From IMG/VR virus record IMGVR_UViG_3300036886_000315, positions 1 through 44,797 of that record: DNA of 44,797 bases. The stretch is one strand, 5' to 3'. The DNA comes from a virus. Under the pieces are notes generated by a model, which saw only the letters and a list, made by a program, of their open reading frames with translations, was not told where the DNA came from and did not search any database. The position numbers and the translations under genes are program-made. Positions 1 through 44,797 of the stretch are shown piece after piece. Positions within the stretch are counted from its first letter, which is position 1, and each line of letters opens with the position of its first letter.

Positions 1-335
1 ATTTGCTCACCTAAAAAATCGATGACAAATTCTGCATTGTATCTACCTGCTTTCTTTGTGTCTCTTAAACTAAATCTATAACTAAAGGTATATTTTTCAT
101 CTGCTGGAAAAGCAGGTCTGTCATTTCTAATAACAAGATTTGCAGGTACGTTTGCAATACGATATAAACCAGTTTGAGCATCAATCATTGAAAATGTAAC
201 AGCAACGTTTTCAAGCATATCCTCTGTAATATTATACATTTCCATTACTTGTTGAACAAGTGGATATTCTAATTCAGGAAGAGTGCTATCTTTCTTAATA
301 AAAAAATTGTTAATGTCGAATGTACTATAATTCAT
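1..335 (-). CDS. Partial tail/baseplate-like protein (3' end outside window)
   Basis: The frame is open from an ATG at 335 down to the window edge, giving about 111 residues with the C-terminus missing. The N-terminus begins MNYSTFDINNFFIKKD. The later part reads like one Ig-type beta-sandwich domain (a VAVTFSMID strand, then a YTFSYRF strand, then AGRYNAEFVIDF), the pattern seen in N-terminal domains of BppU-like phage baseplate/tail proteins. It begins 2 bases after the stop of the upstream membrane-protein gene, so the two are probably co-transcribed. The coding call is firm from the continuous frame and start; the structural-protein assignment rests on a fold-like pattern and position only. 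Confidence 0.6.
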   Translation of the reverse strand, partial: MNYSTFDINNFFIKKDSTLPELEYPLVQQVMEMYNITEDMLENVAVTFSMIDAQTGLYRIANVPANLVIRNDRPAFPADEKYTFSYRFSLRDTKKAGRYNAEFVIDFLGEQ

Positions 336-337
336 AA

Positions 338-784
338 TTATGTTGTTTGTTCTTCTTTACTATTAGCTTTAACTTCATCTACAATTTGTTTTTGATCTGA
401 TCTGAATTCATCTGTATGATATTCTCTCATTAATTCATCTCGATCTCCACCAATTCCACCAATTCTTCTCTTAACGGTTGCTGCAATTCCATCACCAAGA
501 AGACCCAATGTAACCGCATCAAAATTACCGAACGGATGACCATTTATTTCAATATAAAATCTAAAAAGTATATATGTACATAAAATTGTTGCTAAATATC
601 TGCGCCAGTTATCAAAAAACCAGAATTTCCAACTCCATTTAATTGGTGTGTGTGAGCTTTGAACATCCCTACCACTTACTTCGGTTAAAAAATAAATAAT
701 ATATCCAATAACAAAGAACCACAAATATCCCAATAATTGAACTGTACTATATTCTCCAAAAACTGTTTTAAGAAATTCATTCAT
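338..784 (-). CDS. Small membrane protein, candidate holin
   Basis: This is a 148-residue protein from the ATG at 784. A longer frame to 856 would overlap the end of the preceding gene by 31 bases and add an untypical leader, so I prefer MNEFLKTV as the start. Residues about 15-36 form a clear hydrophobic helix (LLGYLWFFVIGYIIYFL). A second sits at about 63-80 (YLATILCTYILFRFYIEI), and a weaker one follows near the glycine-rich LGLLGDGIAATV. The C-terminal 45 residues are highly charged and probably cytoplasmic. Size, two or three membrane helices, a charged tail and a place beside tail genes fit a phage holin. No family motif proves it, and another membrane role is possible. Confidence 0.55.
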   Translation of the reverse strand: MNEFLKTVFGEYSTVQLLGYLWFFVIGYIIYFLTEVSGRDVQSSHTPIKWSWKFWFFDNWRRYLATILCTYILFRFYIEINGHPFGNFDAVTLGLLGDGIAATVKRRIGGIGGDRDELMREYHTDEFRSDQKQIVDEVKANSKEEQTT

Positions 785-825
785 ACGCTCATAATTAATA
801 TTTACTATAAACACATAGTTATTTT

Positions 826-2271
826 TTAAGTTATTGATTTTAATATACCACAACAAAAATTAAGTATTGAAAATGTTGATGGAAGTGCTGTCAATACTGA
901 TATACTGCAAGTTGCACCACTTGTTGGAAATTTAGCTTGATATGTATCTGCTAAACAAGCTGCACCTTCAATAAATTTAGGCGCAGTTGCTTGTGTTGTG
1001 AAACTTGGTGAAACTAATGGTGCTGCTGCTGATGTTAAGCCTGAAACATAGCCTAAATATGCGGGTTTATTTTGAATACTTGCCCATTGTGGACTCATAT
1101 TTACTAACAATGGTGGTTGTATAAAGCCAAACACATCTGTACCAGCATAATGAAGTGTAGCAGTTTTTGCGCCACCTGTTGTTTGAGCAAGAATACGAAG
1201 TACAAGTCTATCAGTAGCATTCATTGTAGTACCACTATAAATTTGAGAAATTTGATATTCTTGTAATGTTGTAACGCCAATATCTGGTGTCGAAGTTCTA
1301 AATAAGAATGTTAATGTACCACCTGTTGAATATTTATAAGTATCCCAATGTAAAAAATTAAGACCAGTAACACTTGACCATTGAGCATGACTATGAAATG
1401 TCCATAATCCTGAAGGTATTGAAGTAACTGAAGGAATATCAGAATCCGTAATAAATTCATCAATCAATACGGTATTATCATTAAGTCCTGTTGTACTCTC
1501 GGTATAACCAGATGTTGTTAATTGACTGGTTGTCATTCTTTCATAAGTACCAACATTTGCTGGAAGATGTTCAATATAAAAAATTGTAGCTGTTTGTATT
1601 TGGCTTAATTGATTGATTTCTGTTTGTAAATATGATAAATCAGTGGGTAAATTTGTTACTTGATTTTCAGTAATGGTTATACCAGATTGTTTATAGTGAA
1701 TTGTAGTATCACCAGTATGATTATTATATGTTGTTCTATTTGCAAATTGATTAGGAGCAGTAGTGCCAGTATATGTATTAATACCTGCTTTTTGTTGATA
1801 ACATGAAGCTGATGAACTACCAAGACATAATGCATTTCCAGCAGTGGTTGAACATAATGCGGTACTACCTGTGTTAAGATAATATGTTGATAAACGATTA
1901 TTTAATTTTGTTGAATCATTTGCACAAGCATTAATGCCTAAATACAAATTCGGTGCTGTTATTCCAGTATAATTATTAAAAATAGAAATATTTAACTTAG
2001 TATCAGCATAACCTTTATCAATAAGTGAACGATTACTAAAACTCGCACTATAATCACCCCCATATTCAATACCTGCAGTATTTCCAACGCCTCTTGTTAT
2101 TGTTGTTGTGCAAATTAATGTACCACCAAGTTTAACACGATGTGGACTAATACAAGTCAAACCGTTATTGGCTGATGTGATACCTGTAAAGGTAGTCATA
2201 CCACTATTAGTAAAATCTCCATCAAATAAATATTGTTTTCCTGAGAATAAATCTGTTGCAAATGTTGCCAT
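826..2271 (-). CDS. Tail fibre-like structural protein
   Basis: This is about 481 residues when started at MATFATDLF (ATG at 2271), which matches the short M-A starts of its neighbours and lies 18 bases downstream of a GTATTTAT motif; an ATG at 2283 is the alternative. Near residues 40-90 it carries the module common to this cluster: a GGTL-type segment, then IEYGGDYSASF, then RSLIDKGYA, also seen in the proteins at 12441, 14818 and, in part, 17610. The rest is rich in Thr, Ser, Gly, Asn and Cys. A coiled-coil-like stretch (LSYLQTEINQLSQIQ) occurs near residue 215. I infer a trimeric fibre or adhesin protein of the virion. The C-terminal part resembles none of the other fibres. Confidence 0.6.
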   Translation of the reverse strand: MATFATDLFSGKQYLFDGDFTNSGMTTFTGITSANNGLTCISPHRVKLGGTLICTTTITRGVGNTAGIEYGGDYSASFSNRSLIDKGYADTKLNISIFNNYTGITAPNLYLGINACANDSTKLNNRLSTYYLNTGSTALCSTTAGNALCLGSSSASCYQQKAGINTYTGTTAPNQFANRTTYNNHTGDTTIHYKQSGITITENQVTNLPTDLSYLQTEINQLSQIQTATIFYIEHLPANVGTYERMTTSQLTTSGYTESTTGLNDNTVLIDEFITDSDIPSVTSIPSGLWTFHSHAQWSSVTGLNFLHWDTYKYSTGGTLTFLFRTSTPDIGVTTLQEYQISQIYSGTTMNATDRLVLRILAQTTGGAKTATLHYAGTDVFGFIQPPLLVNMSPQWASIQNKPAYLGYVSGLTSAAAPLVSPSFTTQATAPKFIEGAACLADTYQAKFPTSGATCSISVLTALPSTFSILNFCCGILKSIT

Positions 2272-2288
2272 ACATATAAACATTTAAG

Positions 2289-2296
2289 ATAAATAC
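2289..2296 (-). promoter_or_regulatory. GTATTTAT motif, putative promoter element
   Basis: The sense-strand sequence GTATTTAT sits 18 bases upstream of the ATG at 2271 and just downstream of a terminator. It is one of the recurring intergenic copies described in the findings. Confidence 0.45.
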
Positions 2297-2332
2297 TAAG
2301 AATAAAACAATTTGATGTTGATTATAAAATAA

Positions 2333-2353
2333 AAAGGGAAATAATTTCCCTTT
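2333..2353 (-). terminator. Intrinsic terminator after the 81-aa gene
   Basis: A perfect 9-bp inverted repeat (AAAGGGAAA / TTTCCCTTT) with a 3-base loop is followed on the minus strand by a T-rich run. It lies 28 bases past the stop of the gene at 2381-2626 and upstream of the next gene's promoter-like motif, so it probably separates the two units. Confidence 0.75.
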
Positions 2354-2380
2354 CATTAATGTTTTATATTTTAAATCAAT

Positions 2381-2626
2381 TTATTGATAAGTATATCCAC
2401 TTCTACAACTCCAAGCAAATTTAAATGACTGATTGCCATCTGGGAATAATGAATACCATACCGTACCATTTTGACATATAAATTTTATTTGCCAATTGTT
2501 AGCATCTTCATTATTTCCGTTTAGTGACACACCAACATAAATTTCAGATGGCGACACATTATCCGTTAATGTATATGGTGTAAAGTTAAAACTTTGAACA
2601 TTCATATCTGTTTTAAAATCTGACAT
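2381..2626 (-). CDS. Small hypothetical protein among tail fibre genes
   Basis: This is an 81-residue protein with its own promoter-like motif 17 bases upstream of the ATG and an intrinsic terminator after it, so it looks like a single-gene transcript. It has no recognised domain. The sequence is polar with aromatic residues near the end (NGTVWYSLFPDG, FKFAWSC), and it lacks a signal peptide or membrane segment. The pattern could be a small beta-rich domain, for example a carbohydrate-binding or fibre-accessory protein. That is only a guess from position between two fibre genes. Confidence 0.5.
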   Translation of the reverse strand: MSDFKTDMNVQSFNFTPYTLTDNVSPSEIYVGVSLNGNNEDANNWQIKFICQNGTVWYSLFPDGNQSFKFAWSCRSGYTYQ

Positions 2627-2642
2627 ATTTATTTGTTTTATT

Positions 2643-2650
2643 ATAAATAC
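2643..2650 (-). promoter_or_regulatory. GTATTTAT motif, putative promoter element
   Basis: Sense GTATTTAT, followed by AA, lies 17 bases upstream of the ATG at 2626. Confidence 0.45.
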
Positions 2651-2693
2651 TTATTAAAACAACTTTATTTGTTGATTTATATTTAAAATTATT

Positions 2694-5102
2694 TTATGGC
2701 GCAATTATTGTATCACCACCCCAAATACCACCATTTCTACATTGAACAACCAATGTTGCTCCGCTTGTTACAAATCTCCAACTACCATCTGTATTTTTAT
2801 TACCTAAATATAAATAATTACATGTACCATTTACAATTTCAGTAGTACCACTTATTACTACTCTTTTTGTATCAAATTCACCATAAATTAATGAACAATC
2901 ACTGCAGTTTGCTATATGTAACTTATTTGAACCTTTTTCAAAATATCCTGCTTGTCGTCCAATTGCAACATTTGTGTTACCAGTAGTACCAGTATAAAGT
3001 GCTTGATGACCTATTGCTGTATTATTACAACCAATTATATTGTTATATAATGTAGCACAACCAATTGCCATATTAGTATTACCACTTATATTATTATACA
3101 TTGAAGACGGACCGATTGAAGTGTTTTGAGAACCAATAGTATTACAATATAATGCAGAAGTACCATATGCAAGATTATAACAACCAGTTGTATTACGATT
3201 AAGTGATACAGGACCGACTCCGATGTTATCACCACCAGTTGTGTTATTTCTAAGTACACCATTACCAACTGCGGTGTTTTCAGGACCACAACTATTATTA
3301 CCAAGTGCACCATTTCCAATTGCAATATTATTATCTCCACAAATATTACAATAAAGTGCTTCACAACCCATTACAATATTACTAATACCAATTGTATTAT
3401 TATACATTGCAAAAAATCCAATTGCAATATTATCATTACCAGTAGTATTATTTGCAAGTGTTGCATATCCATTGGCTATATTGTGACAACCTGTTGTATT
3501 TACACCAAGTGAAAATGCACCAACACCCACATTATTACAACCTATTGTATTTCCAGCAAGTGTTTGACTTCCAATTGCAAGATTATAATTACCGCTTTTA
3601 TTTGTATATAATGCACATTCACCTAAAGCAATGTTTTGAGTGCCACCCGTATTCCAATAAAGTGCTTGATAACCATTTGCAACGTTATTACTACCACACA
3701 TATCATGATAAAGTGCCTGATAACCAATTGCAACGTTATTACTACCGCCAGAATTACTGTAAAGGGTAGCGTAACCAATTCCAACGTTATTATTAGCTCC
3801 TGCATTACTATAAAGAGCACAAGCACCATTTGCAATATTACCACATCCACTTGTATTAAATGCAAGTGCTTGAAAACCATTTGCAATATTATCACAACCA
3901 GTTAAATTATTTTGAAGCGCAGAACTTCCATATGCTACGTTACCGCAACCACTTGTATTACCATTAAGAGCATATGTACCAAATGCAATATTTTCGCAAC
4001 CAGTTAAATTACTTTGAAGTGTAGCAGTACCAAAACCAATGTTTGTACTTCCACTTGTGTTATTTTGAAGTGCATTATATCCAAAAGCTATATTATAACT
4101 ACCAACTAAATTATTTTGAAGTACATTATATCCAAAAGCTATATTATAACTACCACATATATTACTTGATAATACTCGATTACCACTTGCTATATTATGA
4201 TTACCATTTCTATTTGAAAAAAGTGCACATAATCCATTAGCAATATTGCCAGTACCACCAGTATTATTATAAGGTGCACAATTACCATGTGCAATATTAT
4301 CACTACCAATTGTATTATAATATAATGCAGAATTTCCAAATGCAATATTATCACAGCCAGAAATATTGTTAAATAATGCCGTAACACCATTTGCTATATT
4401 ATTGCATCCTGTTGTGTTGTTATAAAGTGCTAAAGTGCCAATAGCAATATTTTGAGTACCACCAGTATTATTATAAAGAGCAGAATAACCTATTGCAATA
4501 TTATTATTACCAATTGAACCATTTAAAAGTGCTGATTTACCTATAGCAATATTACAACTACTTCCAGAACTATTACCAAGTGCATTAGTACCCATTGCAA
4601 TATTATCAGAACCTATAATGTTTTGATTAAGTGCCAAGAAACCAATTCCAATATTATCACAACCAGTTAAATTATTTTGAAGTGCATGGTCGCCAATTCC
4701 GATATTAAAACATCCTGTATTATTATTATACATTGTTTGAAAACCGATTGCAATATTATCACAACCTGAAGATGACATATTTCTACCAGCACTAACGCCA
4801 TATAAAGTATTACGTATAAATGTATATCCGCTTGCAACTGTGTCACAACCTGCAACAGTATTACCACATACTAAATTTGACCAACCAATACCACCACCGC
4901 TTGGATTTTCCCATGTACTATTACCTAAAGAATCTGATGTTAAAATTTTTCCCGCACCAGCATTTGATAATATTGATAATGTTGCACCACTTCTTATTTC
5001 AAAGTCGCCATAAATGCGTGTGCTACCAGATAAATTAAGCGTTTCACCAGAAAACTGTTCAAATTTATTACTATTTAGATTGGGTTTTGTATCAACTGCC
5101 AT
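2694..5102 (-). CDS. Repeat-rich tail fibre/adhesin (17-residue repeats)
   Basis: This is an 802-residue protein. Residues 1-100 form a head region (MAVDTKPNLNSNKFEQF, then LNLSGSTRIYGD). From about residue 105 to 740 it is an almost unbroken array of 17-residue units of the form G-x-x-N-I-A-x-G-x-x-A-L-x-x-N-x-T, roughly 35 copies. The C-terminal 60 residues include LHIANCSDCSLIYGEFD, which closely resembles the end of the protein at 5172. Such repeats are known from YadA-head-like and tail-fibre-domain proteins and should form a long trimeric beta-structured shaft. Many units begin Gly-Cys, an unusual cysteine density. It probably acts in host-surface recognition. The repeats create long antisense open frames, which I regard as shadows. 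Confidence 0.75.
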   Translation of the reverse strand: MAVDTKPNLNSNKFEQFSGETLNLSGSTRIYGDFEIRSGATLSILSNAGAGKILTSDSLGNSTWENPSGGGIGWSNLVCGNTVAGCDTVASGYTFIRNTLYGVSAGRNMSSSGCDNIAIGFQTMYNNNTGCFNIGIGDHALQNNLTGCDNIGIGFLALNQNIIGSDNIAMGTNALGNSSGSSCNIAIGKSALLNGSIGNNNIAIGYSALYNNTGGTQNIAIGTLALYNNTTGCNNIANGVTALFNNISGCDNIAFGNSALYYNTIGSDNIAHGNCAPYNNTGGTGNIANGLCALFSNRNGNHNIASGNRVLSSNICGSYNIAFGYNVLQNNLVGSYNIAFGYNALQNNTSGSTNIGFGTATLQSNLTGCENIAFGTYALNGNTSGCGNVAYGSSALQNNLTGCDNIANGFQALAFNTSGCGNIANGACALYSNAGANNNVGIGYATLYSNSGGSNNVAIGYQALYHDMCGSNNVANGYQALYWNTGGTQNIALGECALYTNKSGNYNLAIGSQTLAGNTIGCNNVGVGAFSLGVNTTGCHNIANGYATLANNTTGNDNIAIGFFAMYNNTIGISNIVMGCEALYCNICGDNNIAIGNGALGNNSCGPENTAVGNGVLRNNTTGGDNIGVGPVSLNRNTTGCYNLAYGTSALYCNTIGSQNTSIGPSSMYNNISGNTNMAIGCATLYNNIIGCNNTAIGHQALYTGTTGNTNVAIGRQAGYFEKGSNKLHIANCSDCSLIYGEFDTKRVVISGTTEIVNGTCNYLYLGNKNTDGSWRFVTSGATLVVQCRNGGIWGGDTIIAP
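2900..4790 (-). repeat. Tandem array encoding 17-residue NIAxG repeats
   Basis: Approximately 51-base units recur in register through this stretch. The nucleotide copies are diverged but keep a recognisable core (plus-strand GCAATATT near the NIA codons). The array is coding and should be prone to unequal recombination. Confidence 0.8.
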
Positions 5103-5133
5103 TTGTTTTTAATTTTAATTTTTGTTATTAATT

Positions 5134-5141
5134 ATAAATAC
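5134..5141 (-). promoter_or_regulatory. GTATTTAT motif, putative promoter element
   Basis: Sense GTATTTAT lies 32 bases upstream of the ATG at 5102, in the only gap between the two repeat-fibre genes. Confidence 0.4.
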
Positions 5142-5171
5142 TCAAATTAATATCAATACTTTTCATTTTTA

Positions 5172-8100
5172 TTAATATAATACATTTACTGTACCACCAG
5201 CATCCTTATACACTAACTTACCAACATTTGTTGAAAAGTATATGCTATTGTTTGGCATTCCTACATCTGCACAACTTGCTGGTTTTATAGCACAGCTTGC
5301 TTCAATACAACCACAAATTTTTACATAATTATTATCAAATTCGCCATAAATCAACGAACATGCTGCTTTATTAGCAATATGCAATCTGCTTGAATTTGTT
5401 TCGCCACTACCTGCAGTATATCCTATTGTAACATTACAACTACCAGCAATATTATTATATAGTGTTTGATATCCAAGTGCTGTATTATGAATACCAGTAG
5501 TATTTTTTGTCATGCTTTGATAACCTATTGCAATATTCCAAGAACCGCTTGTATTACAAATAAGTGAACCTTGTCCCACAGCAATATTGTTACCACCAGT
5601 AATTGGAGCATTCGGTCCTTGCATTGTAGCATAACCAATTGCAATATTATAATTACCAGTAGTATTACACATAAGTGCATTTATACCAATTGCTAAATTA
5701 GCAGTACCACTGGTATTATAGCCAAGTGCAACACTACCCATTGCAATGTTATTACCACCCGTTGTGCTATTCATAAGTGCTTGAATACCAATACCAATAT
5801 TAGCAGTACCAGTGGTATTTTTATTCATTGCATAATAACCATTTGCAATATTATATGAACCTATTGTATTATCATTAAGTGCATTCTGACCCAATGCAAC
5901 GTTATCATTACCAGTACTATTATTTTTAAGTGCTTGATAACCAACGGCTACGTTATAACAACCAGTTTTTGCACCAGCAACTACACTTCCATACATTGCT
6001 TGATAACCAAGTACCGCATTACCAGTACCACCACTATTATAATATAATGCACCATATCCTACTCCAGTGTTGTAGCATGCAGCACAGTTATTTGAAAGTG
6101 AACTACTACCGACAGCAGTATTAAAACATCCAGTAGTTGTAAATACAAGTGAACTTCCGCCAATGCCAACATTATGACAACCAACAGTATTGTTTTGAAA
6201 TGCACCATTACCAAGTCCAATATTATCACCACCAGTTGTATTAGAATATAAAGCAAAGAATCCAAGAGCTATGTTATCAGTACCTGTAGTATTAGCTTGC
6301 ATTGCACCATATCCAATTGCAATGTCTTGTTGACCAGTTGTATTGGCTTTCATTGCATTGTTGCCAAGTGCAACATTGTAAATACCTGTTGTATTTAAAC
6401 AAAGTGCACCATTGCCAATAGCAAGATTACCAGCACCAGTTGTATTTGTTGTAAGTGCATTCAATCCAAGTGCCACGTTATCATAACCATTTGTGTTTGA
6501 TGCAAGTGCACGCTTACCAAGTGCAATATTATTAACACCTGTTGTATTTGATGCAAGTGTAGAATCTCCTTGGGCAATATTATCACAACCTGTTAAATTA
6601 TTAAATAATGCATAATAACCAATTGCAATGTTGCAATTACCAGTTGTATTACTCTTAAGTGCACTGTAACCAAATGCAATATTCCAGCAACCACTTGTAT
6701 TGCCATAAAGTGCAGCATAACCAAGACCTATGTTATGACAACCACTTGTATTAGTTTGAAGTGCAGTACTTCCAAGACCAATGTTATTAGTACCAGTTAA
6801 ATTACTTGAAAGTGCAGAAGTACCCAACGAAATATTATCTGTACCAGTTGTATTGTTTCTGAGTGAAGTAAAACCAAGTGCAATATTATAACTACCAGTT
6901 GTATTTCCCATAAGCGCAGATACTCCAAGAGCAACGTTTTGAGAACCAGTTGTATTAGTATAAAGTGTCTGACAACCAATTCCAATATTGCAACCACCAC
7001 TTGTATTTACACGAAGTGAATTTAAACCCATAGCAATATTGTCACTACCACTTATATTACTATAAAGTGCATGGCAACCTTGTGCAATATTATTGCAGCC
7101 ACTTGTGTTTTGATAAAGTGTCATACAACCTTGTGCAATATTATCACAACCAGTTGTATTAAATTGAAGTGCGCATGCACCTTGTGCAATATTATTGCAG
7201 CCACTTGTGTTTTGATAAAGTGCTAAATATCCACTTGCGAAATTATAATTACCACTTATGTTTTGACGTAAAGAGTTATAACCAAGTCCGATATTATCAT
7301 GACCAATTGTATTTGTTGTTAATGATGTATTTCCAATTGCAACGTTATTATAACCAATTGTGTTATTACTAAGTGCTGAACCACCAATTGCAATATTAGT
7401 ACCACCTGTTGTATTAGCATAAAGTGCACCAGTACCAAGTGCAATATTACCACTACCAATTGTATTACTGCAAAGTGCCTGATAACCCATAGATAAATTA
7501 TTTTTACCATCGGTATTTTTTACAAGTGCCTGATAACCAATTGCCGTATTATAACAACCACCAACAGTTTTACAAAGAGCCTCAAAACCAATACCGACAT
7601 TACCAAGACCATTAATAGTAATACTTTTACCTGCACAAACACCTATAAATGTATTACATAAACTTGTAGTACCACTTGCAATTGTTCCACACCCAATTAC
7701 TGTTGAACCATTAGTTAAATTAGACCAACCCATACCACAAATTGTAATGTCATTTGCAGTACAAGAAATACCAATACCACCACCAGCCAATAATGATTTA
7801 AATCTTAAACCATAATTAGTAGTTGTTGCATATACAGCATAACCACTACCTAAACTCGTTGCGCCAGTAATTGTCCCGCCACCACCAGTACCACCACTTA
7901 TAACACCAGTACTTAATCTACCATTTGAATCGATATATATTCCACATGTTTCTACAGTTTTTACAGGTAATCCACACACATAAACTCTGCCATTTGTAAG
8001 TGTGCCAGTACCTGAACGCAATGTTAGATTACCACCAATAGAAGTTAAACCATTTGCATCACCGCCTCTAAGATATAATGAACATGCATTTGCACTTGGA

Positions 8101-9317
8101 ACAGAAGTATCATTACCAATAATACAAAAATTATTAGGAGTTATTTTAGAAAGACAATCACCAAAAACACCTAAATAATTACTTGATGCTCCAATGTATG
8201 TACCACCATCTCCAAATAAACCTAAAACACCGCTATTTTTAGCACATAACCATAAACCGATATTAGATGTTGTACCTGCAGGTTGAACAAATACATTTGG
8301 TTTATCATAAGTATTTGAACCTAAATATATGGCATGATAAGGTGTGCCTCTACCCGGGTCTAAATATAAATAACCATCCTGATGACCACTAACATAGCCA
8401 AGACATGTACCCGGTTTTATAACTAAACTTATTGGTTGTGTTGGGTGATCATGTGCTTTAATTGTTACATTATTAGAATTTGCAGGATTACCAACAACAA
8501 GATTATCTTTTGTTATACATATACAAGTTGTACCGCTATCAAAAATTGAACCATTAATGAGATTATTACCTGCGGTATTAAATTTAGCCACATAATCATT
8601 TGTACCATTAAGCAAAACACCTTTACTTAAATTACCGCTTCCATCAATATACATTATGTTTGTTTGTGTTGATGTCGGTAAATTCGGTATTTGAATTCTA
8701 CCAATAGAAGTACCACTACCACCACTTAATACGATATTTCCACCTGCTGCACTTATTCCGTCACCACCGCTAAGTTTTAATGTTTTACCTACTTGACCAA
8801 ATGATATTGCACTACCAGCATGAAGTAATAAATCACAATATGCTGCTGAACACAATGTAAGACCATCGAGTGTTGCACCAATACAAAGACAGTTACCGCT
8901 ATAAGCTCCAATATTTACACCGCTTTGTGCAATCAATTCGATTTTTCTGTTCGATTTTGGTTTAATTGTTACTTTGCATCCGTCAGCAATATTGCCACCA
9001 AGAAGAATATTATATCTGTCTATACTAAGATTATCAGTAACAGTTGTACCACTATCAAAAATTGAACTAATCGTAATACCAGTAGTCGTACCTTTTAATA
9101 AATAATCTGTAAATCCTGATGGTACAACAAAACCGCCACCACTAATTGTAAGTGTTGTGTCACCAGTGATAATTGATAAGCCACCTGCCACTGAAATGGT
9201 CTTAAATTCTAAAGTGTTACCAGTAACGTTCTTGCATTTAAAAATGCAACTTCCAACACCAAGATTTACTCCTGTCGTGGCATTAGCAAGTAAATCTATG
9301 TTTGATCTATCTGTCAT
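5172..9317 (-). CDS. Giant repeat-rich tail fibre/adhesin
   Basis: This is a 1381-residue protein, the largest in the window. Residues 1-550 are Gly/Ser/Thr/Cys-rich fibre sequence with two GG-G linkers and recurrent segments such as IMYIDGSGNLSKG, also found in the protein at 14818. From about residue 560 to 1300 there are more than 40 copies of the 17-residue unit (NIAxGxxALxxNTTG) shared with the protein at 2694. The tail has LHIANKAACSLIYGEFD, again shared with that protein, and a short C-terminal tip ending VNVLY. I infer a long trimeric virion fibre; the two genes are probably an ancient duplication. No intramolecular chaperone (S74 type) is visible. Confidence 0.75.
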   Translation of the reverse strand: MTDRSNIDLLANATTGVNLGVGSCIFKCKNVTGNTLEFKTISVAGGLSIITGDTTLTISGGGFVVPSGFTDYLLKGTTTGITISSIFDSGTTVTDNLSIDRYNILLGGNIADGCKVTIKPKSNRKIELIAQSGVNIGAYSGNCLCIGATLDGLTLCSAAYCDLLLHAGSAISFGQVGKTLKLSGGDGISAAGGNIVLSGGSGTSIGRIQIPNLPTSTQTNIMYIDGSGNLSKGVLLNGTNDYVAKFNTAGNNLINGSIFDSGTTCICITKDNLVVGNPANSNNVTIKAHDHPTQPISLVIKPGTCLGYVSGHQDGYLYLDPGRGTPYHAIYLGSNTYDKPNVFVQPAGTTSNIGLWLCAKNSGVLGLFGDGGTYIGASSNYLGVFGDCLSKITPNNFCIIGNDTSVPSANACSLYLRGGDANGLTSIGGNLTLRSGTGTLTNGRVYVCGLPVKTVETCGIYIDSNGRLSTGVISGGTGGGGTITGATSLGSGYAVYATTTNYGLRFKSLLAGGGIGISCTANDITICGMGWSNLTNGSTVIGCGTIASGTTSLCNTFIGVCAGKSITINGLGNVGIGFEALCKTVGGCYNTAIGYQALVKNTDGKNNLSMGYQALCSNTIGSGNIALGTGALYANTTGGTNIAIGGSALSNNTIGYNNVAIGNTSLTTNTIGHDNIGLGYNSLRQNISGNYNFASGYLALYQNTSGCNNIAQGACALQFNTTGCDNIAQGCMTLYQNTSGCNNIAQGCHALYSNISGSDNIAMGLNSLRVNTSGGCNIGIGCQTLYTNTTGSQNVALGVSALMGNTTGSYNIALGFTSLRNNTTGTDNISLGTSALSSNLTGTNNIGLGSTALQTNTSGCHNIGLGYAALYGNTSGCWNIAFGYSALKSNTTGNCNIAIGYYALFNNLTGCDNIAQGDSTLASNTTGVNNIALGKRALASNTNGYDNVALGLNALTTNTTGAGNLAIGNGALCLNTTGIYNVALGNNAMKANTTGQQDIAIGYGAMQANTTGTDNIALGFFALYSNTTGGDNIGLGNGAFQNNTVGCHNVGIGGSSLVFTTTGCFNTAVGSSSLSNNCAACYNTGVGYGALYYNSGGTGNAVLGYQAMYGSVVAGAKTGCYNVAVGYQALKNNSTGNDNVALGQNALNDNTIGSYNIANGYYAMNKNTTGTANIGIGIQALMNSTTGGNNIAMGSVALGYNTSGTANLAIGINALMCNTTGNYNIAIGYATMQGPNAPITGGNNIAVGQGSLICNTSGSWNIAIGYQSMTKNTTGIHNTALGYQTLYNNIAGSCNVTIGYTAGSGETNSSRLHIANKAACSLIYGEFDNNYVKICGCIEASCAIKPASCADVGMPNNSIYFSTNVGKLVYKDAGGTVNVLY
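5400..7640 (-). repeat. Tandem array encoding 17-residue NIAxG repeats (second array)
   Basis: These are in-register units of about 51 bases encoding more than 40 repeats. Some neighbouring units are nearly identical at the DNA level: the stretch around 7090-7225 contains a near-duplicate block of TTGTGCAATATTATTGCAGC type. Local duplication has therefore occurred recently. Confidence 0.8.
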
Positions 9318-9341
9318 TTTTCCTGTTTTTTATTTTAAATC

Positions 9342-10499
9342 TTATGTGTTACAAATACAATCTTCTTGATTGCCACTCATGGTTACTGTTAATCCTACGC
9401 TACTTAAATATGGATGAATGCAGAAACTACTACATGAACCGCTATTACCATCAGAATAATTCTGATAACAAATACTATCACCAGCACCTATATATACTTG
9501 TCCACCACCAAAACCACAATATCTTGTGTTGTCAGTACACATATAGTTACTTGGGTCTATTGATGAGGTTATATCAGTATAATATGGATTTCCATTTGGT
9601 TTGCAGAATATACAAACTCTACCACAAGAACCAATATTATTAATGGTTTGATTATAATTTATTGATAAACATACCCATTGACCAGTAGCTAATGGTTGAT
9701 CAAAACTAATAACACCATTGGTTTCAATACCAAAATCATTACATCTATTTAAAGTAATATCAACACTTGTTAATGGTGGTAAAGCAGGAGTTGTACAACA
9801 TTTAACTACTCCATATCCAGTTTCTTCACAATTTTTTGCATACATTCTGAAATATGTCAACGTATTGTCCTGTAGACCACTTATTGGCTTACTGTATGGT
9901 ATGCCAACACCAATATTACCCACAGTATAAACTTTACAAGCAGATATTGTTGGATTTGAAGTTACTTGTGAAAACGCTACACCATATTCACATATAGAAT
10001 AATTGCCATCAAATGTTACAATATTATTATCAACATGTAGACAACTTGCAGCTAAACAAGATACAGTTCCAGTTAAACCGCTTGGTGATTTGATGTTGGA
10101 ATATGTGATTGAAACACATCCTCTATTAACCGAACTACCATAAAAACCACTCTGTGTGAAAAAAGCACCGTCATCCCTTTCTAATTCAATTGTTCGTGCG
10201 GTACAACAAAGACGCATTCTGCCTGATGGAGTCCAATCAGGATAAGAAAATGGAAATAAATCTCCACCATTTGAACGTATAAGTGCGTCAAAACTTCTTA
10301 TTTTGGCTGTTGGAATATCACTTGGAATTGAAGTTGTATGTCCTCTATTTGGATGTGCCATATCCCAAGCACCTATTGAAATGTATCTTGTTAATTGTGC
10401 CTGTTGTAAATTATTGATGTTTGTCGTGCTACCGCCAGTTGTAGTACCAGTCATCACGGTTGTAAGATTACCTACTAATTTAATATATGATCTGCTCAT
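9342..10499 (-). CDS. Virion-associated hypothetical protein in tail cluster
   Basis: This is a 385-residue protein starting MSRSYIKLVGNLTTVM, with a GTATTTAT motif 16 bases upstream. It lacks the NIAxG repeats and the ADY/RSL module of its neighbours. A central part (about residues 75-200) alternates Cys-rich strands with Gly/Ser turns. Residues about 270-330 (GQWVCLSINYNQTINN, then GRVCIFCKPNGNPYY) look like the edge strands of a concanavalin-like jelly-roll, the fold of many glycan-binding phage tail proteins. That fold assignment is my inference; no catalytic motif is visible. Position between the giant fibre and the glycosyltransferase gene supports a structural role. Confidence 0.55.
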   Translation of the reverse strand: MSRSYIKLVGNLTTVMTGTTTGGSTTNINNLQQAQLTRYISIGAWDMAHPNRGHTTSIPSDIPTAKIRSFDALIRSNGGDLFPFSYPDWTPSGRMRLCCTARTIELERDDGAFFTQSGFYGSSVNRGCVSITYSNIKSPSGLTGTVSCLAASCLHVDNNIVTFDGNYSICEYGVAFSQVTSNPTISACKVYTVGNIGVGIPYSKPISGLQDNTLTYFRMYAKNCEETGYGVVKCCTTPALPPLTSVDITLNRCNDFGIETNGVISFDQPLATGQWVCLSINYNQTINNIGSCGRVCIFCKPNGNPYYTDITSSIDPSNYMCTDNTRYCGFGGGQVYIGAGDSICYQNYSDGNSGSCSSFCIHPYLSSVGLTVTMSGNQEDCICNT

Positions 10500-10514
10500 T
10501 TTATTATTTTTACT

Positions 10515-10522
10515 ATAAATAC
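10515..10522 (-). promoter_or_regulatory. GTATTTAT motif, putative promoter element
   Basis: Sense GTATTTAT is 16 bases upstream of the ATG at 10499. A second copy occurs at 10566-10573, a little further upstream and just past the terminator at 10613-10638. Confidence 0.45.
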
Positions 10523-10612
10523 TAATTTTAGTACAAATACTGAATTCTATTCAATATTCTTATTTATAAATACTTTTAAAACAGTACTTGACTATAGATA
10601 ATGAAAATAAAA

Positions 10613-10638
10613 AAACCCACTAAAAATTCAGTGAGTTT
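10613..10638 (-). terminator. Intrinsic terminator after glycosyltransferase gene
   Basis: An inverted repeat (AAACCCACT with AGTGAGTTT, one mismatch) is followed on the minus strand by seven Ts. It sits 22 bases past the stop of the gene at 10660. Confidence 0.75.
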
Positions 10639-10659
10639 AAAACAAATAAAATATGGCTA

Positions 10660-11571
10660 TTATTTTTGTTTATTTACTGCTTCAATAATTTTATTAATAT
10701 CAAATACATTAACAGTATCATACGGAAATTGTTGTATCTGTCCGCTTATGTCAAATTGTTCAAGATAACTGAATTTATTAAGTTCACGAATATAATTTGC
10801 ATTTGGTAAAACATTAATGTGTTCAGGATAACCAAACACTTCTGGTTTATTTCCAATCCAAACAACCGTACTTTGTAAATCAAGTGCTGCTGCTACATGT
10901 TGTGCGAAACTATCAATAAATAATCTCTTTGTACTCAAAGGAAAACAAGCATATAATTCTCTGAAAGGAAGTGTCAAAGGTTCTACACCTTGTAAAATTG
11001 GTTGCTCTGGTGACTTAACATGAAGAATTCTGTAAGATTTACTGAAATAGTTCACAAGTTTTTGTGCAATTTCAATTGGTATATCCCTGTACCACGATTT
11101 TTTGCTGTATTGCCCCGTAGGAGAGCCACCATGCGTTTGTAATAGCATTATGGGTCTGTTATCTGGTTTAATTTTATCCTTCGCTATTTCGAGTTCTCTG
11201 GGGTTTAAATAGATTTTTGGTTTATACCCGTCCCAAGGAATACCATACATGTCACACCAAGACTGTGTTAAATGTTTGCGTTGTAATATATGATCTTCGC
11301 TAAAATAAACTTCTTGACGAAAGATTTTAGTATCTGGATTAACATAATCATCAAAAAAATATTGCATCTGTCCAAAGGTATAAAAACGCCATACATCAGG
11401 ATTGTAAAAAAACGGTCCGTCCCAAGCCGTTACAACTATTAATTTTCTGTCTGGATATGCTTTCTTTATTGCTCTGCAAACTGCTGTTGCACAAACCTGC
11501 TTCCCATGTCCCCCCTCTGAATGAAATATACAGAACTTATCACCTTGTTTAATTGAACCATCATTTTTCAT
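10660..11571 (-). CDS. Glycosyltransferase family 9-like (heptosyltransferase-like)
   Basis: This is a 303-residue protein with the layout of ADP-heptose:LPS heptosyltransferases (GT9, GT-B fold), though slightly short. Residues about 12-40 contain the N-terminal nucleotide-fold entry (FCIFHSEGGHGKQV, then AVCRAIKKAYPD). The middle has a GT-B hinge-like segment (PIMLLQTHGGSP, then KKSWYRDIP). The C-terminal half has LFIDSFAQHVAAALD followed by VVWIGNKPEVFGY, the usual GT9 acceptor/donor site pattern. It is isolated among tail fibre genes and closed by a terminator. Given the HldE/HldD-like genes at 41309-44198, I infer it transfers heptose or a related sugar to a virion protein or a host glycan. 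Confidence 0.65.
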   Translation of the reverse strand: MKNDGSIKQGDKFCIFHSEGGHGKQVCATAVCRAIKKAYPDRKLIVVTAWDGPFFYNPDVWRFYTFGQMQYFFDDYVNPDTKIFRQEVYFSEDHILQRKHLTQSWCDMYGIPWDGYKPKIYLNPRELEIAKDKIKPDNRPIMLLQTHGGSPTGQYSKKSWYRDIPIEIAQKLVNYFSKSYRILHVKSPEQPILQGVEPLTLPFRELYACFPLSTKRLFIDSFAQHVAAALDLQSTVVWIGNKPEVFGYPEHINVLPNANYIRELNKFSYLEQFDISGQIQQFPYDTVNVFDINKIIEAVNKQK

Positions 11572-11592
11572 AATACGAATTTATTTAATTTT

Positions 11593-12297
11593 TTAATTAT
11601 TTTTATATTCCCACCTATAATCGTTTGTTTGTGAATAGGTTGGTATTCTTAAACACTTATTTATTAATTTTGAACTTATGCCAGTTATCTTTTCTGCTTC
11701 ACCCTGACCACAAAATTCAGCAACGATTTCACCATTCAATGTTCTTTGAATAATTGGAATGTTCCTTTTTGCTGCTTTTCTAAATACTATGTTTTCTTTT
11801 TCTTGTGGAGTTGTAAACCAATAACAATTAGCCGAACTCTTATTTATTTTTTGATTTAAAGCCAGAGATATTTTAGAAATACTAACATGAACATCATTAC
11901 TGGCTTCTGTCATTGACAAATATTTTATTTTAAAATCACCATTTTCATCGTAACAATATAATTCAATTGTTGGATAAACATATGAACTTTCTGCTTCTCC
12001 ACCGTCAGTAACATTTAATAATCTATTTGATTTTCGTAACTGTGCAATATATTTTCTTTCGGCATCTTTCCAAGTACTTTCATTACATTCTTCAAGTTTA
12101 ATATAAACTGGTTTTTGATCATCCAATTTCATTTTACGAATCCATTTATGAATTGGTGCAATTCCTGTTTTACTGTCTTCAATATGCTTCGATAATCTAC
12201 GATTAATTTCATTCTTTGTTTTTCCAACATATCGAACATTTTTAATAGTTAATTCATTTCTGGGGTCAATTAATCCGTAAATGTAAACAACAGCCAT
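11593..12297 (-). CDS. GIY-YIG homing-type endonuclease
   Basis: This is a 234-residue protein. Residues 4-30 carry a variant GIY-YIG signature (VYIYGLIDP, then VRYVGKT), followed by the family's RRLSKH and the conserved acidic WKDAERKYIAQL stretch near 76-88. The C-terminal half has repeated DNA-binding elements of the NUMOD type (LYCYDENGDF, SMTEASNDVHVSISKISLAL, then again QRTLNGEIVAEF, EAEKITGISSKLINKCL). This is the standard architecture of a free-standing phage homing endonuclease. It stands between the glycosyltransferase and a fibre gene and has its own GTATTTAT motif. It is probably a selfish element that promotes its own spread at this locus. Confidence 0.85.
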   Translation of the reverse strand: MAVVYIYGLIDPRNELTIKNVRYVGKTKNEINRRLSKHIEDSKTGIAPIHKWIRKMKLDDQKPVYIKLEECNESTWKDAERKYIAQLRKSNRLLNVTDGGEAESSYVYPTIELYCYDENGDFKIKYLSMTEASNDVHVSISKISLALNQKINKSSANCYWFTTPQEKENIVFRKAAKRNIPIIQRTLNGEIVAEFCGQGEAEKITGISSKLINKCLRIPTYSQTNDYRWEYKNN

Positions 12298-12320
12298 ATT
12301 ATAATTTTTTATACTTTTTT

Positions 12321-12328
12321 ATAAATAC
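12321..12328 (-). promoter_or_regulatory. GTATTTAT motif, putative promoter element
   Basis: Sense GTATTTAT is 24 bases upstream of the GIY-YIG endonuclease start and downstream of two hairpins ending the previous gene. Confidence 0.4.
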
Positions 12329-12362
12329 GAAGATAAACACGAAAATCTCGATTTACAAGAAA

Positions 12363-12395
12363 GAAAAATGGGAAATTTTTAGTTTCCCATTTTTC
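12363..12395 (-). terminator. Long hairpin terminator
   Basis: A perfect 13-bp stem (GAAAAATGGGAAA with its complement) and a 7-base loop are followed by TTTCTTG on the minus strand. The stem itself is A/T-ended, so it could also work on the plus strand. Confidence 0.7.
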
Positions 12396-12405
12396 TTCGT
12401 ATCGA

Positions 12406-12427
12406 GGTCCGCACACAGGTGCGGACC
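12406..12427 (-). terminator. GC-rich hairpin after fibre gene
   Basis: A perfect 9-bp stem (GGTCCGCAC / GTGCGGACC) with a 4-base loop lies 14 bases past the stop of the gene at 12441. It has no T-run of its own, so with the next hairpin it probably forms a compound terminator or a 3'-end stabiliser. Confidence 0.6.
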
Positions 12428-12440
12428 TTATATCTATTCG

Positions 12441-14723
12441 TTAGTTAACGAAAGAGAATACATACCATGAACCCAGAACGATATTGTAAACCAATTCAAG
12501 TGCACCGCCATCAGTATTAATGCTTGCATCGTTTCCAGCACCATCAATGTTGTTACCATTACGTGCAACTGTGATATTATTTGTCAATGCATTACTTGAA
12601 GCATCTTTGATTCTAAATACTAAACCATTGATTGGAGTTGCAGGTAATGTAATTGTAATTGCAAGACTTGAAGTATCAACTAACTGTACATAAGTGTCAC
12701 CTGTTGTTAATATGATATCACCTGTTTGTACAGTCATTGCGTAAATGTTATTCTTGTCACCAAGAGCAGCACCACTAACTGTTTTAATTGTGCTATCGGC
12801 ACTATCCCAAACAAGAACTGAATTTGAAACACTACCAGCAATTGGTTCTCCAATTTTAATTGTTGAACCACTTAAAAGAATTTCGGTACTACCCGTAATT
12901 TTAACAAGATTACCAACTGCACATATATCTTGACCTATTAATCCAAGATATGCACAACCTACTGCACAAGTTTGAAGTTCAATTTGAGTACTACTAACAC
13001 TAAGTGTTGTCGATGGACTAACCCATAAATTAATTTCAGTAGTAGCAGACATTGAAATGTTTTGTGAGTCTAATTTAAAACATACATCAGTATTAAGTGG
13101 ATTACTGATAGTAAATGAATTATTATCTATTGCAATTGTAGTATTACCAGTTAAAGTACCACCAAGACCTATTGCATTTCCACTGTTTTTATTTAAACCA
13201 TTAGTTGGAGAAATATTTGTTGCGCCTGTTACGGTTGCAAGATAACCTTTAGTTATAAGTGACTCACTGGTGAAATTACCACTATAATCTGCAGCATAAA
13301 CAATACCTTTTGAACCTGCATCAGTGAAAATATTACATGATGCTGTTATATCCAAGCAACCACCACCTAATACACCAAGACAAATACCCGCTACTGAACT
13401 AATCTCTGTAATTACTGAACAACTACGGAGAACAGTACATGCACTATCAATAATGAAATGTGGACTTGCAAATGTTACATCACCAAGAGTAACTGTACTT
13501 GAACCAGCAGCGATTTGTAATCCACCAACACCACCACATGCAACACAAAATGTATTTGCAGCAGTTTCAATAGTTGTTGCACCTGTTAAACTACCACCAA
13601 GAACAACATTTTGACCGCATTTTGTTAAACCATTACATGCTGTTGTTATTCCACATGAAGTTAAACCTGTTACATAAGCAACATCAGGAATTGAACAAGT
13701 GGTTATTGCACCAAATGTTGAAAATGGTTGTAAATAGTTAAAACCACTATATGTTGCAATATTTGCAGAATCTCCTTGAATTCCACCTGTATTAATTTTC
13801 AATGTTGCCAAACATGCACCAATATTTGTTGCGCCCAATTCAATTGTTGAGCAAGCAACACACATTTTTATACTAATATTTTCAGATATACCATCAATAA
13901 TATTTAATTGATTTGAAGCCACGTCAATAGTTGTTGCACCTGTTAAACTACCACCAAGAACAACATTTTGACCGCATTTTGTTAAACCATTAGATGCGGT
14001 TATCGTACAGTTTGAAGCACATGTTGTAGTGAATGAATTTGCTGCACTCAATGTAGCACCAGAAACTATTGCATCTTGTGCGTGAGCATATGCGCATGCA
14101 GCACTTGCTGCAGCAGTTACAGTTGCACCAGAAACAGTGCAAATATATGCTTTATCTACAAGTGAACGTGGAACAAAGTTTGTACGGTAATCAGCAGCAT
14201 ATACAAGACCTTTTGTATGTCTGGTATCAGTTACTAACATATCGCCACCCCAATCTAATGCAATTTCTTGACAAGTACCACCATTATCATGAATGTTTAA
14301 TCGTGTACATCCCGAACTAAAATCAACACGTGAAATTACGCTTGTACCGCCATCAATGAAATATATGTTACTACCAATAACACCACCACCATCGATAACC
14401 ATACTTGATTTTGTACCATTAACATATAATGAATTCGAACCTGCATTAATTGAAGTATCACCAGTTAGTGTACCCCCAAGACCAACATTTTTTCCTGTTT
14501 TTGTTAAACCATTAGTTGCTCCTGTCACTACATTTCCAAGTGCAGCAGTGCAGCCAGTCACATATGCTGCGTTCGCCAATTGAAGACATGATAAGGTTGG
14601 TTGAGTTGTATACGCAATTGTTCCAACACTTGGGATTCTTGTATCGCCAGATAACGTTAATGTAAGTCCATCACTTTGGAAAAACTTATTATTCGTTAAA
14701 TCTAATTTTGTTGTAAAAGCCAT
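12441..14723 (-). CDS. Modular tail fibre-like protein
   Basis: This is a 760-residue protein beginning MAFTTKLDLTNNKFFQ, a start also seen in related form in the protein at 21577. It contains several copies of a module GATNGLTK-G-NV-LGG-LTG-T (near residues 70, 245, 365 and 505) and two copies of the ADY/S-L/K-Y segment. The C-terminal 95 residues (from about VQTGDIILTTGDTYVQLV to SWYVFSFVN) form a domain also present at the end of the protein at 14818, with the core ITLPATPINGLVFRIKDASSN. That domain is typical of fibre tips in this kind of phage. It is rich in Cys, Ala and Thr. I infer a virion adhesin. Confidence 0.7.
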   Translation of the reverse strand: MAFTTKLDLTNNKFFQSDGLTLTLSGDTRIPSVGTIAYTTQPTLSCLQLANAAYVTGCTAALGNVVTGATNGLTKTGKNVGLGGTLTGDTSINAGSNSLYVNGTKSSMVIDGGGVIGSNIYFIDGGTSVISRVDFSSGCTRLNIHDNGGTCQEIALDWGGDMLVTDTRHTKGLVYAADYRTNFVPRSLVDKAYICTVSGATVTAAASAACAYAHAQDAIVSGATLSAANSFTTTCASNCTITASNGLTKCGQNVVLGGSLTGATTIDVASNQLNIIDGISENISIKMCVACSTIELGATNIGACLATLKINTGGIQGDSANIATYSGFNYLQPFSTFGAITTCSIPDVAYVTGLTSCGITTACNGLTKCGQNVVLGGSLTGATTIETAANTFCVACGGVGGLQIAAGSSTVTLGDVTFASPHFIIDSACTVLRSCSVITEISSVAGICLGVLGGGCLDITASCNIFTDAGSKGIVYAADYSGNFTSESLITKGYLATVTGATNISPTNGLNKNSGNAIGLGGTLTGNTTIAIDNNSFTISNPLNTDVCFKLDSQNISMSATTEINLWVSPSTTLSVSSTQIELQTCAVGCAYLGLIGQDICAVGNLVKITGSTEILLSGSTIKIGEPIAGSVSNSVLVWDSADSTIKTVSGAALGDKNNIYAMTVQTGDIILTTGDTYVQLVDTSSLAITITLPATPINGLVFRIKDASSNALTNNITVARNGNNIDGAGNDASINTDGGALELVYNIVLGSWYVFSFVN

Positions 14724-14817
14724 AATTTTTCGTTTTTATATTTTTTTTGTATTATTTTTCTGTTATTTATAAATAGTTAAAAAAACTCTTAAGTCTCTTG
14801 TATTGCAAACATTATTT

Positions 14818-17574
14818 TTAATTAATAAATGCAATTGCACTCCAGAAATAACAATTGTAAATAAAACTAACTGAACCATAGTTAGTGTTAATAAGCGCAG
14901 TTGTATCAATAAAGCCATTTATTGTATTAACACCACTACATACAGTTATGTTACTGCTAAGTGCATTTCCACAAATATCCGCAATGGTAATTCTTTGACC
15001 AGAAATAGGTGTGCTCAATAAACAAATAAGTGATGCACCTGATACACCAATATAATAATCGCTGGAAACTGTTGTATATGGTGCTGTTACATTACATACA
15101 TTTACTGAACTACTACCACTTAAACCTAATACATATGCTTTAGTTACAAGTGAATTGTTGGTAAAGCCAGTACTGTAATCTGCAGCATATTCAATACCTA
15201 CTTTTATTGGTCGAGCATCTGTAATTATAGTAGGCTGAGTTAATGTACCACCTAACATAATAAGACTTGTACCGCTAAGACTCAAACCATTTGTTGCTCC
15301 AGTAATTGTACCCGCAGATGTTGCACCTGAACTAATATTACCTGAACCATCAATATATATAATCTTAGTTTCTGTAGTTTTTGCTGGTAAGTTGAAAAAA
15401 CGAATGTTTGTACCGTCATCAAGTATTCTACTGTTAATTACATTATCACCAGTTACATTGAATTTTGCAATATAGTTAGTAGTACCACTTATTGTAGTTC
15501 CACCACCACCGCTACCACCGCTTATGAGAACATATCCCGGGTATGGTAACACCCAGCCACTTGCAGGTGTATCAGTTACCAAAACTGCCCTAACCACATG
15601 TCCAAGAGTTGTTGTTTTACCTGTTACTAATTGACCAGCAGTTACATCACTAAGGAAATATGTGGTATTCAGTGTTAGACCAGTTAAACCTGATACATAA
15701 CCTGCCTGAGTAAGATCAAATATATTTGAATCAATTACTTTATTTACAATACCAATAACTTCACCATTATACTGACCATTTGCAATTGCTTTATTATATG
15801 TGCCACCACTCCATCCAATTACCTCATTTACTGCAAATCCGTGTAATGTTTGTGTAATACGTCTTGTGTTACTACCACCTTCAGTACTACCAGTTGATAT
15901 AACATAACCAGCATATGGTAATATCCAGCCACTTACTGCAGTATCTGCAATTAATACAGCTTTACTTATATGACCAAGTATTATTGGTTCACTTGAAGTC
16001 ATTAATCCTGCGGTAACATCACTTAAAAAGTAAGTAACATTACCAGTTAAACCTGATAATCCTGTAGCATAACCAGCTTGAGATAATTCAAATGTATTAC
16101 CACTAACATTTGTTACAATACCCAGAATTTCTCCGTTATATGTGCCGTCTGCAATTGGTTTGTTATAAGTTCCACCGCTAAATCCAACAACGTTACCTAC
16201 AATAAATCCGTGACCGATTTGTGTGATTACCTTACTAACTTTTTCGTTTATTAAATTAGCATATCCTTTATCTATAAGTGAACGATCACTAAATCCAGCA
16301 CTATAATCAGTAAAATATTCAATACCTTTTGTGTTTCCTGCACCTTCAACTATTTGTGTACATTGATTTAATGTTCCACCTAATTTAAGATTTAAACCAC
16401 TAACACTTAAACCATTTGTACCACCAGTTATAAGTCCACCACCAGTTCCACCACTTGCAAGACCAAAAGATACTTTACCTGATGCATTATCATAATATAA
16501 TACGTTAAGTTCTGCAGTTTTTGCTGGTAAATTACATATTTTAATATTACCTTTTGCTCCACTGCCAGTACCAACTCCGCTTTCGATAATAATGTCACCA
16601 CCAATACAGTTTTGACCACCAATGCCGTCAGAAGCATCACCACCACAAATATAAAGATGACCACCACAACCAGCAAAGCCTACAGCACCATAACCTTGAC
16701 CACCAATAATATAATTTGCTGGAGCATTTGGAGTAAGAGTATCACCACCATAACCAATTATAGTACCTGATTGCGGTAAAGTTAAAGTACGATTAACTGG
16801 ACTAAAACTTAAGCCACATCTTCCAGTTGTACCAAGATTAACACTTGATGTTGGTGTGATAAGTGTAATTTGACCAGTACCTTTTGCGCTTATATCTAAA
16901 GCAATACATGTTGCTTGACCAGCTACGCAAATATTAGCAACAGTATATCCAGTGCTCATTGTAGGATATCCTAATGTTACCACAGTGTTTGCAGGACCGT
17001 TAACGCCAACTAAATATAAGCCATTTAGTGCTTTAACAGTAAAATAATTTGGATTATATAATGTTGTTCCACTGAATATTAATGTACTGTCAATTAATTT
17101 ATTTCCCGCATTATTAAAAACTGGTATATGAAATGTAGTTCCAGTTGTATGTTGCAAATCAACATATCTTTTACTTACAAGAGATTCATTAACAAATGTG
17201 CTGCTATAATCAGCACCATACTGAATACCAACTCCTGTAACATCTGTTATTACTGCAGATGGACTTATTGCACCACCAAGACAAATATTTTTACCGCTAA
17301 CACCAAGACCGTTTGTTGCACCAGTAATTGTACCACCGCCACCAGTACCACCACTGAAAGTCTTTAAAATCAAGTCAGCATCAGTAACACCATTTTTATA
17401 CCAATATTCGGCATTACCAATATTCACGGTTAAACCAACATATCTTTGTGCTTGTAATATTGCAACATTTGTAGCACCAGTTGAAACATATGGTGAATTT
17501 GATGAATTCAAATACTTTGAATCAACTGGCTTACCCGGATTGATGCAGAGATTATCACTTAAAATTATTGCCAT
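14818..17574 (-). CDS. Modular tail fibre-like protein with two SPASGW-type repeats
   Basis: This is a 918-residue protein. Residues 1-75 are the N-terminal domain (MAIILSDNLCINPGKP, KYLN, RYVGLTVNI, EYWYKN) shared with the proteins at 17610 and 19727. The middle has NGL-GG-L modules, ADY/SL/K-Y segments and two clear copies, about 115 residues apart, of a block with HGFxVxxVxGxSGGTYNKxIADG, TYFLSDVTAG and SGWxLPYxGYV. The C-terminal 90 residues (ISGQRITIADICGN to FWSAIAFIN) match the tip of the protein at 12441. It is evidently a mosaic fibre built by shuffling cassettes. It is followed by the gene at 12441 after about 95 bases without a strong terminator. Confidence 0.7.
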   Translation of the reverse strand: MAIILSDNLCINPGKPVDSKYLNSSNSPYVSTGATNVAILQAQRYVGLTVNIGNAEYWYKNGVTDADLILKTFSGGTGGGGTITGATNGLGVSGKNICLGGAISPSAVITDVTGVGIQYGADYSSTFVNESLVSKRYVDLQHTTGTTFHIPVFNNAGNKLIDSTLIFSGTTLYNPNYFTVKALNGLYLVGVNGPANTVVTLGYPTMSTGYTVANICVAGQATCIALDISAKGTGQITLITPTSSVNLGTTGRCGLSFSPVNRTLTLPQSGTIIGYGGDTLTPNAPANYIIGGQGYGAVGFAGCGGHLYICGGDASDGIGGQNCIGGDIIIESGVGTGSGAKGNIKICNLPAKTAELNVLYYDNASGKVSFGLASGGTGGGLITGGTNGLSVSGLNLKLGGTLNQCTQIVEGAGNTKGIEYFTDYSAGFSDRSLIDKGYANLINEKVSKVITQIGHGFIVGNVVGFSGGTYNKPIADGTYNGEILGIVTNVSGNTFELSQAGYATGLSGLTGNVTYFLSDVTAGLMTSSEPIILGHISKAVLIADTAVSGWILPYAGYVISTGSTEGGSNTRRITQTLHGFAVNEVIGWSGGTYNKAIANGQYNGEVIGIVNKVIDSNIFDLTQAGYVSGLTGLTLNTTYFLSDVTAGQLVTGKTTTLGHVVRAVLVTDTPASGWVLPYPGYVLISGGSGGGGTTISGTTNYIAKFNVTGDNVINSRILDDGTNIRFFNLPAKTTETKIIYIDGSGNISSGATSAGTITGATNGLSLSGTSLIMLGGTLTQPTIITDARPIKVGIEYAADYSTGFTNNSLVTKAYVLGLSGSSSVNVCNVTAPYTTVSSDYYIGVSGASLICLLSTPISGQRITIADICGNALSSNITVCSGVNTINGFIDTTALINTNYGSVSFIYNCYFWSAIAFIN

Positions 17575-17609
17575 TTTTTATATTTTTACTTTTCTTTATT
17601 TTTATTATT

Positions 17610-19691
17610 TTATGCTATACGATCTACAGTTAATTGACTTACCTGATAATTGCTAACATACACTTTATAAGGGCAATTACTCCAACATCCATTAACAGCA
17701 CTAACGTTAACTGTATTTGGAGCAGGAAATAAATTACAACCAGCACTTACACCACCACCAATTGCACCATTATCCAATGCTGTTACACACCAACTAATCT
17801 TATCCACTACCGTTGCTGGAATTGCAAACCATATATAATCATTAGCACTGCTATTAAAATTAATGAATACTGGACTTGCGCTACCAGCAAGTACACATGT
17901 TCCACCAGTTACCATTGCGCCACTTGCTACAGGACGACCAACACCAGCAGGACCGGGACAAGTACATTTACCATAATAATAAGGTAATAAACCAGTTACA
18001 CTATAACTTCCTGAACCAAATAGGGTGCTACATGTATTTGTTGCACAACCACACCATCCTTGAACCTGACCACAAATAGTAAATGCGCATGTTGCAATAG
18101 TTGCTGATTGTGGTGATGTTATAGGACAAGTAGTTGCAATATTTCCACCTGCGTTCATATCTCTAATAGATAATGTATTTGCACAAACATTACCTGCGTT
18201 ATTAAAACCAAAGCTAAAACATTTACTACCACTTATTACACAACCAACCTCAACAGTTGTTGGTACTGCTGTACCACCTGCCATATTAAAACTACTAAAT
18301 GAAGGTGCTATATATGGCACAAGTATTTTTTCAAGTATTTTATCTAAACCACAACCAGTCAATGGACTACCAGCAGGTAAACCACCCACAGTACATGTTG
18401 ATGGTGATGCACATTGATATGTGGTAGAACCGCTTGCTTGATCATCCACATATTTTTTATCAACAATCTGAGTATCACCAGTAAATGTAGGATGCACACA
18501 ATATTTCATATTTGTACCGCATACACATATATTACCACTAATTAGATTTAAATTACCTGAACCTGAGTCAATATCAGTATTAGCTGGTGAAGTAAATATG
18601 AAATTATTTGTCATACCACTATCACCTATAACTATTGCGCTTGGGTCGATTTTAATACTTTCACCAGAATTACCAATACCTAATATACTTGTAGCTGTCT
18701 GTATTGTAGTATCATTAATTAAAATACCACCAAGAGCAACATTTCTACCAGTCTTATTAAGACCATTAGTTGCTCCAGTAATTGCTGCATTAAGTATTGG
18801 TTGAGTTAATCCAGTATAACTACTGAATATTGAAGTATTTAACTTACTATTTAATGCTGTAGCTAAAGTGCCAGTTGTTATATCAACACTAATTGTACTA
18901 CCAGTTATAATAATGCTATTTCCTTGAGTAAATGATGGACTACTGAATATGGTAAATACTACTGATTGTGTATTACCTGTATAATCTTTTGGTTCTACCA
19001 TTACCCAAAGAGTATTTCTATTTGTAGCACCAGTAATGACAGGTATTAAATCACCTTGAACTGTTTCTCCACTTGGTGTAAAGTCAAAATCATTTGTACG
19101 ACCCCATGTACCTGTACTTGCGCTATATATACCGTTTTTTGTTTTATCTGTTTGATCTTTAAATAAAATTCTATCTCCATTTACAAATGTGTTGATACCA
19201 TCAATTGTTATGGTTAAACCTGTTGGTGGAAATGGTGATGTATTACCAGTTGTTGCAACTTTAACAGCTAATTTAGGGTGAACACCTACTGAAACAGCAT
19301 CAGCATATTTTTTATCAATAATTTGAGAAGGGTCAGTAAATGTAGGTGAAACAGCATATTTTAATATGCCACCACCAATTGTATTATCTAATGTTGCACC
19401 AGTAAATACACCACCAAGAACAACATTTGAACCTGATATATGTAAACCATTTGTAGCTCCACTTAATGTACCACCTAATGATTTAAGTATTAAATCAACG
19501 TCAGCAGTACTATTTTTAAACCAATATTCTGCACCATTTATATTAACAGTTAAGCCAATATATCTATATGATATTGGAATCCCTGCCCAAACAGCAGATA
19601 ATGATGTCCAAGGTGTAGTAATATTTAAATATTTACTATCAATAGGTTTTCCGACATTTACCGCTAAATTATCATTAATAATTATTGCCAT
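17610..19691 (-). CDS. Modular tail fibre-like protein with type-C C-terminal domain
   Basis: This is a 693-residue protein. The N-terminal domain (residues 1-75) is the MAIIINDN/KP-DSKYLN/YIGLTVNI/AEYWFKN form shared with its two neighbours. Residues about 75-330 hold NGL-GG modules and a segment like phage receptor-binding proteins (GINTFVNGDRILFKDQTD, NGIYSASTGTWGRTNDFD), often seen in fibres as a phage-tail-repeat domain. From about residue 455 a separate C-terminal domain begins with KILEKILVPYIAPSF and ends NDYIWFAIP, then CWSNCPYKVYVSNYQ. This domain recurs in the proteins at 19727 and 21577. Cysteine is very frequent. I infer a receptor-binding fibre. Confidence 0.7.
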   Translation of the reverse strand: MAIIINDNLAVNVGKPIDSKYLNITTPWTSLSAVWAGIPISYRYIGLTVNINGAEYWFKNSTADVDLILKSLGGTLSGATNGLHISGSNVVLGGVFTGATLDNTIGGGILKYAVSPTFTDPSQIIDKKYADAVSVGVHPKLAVKVATTGNTSPFPPTGLTITIDGINTFVNGDRILFKDQTDKTKNGIYSASTGTWGRTNDFDFTPSGETVQGDLIPVITGATNRNTLWVMVEPKDYTGNTQSVVFTIFSSPSFTQGNSIIITGSTISVDITTGTLATALNSKLNTSIFSSYTGLTQPILNAAITGATNGLNKTGRNVALGGILINDTTIQTATSILGIGNSGESIKIDPSAIVIGDSGMTNNFIFTSPANTDIDSGSGNLNLISGNICVCGTNMKYCVHPTFTGDTQIVDKKYVDDQASGSTTYQCASPSTCTVGGLPAGSPLTGCGLDKILEKILVPYIAPSFSSFNMAGGTAVPTTVEVGCVISGSKCFSFGFNNAGNVCANTLSIRDMNAGGNIATTCPITSPQSATIATCAFTICGQVQGWCGCATNTCSTLFGSGSYSVTGLLPYYYGKCTCPGPAGVGRPVASGAMVTGGTCVLAGSASPVFINFNSSANDYIWFAIPATVVDKISWCVTALDNGAIGGGVSAGCNLFPAPNTVNVSAVNGCWSNCPYKVYVSNYQVSQLTVDRIA

Positions 19692-19726
19692 TTTATTCTA
19701 TTTTTTATAACCTTTAATTCTTATTA

Positions 19727-21565
19727 TTAACTCATACACATTGGTACTCCTGCTGCAGTTCCTGTTGCACCACAACTTACATATACATTATAATTACAAT
19801 TTATCCAACAACCTTCTGCTGATGTAACTGGAATTGGTACACTACAATAACAAAATAAATTACCTGTACCACCAATACATCCATTATTTGTTCCATTAAC
19901 ATACCAACAATTTTTTATTGGTGTTCCTGCAGGTACAGCAAACCAAATAAAATCACTTGCTGAACTATTGAATGTAATTGGTAATGTTCCTGTTGCTGAA
20001 CCAACTATTTTTGCACCACCAACTCCACAACCACAGTTGGCAATACAAGTACCGTTGACAATTCCTGAAGTGCTTAAACCCCAATACCAAGGCAAAATAC
20101 CATTAACACTTATTGTTGCAGATGGTGTAATTCCTGCAGGACATGCAAAATTAAATGGTGTACCTTTTGTACTTATTGGTTGAACACCAGCATCATAACA
20201 AGTTTGTACACTCCAAGATTGTGTGCCACTAAGAATTGTATATGTGCTGATTGATCTTAGATCACTACAAGAAACTGTTGCATATGCACCAGCAATTTGA
20301 GCACCAGTATATGTGTAACAGCTTGGTAAACCAACTCTCTTGTCTGAAGCACTACATCCTTGCGGATTAATACAACCTCTATTAAATGCACCAGTAATGT
20401 TAAATGAAGCACTACATCCAATTTCATAAAATGGTGCAGCACTTGTACTTATTGAACCAACAGGAGCAGTTAATGTACCAAATATTTCAGGCACTAAAAT
20501 TTCTTCAAATAATTCAAAAGCCGTTTTACCAGTTAAAATCGTATTTGGAAGCATACCACCAACACAACAAACAGATGGTGAACTTAAATCATATGTACCG
20601 CCACCACCAGTACCACCAGTTGAAGATATTATAATATTATTACCAATTTGAGTGACAGTAGTATTACCACCACCACAAATACTTTTAAATTGAAGCGTAT
20701 TATTTGTAGTACCACTGTAAATACCAACACCTGTACCGATATTTGCACCATGTACTGTTGCACCAGATACGTAAACAAATGCTTCATCATAACTTACACT
20801 AATTATATTTGGTGTTTTTGTCTGAAGTGTTCTGAATTCTAAAAGTTTTCCTGCTTTTCCAGCAAAAACAGGTGCACCAACTGTCATTGTTATACCTGTT
20901 GTTAAACTACCTGCAATAATATCAAAAGTTACATTTGAACCATTATTAGGGTTAGTACCACTTATCCAAGAAGTTTGTGTATATGATATTGCTGGTGGAT
21001 AATATATTACACCGTTTACAAATACTCCGAGATTATTTTGAACATTACTATCTATTAAAATCCAGCCAAGCATATTTGAACTACCAGTAAATTCATTCCA
21101 TATCCATGATTTAACAGGTGCAACAGTTTTGATATATGCTCTTTTTGGTATACCATCACTTGGTGTACCAGCATATATTATACCATCTGTACCTCTATAA
21201 TACCAACCATATGTTGAATAATAATTACCATTACTATAATCAGTTGGATTAAGTGCGTAGTCTAATGGTAATGTTTGTACACCAGTAAAACCACTGAAAA
21301 ATCCAAGATTTGTACCACCTGTTACAAAATCACCACTTGGAATTGTGCTATCATATTTCTTTTGAATTGGAGAACTTGTTACACCTGTATACCAATATTC
21401 AACACCCATTATATTAACAGTTAAACCAACGTGTCTTTCAGGTATAGTTATTGCAGCATTTACTGCAGCAACTGAAGTGTATGCGGTATTTCCACTGCTT
21501 AAATATTTTGCATCAACAGGTTTACCTGCATTTACTCTAATATTATCATTTATAATTATTGCCAT
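19727..21565 (-). CDS. Modular tail fibre-like protein with type-C C-terminal domain
   Basis: This is a 612-residue protein. The shared N-terminal domain (MAIIINDNIRVNAGKP, DAKYLS, RHVGLTVNI, VEYWYTG) covers residues 1-70. Residues about 85-300 are unlike the neighbours and contain aromatic-rich sequence (NYYSTYGWYYRGTDG, SWIWNEFTG), plausibly a carbohydrate-facing insert. A GGTGGGG linker near 320 is followed by the C-terminal domain: FELFEEILVPEIFG, then SASDFIWFAVPAG, then CWINCNYNVYVSCG. The order (shared N-terminus, unique centre, shared C-terminus) is the signature of cassette exchange among fibre genes. Confidence 0.7.
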   Translation of the reverse strand: MAIIINDNIRVNAGKPVDAKYLSSGNTAYTSVAAVNAAITIPERHVGLTVNIMGVEYWYTGVTSSPIQKKYDSTIPSGDFVTGGTNLGFFSGFTGVQTLPLDYALNPTDYSNGNYYSTYGWYYRGTDGIIYAGTPSDGIPKRAYIKTVAPVKSWIWNEFTGSSNMLGWILIDSNVQNNLGVFVNGVIYYPPAISYTQTSWISGTNPNNGSNVTFDIIAGSLTTGITMTVGAPVFAGKAGKLLEFRTLQTKTPNIISVSYDEAFVYVSGATVHGANIGTGVGIYSGTTNNTLQFKSICGGGNTTVTQIGNNIIISSTGGTGGGGTYDLSSPSVCCVGGMLPNTILTGKTAFELFEEILVPEIFGTLTAPVGSISTSAAPFYEIGCSASFNITGAFNRGCINPQGCSASDKRVGLPSCYTYTGAQIAGAYATVSCSDLRSISTYTILSGTQSWSVQTCYDAGVQPISTKGTPFNFACPAGITPSATISVNGILPWYWGLSTSGIVNGTCIANCGCGVGGAKIVGSATGTLPITFNSSASDFIWFAVPAGTPIKNCWYVNGTNNGCIGGTGNLFCYCSVPIPVTSAEGCWINCNYNVYVSCGATGTAAGVPMCMS

Positions 21566-21576
21566 GTTTTAAAATT

Positions 21577-22752
21577 TTAACTATTTGTTAATGCTATTGG
21601 ATTTATTGCTTTTGTTTGATAATTACTTATATATACCTTATAGGTTTGACTACTCCAACATATTGTTGATATTGAACCTACATTATTAAAATCAGGAAAT
21701 AAATTACCACCTGCACTTGGTGGTGAACCACCTATGTTACCATTATTAACTATAACCACAGTGTCTGCCCATTTAACTTTTGATGCGCTGGCTGTAGGAA
21801 TTGCAAACCATATATAATCATCTGGTGTACTATTCCAATTAATAGTAATTGTGCCAGTACTGTCAAAAGGTATATAACCAGTAGCTTTACTTAAATCCAA
21901 TGCAATGATGCAACCACAAATGGTTGTGGGTGTTGGTCTATTACTGCCAGCAGGTGCGCCACCACTTGCAATTTTTCCATAAAAATATGGATATACACCA
22001 CAAATTGCACATGCATTTGGTGGAATTGGGGTTGTACCTGCAGGTAATGGTGTTGAATAAGCACCACCTGAACTGTCTTTAGGTTGAAGACCTGCAGCAT
22101 ATGAAACACTACCATATGCATATCTTACTCCTGCAGCAACAGTATATGGAGGCATTGGATACGAACAATTTAAACTTGTACCTAAACAACTACATGTAAC
22201 ACCATTAAAATCAACATAATTGTGTGCTGCAGGTAAACCGCTACGAACTGAAGGACCACCACAATACACTGGAGATATTAAACCTCTATTAAACATGGTA
22301 CAACCAACAGCATTGACAACACAACCCACTTCATAAGAACTTGATAATGATGAAATAGTAAATATACTTGAAGGTGGTGTTAAAACTGGATTTAATGTAG
22401 GAACTAACAATTCTTCAATAATGTATGATAATTTACACCCCGATAATGGACTACCAGCACTAATACCACCTAATGTAATTGCTGCTGGTGATTTACATGT
22501 CATAGGATATATCGGGTCACCACCAGCACCTGATGGTAATAATTTAATATTGCCAACACCATCATATGTAAGTACATCACCAACATGTGATGCTGCTTGA
22601 TCAGCAGTAATTACTACTTTACCACCAGCACCATCAGACAAAGTTAAACCACTTGTTGTTAGAATTTGAGTTTGACCAGATAATGTCAATTCACTACCAA
22701 CTAATTGCTTAAATTGCTCATTTGAAAGGTCAGGTCTTGCGAAAAATGCCAT
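21577..22752 (-). CDS. Short tail fibre-like protein with type-C C-terminal domain
   Basis: This is a 391-residue protein. Its N-terminus (MAFFARPDLSNEQFKQLVGSELTLSG) resembles the starts of the proteins at 12441 and 2694 (FTTKLDLTNNKFFQ, KPNLNSNKFEQFSGETLNLSG). From about residue 85 it is almost entirely the C-terminal domain of the two proteins downstream of it: LSYIIEELLVPTLNP, PDDYIWFAIP, NGNIGG and YKVYVSNYQ. It is therefore a minimal version, one attachment segment plus the tip domain. It lies 11 bases upstream of the gene at 19727 and directly downstream of the endonuclease gene. Confidence 0.7.
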   Translation of the reverse strand: MAFFARPDLSNEQFKQLVGSELTLSGQTQILTTSGLTLSDGAGGKVVITADQAASHVGDVLTYDGVGNIKLLPSGAGGDPIYPMTCKSPAAITLGGISAGSPLSGCKLSYIIEELLVPTLNPVLTPPSSIFTISSLSSSYEVGCVVNAVGCTMFNRGLISPVYCGGPSVRSGLPAAHNYVDFNGVTCSCLGTSLNCSYPMPPYTVAAGVRYAYGSVSYAAGLQPKDSSGGAYSTPLPAGTTPIPPNACAICGVYPYFYGKIASGGAPAGSNRPTPTTICGCIIALDLSKATGYIPFDSTGTITINWNSTPDDYIWFAIPTASASKVKWADTVVIVNNGNIGGSPPSAGGNLFPDFNNVGSISTICWSSQTYKVYISNYQTKAINPIALTNS

Positions 22753-22758
22753 ATGTTT

Positions 22759-23472
22759 TTATTTAAAAATATTAATATTATTTTTCAATACTTCTGAGAG
22801 ATTTTTTCTTTCAGTGTATGGAATTCGTAATAAATTTAAATTATTATTTATTGCGAATTCTGTTTTAATTTTATCGTTCATTCGTCTGTAATTAAATCCT
22901 TCTTTTCCTCCCCAATATTCAACTTCTCTATAGTGCTGTTCGCCATCACATTCAATTAAAATCTTTTCATTAGGAAGATAAAAATCATATTTTAATAATG
23001 ATACATTTTTGCAACCAGAAAATGTTTTTTGTATTTCATAATGTATATTATTTTCTGTAAGCCAATTTGAAATTATTATTTCATCTTTTGATCTAATCTT
23101 ACACACAGGACAGTTGCAACCAGCTAAATGTCTGTTTGGTGTTTGCTCAAATACACCATGTTCAGGACATATTATTTTTATATTCACCTTATTGTTAATA
23201 TAGTTTACAAGACTATAATCATATTTTTTACCATGAATTTTTTTTGCTTTTTCAATAAATTCTTCTTTTAATGGTTTATGTTTTTCACTACATTTTGAAC
23301 ATCCACGATTACTTAAATGACTATTAGGAATTTGCATAAAAATACCATGTTCTGGACAAACAATTTTTATTTTAGTTTGAGCAGAAATATAATTAACTTT
23401 AGAGTAATCATATTTATTTCCATGAATTTTTATTGCTCTTTCAATAAATTCTATAGTTGTCAATTTTTTCAT
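22759..23472 (-). CDS. PD-(D/E)XK free-standing endonuclease with zinc-ribbon repeats
   Basis: This is a 237-residue protein. Residues 1-60 and 68-128 are two tandem copies of one unit: F-I-E-x-A-x-x-I-H-G-x-K-Y-D-Y-S-x-V-N-Y-I, then CPEHGxF, then a CxxC pair. These should be small zinc-binding DNA-recognition domains. The C-terminal part has the Vsr-like nuclease core: SLLKYDFYLPNEKILIECDGEQHY, supplying the D and E-x-D/E catalytic pair. This arrangement is typical of phage homing-type endonucleases. It starts about 70 bases after a GTATTTAT motif and ends 6 bases before the fibre gene at 21577, so it probably invaded the fibre region. Confidence 0.8.
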   Translation of the reverse strand: MKKLTTIEFIERAIKIHGNKYDYSKVNYISAQTKIKIVCPEHGIFMQIPNSHLSNRGCSKCSEKHKPLKEEFIEKAKKIHGKKYDYSLVNYINNKVNIKIICPEHGVFEQTPNRHLAGCNCPVCKIRSKDEIIISNWLTENNIHYEIQKTFSGCKNVSLLKYDFYLPNEKILIECDGEQHYREVEYWGGKEGFNYRRMNDKIKTEFAINNNLNLLRIPYTERKNLSEVLKNNINIFK

Positions 23473-23541
23473 AATCTCTGTAAGTATATGACCGTACCCT
23501 TAATTACCAATTTCAAACATTTCTGTTTGAATTTATTTAAT

Positions 23542-23549
23542 ATAAATAC
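23542..23549 (-). promoter_or_regulatory. GTATTTAT motif, putative promoter element
   Basis: Sense GTATTTAT lies 70 bases upstream of the endonuclease start and past the strong terminator at 23591-23622. The intervening leader holds a perfect 8-bp hairpin at 23512-23531 (TTCAAACA / TGTTTGAA). Confidence 0.4.
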
Positions 23550-23590
23550 AGAACAAACCCATTAAGTTTATGGATAACGATAAAATAAAA

Positions 23591-23622
23591 AAACCCCGTA
23601 AGAATATTTTCCTACGGGGTTT
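23591..23622 (-). terminator. Strong intrinsic terminator closing the Ro60-like operon
   Basis: A perfect 10-bp stem (AAACCCCGTA / TACGGGGTTT) with a 12-base loop runs into seven Ts on the minus strand. It lies about 60 bases past the stop of the gene at 23681, and nothing else lies between. Confidence 0.9.
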
Positions 23623-23680
23623 GGATGTGCGTTCAATCCCAAGTGTGGGGAGAGAACCGACTGCTTGCCAAGCTATTTTC

Positions 23681-24775
23681 TTATAAGCTAAAACTTTTCT
23701 GTTTACGAGCCTTATTTCTAAGTTCGTTTACTTCCCTAAGTGCATTAGGGTTGAATCTTTCCCTTTTGATGATTGACACCAAGTGATTAAATTCATTTTC
23801 AGTAAGAACCTGTCCGATGTAACCTTCAGCCTTAAGTAAGTAACTCTTTGGAGCACGTATTGTTGTAGACTGACCTTCTGTATCAAGAGTTGCATCAAAA
23901 GTAAGTTCAAGAACTTCTTGAATCCTGTCGTATACATTTGCTGTCATTCTTTCTTTTGTCTTTTTCAAAGACTTTTCAAGCAAGTCAACAACACTTGTAC
24001 GATTGCTTTTCTTAAGTTCTTCATATGTTTGAGAAAACTCATTCACTGCAGTCTTATGCTGTAATTCACTAATAATTGCAAGTGAACCATAGCAGTCCCT
24101 GATCATCAAATCCCATACCTGTTCAGCGTATGTAAATGAAGGGAATTTGTCTATTGCAACAATTTCACCATCAATCAACACAATGATACCAATAAGATTC
24201 TTTGGACGTTCAAAGTGTGCAATGAACTGATCAAGTTTCTTGTCGTACTTGTCGAAGTATACGTTCAAGTAATTACCTGCACCAGAATTGGTATCTCTAC
24301 CTAATTTTTCAATTGCAGGATAAATCCTTGAATATCCGTTTGCTTTTCCAACTGAATCGAAAAGCATTTCACGCATACTTACTGGAATCATACGAAACTC
24401 CTGTGTACCACGAAAGTATCCACCTTGTGAACCTTGTACGCAACCTGCGTCATGGTAAGTTACGTTAGCCTTTGAAGGCACATAACCAGCCTTGATCATA
24501 CCATGATTCTGAGCAACCTGCTTAGTAATAACAGCCATCTGAGTAGGAAGAATAACATCTTTCTTCTCATTGTTTGTAAAACTGATCTGACCATACTGTG
24601 AATTACTTGAGGTAAGTGAAGTCAATGGATTCGCAAAGCGATCATCCATAGAATTCTCCTTATCAGTTGTTAAACATACGATTTGCATGTTCATAATTGA
24701 CTGTACCACGATGTTTCCATCCTTGTCTTTGACAGGACGGCAACCTTTTAACATTTCTGTAAGTTCTCTTTCCAT
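23681..24775 (-). CDS. ARPP-1-like (DUF6569-like) protein paired with Ro60-like gene
   Basis: This is a 364-residue soluble protein 11 bases downstream of the TROVE gene and followed at once by the terminator, so the two form a transcriptional pair. Two parts recall the ARPP-1 (DUF6569) family: a CVQGSQGG segment near residues 112-119, where the family has a Cys-x-x-Gly-type motif after a strand-rich N-terminus, and IGIIVLIDGEIVAIDKF followed by YAEQVWDLMIRDCYG near residues 195-230. The C-terminal 130 residues are helical and charged. ARPP-1 proteins have been noted beside nucleotide- and RNA-processing genes, but their activity is unknown to me. I made the match by eye; the protein could instead be an unrelated structural or regulatory partner. 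Confidence 0.45.
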   Translation of the reverse strand: MERELTEMLKGCRPVKDKDGNIVVQSIMNMQIVCLTTDKENSMDDRFANPLTSLTSSNSQYGQISFTNNEKKDVILPTQMAVITKQVAQNHGMIKAGYVPSKANVTYHDAGCVQGSQGGYFRGTQEFRMIPVSMREMLFDSVGKANGYSRIYPAIEKLGRDTNSGAGNYLNVYFDKYDKKLDQFIAHFERPKNLIGIIVLIDGEIVAIDKFPSFTYAEQVWDLMIRDCYGSLAIISELQHKTAVNEFSQTYEELKKSNRTSVVDLLEKSLKKTKERMTANVYDRIQEVLELTFDATLDTEGQSTTIRAPKSYLLKAEGYIGQVLTENEFNHLVSIIKRERFNPNALREVNELRNKARKQKSFSL

Positions 24776-24786
24776 TGTATGATATA

Positions 24787-26448
24787 TTAAGCGTTAATAG
24801 TAATTTTTTTTGTTCTCTTAACAGGAGCAGCTTCAAGAGCATGAACCTGATTTTCAAGCCACCTTTTAGTGTCAATTTCAAGCAATCTTGCATTGATCTG
24901 TGTCTGAATTGCAACAGGATTGTTAATCGCCATTGTAACCATTCCAGCACCTAATGCTCTTACGTTACCACCTATTTCAGCACCAGTGATTGGTGAAATC
25001 TGGAAGATAGGTGTTACACTACCAGATTCTGCTTTCCAGATTTGAATAACTTCGTTAGTCATACCATCGTAAGCATTTTCGTAACCATCAGTTATGATGA
25101 AAATTGCATCATATGGTTTTGCTGGACGTTCTTCTTTCAAAAGTTCAATGAATGAACTTGCAAGATCACTTGCAAAACCTTTAGTATCTACTCTATTAGA
25201 TTCAGTTGCCGAAGCCATGAGAACCAATGAAGTAAAATCAGCAATTGCCCTTGGAGTATTCTTTGATTCCAACTTATGACCAGTCATCGACACACTGTCG
25301 TCAACTATAATACCAATATTCTGGTAGAAGAAATTATTAATTTTCTTCTTTAAAGCAAGATTTACAATTGCAGACCTGATTTCGTCAGTGAAACTTGTTT
25401 CATAACCAGTCTTGTAAAGTGCCATGAAGTCAGTTGCCTTTTCAAGTTCAACGTGTTTTTCAACGCCCAACTTTGCAGTTGACTTAGTTTGACGTACTTG
25501 CTGGTTTACAGAAGTAACAGCAACTGTTGATCTGATAAGTGCCTTTGTAGCTTCTTTCTGAAGATCAGTTGACCACATTGAATGATACTGTGGGTGTTTT
25601 ACAGATGAAATTAAGCCAAGCAAAACTTCTTCTGGTACACTCTTAATACCCCTGATATCAACCTTTGCTTTCTGGTATTCAGCTAAAAGTGGAAATTCAG
25701 TTTCATTATAAGTAACACCGTCATCCTTTTTAAATAAAAACAATAACAATTTCAAAACTTTTAATGTTTCACCATTAAAATATCTTGTGATACTTTCGTT
25801 GATAATCTTTGTTTCTTTTTCGGTTGCAACTAAGTTAGCACCTTCAAATGGTACGCCTCTCCAAAAATCAGCAGTAACTTGTTTCTGTGCAATTGAAATC
25901 AGGATAGAAGTTTTCTTCTGACCATATACGTGCTTCAAAATCTGTGCGATCTTGTTACGGTACTTCATTGCATAGAATTCAATGTTTGGCTGACCCCAAA
26001 GGAAACCAAGTATAATTTTTCTTGATCTTTCGTTGTTGATTTTCTGATTCTTCATATCAACGAAAAGACGAAGAGCATATGGAAGACCATTATCATTGAC
26101 AAGGTTATTCAATGCACTAAGCACTGCCTTATCACTGATACCATTATCATACCAGTCGATTGGGTTCACAATATTACATGCTCCGCCCTTTAATGTCTGC
26201 TTAAATTCATTAAGCAACACTTCTGAAACGAATTGACCAGTAGCACCCTTTTGAGCAGCTATGATCAATGGAAGTTCCTTTGAAAGTTTGTACAACTTGT
26301 CAATCTGACCATGTATAGCTTTCATCTGTTCGTCTCTTGAATGGTAGTAAGTTGCTGAACTTTTGCTACCTGAAGAGATAGTCAAGCCATCAATTAATGA
26401 CTGCTTAACTGCTGGGAGTGTCTTCTGTGTTAATACTAAGTTTTCCAT
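24787..26448 (-). CDS. Ro60-like TROVE/von Willebrand A protein
   Basis: This is a 553-residue protein, close to the usual Ro60 length. Residues about 1-370 are helical and HEAT-like, rich in basic residues, as in the RNA-binding TROVE ring. Residues about 375-520 form a von Willebrand A domain: a MIDAS loop DDSVSMTG at 383-390, a conserved threonine region near 420 and IITDGYEN at 451-458. In Ro60 this domain closes the ring. Bacterial Ro60 binds Y RNAs and, with PNPase, takes part in structured-RNA decay. Here a permuted-tRNA-like RNA lies about 1.3 kb upstream on the same strand, the context expected for a Ro60/Y-RNA pair. A generic MIDAS ATPase partner remains the alternative. Confidence 0.6.
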   Translation of the reverse strand: MENLVLTQKTLPAVKQSLIDGLTISSGSKSSATYYHSRDEQMKAIHGQIDKLYKLSKELPLIIAAQKGATGQFVSEVLLNEFKQTLKGGACNIVNPIDWYDNGISDKAVLSALNNLVNDNGLPYALRLFVDMKNQKINNERSRKIILGFLWGQPNIEFYAMKYRNKIAQILKHVYGQKKTSILISIAQKQVTADFWRGVPFEGANLVATEKETKIINESITRYFNGETLKVLKLLLFLFKKDDGVTYNETEFPLLAEYQKAKVDIRGIKSVPEEVLLGLISSVKHPQYHSMWSTDLQKEATKALIRSTVAVTSVNQQVRQTKSTAKLGVEKHVELEKATDFMALYKTGYETSFTDEIRSAIVNLALKKKINNFFYQNIGIIVDDSVSMTGHKLESKNTPRAIADFTSLVLMASATESNRVDTKGFASDLASSFIELLKEERPAKPYDAIFIITDGYENAYDGMTNEVIQIWKAESGSVTPIFQISPITGAEIGGNVRALGAGMVTMAINNPVAIQTQINARLLEIDTKRWLENQVHALEAAPVKRTKKITINA

Positions 26449-26468
26449 ATTATAATTATTAATGTATA

Positions 26469-27359
26469 TTAATTAAGTCTCTTCTGTTGTTTTTTTTCAA
26501 TATCTATTTTAAATTCTCTCATTTGAGTCCGATAACCTTCGATTTCTGTTTGTGGCGTTTTACGATTTCCACATGCAAACATATGATTAATAAATGCAAC
26601 TAATGTTAATTCAACTCTATCCAAACGATCATTTTCAATTTTTTCTGATAAAAAAGTCCGATTATCATATTTTAACGGTACTGGACTTACCGAATTGTTT
26701 CGATTGAACAATTGTAGTACTATTGGTAATCCTTTAGCATCTGTTACTTTTATTCGTTTTGCCGAATAATACTTAGGATTATATTGTTCAATTTGAAAAA
26801 ATCCCTGATTAATCCATTTCTGGTATGGTTGATTGTTCGGTTTGAAATATCGGTATTCACGTAACTTCTGATTTATTTGATGACTACTGATTTTTTTCTT
26901 TTCTTCATTTTTCTCATTCAATAATTTTGCAACTTCTGCAATTGTAAGTGTACCATTTGAAAGAACTAAAATTGGTTCGGCTGCTTTAAGTCTCAATTCT
27001 TTATATTCTTTTTCAACTTTAATAAAGTATTGCCTGATTTCTTTGCCCTTAACACTGTTTTGCACCATTGCAATTTCTTTCGCAGTATCTAAGGTCAAAG
27101 CGTATTCAATTCGATACACACTGTTCGCAAACCCCCGTTCTTCCATGCCCCCTTTTTGTGGAGTTGGAATTTTCTTACTGTTTTTGTCGTAAAATAATAA
27201 TGCAAAATCTTGGTTTTCGATAAATTCCCATTTTTCAATTTTATCTTTAATCCAAGTAGAAAAATCCTGACCAACCTCAAGAAATTTATATAAATCTCTT
27301 GCACTTACAACTGGATTTCCAGTTTTGGGACTTGCTGTAACTTTTATTAATTCTTCCAT
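26469..27359 (-). CDS. Phage antirepressor (AntA plus KilAC domains)
   Basis: This is a 296-residue protein from the ATG at 27359; a frame from a TTG at 27389 adds ten residues and is less likely. The N-terminal 100 residues are an AntA/AntB-type domain (VVSARDLYKFLEVGQDFSTW, then KIEKWEFIENQDF). After a linker, about residues 130-230 form a KilAC-type DNA-binding domain (TIAEVAKLLNEKN, NQKLREYRYFKPNNQPYQKW, GFFQIEQ, IKVTDAKGLPIVLQLF). Such proteins counter or replace repressors and are common in phages. It sits between the RNA locus and the Ro60-like gene, 20 bases before the latter, and may be co-transcribed with it. Confidence 0.85.
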   Translation of the reverse strand: MEELIKVTASPKTGNPVVSARDLYKFLEVGQDFSTWIKDKIEKWEFIENQDFALLFYDKNSKKIPTPQKGGMEERGFANSVYRIEYALTLDTAKEIAMVQNSVKGKEIRQYFIKVEKEYKELRLKAAEPILVLSNGTLTIAEVAKLLNEKNEEKKKISSHQINQKLREYRYFKPNNQPYQKWINQGFFQIEQYNPKYYSAKRIKVTDAKGLPIVLQLFNRNNSVSPVPLKYDNRTFLSEKIENDRLDRVELTLVAFINHMFACGNRKTPQTEIEGYRTQMREFKIDIEKKQQKRLN

Positions 27360-27463
27360 AATATTACTCTTAGATTTATTAGAGTTCAAATATACAAAAC
27401 ATTTTTATTAAAACAATGATTATACGTATTAAAAATTAAAAAGTTACAAAAAAGAACAAAAAA

Positions 27464-27506
27464 AATGGGTGAGTCAACACGTTTCCATGTCAAGTCCCCA
27501 CCCATT
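27464..27506 (-). terminator. Terminator-like structured hairpin ending the RNA locus
   Basis: An outer 8-bp stem (AATGGGTG / CACCCATT) encloses an inner 5-bp stem capped by GAAA (ACATG-GAAA-CGTGT). On the minus strand the structure runs directly into a T-run (plus-strand As at 27458-27465). The two-level form could also make it the 3' end of a small RNA. Confidence 0.7.
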
Positions 27507-27524
27507 GTCTTAAGAAAAACAAAT

Positions 27525-27544
27525 CTTCTCTATTAAAGGAGAAG
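27525..27544 (-). other. Small hairpin in RNA locus
   Basis: A perfect 6-bp stem (CTTCTC / GAGAAG) with an 8-base loop is followed on the minus strand by a T-rich stretch. It may be a weak terminator or processing site. Confidence 0.4.
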
Positions 27545-27553
27545 AAGTTTAGT

Positions 27554-27598
27554 TGTAATTTGGTAAGTTTGTCCCGCCTCTCAACGGACGGGATTACA
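27554..27598 (-). ncRNA. Nested hairpin RNA element
   Basis: An outer 6-bp stem (TGTAAT / ATTACA) encloses a GC-rich inner stem (CCCG plus CC paired with GG plus CGGG, one bulge; loop of 7). Such a GC-rich nested structure stands out in this AT-rich locus. It lies downstream of one copy of the 18-base repeat, as the other RNA elements do. No family recognised. Confidence 0.35.
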
Positions 27599-27609
27599 TG
27601 TTTCAATCT

Positions 27610-27627
27610 ACTGTATTCACAACAAGT
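27610..27627 (-). repeat. 18-base interspersed element (copy D, diverged)
   Basis: The plus-strand form ACTGTA-N-CACAACAAGT is related to the three better copies. It is 12 bases upstream, in the sense direction, of the nested hairpin at 27554-27598. Confidence 0.35.
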
Positions 27628-27650
27628 TCTTCTTTAAATCTTTATTTTTG

Positions 27651-27673
27651 AAAAAACTCAGCACTTCTGCTGA
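27651..27673 (-). terminator. Intrinsic terminator downstream of Y-RNA-like element
   Basis: A perfect 6-bp stem (TCAGCA / TGCTGA) with a GAAG loop on the minus strand is followed by G and six Ts. It lies about 80 bases past the last paired segment of the permuted tRNA-like RNA and probably marks its transcript end. Confidence 0.8.
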
Positions 27674-27754
27674 TAAAAACCATTCTTAACCTTGCACGTT
27701 GCAACATGCGTCAAATGTTAGGTTCAAGTGGGTTGGACTCAAATTATTGTATCC

Positions 27755-27936
27755 GTAACTCCACTTTAAAACTTGGGGAATATTTTAAAGATATTTGTTG
27801 AATTTGTTTTGAAAGTTTAACCGACTTTTGACTTAACCGCTTGTCTAATCTCGCCATTGGCGAAATGATGGATTCGAACCACCGAAATTGCTGTAAACAT
27901 CTTTCGTTTTCCCTTTGTATTTTTAAAGAACGTTAC
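27755..27936 (-). ncRNA. Permuted-tRNA-like RNA, candidate YrlA-type Y RNA
   Basis: On the minus strand a T arm (27883-27867: stem GGTGG/CCATC, loop TTCGAAT) is followed by a 3' acceptor strand ATTTCGCC, the spacer AAT and a 5' acceptor strand GGCGAGAT that pairs with it over 8 bp. Next come T8-A9, a D arm (GAC/GTC, loop with GG) and an anticodon-like arm (AAAGT/ACTTT, 27828-27812, loop CGGTTAA). Spacing obeys tRNA numbering, but the halves are in reverse order, so the acceptor stem is closed. The flanks pair in four or five segments (27895-27904 with 27787-27796; 27909-27913 with 27776-27780; 27921-27928 with 27764-27771; 27932-27936 with 27755-27759). This is the layout of Y RNAs with tRNA-mimic domains found near Ro60. 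True ends are unknown. Confidence 0.65.
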
Positions 27937-28043
27937 CCTGAAGTTTGTGTCGCCACAGGGACGACAGGGAATTAGTTTTATAAGTTTTGAAGAAATTCGT
28001 TGGTCTTGTTTTAGTTTTACTCTGATTTCAAGTCAAATTGTTT

Positions 28044-28061
28044 ACTGTAAAAACCATCAGT
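28044..28061 (-). repeat. 18-base interspersed element (copy C)
   Basis: In sense orientation it reads ACTG, ten bases, CAGT, and can form a 4-bp hairpin. Downstream it runs into AAAC and the T-arm-like hairpin at 28021-28037. Confidence 0.45.
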
Positions 28062-28148
28062 TCTTCATTATTTCTCGAAATCTACTGGCGCAGTCTTCTT
28101 GTGACTTACTTTCAACGGTGTGTGTGCCGTGACCTTTAAATTTCATTG

Positions 28149-28220
28149 TAGCGGGAGATAGATTTGAACTACCGACCTCTTGGTTATGAGCCAAGCGAGA
28201 TGCCACTTCTCCACCCCGCA
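28149..28220 (-). tRNA. Initiator-type tRNA-Met (CAT)
   Basis: This is a complete 72-base cloverleaf: acceptor TGCGGGG/TCCCGCT, D arm GAGA/TCTC with GG in the loop, anticodon arm CTTGG/CCAAG with loop CTCATAA (anticodon CAT), variable AGGTC, and T arm GGTAG/CTATC with loop TTCAAAT, discriminator A. CCA is not encoded. The 1-72 pair is a T-T mismatch and pair 11-24 is A-T; both are hallmarks of bacterial initiator tRNAs. Only two of the three usual G-C pairs are present in the anticodon stem. A strong hairpin at 28226-28248 lies just upstream in the sense direction. Confidence 0.9.
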
Positions 28221-28225
28221 GTGTA

Positions 28226-28248
28226 ATCGGTTTTTCTGAAAAACCGAT
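28226..28248 (-). other. 10-bp hairpin between tRNA genes
   Basis: A perfect stem (ATCGGTTTTT / AAAAACCGAT) with a 3-base loop lies 5 bases upstream of the tRNA-Met 5' end. No T-run follows on the minus strand; it is more likely a processing or spacer hairpin than a terminator, although on the plus strand it also lacks a T-run. Confidence 0.55.
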
Positions 28249-28291
28249 AAAAAGTATAATTAAAAGGATAATTCGTTTGTTATTTTTGTTT

Positions 28292-28362
28292 ACAATGATG
28301 GGGTTTCGACACCCCGACCTTCTGCTTTGAATGCGGACGCTCTATCTCTGAGCTAATTATTT
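28292..28362 (-). tRNA. tRNA-like element with anticodon TCA (opal), degenerate
   Basis: The minus strand shows T8-A9, a 4-bp D arm (GCTC/GAGC), an anticodon arm TCCGC/GCAGA with one mismatch and loop ATTCAAA (anticodon TCA, reading UGA), the variable AGGTC and a T arm. The T arm has a 4-bp stem GGGG/CCCC and an 8-base loop, or 5 bp and a 6-base loop, both irregular. The acceptor pairs at only five of seven positions. The D loop lacks the GG pair. It may be a divergent suppressor tRNA or a decaying tRNA gene; the gene track gives no sign of UGA recoding. Confidence 0.5.
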
Positions 28363-28380
28363 ACTGTAATAACACACAGT
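28363..28380 (-). repeat. 18-base interspersed element (copy B)
   Basis: Sense ACTG, ten bases, CAGT. It directly abuts the 5' end of the TCA tRNA-like element, which suggests a role in expression or 5' processing. Confidence 0.45.
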
Positions 28381-28392
28381 TTCCTTTTTTTG

Positions 28393-28531
28393 TGGGGAAG
28401 GGTGATTTCGAGTCACCATACAACTGTTTTACTGACAATTTGCTGTAACCATTTTTCTGTAAACACAATCAGTTCTCCAGTAAGGAGTATTACGATAGTA
28501 TTTTTGAATTTTTATTTTCGCATACTTCCCC
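28393..28531 (-). ncRNA. 139-base tRNA-like structured RNA
   Basis: The minus-strand element begins GGGGAAG-TA, the form of a tRNA 5' end with T8. It ends with a perfect T arm (GGTGA/TCACC, loop CTCGAAA) and the exactly complementary 3' acceptor CTTCCCC, then ACA. Between them are 107 bases instead of about 40, including a CTCC/GGAG hairpin, one 18-base repeat and no ordinary D arm. Upstream it shares the 10-base string AACGTTCTTT (plus-strand 28550-28559) with the leader of the permuted tRNA-like RNA (27925-27934). It could be an interrupted tRNA, a tRNA remnant or a second Y-RNA-like RNA. Confidence 0.4.
28456..28473 (-). repeat. 18-base interspersed element (copy A)
   Basis: Sense ACTG-ATTGTGTTTA-CAGA, inside the 139-base element; a half-related copy (GTTACAGCAAATT) follows 15 bases later. 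Confidence 0.4.
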
Positions 28532-28662
28532 GTTTTGTTTCAATTTTAAAAAGAACGTTTGTCCTAAGACGATGCAAACATAATACGCATTTTTTTAATA
28601 TGCAAGTGTTTTCCAATTTATTTTAAAAAAAATTTATATTTGTTTCAGTCGTAGTCGGATAA

Positions 28663-28670
28663 ATAAATAC
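28663..28670 (-). promoter_or_regulatory. GTATTTAT motif at the head of the RNA locus
   Basis: A sense GTATTTAT copy lies between the helicase stop and the first RNA element, which would place the transcription start of the RNA locus here. Confidence 0.5.
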
Positions 28671-28710
28671 GCAGTATGTTTAAAAAAGTTTCAAAATTTA
28701 TAAAATATTT

Positions 28711-30918
28711 TTATTTTTTTATTATATCTGGTTGATGAAGTTCATGATTTCGTAATCTCTTAAATACGTCCACTTGATCAACTGGTGGGGCATCTGGGTC
28801 AATAAGTAATTCTGTCTTTTCAATCTCTTCTCTTCGTTCTTTTGTTAAAATTTCTACTGGAAGTTTGTGTTCTGGTGGCAAATATACTCTATTATTTTTA
28901 TTAATTTCGTCATATTTTTGCACAACTGTTTCCACAATTATTTCTTTTGGTGGCGAAATATCTTCCAATTTTACTTCAGTTTCATTAACATTTACAGTAA
29001 AAGTTTCTCCACTCCAATCCAATAAACTGTCATTTTTTATCTGTTTTTCATGAAAATCAGCTTCAGGATGAATATTTACACCCTCATTTAATCCCTCACT
29101 TACTCCCTCATTTACTCCCTCAATCTTTACAGTTTCATCAATTTCCAGTATATCATCTTTCTTTGTAGTCTCAATTGCAGTATTTTTTACACCATCATTT
29201 ACACCCTCAGTTACACCATCATTTACACCCTCAGTTTCATTCAATGTCTTTTGTGCAAAATCTACAATCTGTTTTAATTCTTCACTGTTTAAATCACGAG
29301 TTGTACTAATATGTATATTTTCAATTGTTGCATTTTCAGTTTTAACTAATTTATCAAATTGCGTTAAATCAACGGGGTCATCCAATTTTATGTGATCATT
29401 AATGTCTGGAGCGTTCAATCTACCCATAAGGCTTCCTTCACTATGCTTGCTAATTATAGCATGCATTTCCAGATCAGATGATTTTTTCAGTATTTCATTT
29501 GCAGTATCATTAACTTTATTAACGTCATCTTCAGTTTGTTTTCTCAGTGTTGTTTTTAGTGGATATCTCTTATCTTCAATACGAATTTCCATTGTATCAT
29601 TATTAAAGATACAATCAGTGAATGTTTGTCCATCTTGTGCAAACCTTGCTTTAATAATACGTATACTTGCAAGATTAGCTTCTTTTTGATCTGCAGTTTT
29701 AGCGACACTCATAAAGAAATGTGCTTTTTGCACCCTCTTAATGCTACCACCAGTCTGATATGCTTCCACGTATTCTGCATTAAAACCACTGCGATTAGTT
29801 TGTATTGCAGTCCAAGCAGGTATATCAAAATCTGCAGCCAGTGCTTCAAATGATTTTATAATTACAAGTTCTGCTTCGTTTCTATCAGGAGATTTTTTAT
29901 GTGATTCAAGACAGTCAAGATAGTCAAGAACTAATATGTCAAATTTAATACCAAATTTCTTCTGGTAGCCAATCATCCACCTACGAATATCCATCATAGT
30001 AGTATTTTCCTGACTAAATCTTTTTATAATAAGGTTACCTTTGCCAGACATATCAACTGCTTTCTCATGCGCAATCCTGTTAACTCTTATATTTTCAAAT
30101 TCATCATCCAGTTTACTTAATGATGATTTTGCCCAGATAGTAAAGTGTTTACGTTGAATCTGTTCTTTAGTATCTTCGAATATAATCTGACAAACATTCT
30201 TCTGATCGTCATATGCACTGTTAGCAATTACTGTAAGCATTGTTGTTTTTCCAACACCTGAAGGAGTTAATATTACACCAATTTCTTGTTTACCCAAACC
30301 ACCACCAGTTAAAGTATCAATAGCAAATATGCCTGTTGGAATCGTCTGACGAAACTCTTTTCTTAATGCATGTTCAATGTTATCAAATACGCTTATGCCA
30401 TAATCTTCATCGTCACCAATATGTTGAACTTTATTGAATTTTTCTTCTATTAAAGCAATTGTTGTTTTCTTTCTGATATCACCATTCTTGGTTGAAGTTA
30501 TTATGAATTCACCAGTTTTTCTATATTCTTGTTGCTTAATAAAATTAGTTGTTTCCCTTCTTACTACATCACCCTCATACAATATTTGTTTATTTATAAC
30601 CCTTTCATTCCATAGTTCAATCTTCTTAATTACCGCAAATAAAGATTCTTCCTCAATAATATTATTGGGAGTTTTATAAGTATTAATCGCTTGCTGTATA
30701 CTTTGATTTTGAAGATTTGGGACTTTTTCGTGTGCTTTGAAATATTCAAGAATTATAATAAAAAGTCTTTTAAGATATGGGTCATCAAAATATTCAATAG
30801 CTAAGTTTGGAATTGTTTTTTCTGCAAACTCTGGTTCGACCAGTAATTGCCACATAAGACGTTGTTGAAATTCAGGACCTAAATAAGCACTTAGGGTATG
30901 TTCGGTATTTTCAGCCAT
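28711..30918 (-). CDS. DnaB-type replicative helicase with repetitive C-terminal tail
   Basis: This is a 735-residue protein. Residues 1-110 resemble the helical DnaB N-terminal domain (AYLGPEFQQRLMWQLLVEPEF). The RecA-type ATPase core has Walker A TPSGVGKTT at 218-226, Walker B FDILVLDYLD at 326-335, and a Q-T-N-R-S sensor segment near 383-387. As in T4 gp41 it should form a hexameric ring that unwinds DNA at the fork. From about residue 455 there is an unusual tail of about 280 residues, charged and low in complexity, with EGVNDGV-type repeats at 562-615. It is first of the leftward group 31671-28711 and is preceded by a long inverted repeat. Confidence 0.9.
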   Translation of the reverse strand: MAENTEHTLSAYLGPEFQQRLMWQLLVEPEFAEKTIPNLAIEYFDDPYLKRLFIIILEYFKAHEKVPNLQNQSIQQAINTYKTPNNIIEEESLFAVIKKIELWNERVINKQILYEGDVVRRETTNFIKQQEYRKTGEFIITSTKNGDIRKKTTIALIEEKFNKVQHIGDDEDYGISVFDNIEHALRKEFRQTIPTGIFAIDTLTGGGLGKQEIGVILTPSGVGKTTMLTVIANSAYDDQKNVCQIIFEDTKEQIQRKHFTIWAKSSLSKLDDEFENIRVNRIAHEKAVDMSGKGNLIIKRFSQENTTMMDIRRWMIGYQKKFGIKFDILVLDYLDCLESHKKSPDRNEAELVIIKSFEALAADFDIPAWTAIQTNRSGFNAEYVEAYQTGGSIKRVQKAHFFMSVAKTADQKEANLASIRIIKARFAQDGQTFTDCIFNNDTMEIRIEDKRYPLKTTLRKQTEDDVNKVNDTANEILKKSSDLEMHAIISKHSEGSLMGRLNAPDINDHIKLDDPVDLTQFDKLVKTENATIENIHISTTRDLNSEELKQIVDFAQKTLNETEGVNDGVTEGVNDGVKNTAIETTKKDDILEIDETVKIEGVNEGVSEGLNEGVNIHPEADFHEKQIKNDSLLDWSGETFTVNVNETEVKLEDISPPKEIIVETVVQKYDEINKNNRVYLPPEHKLPVEILTKERREEIEKTELLIDPDAPPVDQVDVFKRLRNHELHQPDIIKK
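29076..29235 (-). repeat. Coding repeats (EGVNDGV type) in helicase tail
   Basis: Short units encoding E-G-V/L-N/S-D/E-G-V recur in two clusters, on the plus strand visible as repeated CCCTCATTTA and CCATCATTTA strings. They lie in the non-catalytic tail and could expand or contract. Confidence 0.7.
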
Positions 30919-30940
30919 TTATATATAAAGTGTTAAAGAA

Positions 30941-31017
30941 GGCGGTTGCTGGAGAAAACATAAACACTAAACTAACCAACAATGGAAACAAAAAACAAGG
31001 AATTTCCAACAACCGCC
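30941..31017. repeat. Long inverted repeat upstream of helicase gene
   Basis: GGCGGTTG at 30941-30948 is perfectly complementary to CAACCGCC at 31010-31017; one mismatch inward, TGGA pairs with TCCA. The 13-position stem encloses about 50 bases and ends 22 bases from the helicase start. It could be a terminator-antiterminator, a protein-binding site or an mRNA processing signal. Confidence 0.6.
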
Positions 31018-31032
31018 AGTATTATTTATGAC

Positions 31033-31671
31033 TTAATTACGTTTAAGTCGTCTCAGCATTTCATCCCTTTTAGCAGGAGAAAGTTCTCTGATTTGATTGA
31101 TCGACATTCCTTTAATGTTGATCAAATCGTAATCGTCCCACATGTTTTTAACATCGGTATGTAAGATTTTACTTCTTATTGAATTTGCAATATCACATAC
31201 TTCGTCAACTATTTCAGTTGACCAACGTGCTATCGGATTAAAACCATCAACATAAAAAGTTCTTTCAACAATAGGTTTATTGTTGATGTAAAAACCAATT
31301 TTACATTCAACGCCTCTGATTGTTTTTTCTTCAATCTGTTGAACTATTGGTTGGGGATTATAATACATCCCTTCTCTCTTCTCTTTTGGATATGTATTGA
31401 CCATTTTCTGGTGATATCCATAATAATCATACTCACGATTTATTACTAATTCAGGAGCGTCTGCATAGTGCTTAAGAGCAAATGTTGTGTAATTTCTACG
31501 GGAAAGTGTCTTCTGCAGTCTGGTAATTGCCCTTGGCAATATCTCCCTGATATCGATTGAATATCTTGTGAAGGGATTAAACTGATCAGCATCAAATACT
31601 TTTTCGCATAACAGAACATCCTGTTGGGTTAGTGAAAACCTAAACATGTTACTATGATCTTTTTCGTTCAT
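31033..31671 (-). CDS. Hypothetical protein with internal duplication
   Basis: This is a 212-residue protein in the replication cluster between the helicase and nuclease genes. I recognise no family. It contains two copies of one motif: CEKVFDADQFNPFTRYSIDI then ILPRAITRLQKTL near residues 22-56, and ERTFYVDGFNPIARWSTEIV then CDIANSIRSKI near residues 135-169. The shared core is F-x-x-D-x-F-N-P-x-x-R-x-S-x-x-I, followed by an amphipathic helix, so it is probably a small duplicated domain. The C-terminus is basic (PAKRDEMLRRLKRN). In T4-like phages this position holds helicase loaders and accessory factors, a possible but unproven role. Confidence 0.6.
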   Translation of the reverse strand: MNEKDHSNMFRFSLTQQDVLLCEKVFDADQFNPFTRYSIDIREILPRAITRLQKTLSRRNYTTFALKHYADAPELVINREYDYYGYHQKMVNTYPKEKREGMYYNPQPIVQQIEEKTIRGVECKIGFYINNKPIVERTFYVDGFNPIARWSTEIVDEVCDIANSIRSKILHTDVKNMWDDYDLINIKGMSINQIRELSPAKRDEMLRRLKRN

Positions 31672-31741
31672 TTTTGTGATTTTTAAATTGTTAATAACTC
31701 AATACAAATATAACTTGAAACTTCCATAAGCGGAAGTCTTT

Positions 31742-32794
31742 TTATAAATTTTTCCGTTTGTTCTTTCTTTCCTCTGCAATCAACTCTTTTTCAGCAGAAA
31801 CCACAGTATAAAATGGTTCAATATAATTGACGTAGGTACTGCCATATGCCATCAAAAATTGGTCTTTATTTATTAATGGTAGCAAGTTTTTACTACCTCT
31901 GTCTTTCTCAGTTAAACATGTGTCTAAACCTCTTAATGCCTGAATTGCTTCTACTGTAAGCATTGGGTCTCTTAAATTTACTATTTGATAGTTGGTTTTA
32001 AGTCTTTCTATATTATTATATATGTTTTCAAGTGCTTTAAGTGGTTTCTTTTTATTTAAAACTCTTTTTTTATTAATTTCGTCTGCTTTTTGACATATTT
32101 CTTTTACTGTCATATACCTAAATTTCAGTTCAGGAAAATGTTCTAAAAGAGTTTTTTCTTTAATACCACCAACACCAGCAACGTTATCAGAATCATCACC
32201 ACATATTATTTTTAATGTAAGTGCATTCAGATAATGATGATTAAAATACATTATATAATTATTTTTAGTTACTGGCTGATCAATGTTTGGAAATATGATT
32301 GTTATATTTAAATCCAATAATTGTGCAAAATCCCTGTCGTTTGAATAAACAAAAAGTTCTTCTTTGTTATTATGTTGTATACAATATGCTGCAATGAGGT
32401 CATCTGCTTCGACATCATCCATTTCGATTTGTCTGAGAAATAATTCTTCAGCATATTCTTGTATTCTCATTCTTTGTTTTAATACTGACTGTTCTTTTTC
32501 TCTTTCTCTGCGAATTTCAGCAGCAGTCATTTCAATTTTTTTATGCCATTCTTTGGTTTTACGATTTTCTTTATAGGCATTATCAATACGGTGACGATAA
32601 ATCCCACCGCCTTCTCCATCCCATGCAAGTATTACTTTATTAATCATGTGTGCTTTAATAAGCATACGGACAGTTGTAAGGAACTGATACAAACCCCCAA
32701 TGTGTCCAAAATTGGGAGTATATGTATCTTTCGCTCCATGATATGAACGCTGTAAAAGATAAGACGCATCAACTACTAACGTTCTTGTTTTCAT
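31742..32794 (-). CDS. FEN-family 5' nuclease (T4 RNase H-like)
   Basis: This is a 350-residue protein with the ordered acidic motifs of the 5'-to-3' exonuclease/flap endonuclease family: VVDASYLL (D9), AWDGEGGGIYRHRI near 57-70, VEADDLIAAY (E129, D131, D132), SNDRDFAQLL (D153, D155), and the helix-hairpin-helix entry GDDSDNVAGVGGIKEKT (199-215). It should remove RNA primers and 5' flaps during phage replication, as T4 RNase H does. Its ATG overlaps the TGA of the recombinase gene (ATGA), so the two are translationally coupled. Confidence 0.9.
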   Translation of the reverse strand: MKTRTLVVDASYLLQRSYHGAKDTYTPNFGHIGGLYQFLTTVRMLIKAHMINKVILAWDGEGGGIYRHRIDNAYKENRKTKEWHKKIEMTAAEIRREREKEQSVLKQRMRIQEYAEELFLRQIEMDDVEADDLIAAYCIQHNNKEELFVYSNDRDFAQLLDLNITIIFPNIDQPVTKNNYIMYFNHHYLNALTLKIICGDDSDNVAGVGGIKEKTLLEHFPELKFRYMTVKEICQKADEINKKRVLNKKKPLKALENIYNNIERLKTNYQIVNLRDPMLTVEAIQALRGLDTCLTEKDRGSKNLLPLINKDQFLMAYGSTYVNYIEPFYTVVSAEKELIAEERKNKRKNL

Positions 32795-33957
32795 TCTTCA
32801 GTAATATTTGTTACTTCTGCTTTTTGAATAAGATCATTATCATCACTAATAACATTTCCTTCTGCATCCATTGGTTTGGCTTTGATAGTTATATCATCAG
32901 CAGTAATAGTATCATCTTCAAAAATATTTCGGAAGTGAAGTATGTTTTTCTTTTTATATTCTGCAACACTTGCATCATCACCATATATAAATCCATGTGG
33001 TGTTGAACCTATCTTTCCTTCTAATGAAATACCACCCTTTTCACCATCAATATGATTCTTAGCAATATTAACTTTATTTCTAAACCCAAAATTAACGTCT
33101 CTACTTTTACATGCTGCAGTTAATCTTTCAGTTCCGTGTGTAATAATACCACCAAAATTATAAATAAGTCTTGCTCCAAAGAACCAAGTTTCACCGCCTT
33201 TATGTTTAACAACTTTATTCATTGAATCGTACCAAATTTTCTGAACAGCACCAATTGTATTTGTGTATAGACTATCAGTTCTTCGACTATTGGGTATTGT
33301 ATTATTCAATATGGACATAAATGCTTTCTCATAAGCACCAGCATTCCACATATTATTATCACTATCATTCTTTTCAAGTGCATTGATTGTCTTGATACAA
33401 TTTAATGTACCAATAGAATCTATTGCAAAATACAAGTCAAACGGTAAATTACCTGCTGCTTGCTGGTCAATGAAATAATAAACACCTTTCGCCATATCTT
33501 CAATAGCTGCTTCTTTTCTCTCTTTTTTTTCTGCTTTATCAAAGTTTTCAAGAAGAAATTTATTCTTAACCAAAATATAATCACCATTCCAGTCAAAACC
33601 CATAAGAGTTAATCTTTCATTACCTTCATCAATGTTGTTTTCAGTATCAATTATAATTGGTAATACTCCCATTTTTTGTGCATTAACTATTGAACGCATT
33701 AATGCTGTTGATTTACCAGTATTGGAATATCCACGAAATAGTGTTACGTATCCCTTTGGCACACCGGGCATGCCAGTCGCTTCTTGGAGTGCATCATCAA
33801 TCGGAATCCAAATAAGTGGTTTAGAGGGAACTTTTTCTGCTCCAATTTTTTTCTTATAATTATCCAATGAAAATGTTTTCTTGGCTACAGGTTTCCTTGT
33901 TTTATTATTATCAGGAACACTACTTTCTTCTGATAAATGTACTAATTCTTTTGCCAT
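32791..33957 (-). CDS. uvsX: RecA/UvsX-like recombinase
   Basis: This is a 388-residue protein. Walker A is GYSNTGKST at 76-84 after PGVPKGYVTLFR, and the Walker B-like strand is LYFAIDSIGTL. The order of motifs and length match phage UvsX/RecA strand-exchange proteins; the acidic C-terminus (DDNDLIQKAEV to ITEE) is typical of the group. It should catalyse homologous pairing for recombination-dependent replication, working with the ssDNA-binding protein encoded just upstream. It ends with TGA inside the ATGA overlap with the 5' nuclease gene; TGA is rare as a stop in this window. Confidence 0.85.
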   Translation of the reverse strand: MAKELVHLSEESSVPDNNKTRKPVAKKTFSLDNYKKKIGAEKVPSKPLIWIPIDDALQEATGMPGVPKGYVTLFRGYSNTGKSTALMRSIVNAQKMGVLPIIIDTENNIDEGNERLTLMGFDWNGDYILVKNKFLLENFDKAEKKERKEAAIEDMAKGVYYFIDQQAAGNLPFDLYFAIDSIGTLNCIKTINALEKNDSDNNMWNAGAYEKAFMSILNNTIPNSRRTDSLYTNTIGAVQKIWYDSMNKVVKHKGGETWFFGARLIYNFGGIITHGTERLTAACKSRDVNFGFRNKVNIAKNHIDGEKGGISLEGKIGSTPHGFIYGDDASVAEYKKKNILHFRNIFEDDTITADDITIKAKPMDAEGNVISDDNDLIQKAEVTNITEE

Positions 33958-33984
33958 TTTAATTAAAATTGTTAATAAGATAAT

Positions 33985-34009
33985 AAAGGGGAAACTTTCA
34001 TTTCCCCCT
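33985..34009 (-). terminator. Intrinsic terminator after ssDNA-binding protein gene
   Basis: A stem GGGGAAA / TTTCCCC flanked by A/T pairs, with a 6-base loop, runs into TTTATT on the minus strand. It lies 20 bases past the stop at 34029, so the recombinase gene would be reached only by readthrough or its own promoter. Confidence 0.75.
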
Positions 34010-34028
34010 TATTTTGTTTTAGTAATTT

Positions 34029-35288
34029 TTAGAAAGGAAGATCATCATACTCGTGATTATCGTTTTCACTTTCATTGCTCTTGTTTGTGTCAGCTACTGG
34101 AGCACCTGAAGTCACATTAACAACTGGTGCTTGTGCTGGAGCATTTTGTAATGCTGACTGTCCAACATTCACTGCATCGTCTTTGTATTCGCCAACTTTG
34201 TCAGGTGTAATGTTACTAATCGTAACCCTTGGATATTCTTCATCGATCAAATCAGATGCCTGTTCGAATGCTGCATCTTCATCTGCATCGAGATTACGGG
34301 TACGAGTATTGGCTGCTTCTTCCAAGTCAGGACGACCCGGGAACACCCAATGTTTGTTGTTTGAATCAGTATCATCCCAATAAGGGTTAGTACCGTTTGC
34401 CACAGATTCAAGAAACTCGTAAGGTGGCATACCCGGTGCTTGTTTTGGTTTGAATACTTCTCTCCAATTGATGCTGTCTTCAAGCCATTCTTGCATAACA
34501 AGATTGTCACCATGAAGCAATGATTTACCACGGAAAGTAATTGCAGAAATCTGCTTGTAAACATGACCATTGAATTCACTGTCAGACATGGTGATACTTA
34601 AGTCAGTACCGTTTTTTGGGTCTGCAAAGTCTGCCTGATTAATCTCTGTGTATTCTCTAAGAATAGGAAGGAGTTTATCAAGTGTACCCTGATTTTTGAA
34701 GTTGTGTTTAAATCTCCAAAATTTAACACCGTCTTTTTCAGCACCTTTATCAATACCACGAACAATATAGAATTTCTTTGCTTCCCATTTGTTGGCTTCT
34801 GTAAAGATTGCTCTGTTTTTTTCGTAGATTACTAATTCGTCTGCGTTCAGAGTTTCTTTCTTTCTACCCTTTAATGATGGGTTTTGCTGTGCAAGTAATT
34901 TCTTTGCTTTGTCGCATAATGGGCATGGAGCAGGAATCATAAGAGGTTGACCGTTTGTGTCAAATACTGGCTTTCCATTTGCCACTTTCTGAACTTTAAC
35001 GTCATTGTGAGCAGGACAGTAGATAACTGTGCCGTGTTTCTTTTTTCCGCCAGAAGCGTTGGTAGGTGCAACATGGAAGAATGCTTCTTCAATGTATTTC
35101 TTACCTTGTTTTGGGGGGAGGATTCTGAAAATCTCTTTGTTTTTACGGGGAACGAAAAATTTCGCTAAGATTTCCTCTGATGTTTTGCGTTTTTTTTGAT
35201 TTTGTTTGTTCTTAAAATCATCAAACTCTTTTCTCAATTGTGACAAATCTCCACCTTGTGGGTTTGTCTTTTCATTTGTGTTTTCCAT
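34029..35288 (-). CDS. gp32-like single-stranded DNA-binding protein
   Basis: This is a 419-residue protein, longer than T4 gp32 (301). A zinc-binding module lies at C91, H94, C122 and C125 (IYCPAH and PCPLCDKA), inside an OB-like core rich in basic and aromatic residues (KKFYIVRGIDKGAEKDGVKF). The N-terminus is basic and helical as in cooperative binding domains. The extreme C-terminus is acidic and ends DDLPF, which closely resembles the protein-interaction tip of bacterial SSB (DDDIPF). It should coat ssDNA and recruit the recombinase and helicase. It has its own promoter-like motif about 72 bases upstream and a terminator, consistent with high-level expression. Confidence 0.85.
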   Translation of the reverse strand: MENTNEKTNPQGGDLSQLRKEFDDFKNKQNQKKRKTSEEILAKFFVPRKNKEIFRILPPKQGKKYIEEAFFHVAPTNASGGKKKHGTVIYCPAHNDVKVQKVANGKPVFDTNGQPLMIPAPCPLCDKAKKLLAQQNPSLKGRKKETLNADELVIYEKNRAIFTEANKWEAKKFYIVRGIDKGAEKDGVKFWRFKHNFKNQGTLDKLLPILREYTEINQADFADPKNGTDLSITMSDSEFNGHVYKQISAITFRGKSLLHGDNLVMQEWLEDSINWREVFKPKQAPGMPPYEFLESVANGTNPYWDDTDSNNKHWVFPGRPDLEEAANTRTRNLDADEDAAFEQASDLIDEEYPRVTISNITPDKVGEYKDDAVNVGQSALQNAPAQAPVVNVTSGAPVADTNKSNESENDNHEYDDLPF

Positions 35289-35359
35289 TTTAATTTAATT
35301 TACAGTAAAGTTATTTTTCAATTATAAAAATTGTGCTACAAATATAGCCTTCATTTCTC

Positions 35360-35367
35360 ATAAATAC
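35360..35367 (-). promoter_or_regulatory. GTATTTAT motif, putative promoter element
   Basis: Sense GTATTTAT lies 72 bases upstream of the ssDNA-binding protein start, leaving a long A/T-rich leader. Confidence 0.4.
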
Positions 35368-35426
35368 AAGACTTTTTTTATTTAGTCTAAATAAAAATAA
35401 GATTTTTTATAGAAAATGATAAAATT

Positions 35427-36863
35427 TTATGGTTTTAAGAAACCATTAGATACAACTGTGAATGAAAGGGTTTGTTTGTTTTCATAATAGTTACCATTTT
35501 TCATTCTGATCTGAAGGTAATAGTCCTGCGGAATCAACCATGACGTATCGAGATTAAACTCATATCCTGCATTTGTTCTATTCACTGGTGTAAATGGTAT
35601 AATATTGATTTCATATTTTTTTCCTACTGTTGTGAATAACCTGTATTCAATGTCCAAAGGTAAGAAATTATTTTGATTTGCATAGAGTTCTCTGATAGTT
35701 AATTTAATTTTTTTTGTAACACCCGCAGTAACGTTTTCTTTTTCACCAATTCCCCAGAAATAAAAGAAATAATTTTGAAAATTAATCTGGTTTGATTGAT
35801 CAAAGGTATAATATTTATCTTGAGATATCAAGTAAAATTCAGCATCATACGTAAAATTCTTACCGTTAATAGTTACATCCCATACGTCCCTAAATAAAAC
35901 AGCATCTGGATATGTCTGAGAATCAACATTTAAAGTGATTTTATAAATGCCTTTACTTACATTAATAATTGAATTACCACTAAGAGTAGCCACTAAATTA
36001 TCTTGATAGTCAAATATGTCAACTTTATTTACTGTTATATTTTGTTGGAAACCACCTACATTAACATATAAATATAAATCATTATCTTTATCGAGATAGA
36101 AATAATTTCTATCATCAGTAATAGTATCATCAATTATTGTTTCGATGAATGGTTCATAAAATGTATTTGTATGCTTTGCAAAAAATGCAACTGCTTGTCT
36201 GAATTCAGTTTCAAGTGTTTCATAACTATCTGGAAACTTAATACCAATACCAAAAGAATCACCAGAATATGCCGTTGTGCCAGTATAGCCAGTACCGAAT
36301 ATTCTTTGATTTATATAATCAGTAACATCAATTTCAATATTTTCATCACCCTTTTCAAATGATTGTGTGCCTAATATCTGGGTCACACCGCTAATATAAG
36401 CACCTTGTTTTGTCCAGCCACTGGTTGTTGTTCTGGCTGACCAGTTAACTGCCTGTGGAAACAAAACGGGATTTATAACGTCAACATAAATAAAATTAGG
36501 GTCATTATATTCAAACACATAACCGCTACCTTCATCCCAGCTTTCATTAACATTAAATAATTCAAGATTAAAAGCACTTGCTCTGTCGATATTAAGACTA
36601 TATGATTTCTTTCCTATATATTCTGGTGCATATCTAATACTATTAGTCATATGCAATATATGTTTTTTTATTCTCTCTGGATTTATCGACCCGTCAGCAA
36701 TCTTAGCACGTATATCATCAAAGTCAATGTCAAAAATAAATCTACTTACCTGTTTATTGAAAGTACCATAAGATATTTCAGTAACAGGGTTTTGTGAATT
36801 ATTGGTTAGGTTGTGACCTATCAATGTATCATTCTTTGAAAAATATGATCTGAAAGTTGACAT
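35427..36863 (-). CDS. Structural protein, DNRLRE-like and Ig-like segments
   Basis: This is a 478-residue protein starting MSTFRSYFSKNDTLI, 14 bases after a GTATTTAT motif. Residues about 80-230 alternate strands and turns (LELFNVNESWDEGSGYVFEY, NWSARTTTSGW, ENIEIDVTDYI, FGIGIKF), the pattern of a DNRLRE-type beta-sandwich. Residues 250-350 and 380-475 are further beta-rich modules (YLYVNVGGFQQNITV; KKIKLTIRELY; YYLQIRMKNGNYYENKQTLSFTV is the end of the last one). No signal peptide and no enzymatic motif. I infer a tail or baseplate protein or a capsid decoration. It is transcribed separately from the acidic-protein gene by promoter and terminator placement. Confidence 0.55.
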   Translation of the reverse strand: MSTFRSYFSKNDTLIGHNLTNNSQNPVTEISYGTFNKQVSRFIFDIDFDDIRAKIADGSINPERIKKHILHMTNSIRYAPEYIGKKSYSLNIDRASAFNLELFNVNESWDEGSGYVFEYNDPNFIYVDVINPVLFPQAVNWSARTTTSGWTKQGAYISGVTQILGTQSFEKGDENIEIDVTDYINQRIFGTGYTGTTAYSGDSFGIGIKFPDSYETLETEFRQAVAFFAKHTNTFYEPFIETIIDDTITDDRNYFYLDKDNDLYLYVNVGGFQQNITVNKVDIFDYQDNLVATLSGNSIINVSKGIYKITLNVDSQTYPDAVLFRDVWDVTINGKNFTYDAEFYLISQDKYYTFDQSNQINFQNYFFYFWGIGEKENVTAGVTKKIKLTIRELYANQNNFLPLDIEYRLFTTVGKKYEINIIPFTPVNRTNAGYEFNLDTSWLIPQDYYLQIRMKNGNYYENKQTLSFTVVSNGFLKP

Positions 36864-36876
36864 TCTCTTTTTCTAT

Positions 36877-36884
36877 ATAAATAC
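36877..36884 (-). promoter_or_regulatory. GTATTTAT motif, putative promoter element
   Basis: Sense GTATTTAT is 14 bases upstream of the ATG at 36863 and directly past the terminator at 36894-36921. Confidence 0.5.
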
Positions 36885-36893
36885 CTCACAAAC

Positions 36894-36921
36894 AAAAAAG
36901 ACTACACTTGGTAGTCTTTTT
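36894..36921 (-). terminator. Intrinsic terminator after acidic-protein gene
   Basis: A stem AAAAAGACTAC / GTAGTCTTTTT is fully paired, with a 5-6 base loop and a T-run. It lies about 22 bases past the stop at 36943. Confidence 0.85.
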
Positions 36922-36942
36922 ATTATTGTTATTTGCCATTTA

Positions 36943-38700
36943 TTATTGAATTGGCTTAATGTTGTTTTTAATTAAAATCTGTACGGCTTCTTTTTTTGTC
37001 ATTCCACCCATAACTCCAGCCATTGCATCAGGCATTCTTAATGTCTTCTTTGCAATTTGAATCTGATGCCATGTTGGTGGGTCATTTCTTTTTATGTCGT
37101 CTTCTCTTGATTCACCAAGTTCATCTTCTTTTTTCTCTGGTTCTAATTCTCCTACTGCATGAATTTCTTTAGAATTGTTAGTTTCATCACCTTCAGGTTC
37201 AACTGTTCTTGGTTTTCTGCTTGTATCTGGTACTTCATCACCTACATTATGAGGTTTGAATCCAAGTAAAACATCTTCCATGTCTTTGTCATTACCTTCA
37301 CCACCAGTAGCATCTGCGCTTGCATTTGCCTGTGCTGAATCATCAGGGGTATCTTTGCTTGTATAATACTCTGGGTCTTCTGTAAGATGGTCAATAGTGA
37401 TTTCTAAGGCATACATCGGGTCATCAGTGTGCTCCATTTCAACTCTCATACCCATTAATATTTGTTCAGGGTCAAATTCAAGTGCTGATTTTCCTTCACC
37501 TTTGCCACCGGGTATCATTTCGCCAGCTTCTTCTTTATCTTTTGCAATCTGATCAATTTCATCACTTTCTGGTTCATGTCCCATTCCCATACCATCCATT
37601 TCTTTCCAACCTTTTGGATATAGTTCAGGATTATCTTTTTCAACCTGATTAGTATCATCACCTGCTTCAACATCGTTTTCAGTACCCATTTCAGTTTCTG
37701 GATTAACATCGTTTTCGCTACCTTCAAGTCCTTGACGTTCTGCGTCCATAAATTCAGTATCGGTAACATTATCATCACCTGTCATTGGTTCTTGAGATTT
37801 TTCGTTCATATGAAAATCACTACCAACAGCAACTTTTTCATTATCACCATAAGCACCGCTAATATCACGTTTAGCTATTTTTGCTGCTGCTCCTGCTCTT
37901 TTGTCGATTGGCATTTCCAAATCTGGTATTTCTTCATAATCATCCTCACCTTCCATATTCTCAGTTAACTTAATTGTTGTTTGTGGTTTTTTCTTTTTAT
38001 GTGGCATCTGATTTTTTGGTTTGAATTTCTTACCTAACTGATCGGGATAAAAACCAACTTCCTTTTTACCCTTTTCTTCCTCTTCTTTAACAAACTTATC
38101 CAATTCAGGTGCTTTAACTCTTATTGCAGGGTTGATTGGTTTTTCATCAGCATATGCCTTACCTGTCTGCATTTTATCAAAACTATCTTTGCCAAATGGA
38201 ACTGAATCTATTTTTCTGATTGCATCTTCATAAAGACTATCAATTGGTTCTTCATCTTCGACAGTGACATATTGTTGAATTGCATCGAATAATTCTTTTC
38301 CGTATTGTGCATTAAATCTTCTTAATCCGCTTTCATCTAATTCAACCACTTCTTCATTTGGTGAATCAAATGTAAAATTTGTCAACATAACACCATTAAC
38401 ATTATATACACCGTCTTGATCACCAGCACTTGATTGTACTTTAAATGTAAATGTTATATCATTTCCTTGTTTATCTTTGCAAACTAATTCAACATAACTT
38501 TGTTCTCCACTTCCTTGTGAATTACTCTGTTCTATCTTAAGTTCACCGCTTTTAAGTTGTTCGAATGCCATATTAAGTACATTCTCTGGATTTAGACTTG
38601 CTGCATCACTCATAAATGCTTCGTTTAGTCTAACCTTAGTTACTCCCTGAAATATTTCAGCGAATCTTTCTTTACTACCAATTGGTTTATAAATTTTCAT
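36943..38700 (-). CDS. Large acidic protein, candidate head-internal/core protein
   Basis: This is a 585-residue protein, extremely rich in Glu, Asp and Gln with low-complexity stretches (residues about 210-500), so much of it is probably disordered. Residues 1-27 form a basic/amphipathic segment with E11-R12 and ending L25-N26-E27, shared in pattern with the next two upstream genes. This resembles a T4-type capsid-targeting peptide with an [I/L]-x-E cleavage site. Residues about 30-170 look folded (SYVELVCKDKQGNDITFTFKV). The C-terminus (PPTWHQIQIAKKTLRMPDAM to IKPIQ) is helical. Acidic, targeted, cleavable proteins are typical of scaffolding cores and internal head proteins. Function is inferred, not proven. 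Confidence 0.55.
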   Translation of the reverse strand: MKIYKPIGSKERFAEIFQGVTKVRLNEAFMSDAASLNPENVLNMAFEQLKSGELKIEQSNSQGSGEQSYVELVCKDKQGNDITFTFKVQSSAGDQDGVYNVNGVMLTNFTFDSPNEEVVELDESGLRRFNAQYGKELFDAIQQYVTVEDEEPIDSLYEDAIRKIDSVPFGKDSFDKMQTGKAYADEKPINPAIRVKAPELDKFVKEEEEKGKKEVGFYPDQLGKKFKPKNQMPHKKKKPQTTIKLTENMEGEDDYEEIPDLEMPIDKRAGAAAKIAKRDISGAYGDNEKVAVGSDFHMNEKSQEPMTGDDNVTDTEFMDAERQGLEGSENDVNPETEMGTENDVEAGDDTNQVEKDNPELYPKGWKEMDGMGMGHEPESDEIDQIAKDKEEAGEMIPGGKGEGKSALEFDPEQILMGMRVEMEHTDDPMYALEITIDHLTEDPEYYTSKDTPDDSAQANASADATGGEGNDKDMEDVLLGFKPHNVGDEVPDTSRKPRTVEPEGDETNNSKEIHAVGELEPEKKEDELGESREDDIKRNDPPTWHQIQIAKKTLRMPDAMAGVMGGMTKKEAVQILIKNNIKPIQ

Positions 38701-38712
38701 TGTTTTATATTA

Positions 38713-39159
38713 TTATTCAAAAATTATTGGATTTCTTTGACCGAATTCTCTCATATATACTCCAGCAAGGGCATTTGCTTCATTCTCCATGTCGCTGCCA
38801 GTATCACTTGAGTTATTACCTAAAAGTCCTTTTAAACGTTGCATATGATGTATTAACTCATGTGCTAATGTTCTTAACACGTCAGCTAAGTTACGATTTG
38901 ATGCAACTACTCTTAATTCATTTGTTTCTGGAGTGTACTTACCAAAAGAATGCATACCTGCAGCTTCTTTTTCGTCATACGATATTACTATCTCTGGCAT
39001 CTTATCTCCAAATTCAAGTTTTTCTTTCATAAACTCAATGAACTGTTTGATAACCTCATTTTTCTTCTCTATTGGAAGAATCTGTTCGTTAAGATTATTA
39101 ACTCTCTTCATCATTTCTAAGAGTCGTTCTGGAGTACCGTATGAATTAAAAAATTTCAT
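38713..39159 (-). CDS. HExxH zinc metalloprotease-like protein
   Basis: This is a 148-residue protein. The metalloprotease signature is TLAHELIHHMQRL (H100, E101, H104), with a likely third ligand Glu in MENEANALAG near 124-133, as in short gluzincins. The N-terminal 25 residues match the targeting-like pattern of its neighbours (E11-R12, V20, ending L23-N24-E25), so the mature enzyme may start after residue 25. It should bind zinc and cleave peptide bonds. Candidate roles are head maturation, an injected protease or peptidoglycan/host-protein cleavage. It lies 12 bases upstream of the acidic-protein gene and 2 bases after the next upstream gene. Confidence 0.7.
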   Translation of the reverse strand: MKFFNSYGTPERLLEMMKRVNNLNEQILPIEKKNEVIKQFIEFMKEKLEFGDKMPEIVISYDEKEAAGMHSFGKYTPETNELRVVASNRNLADVLRTLAHELIHHMQRLKGLLGNNSSDTGSDMENEANALAGVYMREFGQRNPIIFE

Positions 39160-39161
39160 TA

Positions 39162-39644
39162 TTAACTTTCTGGCTCTCTACCTCTTAAATATGGTGTTTC
39201 AGAATCATTATTTCTTTGTTGAATTGGTGTTTCTTTATTCCAAATTTCAGCAGCTTTTGTTTTAAACGTATTAAAATCAAAATATTTTTTATCTTCAATT
39301 ATCGGAAATTGACTATTAAGGTTTGAAAACATACCATTAATATTAATTAAACCAAAATTCTCAAGGTGTTGTAATTCTTCTGGACTTAACATACCATCAG
39401 AATCAGTAAAATCATTAACAGTAGCTGCCATATCTTTTTCCGTACTTCTACTACCTACTTTAATTATTCTTGTGTTTACAAGTAATTCATCATGTAAAAC
39501 TTTCCAATCAATAGCATTAAAATCACCAATGCCCTTCGGTTGTTTTGATGCTTTACCATAATCATCATCATACCATTCTTTGAGATTGACGTTATTTACC
39601 TTTTCAAATCTTTCGAACAATATTCTTTTATTATTCTTTTCCAT
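39162..39644 (-). CDS. Hypothetical protein with targeting-like N-terminus
   Basis: This is a 160-residue protein. The first 23 residues (KRILFERFEKVNN, with E11-R12, ending L21-K22-E23) follow the same pattern as the adjacent genes. The remainder has no recognised domain; an acidic DFTDSDGMLSPEELQHLE segment near residue 85-102 looks superficially like an EF-hand (D-x-D-G-x-L-x-x-E-E) and might bind calcium. It lies between genes with gaps of 1 and 2 bases, so it is part of one operon with 39646 and 38713. I infer an internal head or core protein. Confidence 0.5.
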   Translation of the reverse strand: MEKNNKRILFERFEKVNNVNLKEWYDDDYGKASKQPKGIGDFNAIDWKVLHDELLVNTRIIKVGSRSTEKDMAATVNDFTDSDGMLSPEELQHLENFGLININGMFSNLNSQFPIIEDKKYFDFNTFKTKAAEIWNKETPIQQRNNDSETPYLRGREPES

Positions 39645-39645
39645 G

Positions 39646-40443
39646 TTAATTTATCTCATTAAAACTGTTTTGTACGTCAATTTTAGATTTTTGTGGAAGA
39701 TCATCAAAATCGGCAACAAATGAGCCATCTGGCAATTCGTTAATGCCTCTTTCATGTTGTTTTTCTCTTTCGTCTGTAAACCAATTACCTTTCCAAAAAT
39801 CATTCAAGTTAAAATAAAAAGGATAACTTACGTTTTTCTTGCTCATAAGTTTCTCTGTATTACTTGGTTCACGAACTTCTTCAACGTCTGCTTTCATTGC
39901 TTTTGATTCGGCATTCAATGCTTCAACGGTTGCGTTAAGACTTGCCAATTGATCATGAATGCTTTTCATTGCTTCGATATTACTTTTAATAATATCATTT
40001 TGAAGATGATCTACTTCTTGTGCTGGGTCAGGAGCACCTATACCCATTTCATCACCCATTGGGTTTACTGGCATACCACCTTCTGGTGGAAGTTGCTCAT
40101 TACCGCCTGTTTTATCAAATGCAGGTACTGGAGCATCGACTGGTGCACCTGCTTGTGGTACATCCGTATTTTGTGGCTGATCATTCGAAGGCGCAGGAGG
40201 TTCTTGTCCTTCTGGCTTTGGCGCATCTTCTTGATCTCCAGCTTCTCTCATACTTAATCCCTGACCCGTAGGCATTGGCTGACCATCCTGTGTCATATAA
40301 TTATTATCAGGAACTTTGTCAAATTCCTCATTGTCACCAACTAACGGACGATATTTTGGGGATTCGTTGATTTTATAACCAAAACGATATTTAATCTTCC
40401 TAAGATGCTCTTCTGAAAGATTATTTTTTTTGTCATTTTCCAT
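39646..40443 (-). CDS. Hypothetical proline-rich protein with targeting-like N-terminus
   Basis: This is a 265-residue protein from the ATG at 40443; an upstream TTG would add two residues. Residues 1-27 are charged and helical, ending I25-N26-E27, as in the neighbours. Residues about 55-125 are rich in Pro, Gly and Gln (APKPEGQEPPAPSNDQPQ), probably a flexible linker. Residues about 130-185 form a coiled-coil (EVDHLQNDIIKSNIEAM, LASLNATVEALNAESKAMK). The C-terminus is folded-looking with YPFYFNLNDFWKGNWF. A coiled-coil plus linker suits a scaffold, core or connector protein. No catalytic motif is visible. Confidence 0.5.
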   Translation of the reverse strand: MENDKKNNLSEEHLRKIKYRFGYKINESPKYRPLVGDNEEFDKVPDNNYMTQDGQPMPTGQGLSMREAGDQEDAPKPEGQEPPAPSNDQPQNTDVPQAGAPVDAPVPAFDKTGGNEQLPPEGGMPVNPMGDEMGIGAPDPAQEVDHLQNDIIKSNIEAMKSIHDQLASLNATVEALNAESKAMKADVEEVREPSNTEKLMSKKNVSYPFYFNLNDFWKGNWFTDEREKQHERGINELPDGSFVADFDDLPQKSKIDVQNSFNEIN

Positions 40444-40456
40444 TGTCAAATGAATA

Positions 40457-40645
40457 TTAATATACTTCTCTTAATAATTGTTTACCGTCTTTAGTAACAA
40501 AAATTTTGTCAACACGTTCAATCAAGCCTTCACGTTCATCAAGAATGACCTTCTTAGCATTAACATTATCTTCTGAAGGGTTTACTTCCTCTGTCTGAGG
40601 AACAGTAACAAAGTTATCAAGTGCTTTTTCTACTTTATTTTCCAT
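40457..40645 (-). CDS. Small hypothetical protein
   Basis: This is a 62-residue, strongly charged protein starting MENKVEKALDNFVTVPQ, with a GTATTTAT motif 21 bases upstream and 13 bases ahead of the next gene. The C-terminus (LIERVDKIFVTKDGKQLLREVY) resembles a winged-helix tip or a short helix-strand element. No family is recognised. It heads the structural operon 40645-36943, so it may be a minor head protein or a regulator of that operon. Confidence 0.5.
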   Translation of the reverse strand: MENKVEKALDNFVTVPQTEEVNPSEDNVNAKKVILDEREGLIERVDKIFVTKDGKQLLREVY

Positions 40646-40665
40646 AGTACTTATAATTATTTACT

Positions 40666-40673
40666 ATAAATAC
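40666..40673 (-). promoter_or_regulatory. GTATTTAT motif heading the structural operon
   Basis: Sense GTATTTAT lies 21 bases upstream of the ATG at 40645. It falls between the sugar operon stop at 40684 and the structural operon, and no hairpin terminator is visible between them. Confidence 0.5.
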
Positions 40674-40683
40674 TATGTTGTAT

Positions 40684-41322
40684 TCAATTTGACAAAATAA
40701 CTATTAGATATCTTTTAAGGTAGGTAAAATTAGGAAGTATTTTGTAATGTGACAGATAAATATCACCTTGTAGGTCTTGATATGCTACTTTTTTTATTCG
40801 TACAGAAATTCTATCAAGTATTTCCTGAATATTAAACTTAAAAAAGTCATACATTTTTAAATTTAATCCAATAATATTTTTTTCGTGAAGAAGATATACC
40901 ATTTCATTTTTCAAATTATATATAGTATCGATTTCTTTTGGTAATGCATCCATTAGGTCATCAATGGTAACAATTTGAAAAAATACGGGGTCTAAGTTAA
41001 TATATGTATACTTTGGCTGGAAATAAAACTGTGGAACTAATTTTATAAATGATTCAATGCCTTTAACATGCGATGTTTTGCTTTCTTCAAAACTACACTC
41101 CCAATATAATTCATTGCCAATTATTTTCTTATGAAGAATGTTAGCATTCTGTACAATCTCATTGTTGGGATTACATGCTTTCATGAAAGACCAACCAACA
41201 TATAATGTCGGTAAAGTCTTATCAACTGTGTCATATTCAGTCGGTGCATTAATGTAGTTAACGTAATCAACCTGAGTGTGATTTACTAATTCTTTTTCAT
41301 AAATAATGTTAGCAAGTTTCAT
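40684..41322 (-). CDS. Hypothetical protein of the sugar operon
   Basis: This is a 212-residue protein that overlaps the epimerase gene end by 14 bases, so it is co-translated with the heptose genes. I recognise no domain. The sequence is rich in Tyr, Phe, Asn and Ile (FYFQPKYTYINLDPVFFQIV) with no membrane segment. It ends with TGA. Position suggests a role with the sugar pathway or a phage-specific function at the operon end; neither is shown by the sequence. Confidence 0.5.
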   Translation of the reverse strand: MKLANIIYEKELVNHTQVDYVNYINAPTEYDTVDKTLPTLYVGWSFMKACNPNNEIVQNANILHKKIIGNELYWECSFEESKTSHVKGIESFIKLVPQFYFQPKYTYINLDPVFFQIVTIDDLMDALPKEIDTIYNLKNEMVYLLHEKNIIGLNLKMYDFFKFNIQEILDRISVRIKKVAYQDLQGDIYLSHYKILPNFTYLKRYLIVILSN

Positions 41323-42220
41323 TTTTCAGTTTATTTATATATTTCTGAATACCATCTTCTAATTCATGAAACATTGCAGTATATCCTGCAGTATATCTTA
41401 ATTTATTTGTCTTTGCTTCAGTAAAATACTGATACTTATTTCTGATTTTAATTGGGGTGTCAATATACGTAATATTTTCTCTTTCTCCAAGACTTTTAAA
41501 AACTGCTTTACCAAGGTCATCAAATGTACGTGCTTTTCCCGTACCAACATTATATAGTCCGTTAAGTGGTTTCTCGATAGCCATGAATATGCATACGTCC
41601 ACCACATCATCAACATAAATAAAATCTCTTAATTGTTCACCGTCTTTATAATCTGGACGATGTGACTTAAATAATTTAAGTCTTCGTGTTTCTTTTATCT
41701 GATTAAAAGCATGAAAAGCAACTGAAGCCATTTTGCCTTTATGTGCTTCTCCGTAACCATAAACATTAAAAAATTTTAATCCGTACCAATATTTGGGTTG
41801 ATGTTCTTGTACTTCTGCCCATACATCGAATTGTTGTTTTGACCAACCATAAGGATTAAGTGGCTGTAATTTAATTATATCTTTTTCGTCATCAAATCCT
41901 TGTTCGCCATCACCATATGTTGCTGCAGAACTTGCATAAACCAACGGTATGTTGAATCCGAAACATAAATTCCAAATAAATATAGTTGAATTAACATTAT
42001 ATTCATCAAATTTATTTCTGTCCATTTCCATTGTATCAGTAATTGCACCTAAATGATAGATACAGTCAATTTCATGTGCATGTACTAATAACCAATTATA
42101 AATTGAATCCAAAGATTCTGTTTTAGTATCGAGACTAACAACACCAATATTACCCCTTCTTTGCAATTCTGCAATAAGATTTTTACCAATAAATCCTTCA
42201 CCACCAGTTACTACTATCAT
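41309..42220 (-). CDS. hldD: HldD-like ADP-heptose 6-epimerase (SDR)
   Basis: This is a 303-residue extended short-chain dehydrogenase/reductase. The NAD(P) glycine motif VTGGEGFIG lies at 4-12. The S-S-A-A-T-Y-G signature with the catalytic Tyr of YGWSK follows. HldD-specific features are FNVYGYGEAHKGKMASVAFHAF, the DFIYVDDVVDV strand, LYNVGTGKARTFDDLG and the late KYQYFTEA with LRYTAGY. HldD converts ADP-D-glycero-D-manno-heptose to the L-glycero form, the donor for LPS heptosyltransferases. The ATG overlaps the TGA of the nucleotidyltransferase gene (ATGA). A related UDP-hexose epimerase is possible, but the motifs favour HldD. Confidence 0.85.
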   Translation of the reverse strand: MIVVTGGEGFIGKNLIAELQRRGNIGVVSLDTKTESLDSIYNWLLVHAHEIDCIYHLGAITDTMEMDRNKFDEYNVNSTIFIWNLCFGFNIPLVYASSAATYGDGEQGFDDEKDIIKLQPLNPYGWSKQQFDVWAEVQEHQPKYWYGLKFFNVYGYGEAHKGKMASVAFHAFNQIKETRRLKLFKSHRPDYKDGEQLRDFIYVDDVVDVCIFMAIEKPLNGLYNVGTGKARTFDDLGKAVFKSLGERENITYIDTPIKIRNKYQYFTEAKTNKLRYTAGYTAMFHELEDGIQKYINKLKNETC

Positions 42221-42762
42221 AGCATTAGTTTTTTTATGTTACTTACTGCAAAGTTATTCATATTTATTGAGACACTATCGCTCTCATCTTTAAACTTTTC
42301 CCATATTTTTTCAAATACTTCAAGTTTTGCTTCTTTTTTAATCTTTTCAATTACATTTGTTGATGATCTGCTGTCTACTTCATAATACACTACTCCATGT
42401 CTTGAATTTTCGTGACCTATTACCTCTCTGTTTTTGTATTGATCACCAACAATCATGTAATCAATATTCAATTCTTTAACCAAGTTTCTTAATTCATCAT
42501 CTGTGTTAAAGATAAATACTTTATCAACCATTCTTAAATTACGCATCATTGTTATTCTTGTGTTAATATCGTTTATTGGTCGTTTATCTCCTTTCAATTG
42601 TTTAACTCTTTCATCACTGTCAAGTCCAACATATAATGTATTGTGACAAATAACGGGTGATGAAAACAACAACAGTTCTGGATTATAAAACTTTGCATAA
42701 GTTAATAATTCAATGTGTCCTGTATGTAAGATGTCAAAACATCCGTTTGTCCAAATATTCAT
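42217..42762 (-). CDS. HldE C-domain-like heptose-1-phosphate nucleotidyltransferase
   Basis: This is a 181-residue protein of the cytidylyltransferase-like family. The HxGH-type motif is in GCFDILHTGHIELL (residues 8-21), followed by LYVGLDSDERVKQLKGDKRPI with the R-P-I and the later N-T-R-I-T-M-M motif. This is the order in the adenylyltransferase half of HldE (RfaE domain II). It should attach AMP to heptose-1-phosphate. In many bacteria the kinase and transferase halves are fused; here they are separate genes, as in some species. It is overlapped by TGA/ATG with both neighbours. Confidence 0.85.
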   Translation of the reverse strand: MNIWTNGCFDILHTGHIELLTYAKFYNPELLLFSSPVICHNTLYVGLDSDERVKQLKGDKRPINDINTRITMMRNLRMVDKVFIFNTDDELRNLVKELNIDYMIVGDQYKNREVIGHENSRHGVVYYEVDSRSSTNVIEKIKKEAKLEVFEKIWEKFKDESDSVSINMNNFAVSNIKKLML

Positions 42763-43046
42763 ATTTCCTCAATTCTTTTACTTTTGTCATCAATTAATAA
42801 ATCCCACGCTGGCTTTTGTCTCATAACAACATCATGATATTTACAACCCCAATCTGTAAGTTGCATTGCGGTTAATTCAGTCCAGTTTCTACCAGTATTT
42901 TGTCCTCTGGCAGACCAGTAAATGATTATATTGCCTTCATCATAAAGTTTATTGATCTTAGCAATAGCTTCATAATCTGGTTTTGAATTATCGTAACCAC
43001 CTTCTGTATGGCAAATCGTGCCATCTATATCTACATAAATTAACAT
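42759..43046 (-). CDS. Small HAD-family phosphatase
   Basis: This is a 95-residue protein with the HAD nucleophile motif IYVDIDGTIC (D6 and D8), the S-A-R of motif II (IYWSARGQN) and the lysine-to-acidic motifs KPAWDLLIDD near the end. It has almost no cap, as in small C0 HAD phosphatases often found in capsule and LPS sugar clusters. In this operon it could be the step between the kinase and nucleotidyltransferase (heptose-1,7-bisphosphate 7-phosphatase, as for GmhB), though it is only about half GmhB's size. Alternatives are another small sugar phosphatase. Start overlaps the previous stop (TAATG). Confidence 0.7.
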   Translation of the reverse strand: MLIYVDIDGTICHTEGGYDNSKPDYEAIAKINKLYDEGNIIIYWSARGQNTGRNWTELTAMQLTDWGCKYHDVVMRQKPAWDLLIDDKSKRIEEI

Positions 43047-43423
43047 TATTTTTGACTATCTCCTTTCTCAATTCTGTAACTATCGTCATCGTTATGTGGT
43101 GTGCTAACTTCAAATATTTCACCTTCTTCAAGTGCTGTAAGTTGATGTGGTGTGTTGCGTTCAACATGAACAATATCGCCTTCTACAAGACTAATATGCT
43201 GTCTTGCAGCTATTCTTGTGTCAATTGTTATTAATTCAAATCTGCCTTTATTAACATACCATGTTTCAGTTTTTACTGAATGAAAATGCATGCTAAATTT
43301 TCCGCCTTTCCTGAAACGTAATAATTTTCCACAATAATCTTCTCCATTATGAATAATAACTTCTTCGCCCCATGCTTTTGGCAGATGAATATTTTTATTG
43401 CTTATGTGTGTAACATCAATCAT
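43046..43423 (-). CDS. Cupin, sugar isomerase/epimerase-like
   Basis: This is a 125-residue protein from ATG 43423, two bases after the kinase stop; a longer frame starting with TTG at 43498 overlaps the kinase and is not credible. The single cupin barrel has the first motif F-S-M-H-F-H-S-x-K-T-E-T-W-Y-V and the second with H-x-x-P-H-Q-L-T-A-L-E-E-G-E-I-F-E-V-S. This matches the type II mannose-6-phosphate isomerase/small cupins found in nucleotide-sugar clusters. It should bind a metal through the histidines and act on a sugar phosphate or nucleotide sugar. Its exact substrate is not shown. Confidence 0.75.
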   Translation of the reverse strand: MIDVTHISNKNIHLPKAWGEEVIIHNGEDYCGKLLRFRKGGKFSMHFHSVKTETWYVNKGRFELITIDTRIAARQHISLVEGDIVHVERNTPHQLTALEEGEIFEVSTPHNDDDSYRIEKGDSQK

Positions 43424-43424
43424 A

Positions 43425-44198
43425 TTATTCAATTTTATATCTATCAACAATAGCCACACCTTTTTGTGTAACTGCCCATGCAGCACACCTATTGGCAAAT
43501 ATTATTGCATCATCAATATTATTTTTTTCTAAATATCCCGCAACAAGTCCAGCAAGAAATGTATCTCCTGCGCCCGTGAGATCACGTACAGGGTGCTCAT
43601 TAGTATTTGGAAATATCTCTTCTTTTATTTTTTTCTTTATACATGAATACCTTGCGCCCCTGTCACCAAGAGTTACCACTAAATTATTTTCGAACATATA
43701 ATCCAGCCAATGCTTATTTCGAACATATTCTTTGTTGTTTACTTTAATGCAAAATATTTTATCAGACCAATTTCCAATATCTTTTTTTGTGTCCATGAAT
43801 ACATATTTATGATTTTTTGAAATATATTCAATATCATCAGTATCCAAATAACCTTTATCATAATCACTGATTACAACGGCATCATATTTGCCAAAATCAA
43901 TCATTTCTAATCGATCAGTATCAATTCCATTTACTTCATCCTTTTCGTCAATTCTAAGTAACATTTGATTACTGATTTCATCAACAATTCTGGTTTTAGT
44001 AATACCACTATCAGTAAGAATATCACATTCAATGCCCAATCCTACAAGGTTATTGTATACATTAACTGCCATACCACCATTATCTTTACTTTTTGTCGGT
44101 TTAAATACTGGAACAGGTGCTTCAGGACTTAACCTTTCACACTTTCCGTATTGAAACACATCTTTACAACCATCACCAATTACTAATACTTTCTTCAT
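43425..44198 (-). CDS. HldE N-domain-like heptose-7-phosphate kinase (PfkB)
   Basis: This is a 257-residue ribokinase/PfkB-family kinase. Features in order: VLVIGDGCKDVFQYGKCERLSPEAPVPVF (the R-x-S-P-E-A-P-V-P-V signature of the HldE kinase domain), GGMAVNV near 41-47, and the C-terminal anion-hole motif DLTGAGDTFLAGL near 206-218, with the catalytic Asp at 212. It should phosphorylate D-glycero-D-manno-heptose-7-phosphate at C1. Length equals the kinase half of HldE without the transferase half. It lies 3 bases from the methyltransferase stop. Confidence 0.85.
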   Translation of the reverse strand: MKKVLVIGDGCKDVFQYGKCERLSPEAPVPVFKPTKSKDNGGMAVNVYNNLVGLGIECDILTDSGITKTRIVDEISNQMLLRIDEKDEVNGIDTDRLEMIDFGKYDAVVISDYDKGYLDTDDIEYISKNHKYVFMDTKKDIGNWSDKIFCIKVNNKEYVRNKHWLDYMFENNLVVTLGDRGARYSCIKKKIKEEIFPNTNEHPVRDLTGAGDTFLAGLVAGYLEKNNIDDAIIFANRCAAWAVTQKGVAIVDRYKIE

Positions 44199-44201
44199 AA
44201 T

Positions 44202-44797
44202 CTATTTTTTAAAAATTGCTGTTAAACACCAACGTCCCGGTGTGTTTTCAAATCTTATGTCTTTATAACATTCAATTGTTTTAAACCCATTTATTTCAAA
44301 TAATTTCATTAAACTTTTTTCGTTAAAATAACTAACGTGTTGAATTAGTGTATCAAAAGCCTTCTCATATGGTATTGAAATAATTACATACCCATTTGGT
44401 TTTAATATTCTATACGCTTCGCTAATAACTTTATTTAAGTCTTTTTGAAATATGTGCTCCAGTGTGTGAAATGTAACAATAGAATCAAAATAATTGTCTT
44501 CTGAATCAACATTAATTAAATTAGAAAACCTGAACTTGACTTTATCAGCAACATTTGTTTTAAATTTATTTCTTATAGCGGTATTACCAAAATCCAATGC
44601 TTTTTGATTAATATCAAATCCAATTGATTCTTTTACGCTTTCAAATTCTGCAACCAAAAAATTAATATAACCACTATTAGAACCCAGATTTGCACATTTT
44701 TCACCAAATAATCCACTATATTGTTTTACTATAGTATATGTGATATGTGTTCTGTGCCAATTATCATCAAAATTTCTAATATAGTCTTCTTTATCTA
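44202..44797 (-). CDS. Partial class I SAM-dependent methyltransferase (5' end outside window)
   Basis: The frame runs open to the right edge; an apparent TTG start inside it is not real, since the coding sequence continues upstream (DKEDYIRNFDDNWHR). Motif I is CANLGSNSGYINFL, a form of the E/D-x-G-x-G-G loop with one unusual serine. FHTLEHI follows and then EAYRILKPNGYVIISIPYE, the motif order of the methyltransferase-11 group with the V-L-E-H-I signature. It should use SAM to methylate a small molecule or sugar in the operon. It ends with TAG, the only such stop I found. The N-terminus and possible isomerase (GmhA) gene lie outside. Confidence 0.75.
   Translation of the reverse strand, partial: DKEDYIRNFDDNWHRTHITYTIVKQYSGLFGEKCANLGSNSGYINFLVAEFESVKESIGFDINQKALDFGNTAIRNKFKTNVADKVKFRFSNLINVDSEDNYFDSIVTFHTLEHIFQKDLNKVISEAYRILKPNGYVIISIPYEKAFDTLIQHVSYFNEKSLMKLFEINGFKTIECYKDIRFENTPGRWCLTAIFKK

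Follow-up and report, generated by a model that had tools for sequence, protein, structure and literature searches.

A phage small-RNA array in which one two-helix domain is combined with an interrupted tRNA-like RNA and a circularly permuted tRNA

Locus and RNA array

The window, i.e., the whole stretch of DNA that was analyzed, is a virus record of 44,797 bases in which most of the long ORFs lie on the minus strand. Its source is a virus of bacteria. An antirepressor-like gene (26469-27389) and a DnaB-like helicase gene (28711-30918) flank the noncoding region that contains the element. The 3' part of the helicase gene carries 12- and 24-base tandem repeats (29074-29236). In loci L057 and L059-L062, the helicase match (6001-9279) spans 3279 bases for 722 residues, and an insert of approximately 1.1 kb, i.e., an intein, an intron, or another insert, is likely there. 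An ARPP-1 domain (PF20208, E 5e-15) was found in the window gene at 23681-24775.

The element is a member of a phage small-RNA array, in which a common two-helix domain is combined with interchangeable tRNA-like or stem-loop modules. All modules of the window are on the minus strand. The element itself, module M1A, is a tRNA-like RNA with an interrupted D loop (28394-28531, 5' end at 28531). The others are M2, the domain around a tRNA-like body with a short AU acceptor (28264-28386), an ordinary tRNA-Met (CAU) called by ARAGORN and Rfam (28149-28220), M5, the domain around an anticodon-stem-loop-like hairpin (27988-28067, hairpin 28021-28037), M6, the domain around a circularly permuted tRNA (27776-27913), and M7, the domain around a GC-rich hairpin (27540-27633). 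At the array end, a long GC-rich inverted repeat followed by T8 (27454-27509) appeared terminator-like by eye. In locus L005, which is from a near relative of the window, a PD-(D/E)XK endonuclease gene (PF11645, E 7e-42) was placed between M2 and tRNA-Met (8766-9197); it may encode a free-standing homing endonuclease that targets the tRNA array.

Two putative signals were recognized upstream of the element. The 10-base string which an earlier note on this DNA had reported as common to the element and the leader of the permuted RNA is AACGTTCTTT, and it was located at 28550-28559 (minus strand) and 27925-27934. The copy at 28550-28559 resembles a boxA antitermination string. GTTCTTT occurred within 70 nt upstream in 42/53 relatives of the element, where approximately 0.017 would be expected per 70 nt, and in just 8/42 permuted-tRNA modules. 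A promoter-like TTG-N20-TATGTTTG was predicted at 28574-28605 (minus strand), which has the form of the Bacteroidota -33/-7 promoter.

Structure of the element

The perfect 7-bp acceptor, T8, and the perfect 5-bp T stem were present on the minus strand as had been described. The acceptor is formed by GGGGAAG (28525-28531) and CTTCCCC (28394-28400), with U8-A9 at 28523-28524 and the discriminator position at 28393. The T arm, GGTGA-CTCGAAA-TCACC, lies at 28401-28417. No D arm had been obvious to the earlier note, but there is one, split by an insert: TGC (28520-28522) is matched with GCA (28441-28443), and G18-G19 (GG at 28449-28450) and the 3' half of the D arm occupy 28441-28450. An anticodon-type arm was found as well (28423-28439), with the loop CAGTAAA and without U33. 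The T loop (CTCGAAA) of the window copy is unusual, and its D arm has one extra base.

The insert of approximately 67 nt extends from about A14 to G18 (28451-28517, borders approximate) and is composed of an A-rich linker and the two-helix domain. From the 5' side, it comprises the helix B 3' strand AAATAC (28498-28503, partner 28461-28466), a segment complementary to the 5' exon (CGTAATACTCC, 28484-28494), the helix A 5' strand GGAG (28475-28478, partner CTCC at 28484-28487) followed by AAC (28472-28474), and the helix B 5' strand GTGTTT with ACAGAA (28455-28466), the latter being mostly WCAGTA in relatives.

By a geometry scan, i.e., seven Watson-Crick acceptor pairs, T8, a 5-bp T stem, and a YTCRA loop, spaced 40-170 nt apart, the arrangement was found once on the two strands of the window and in 0/100 dinucleotide shuffles. 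The single-sequence fold of the element had a z of -2.58, with 2/200 shuffles equal or better. Its MFE structure contains the acceptor, the T arm, helix A, and a UGCGA/UCGUA hairpin between exon and insert. Helix B was absent from the MFE and appeared in the centroid only; the anticodon arm was in neither.

ARAGORN called only the tRNA-Met in the window. Rfam at the gathering threshold gave two tRNAs, i.e., the tRNA-Met and a tRNA-like body at 28292-28362, and the element was not among them. Judged as a canonical tRNA gene, i.e., a continuous cloverleaf recognized by ARAGORN or the Rfam tRNA model, the element does not qualify.

The two-helix domain

One strand of the domain reads helix A (5 bp), AAC, four bases, helix B (7 bp), and WCAGUA; the other reads about ACAAN, helix B, nine bases, and helix A. 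The element has the order helix B, nine bases, helix A, loop, helix A, AAC, helix B, and CAGUA. Here the tRNA encloses the domain, whereas in the other modules the domain encloses the cargo. The comparison showed the same domain as the terminal stem of the permuted tRNA, the tRNA-like body, the anticodon-stem-loop, and the hairpin of the array.

A total of 175 domain copies of five types were collected (40 M1, 30 M2, 37 M5, 36 M6, and 32 M7), M5 and M7 being separated by cargo length alone. The copies were chosen by pairing, so their pairing percentages are inflated. The helix sequences differ by module type, and AAC and CAG stay. In the nine-base strand, two bases outside the selection criteria were A in 90% and T in 92% of the copies. 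A closure of the hairpin by ACTG/CAGT was also considered, and it was dropped, being broken by variants such as GAGAACTCG and GGGAAAACG.

Among 54 loci, many of them partial, co-occurring modules keep the relative order M2, tRNA-Met, M5-type, M6, and M7-type. M1 is placed first or between tRNA-Met and M6. Below the gathering score, Rfam gave weak and probably chance matches at 27390-28720, and no family fits the domain; in loci L045, L093, L099, and L111, nothing beyond tRNA and weak matches was detected. No description of the domain was found among journal papers, as judged by titles.

Relatives and covariation

Relatives are IMG/VR contigs reached via the helicase, the T-arm string, or domain strings, and they form a non-random sample. 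The helicase protein search of IMG/VR gave 75 loci and the exact 24-base T-arm string gave five stretches. With the element as query, nhmmer gave 49 hits, from which 32 sequences were aligned. In 98 sources, a covariance model of M1 detected 62 places that scored 84 bits or more; the next score was 45. Some loci overlap or are repeated, and the 62 places correspond to 54 distinct sequences, 22 of which were outside the training set of the model.

In the alignment of 32 sequences, 97.4% of 925 pair cells were kept. Twenty of 29 pairs were changed on both sides, as compared with a shuffled mean of 10.9 and 0/500 shuffles as high. When the partners were slid by 1-3 columns, pairing fell to 48-56%. 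The two 7-base acceptor strands, on which the earlier note had asked for covariation, paired at all seven positions in 32/32 sequences (100% of cells), and 6/7 pairs were doubly changed. Double changes were also found in 5/5 pairs of the T arm, 4/5 pairs of the anticodon arm, 3/7 pairs of helix B, and 2/5 pairs of helix A. The number of further pair types was within the shuffle range (59/500). RNAalifold recovered 27 of the tested pairs from the same alignment. In the element, the acceptor, anticodon, and T arms of a tRNA body are paired and covary, and the domain is inserted in the D loop via A-rich linkers.

The seven acceptor pairs were intact in 53/54 sequences; the exception, L026, has lost the 5' part. 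This copy (L026:10408-10536) is an interrupted tRNA without the 5' acceptor part, in which the remainder is kept. In locus L005, approximately 77 bases directly upstream of the element (8379-8455) are extra relative to the window.

The model was also run on whole records. Strong matches (at least 97 bits) were found in 12/16, one or two each, and all were within the array so far as checked. G011 showed a 33-bit match only, and G010, G012, and G013 showed none. In blastn against named phages (147 and 23 records), all of the matches listed (20 and 12) were on the tRNA-Met part. One domain pattern searched in bacterial and archaeal genomes gave four stretches, none of them with the surrounding tRNA parts by eye.

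The earlier note had also offered a tRNA remnant, i.e., a decaying tRNA gene in which the acceptor match survives by chance. The window copy is indeed atypical, with its odd T loop, and neither it nor the two nearest copies tested, L005 and L078, gave an ARAGORN call even after the insert was excised. The 62 places, the compensatory changes in the acceptor and T arm, and the kept relative order of the array stand against decay; at the level of the family it was rejected, and we consider it extremely improbable.

Excision of the insert and pairing with the 5' exon

The insert was removed in silico; the excised segment started at about nucleotide 17 and ended immediately ahead of G18-G19. ARAGORN then called a tRNA in 48/53 M1 copies, as compared with 2/54 intact ones. 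With the cut shifted by -12, -6, +6, +12, +20, and +30 nt, 13, 46, 35, 10, 0, and 0 of 53 were called. ARAGORN tolerates a 6-nt shift, so the D loop is the insert site and the exact borders are not fixed by this assay. Together with the compensatory changes in the tRNA arms, the excision supports the interrupted tRNA that the earlier note had proposed.

The anticodon loops of M1 are varied, with a UGA triplet in 29/54. As parsed, U33 was present in 37/54 and absent in 17/54, and a few anticodon arms were misread (L093_2162, L099_5072, L093_1918, L026). Some bodies look ordinary: L040 (Glu UUC) and L045 and L046 (Lys UUU) have U33, a 4-bp D stem, and canonical anticodon loops. An insert-free tRNA-Glu-like body, homologous to the L040 tRNA, was found in L122, L129, and L131, and its D loop, AGT/TGGATA, is empty exactly at the L040 insert site. 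The linkers from domain to tRNA vary from 1 to 8 nt (31 in one misparse) on one side and from 6 to 16 nt on the other, and no conserved splice-site sequence was found at the tRNA ends.

Where the domain sits in a D loop, tRNA nucleotides 4-10 are complementary to its nine-base strand and the adjoining bases. Among 17 sequences, 97.5% of cells pair and 3/7 pairs are doubly changed. The duplex score of 32 sequences had a mean of 17.1, against at most 16.2 in 500 among-sequence permutations. When the best register was taken and G-U was allowed, 32 of 54 sequences had 7/7 pairs, 20 had 6/7, one had five, and one had four. The partner tracks acceptor changes in L007, L014, L040, L045, and L099, and it does not track them cleanly in L092, L025 (10085), and L053 (7707). 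Two roles are conceivable for this complement, a splice guide or a folding intermediate.

The first of these belongs to an explanation which is possible, if on the doubtful side: that the domain is a new kind of splicing signal or small ribozyme for interrupted and permuted tRNAs. The domain would be excised from the D loop of the element, where the 5'-strand complement docks the 5' exon. In M6, a circle would form as the ends are joined upon its removal, and RNase P together with 3' processing would open this circle between CCA and the 5' end. The tRNAs called after excision, the exon-insert pairing that follows acceptor changes, the empty D loop of the L040 homolog, and the canonical Lys and Glu bodies are in agreement with splicing. 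The variable linkers without a conserved splice-site sequence are not, and the tolerance of 6-nt cut shifts (46 and 35 of 53) leaves the splice sites unpinned.

The permuted tRNA

Forty-three M6 modules were found and 42 were parsed, L065 being unparsed. Their order is T arm, 3' acceptor, linker, 5' acceptor, D arm, and anticodon arm; i.e., the 3' half lies upstream of the 5' half and the acceptor strands pair across the linker, as defines a permuted tRNA. The neighboring RNA that had been called permuted is a real permuted tRNA by sequence. When the parts were put in tRNA order, with the junction trimmed by rule and no shuffled control, ARAGORN called 42/42, against 0/42 as they stand; this de-permutation also agrees with splicing. 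In the 42 sequences, 99.7% of 1343 cells pair and 19/32 pairs are doubly changed (0/500 shuffles). For the acceptor helix alone, 99.3% of cells are paired and 7/7 pairs show double changes.

N-CCA follows directly after the acceptor in 28/42 linkers. Nine of the 42 linkers measure just 4-5 nt, and in one of these UUCG forms the loop; the window linker is 5 nt without CCA. The ends of M6 are clamped by the domain helices of 5 and 7 bp (42 sequences).

These features bear on another reading, by analogy with two-piece tmRNA: M6 would give a two-piece tRNA, held by the domain after its linker is cut by RNase P and 3' nucleases, M1 would be the one-piece counterpart, and both would function in translation with the extra arm kept. 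The encoded N-CCA and the clamped ends are as such an RNA would need. The linkers of 4-5 nt, the UUCG loop, and the often missing U33 do not suit it, and in M1 the clamp is needless. The two-piece reading is clearly improbable.

U33 is absent from 16/42 M6 anticodon loops. In 32/47 sequence pairs with an identity of 85% or more over the remaining positions, triplet 34-36 differs. The per-site difference was 0.28 in the anticodon loop and 0.20 in the acceptor (0.31 if the acceptor is excluded from the identity cut), as compared with 0.12-0.14 in the anticodon stem and 0.02-0.10 in the other parts tested. Fast variation in M6 is thus seen in both of the regions in which tRNA identity usually resides. 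In M1, the anticodon loop is barely more variable than the rest (identity 0.85 vs. 0.89), and 27/69 pairs differ. Hypervariability specific to the anticodon loop was considered and was weakened by the equally variable M6 acceptor helix. Because the M6 acceptor varies like the anticodon loop and the M1 loop is hardly variable, no anticodon-specific arms race is demonstrated.

Comparison with known RNAs and searches for processing genes

Algal permuted tRNAs are processed at a bulge-helix-bulge (BHB) motif, and the resulting circle is opened between CCA and the 5' end. BHB-type tRNA genes of algae and archaea resemble the present ones: the pieces of both interrupted and permuted tRNAs are joined through one common motif, the D arm may contain an intron, and the permuted genes consist of a 3' half, a linker, and a 5' half. 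For algae, one study describes a motif that serves both interrupted and permuted tRNAs (PMC3978253), a pattern in favor of splicing. The present case differs by the two-helix domain with AAC and CAGUA loops, the junction in the variable loop, the lack of a consistent BHB at the junctions, and the occurrence in phages of bacteria without EndA (16 records). In a loose BHB test, 16/53 M1 sequences were positive against 158/1060 shuffled ones, and 24/42 M6 sequences against 245/840. BHB splicing was rejected as a candidate: the excess is about twofold over shuffles, but the recurring register is inside helix B, not at the junctions.

The EndA splicing endonuclease was found in 0/16 phage records, some of which may be fragments, and RtcB in 0/13 related phage records. 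Rnl2-type RNA ligases were detected in 7/13 related records, which would suit splicing, but also in G010 and G012, both without the element.

Group I introns of bacterial tRNA genes are similar in that they, too, are inserts that contain a sequence complementary to the 5' exon. The insert described here is different: it is approximately 67 nt long, lies in the D loop and not near the anticodon, and has no Rfam intron match. Group I and II introns were searched in Rfam, and none was found at E up to 5 in 27390-28720 or at E up to 0.5 in L045, L093, L099, and L111. In the table of a 2014 review, the only bacterial tRNAs with introns are those with group I introns; its text places group I and II insertions at 37/38, and permuted tRNAs are listed there for archaea and algae only (PMC4033280). 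An undescribed phage tRNA splicing system, in which the domain is excised from D loops by means of a 5'-exon guide and from permuted-tRNA ends via circular RNAs, without a BHB motif, a group I/II core, or phage EndA or RtcB, is rather unlikely.

The second Y-RNA-like RNA that the earlier note had further proposed is a possible reading. The domain is common to the element and the neighboring permuted RNA, but the Ro60/TROVE gene was found in 0/13 related phage records, and the Y RNA families of Rfam had no match in the array region. Bacterial YrlA-type Y RNAs resemble M6, with a terminal stem and a tRNA-mimicking module, i.e., the permuted tRNA body. The RNAs of this array are different in that they have a full anticodon arm, several module types, and an interrupted form, with neither Ro60 in the 13 records nor an Rfam Y RNA match. 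YrlA carries a tRNA-like domain, for which a competitive role against an anticodon nuclease has been suggested (PMC7790460).

M6 also differs from two-piece tmRNA: it is tRNA-sized, has an anticodon arm and ends held by a conserved domain, and no tmRNA was called. The likeness lies in the permuted precursor, with acceptor ends inside, of a two-piece tmRNA made from permuted ssrA.

Possible role of the domain

We tentatively prefer the reading that the domain is retained in the mature RNA as a mount for tRNA mimics, with confidence a little short of even. Retention is favored by the fact that the tRNA arms covary, as do both helices of the domain, and by the conservation of the domain across 175 copies despite type-specific helices. 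The bodies of M2, M5, and M7 would yield no tRNA even if spliced, which also favors retention, and under splicing these modules would yield odd circles. The variable linker lengths are expected of tethers and not of fixed splice sites. Loops without U33 are frequent (17/54 in M1 and 16/42 in M6), the M6 triplets differ in 32/47 pairs, and acceptor loops of 4-5 nt occur in 9/42, all of which point in the same direction.

Maturation to real tRNAs, against retention, is favored by the ordinary-looking Lys and Glu bodies (L045, L046, and L040) and by the N-CCA encoded in 28/42 M6; splicing, too, gains from the encoded CCA. Retention is weakened by the M6 acceptor helix varying as fast as the anticodon loop, by the barely elevated variability of the M1 loop, and by the absence of Ro60 from 13 records.

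If the domain is retained, it would hold or protect the RNA ends, or bind a protein. It would project from insertion-tolerant corners of the L shape, i.e., the D loop, the variable loop, and the acceptor end. The array RNAs may then be tRNA mimics or variant tRNAs and not ordinary decoding tRNAs, for example bait or resistant substitutes for host enzymes acting on tRNA during infection. The complement of the 5' strand might guide co-transcriptional folding and be displaced after synthesis of the 3' acceptor strand. Phage tRNAs in which anticodon-loop changes allow evasion of host nucleases have been reported (PMC10264068).

D-loop-interrupted and permuted phage tRNA genes with one common domain would extend disrupted tRNA genes to bacterial viruses. 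The existence of tRNA splicing with another signal in phages would become testable. With a retained domain, the array would amount to several tRNA mimics that share one mount, and this is relevant to how phages respond to tRNA-targeting defenses. The array may represent an unrecognized RNA-processing or host-mimicry system.
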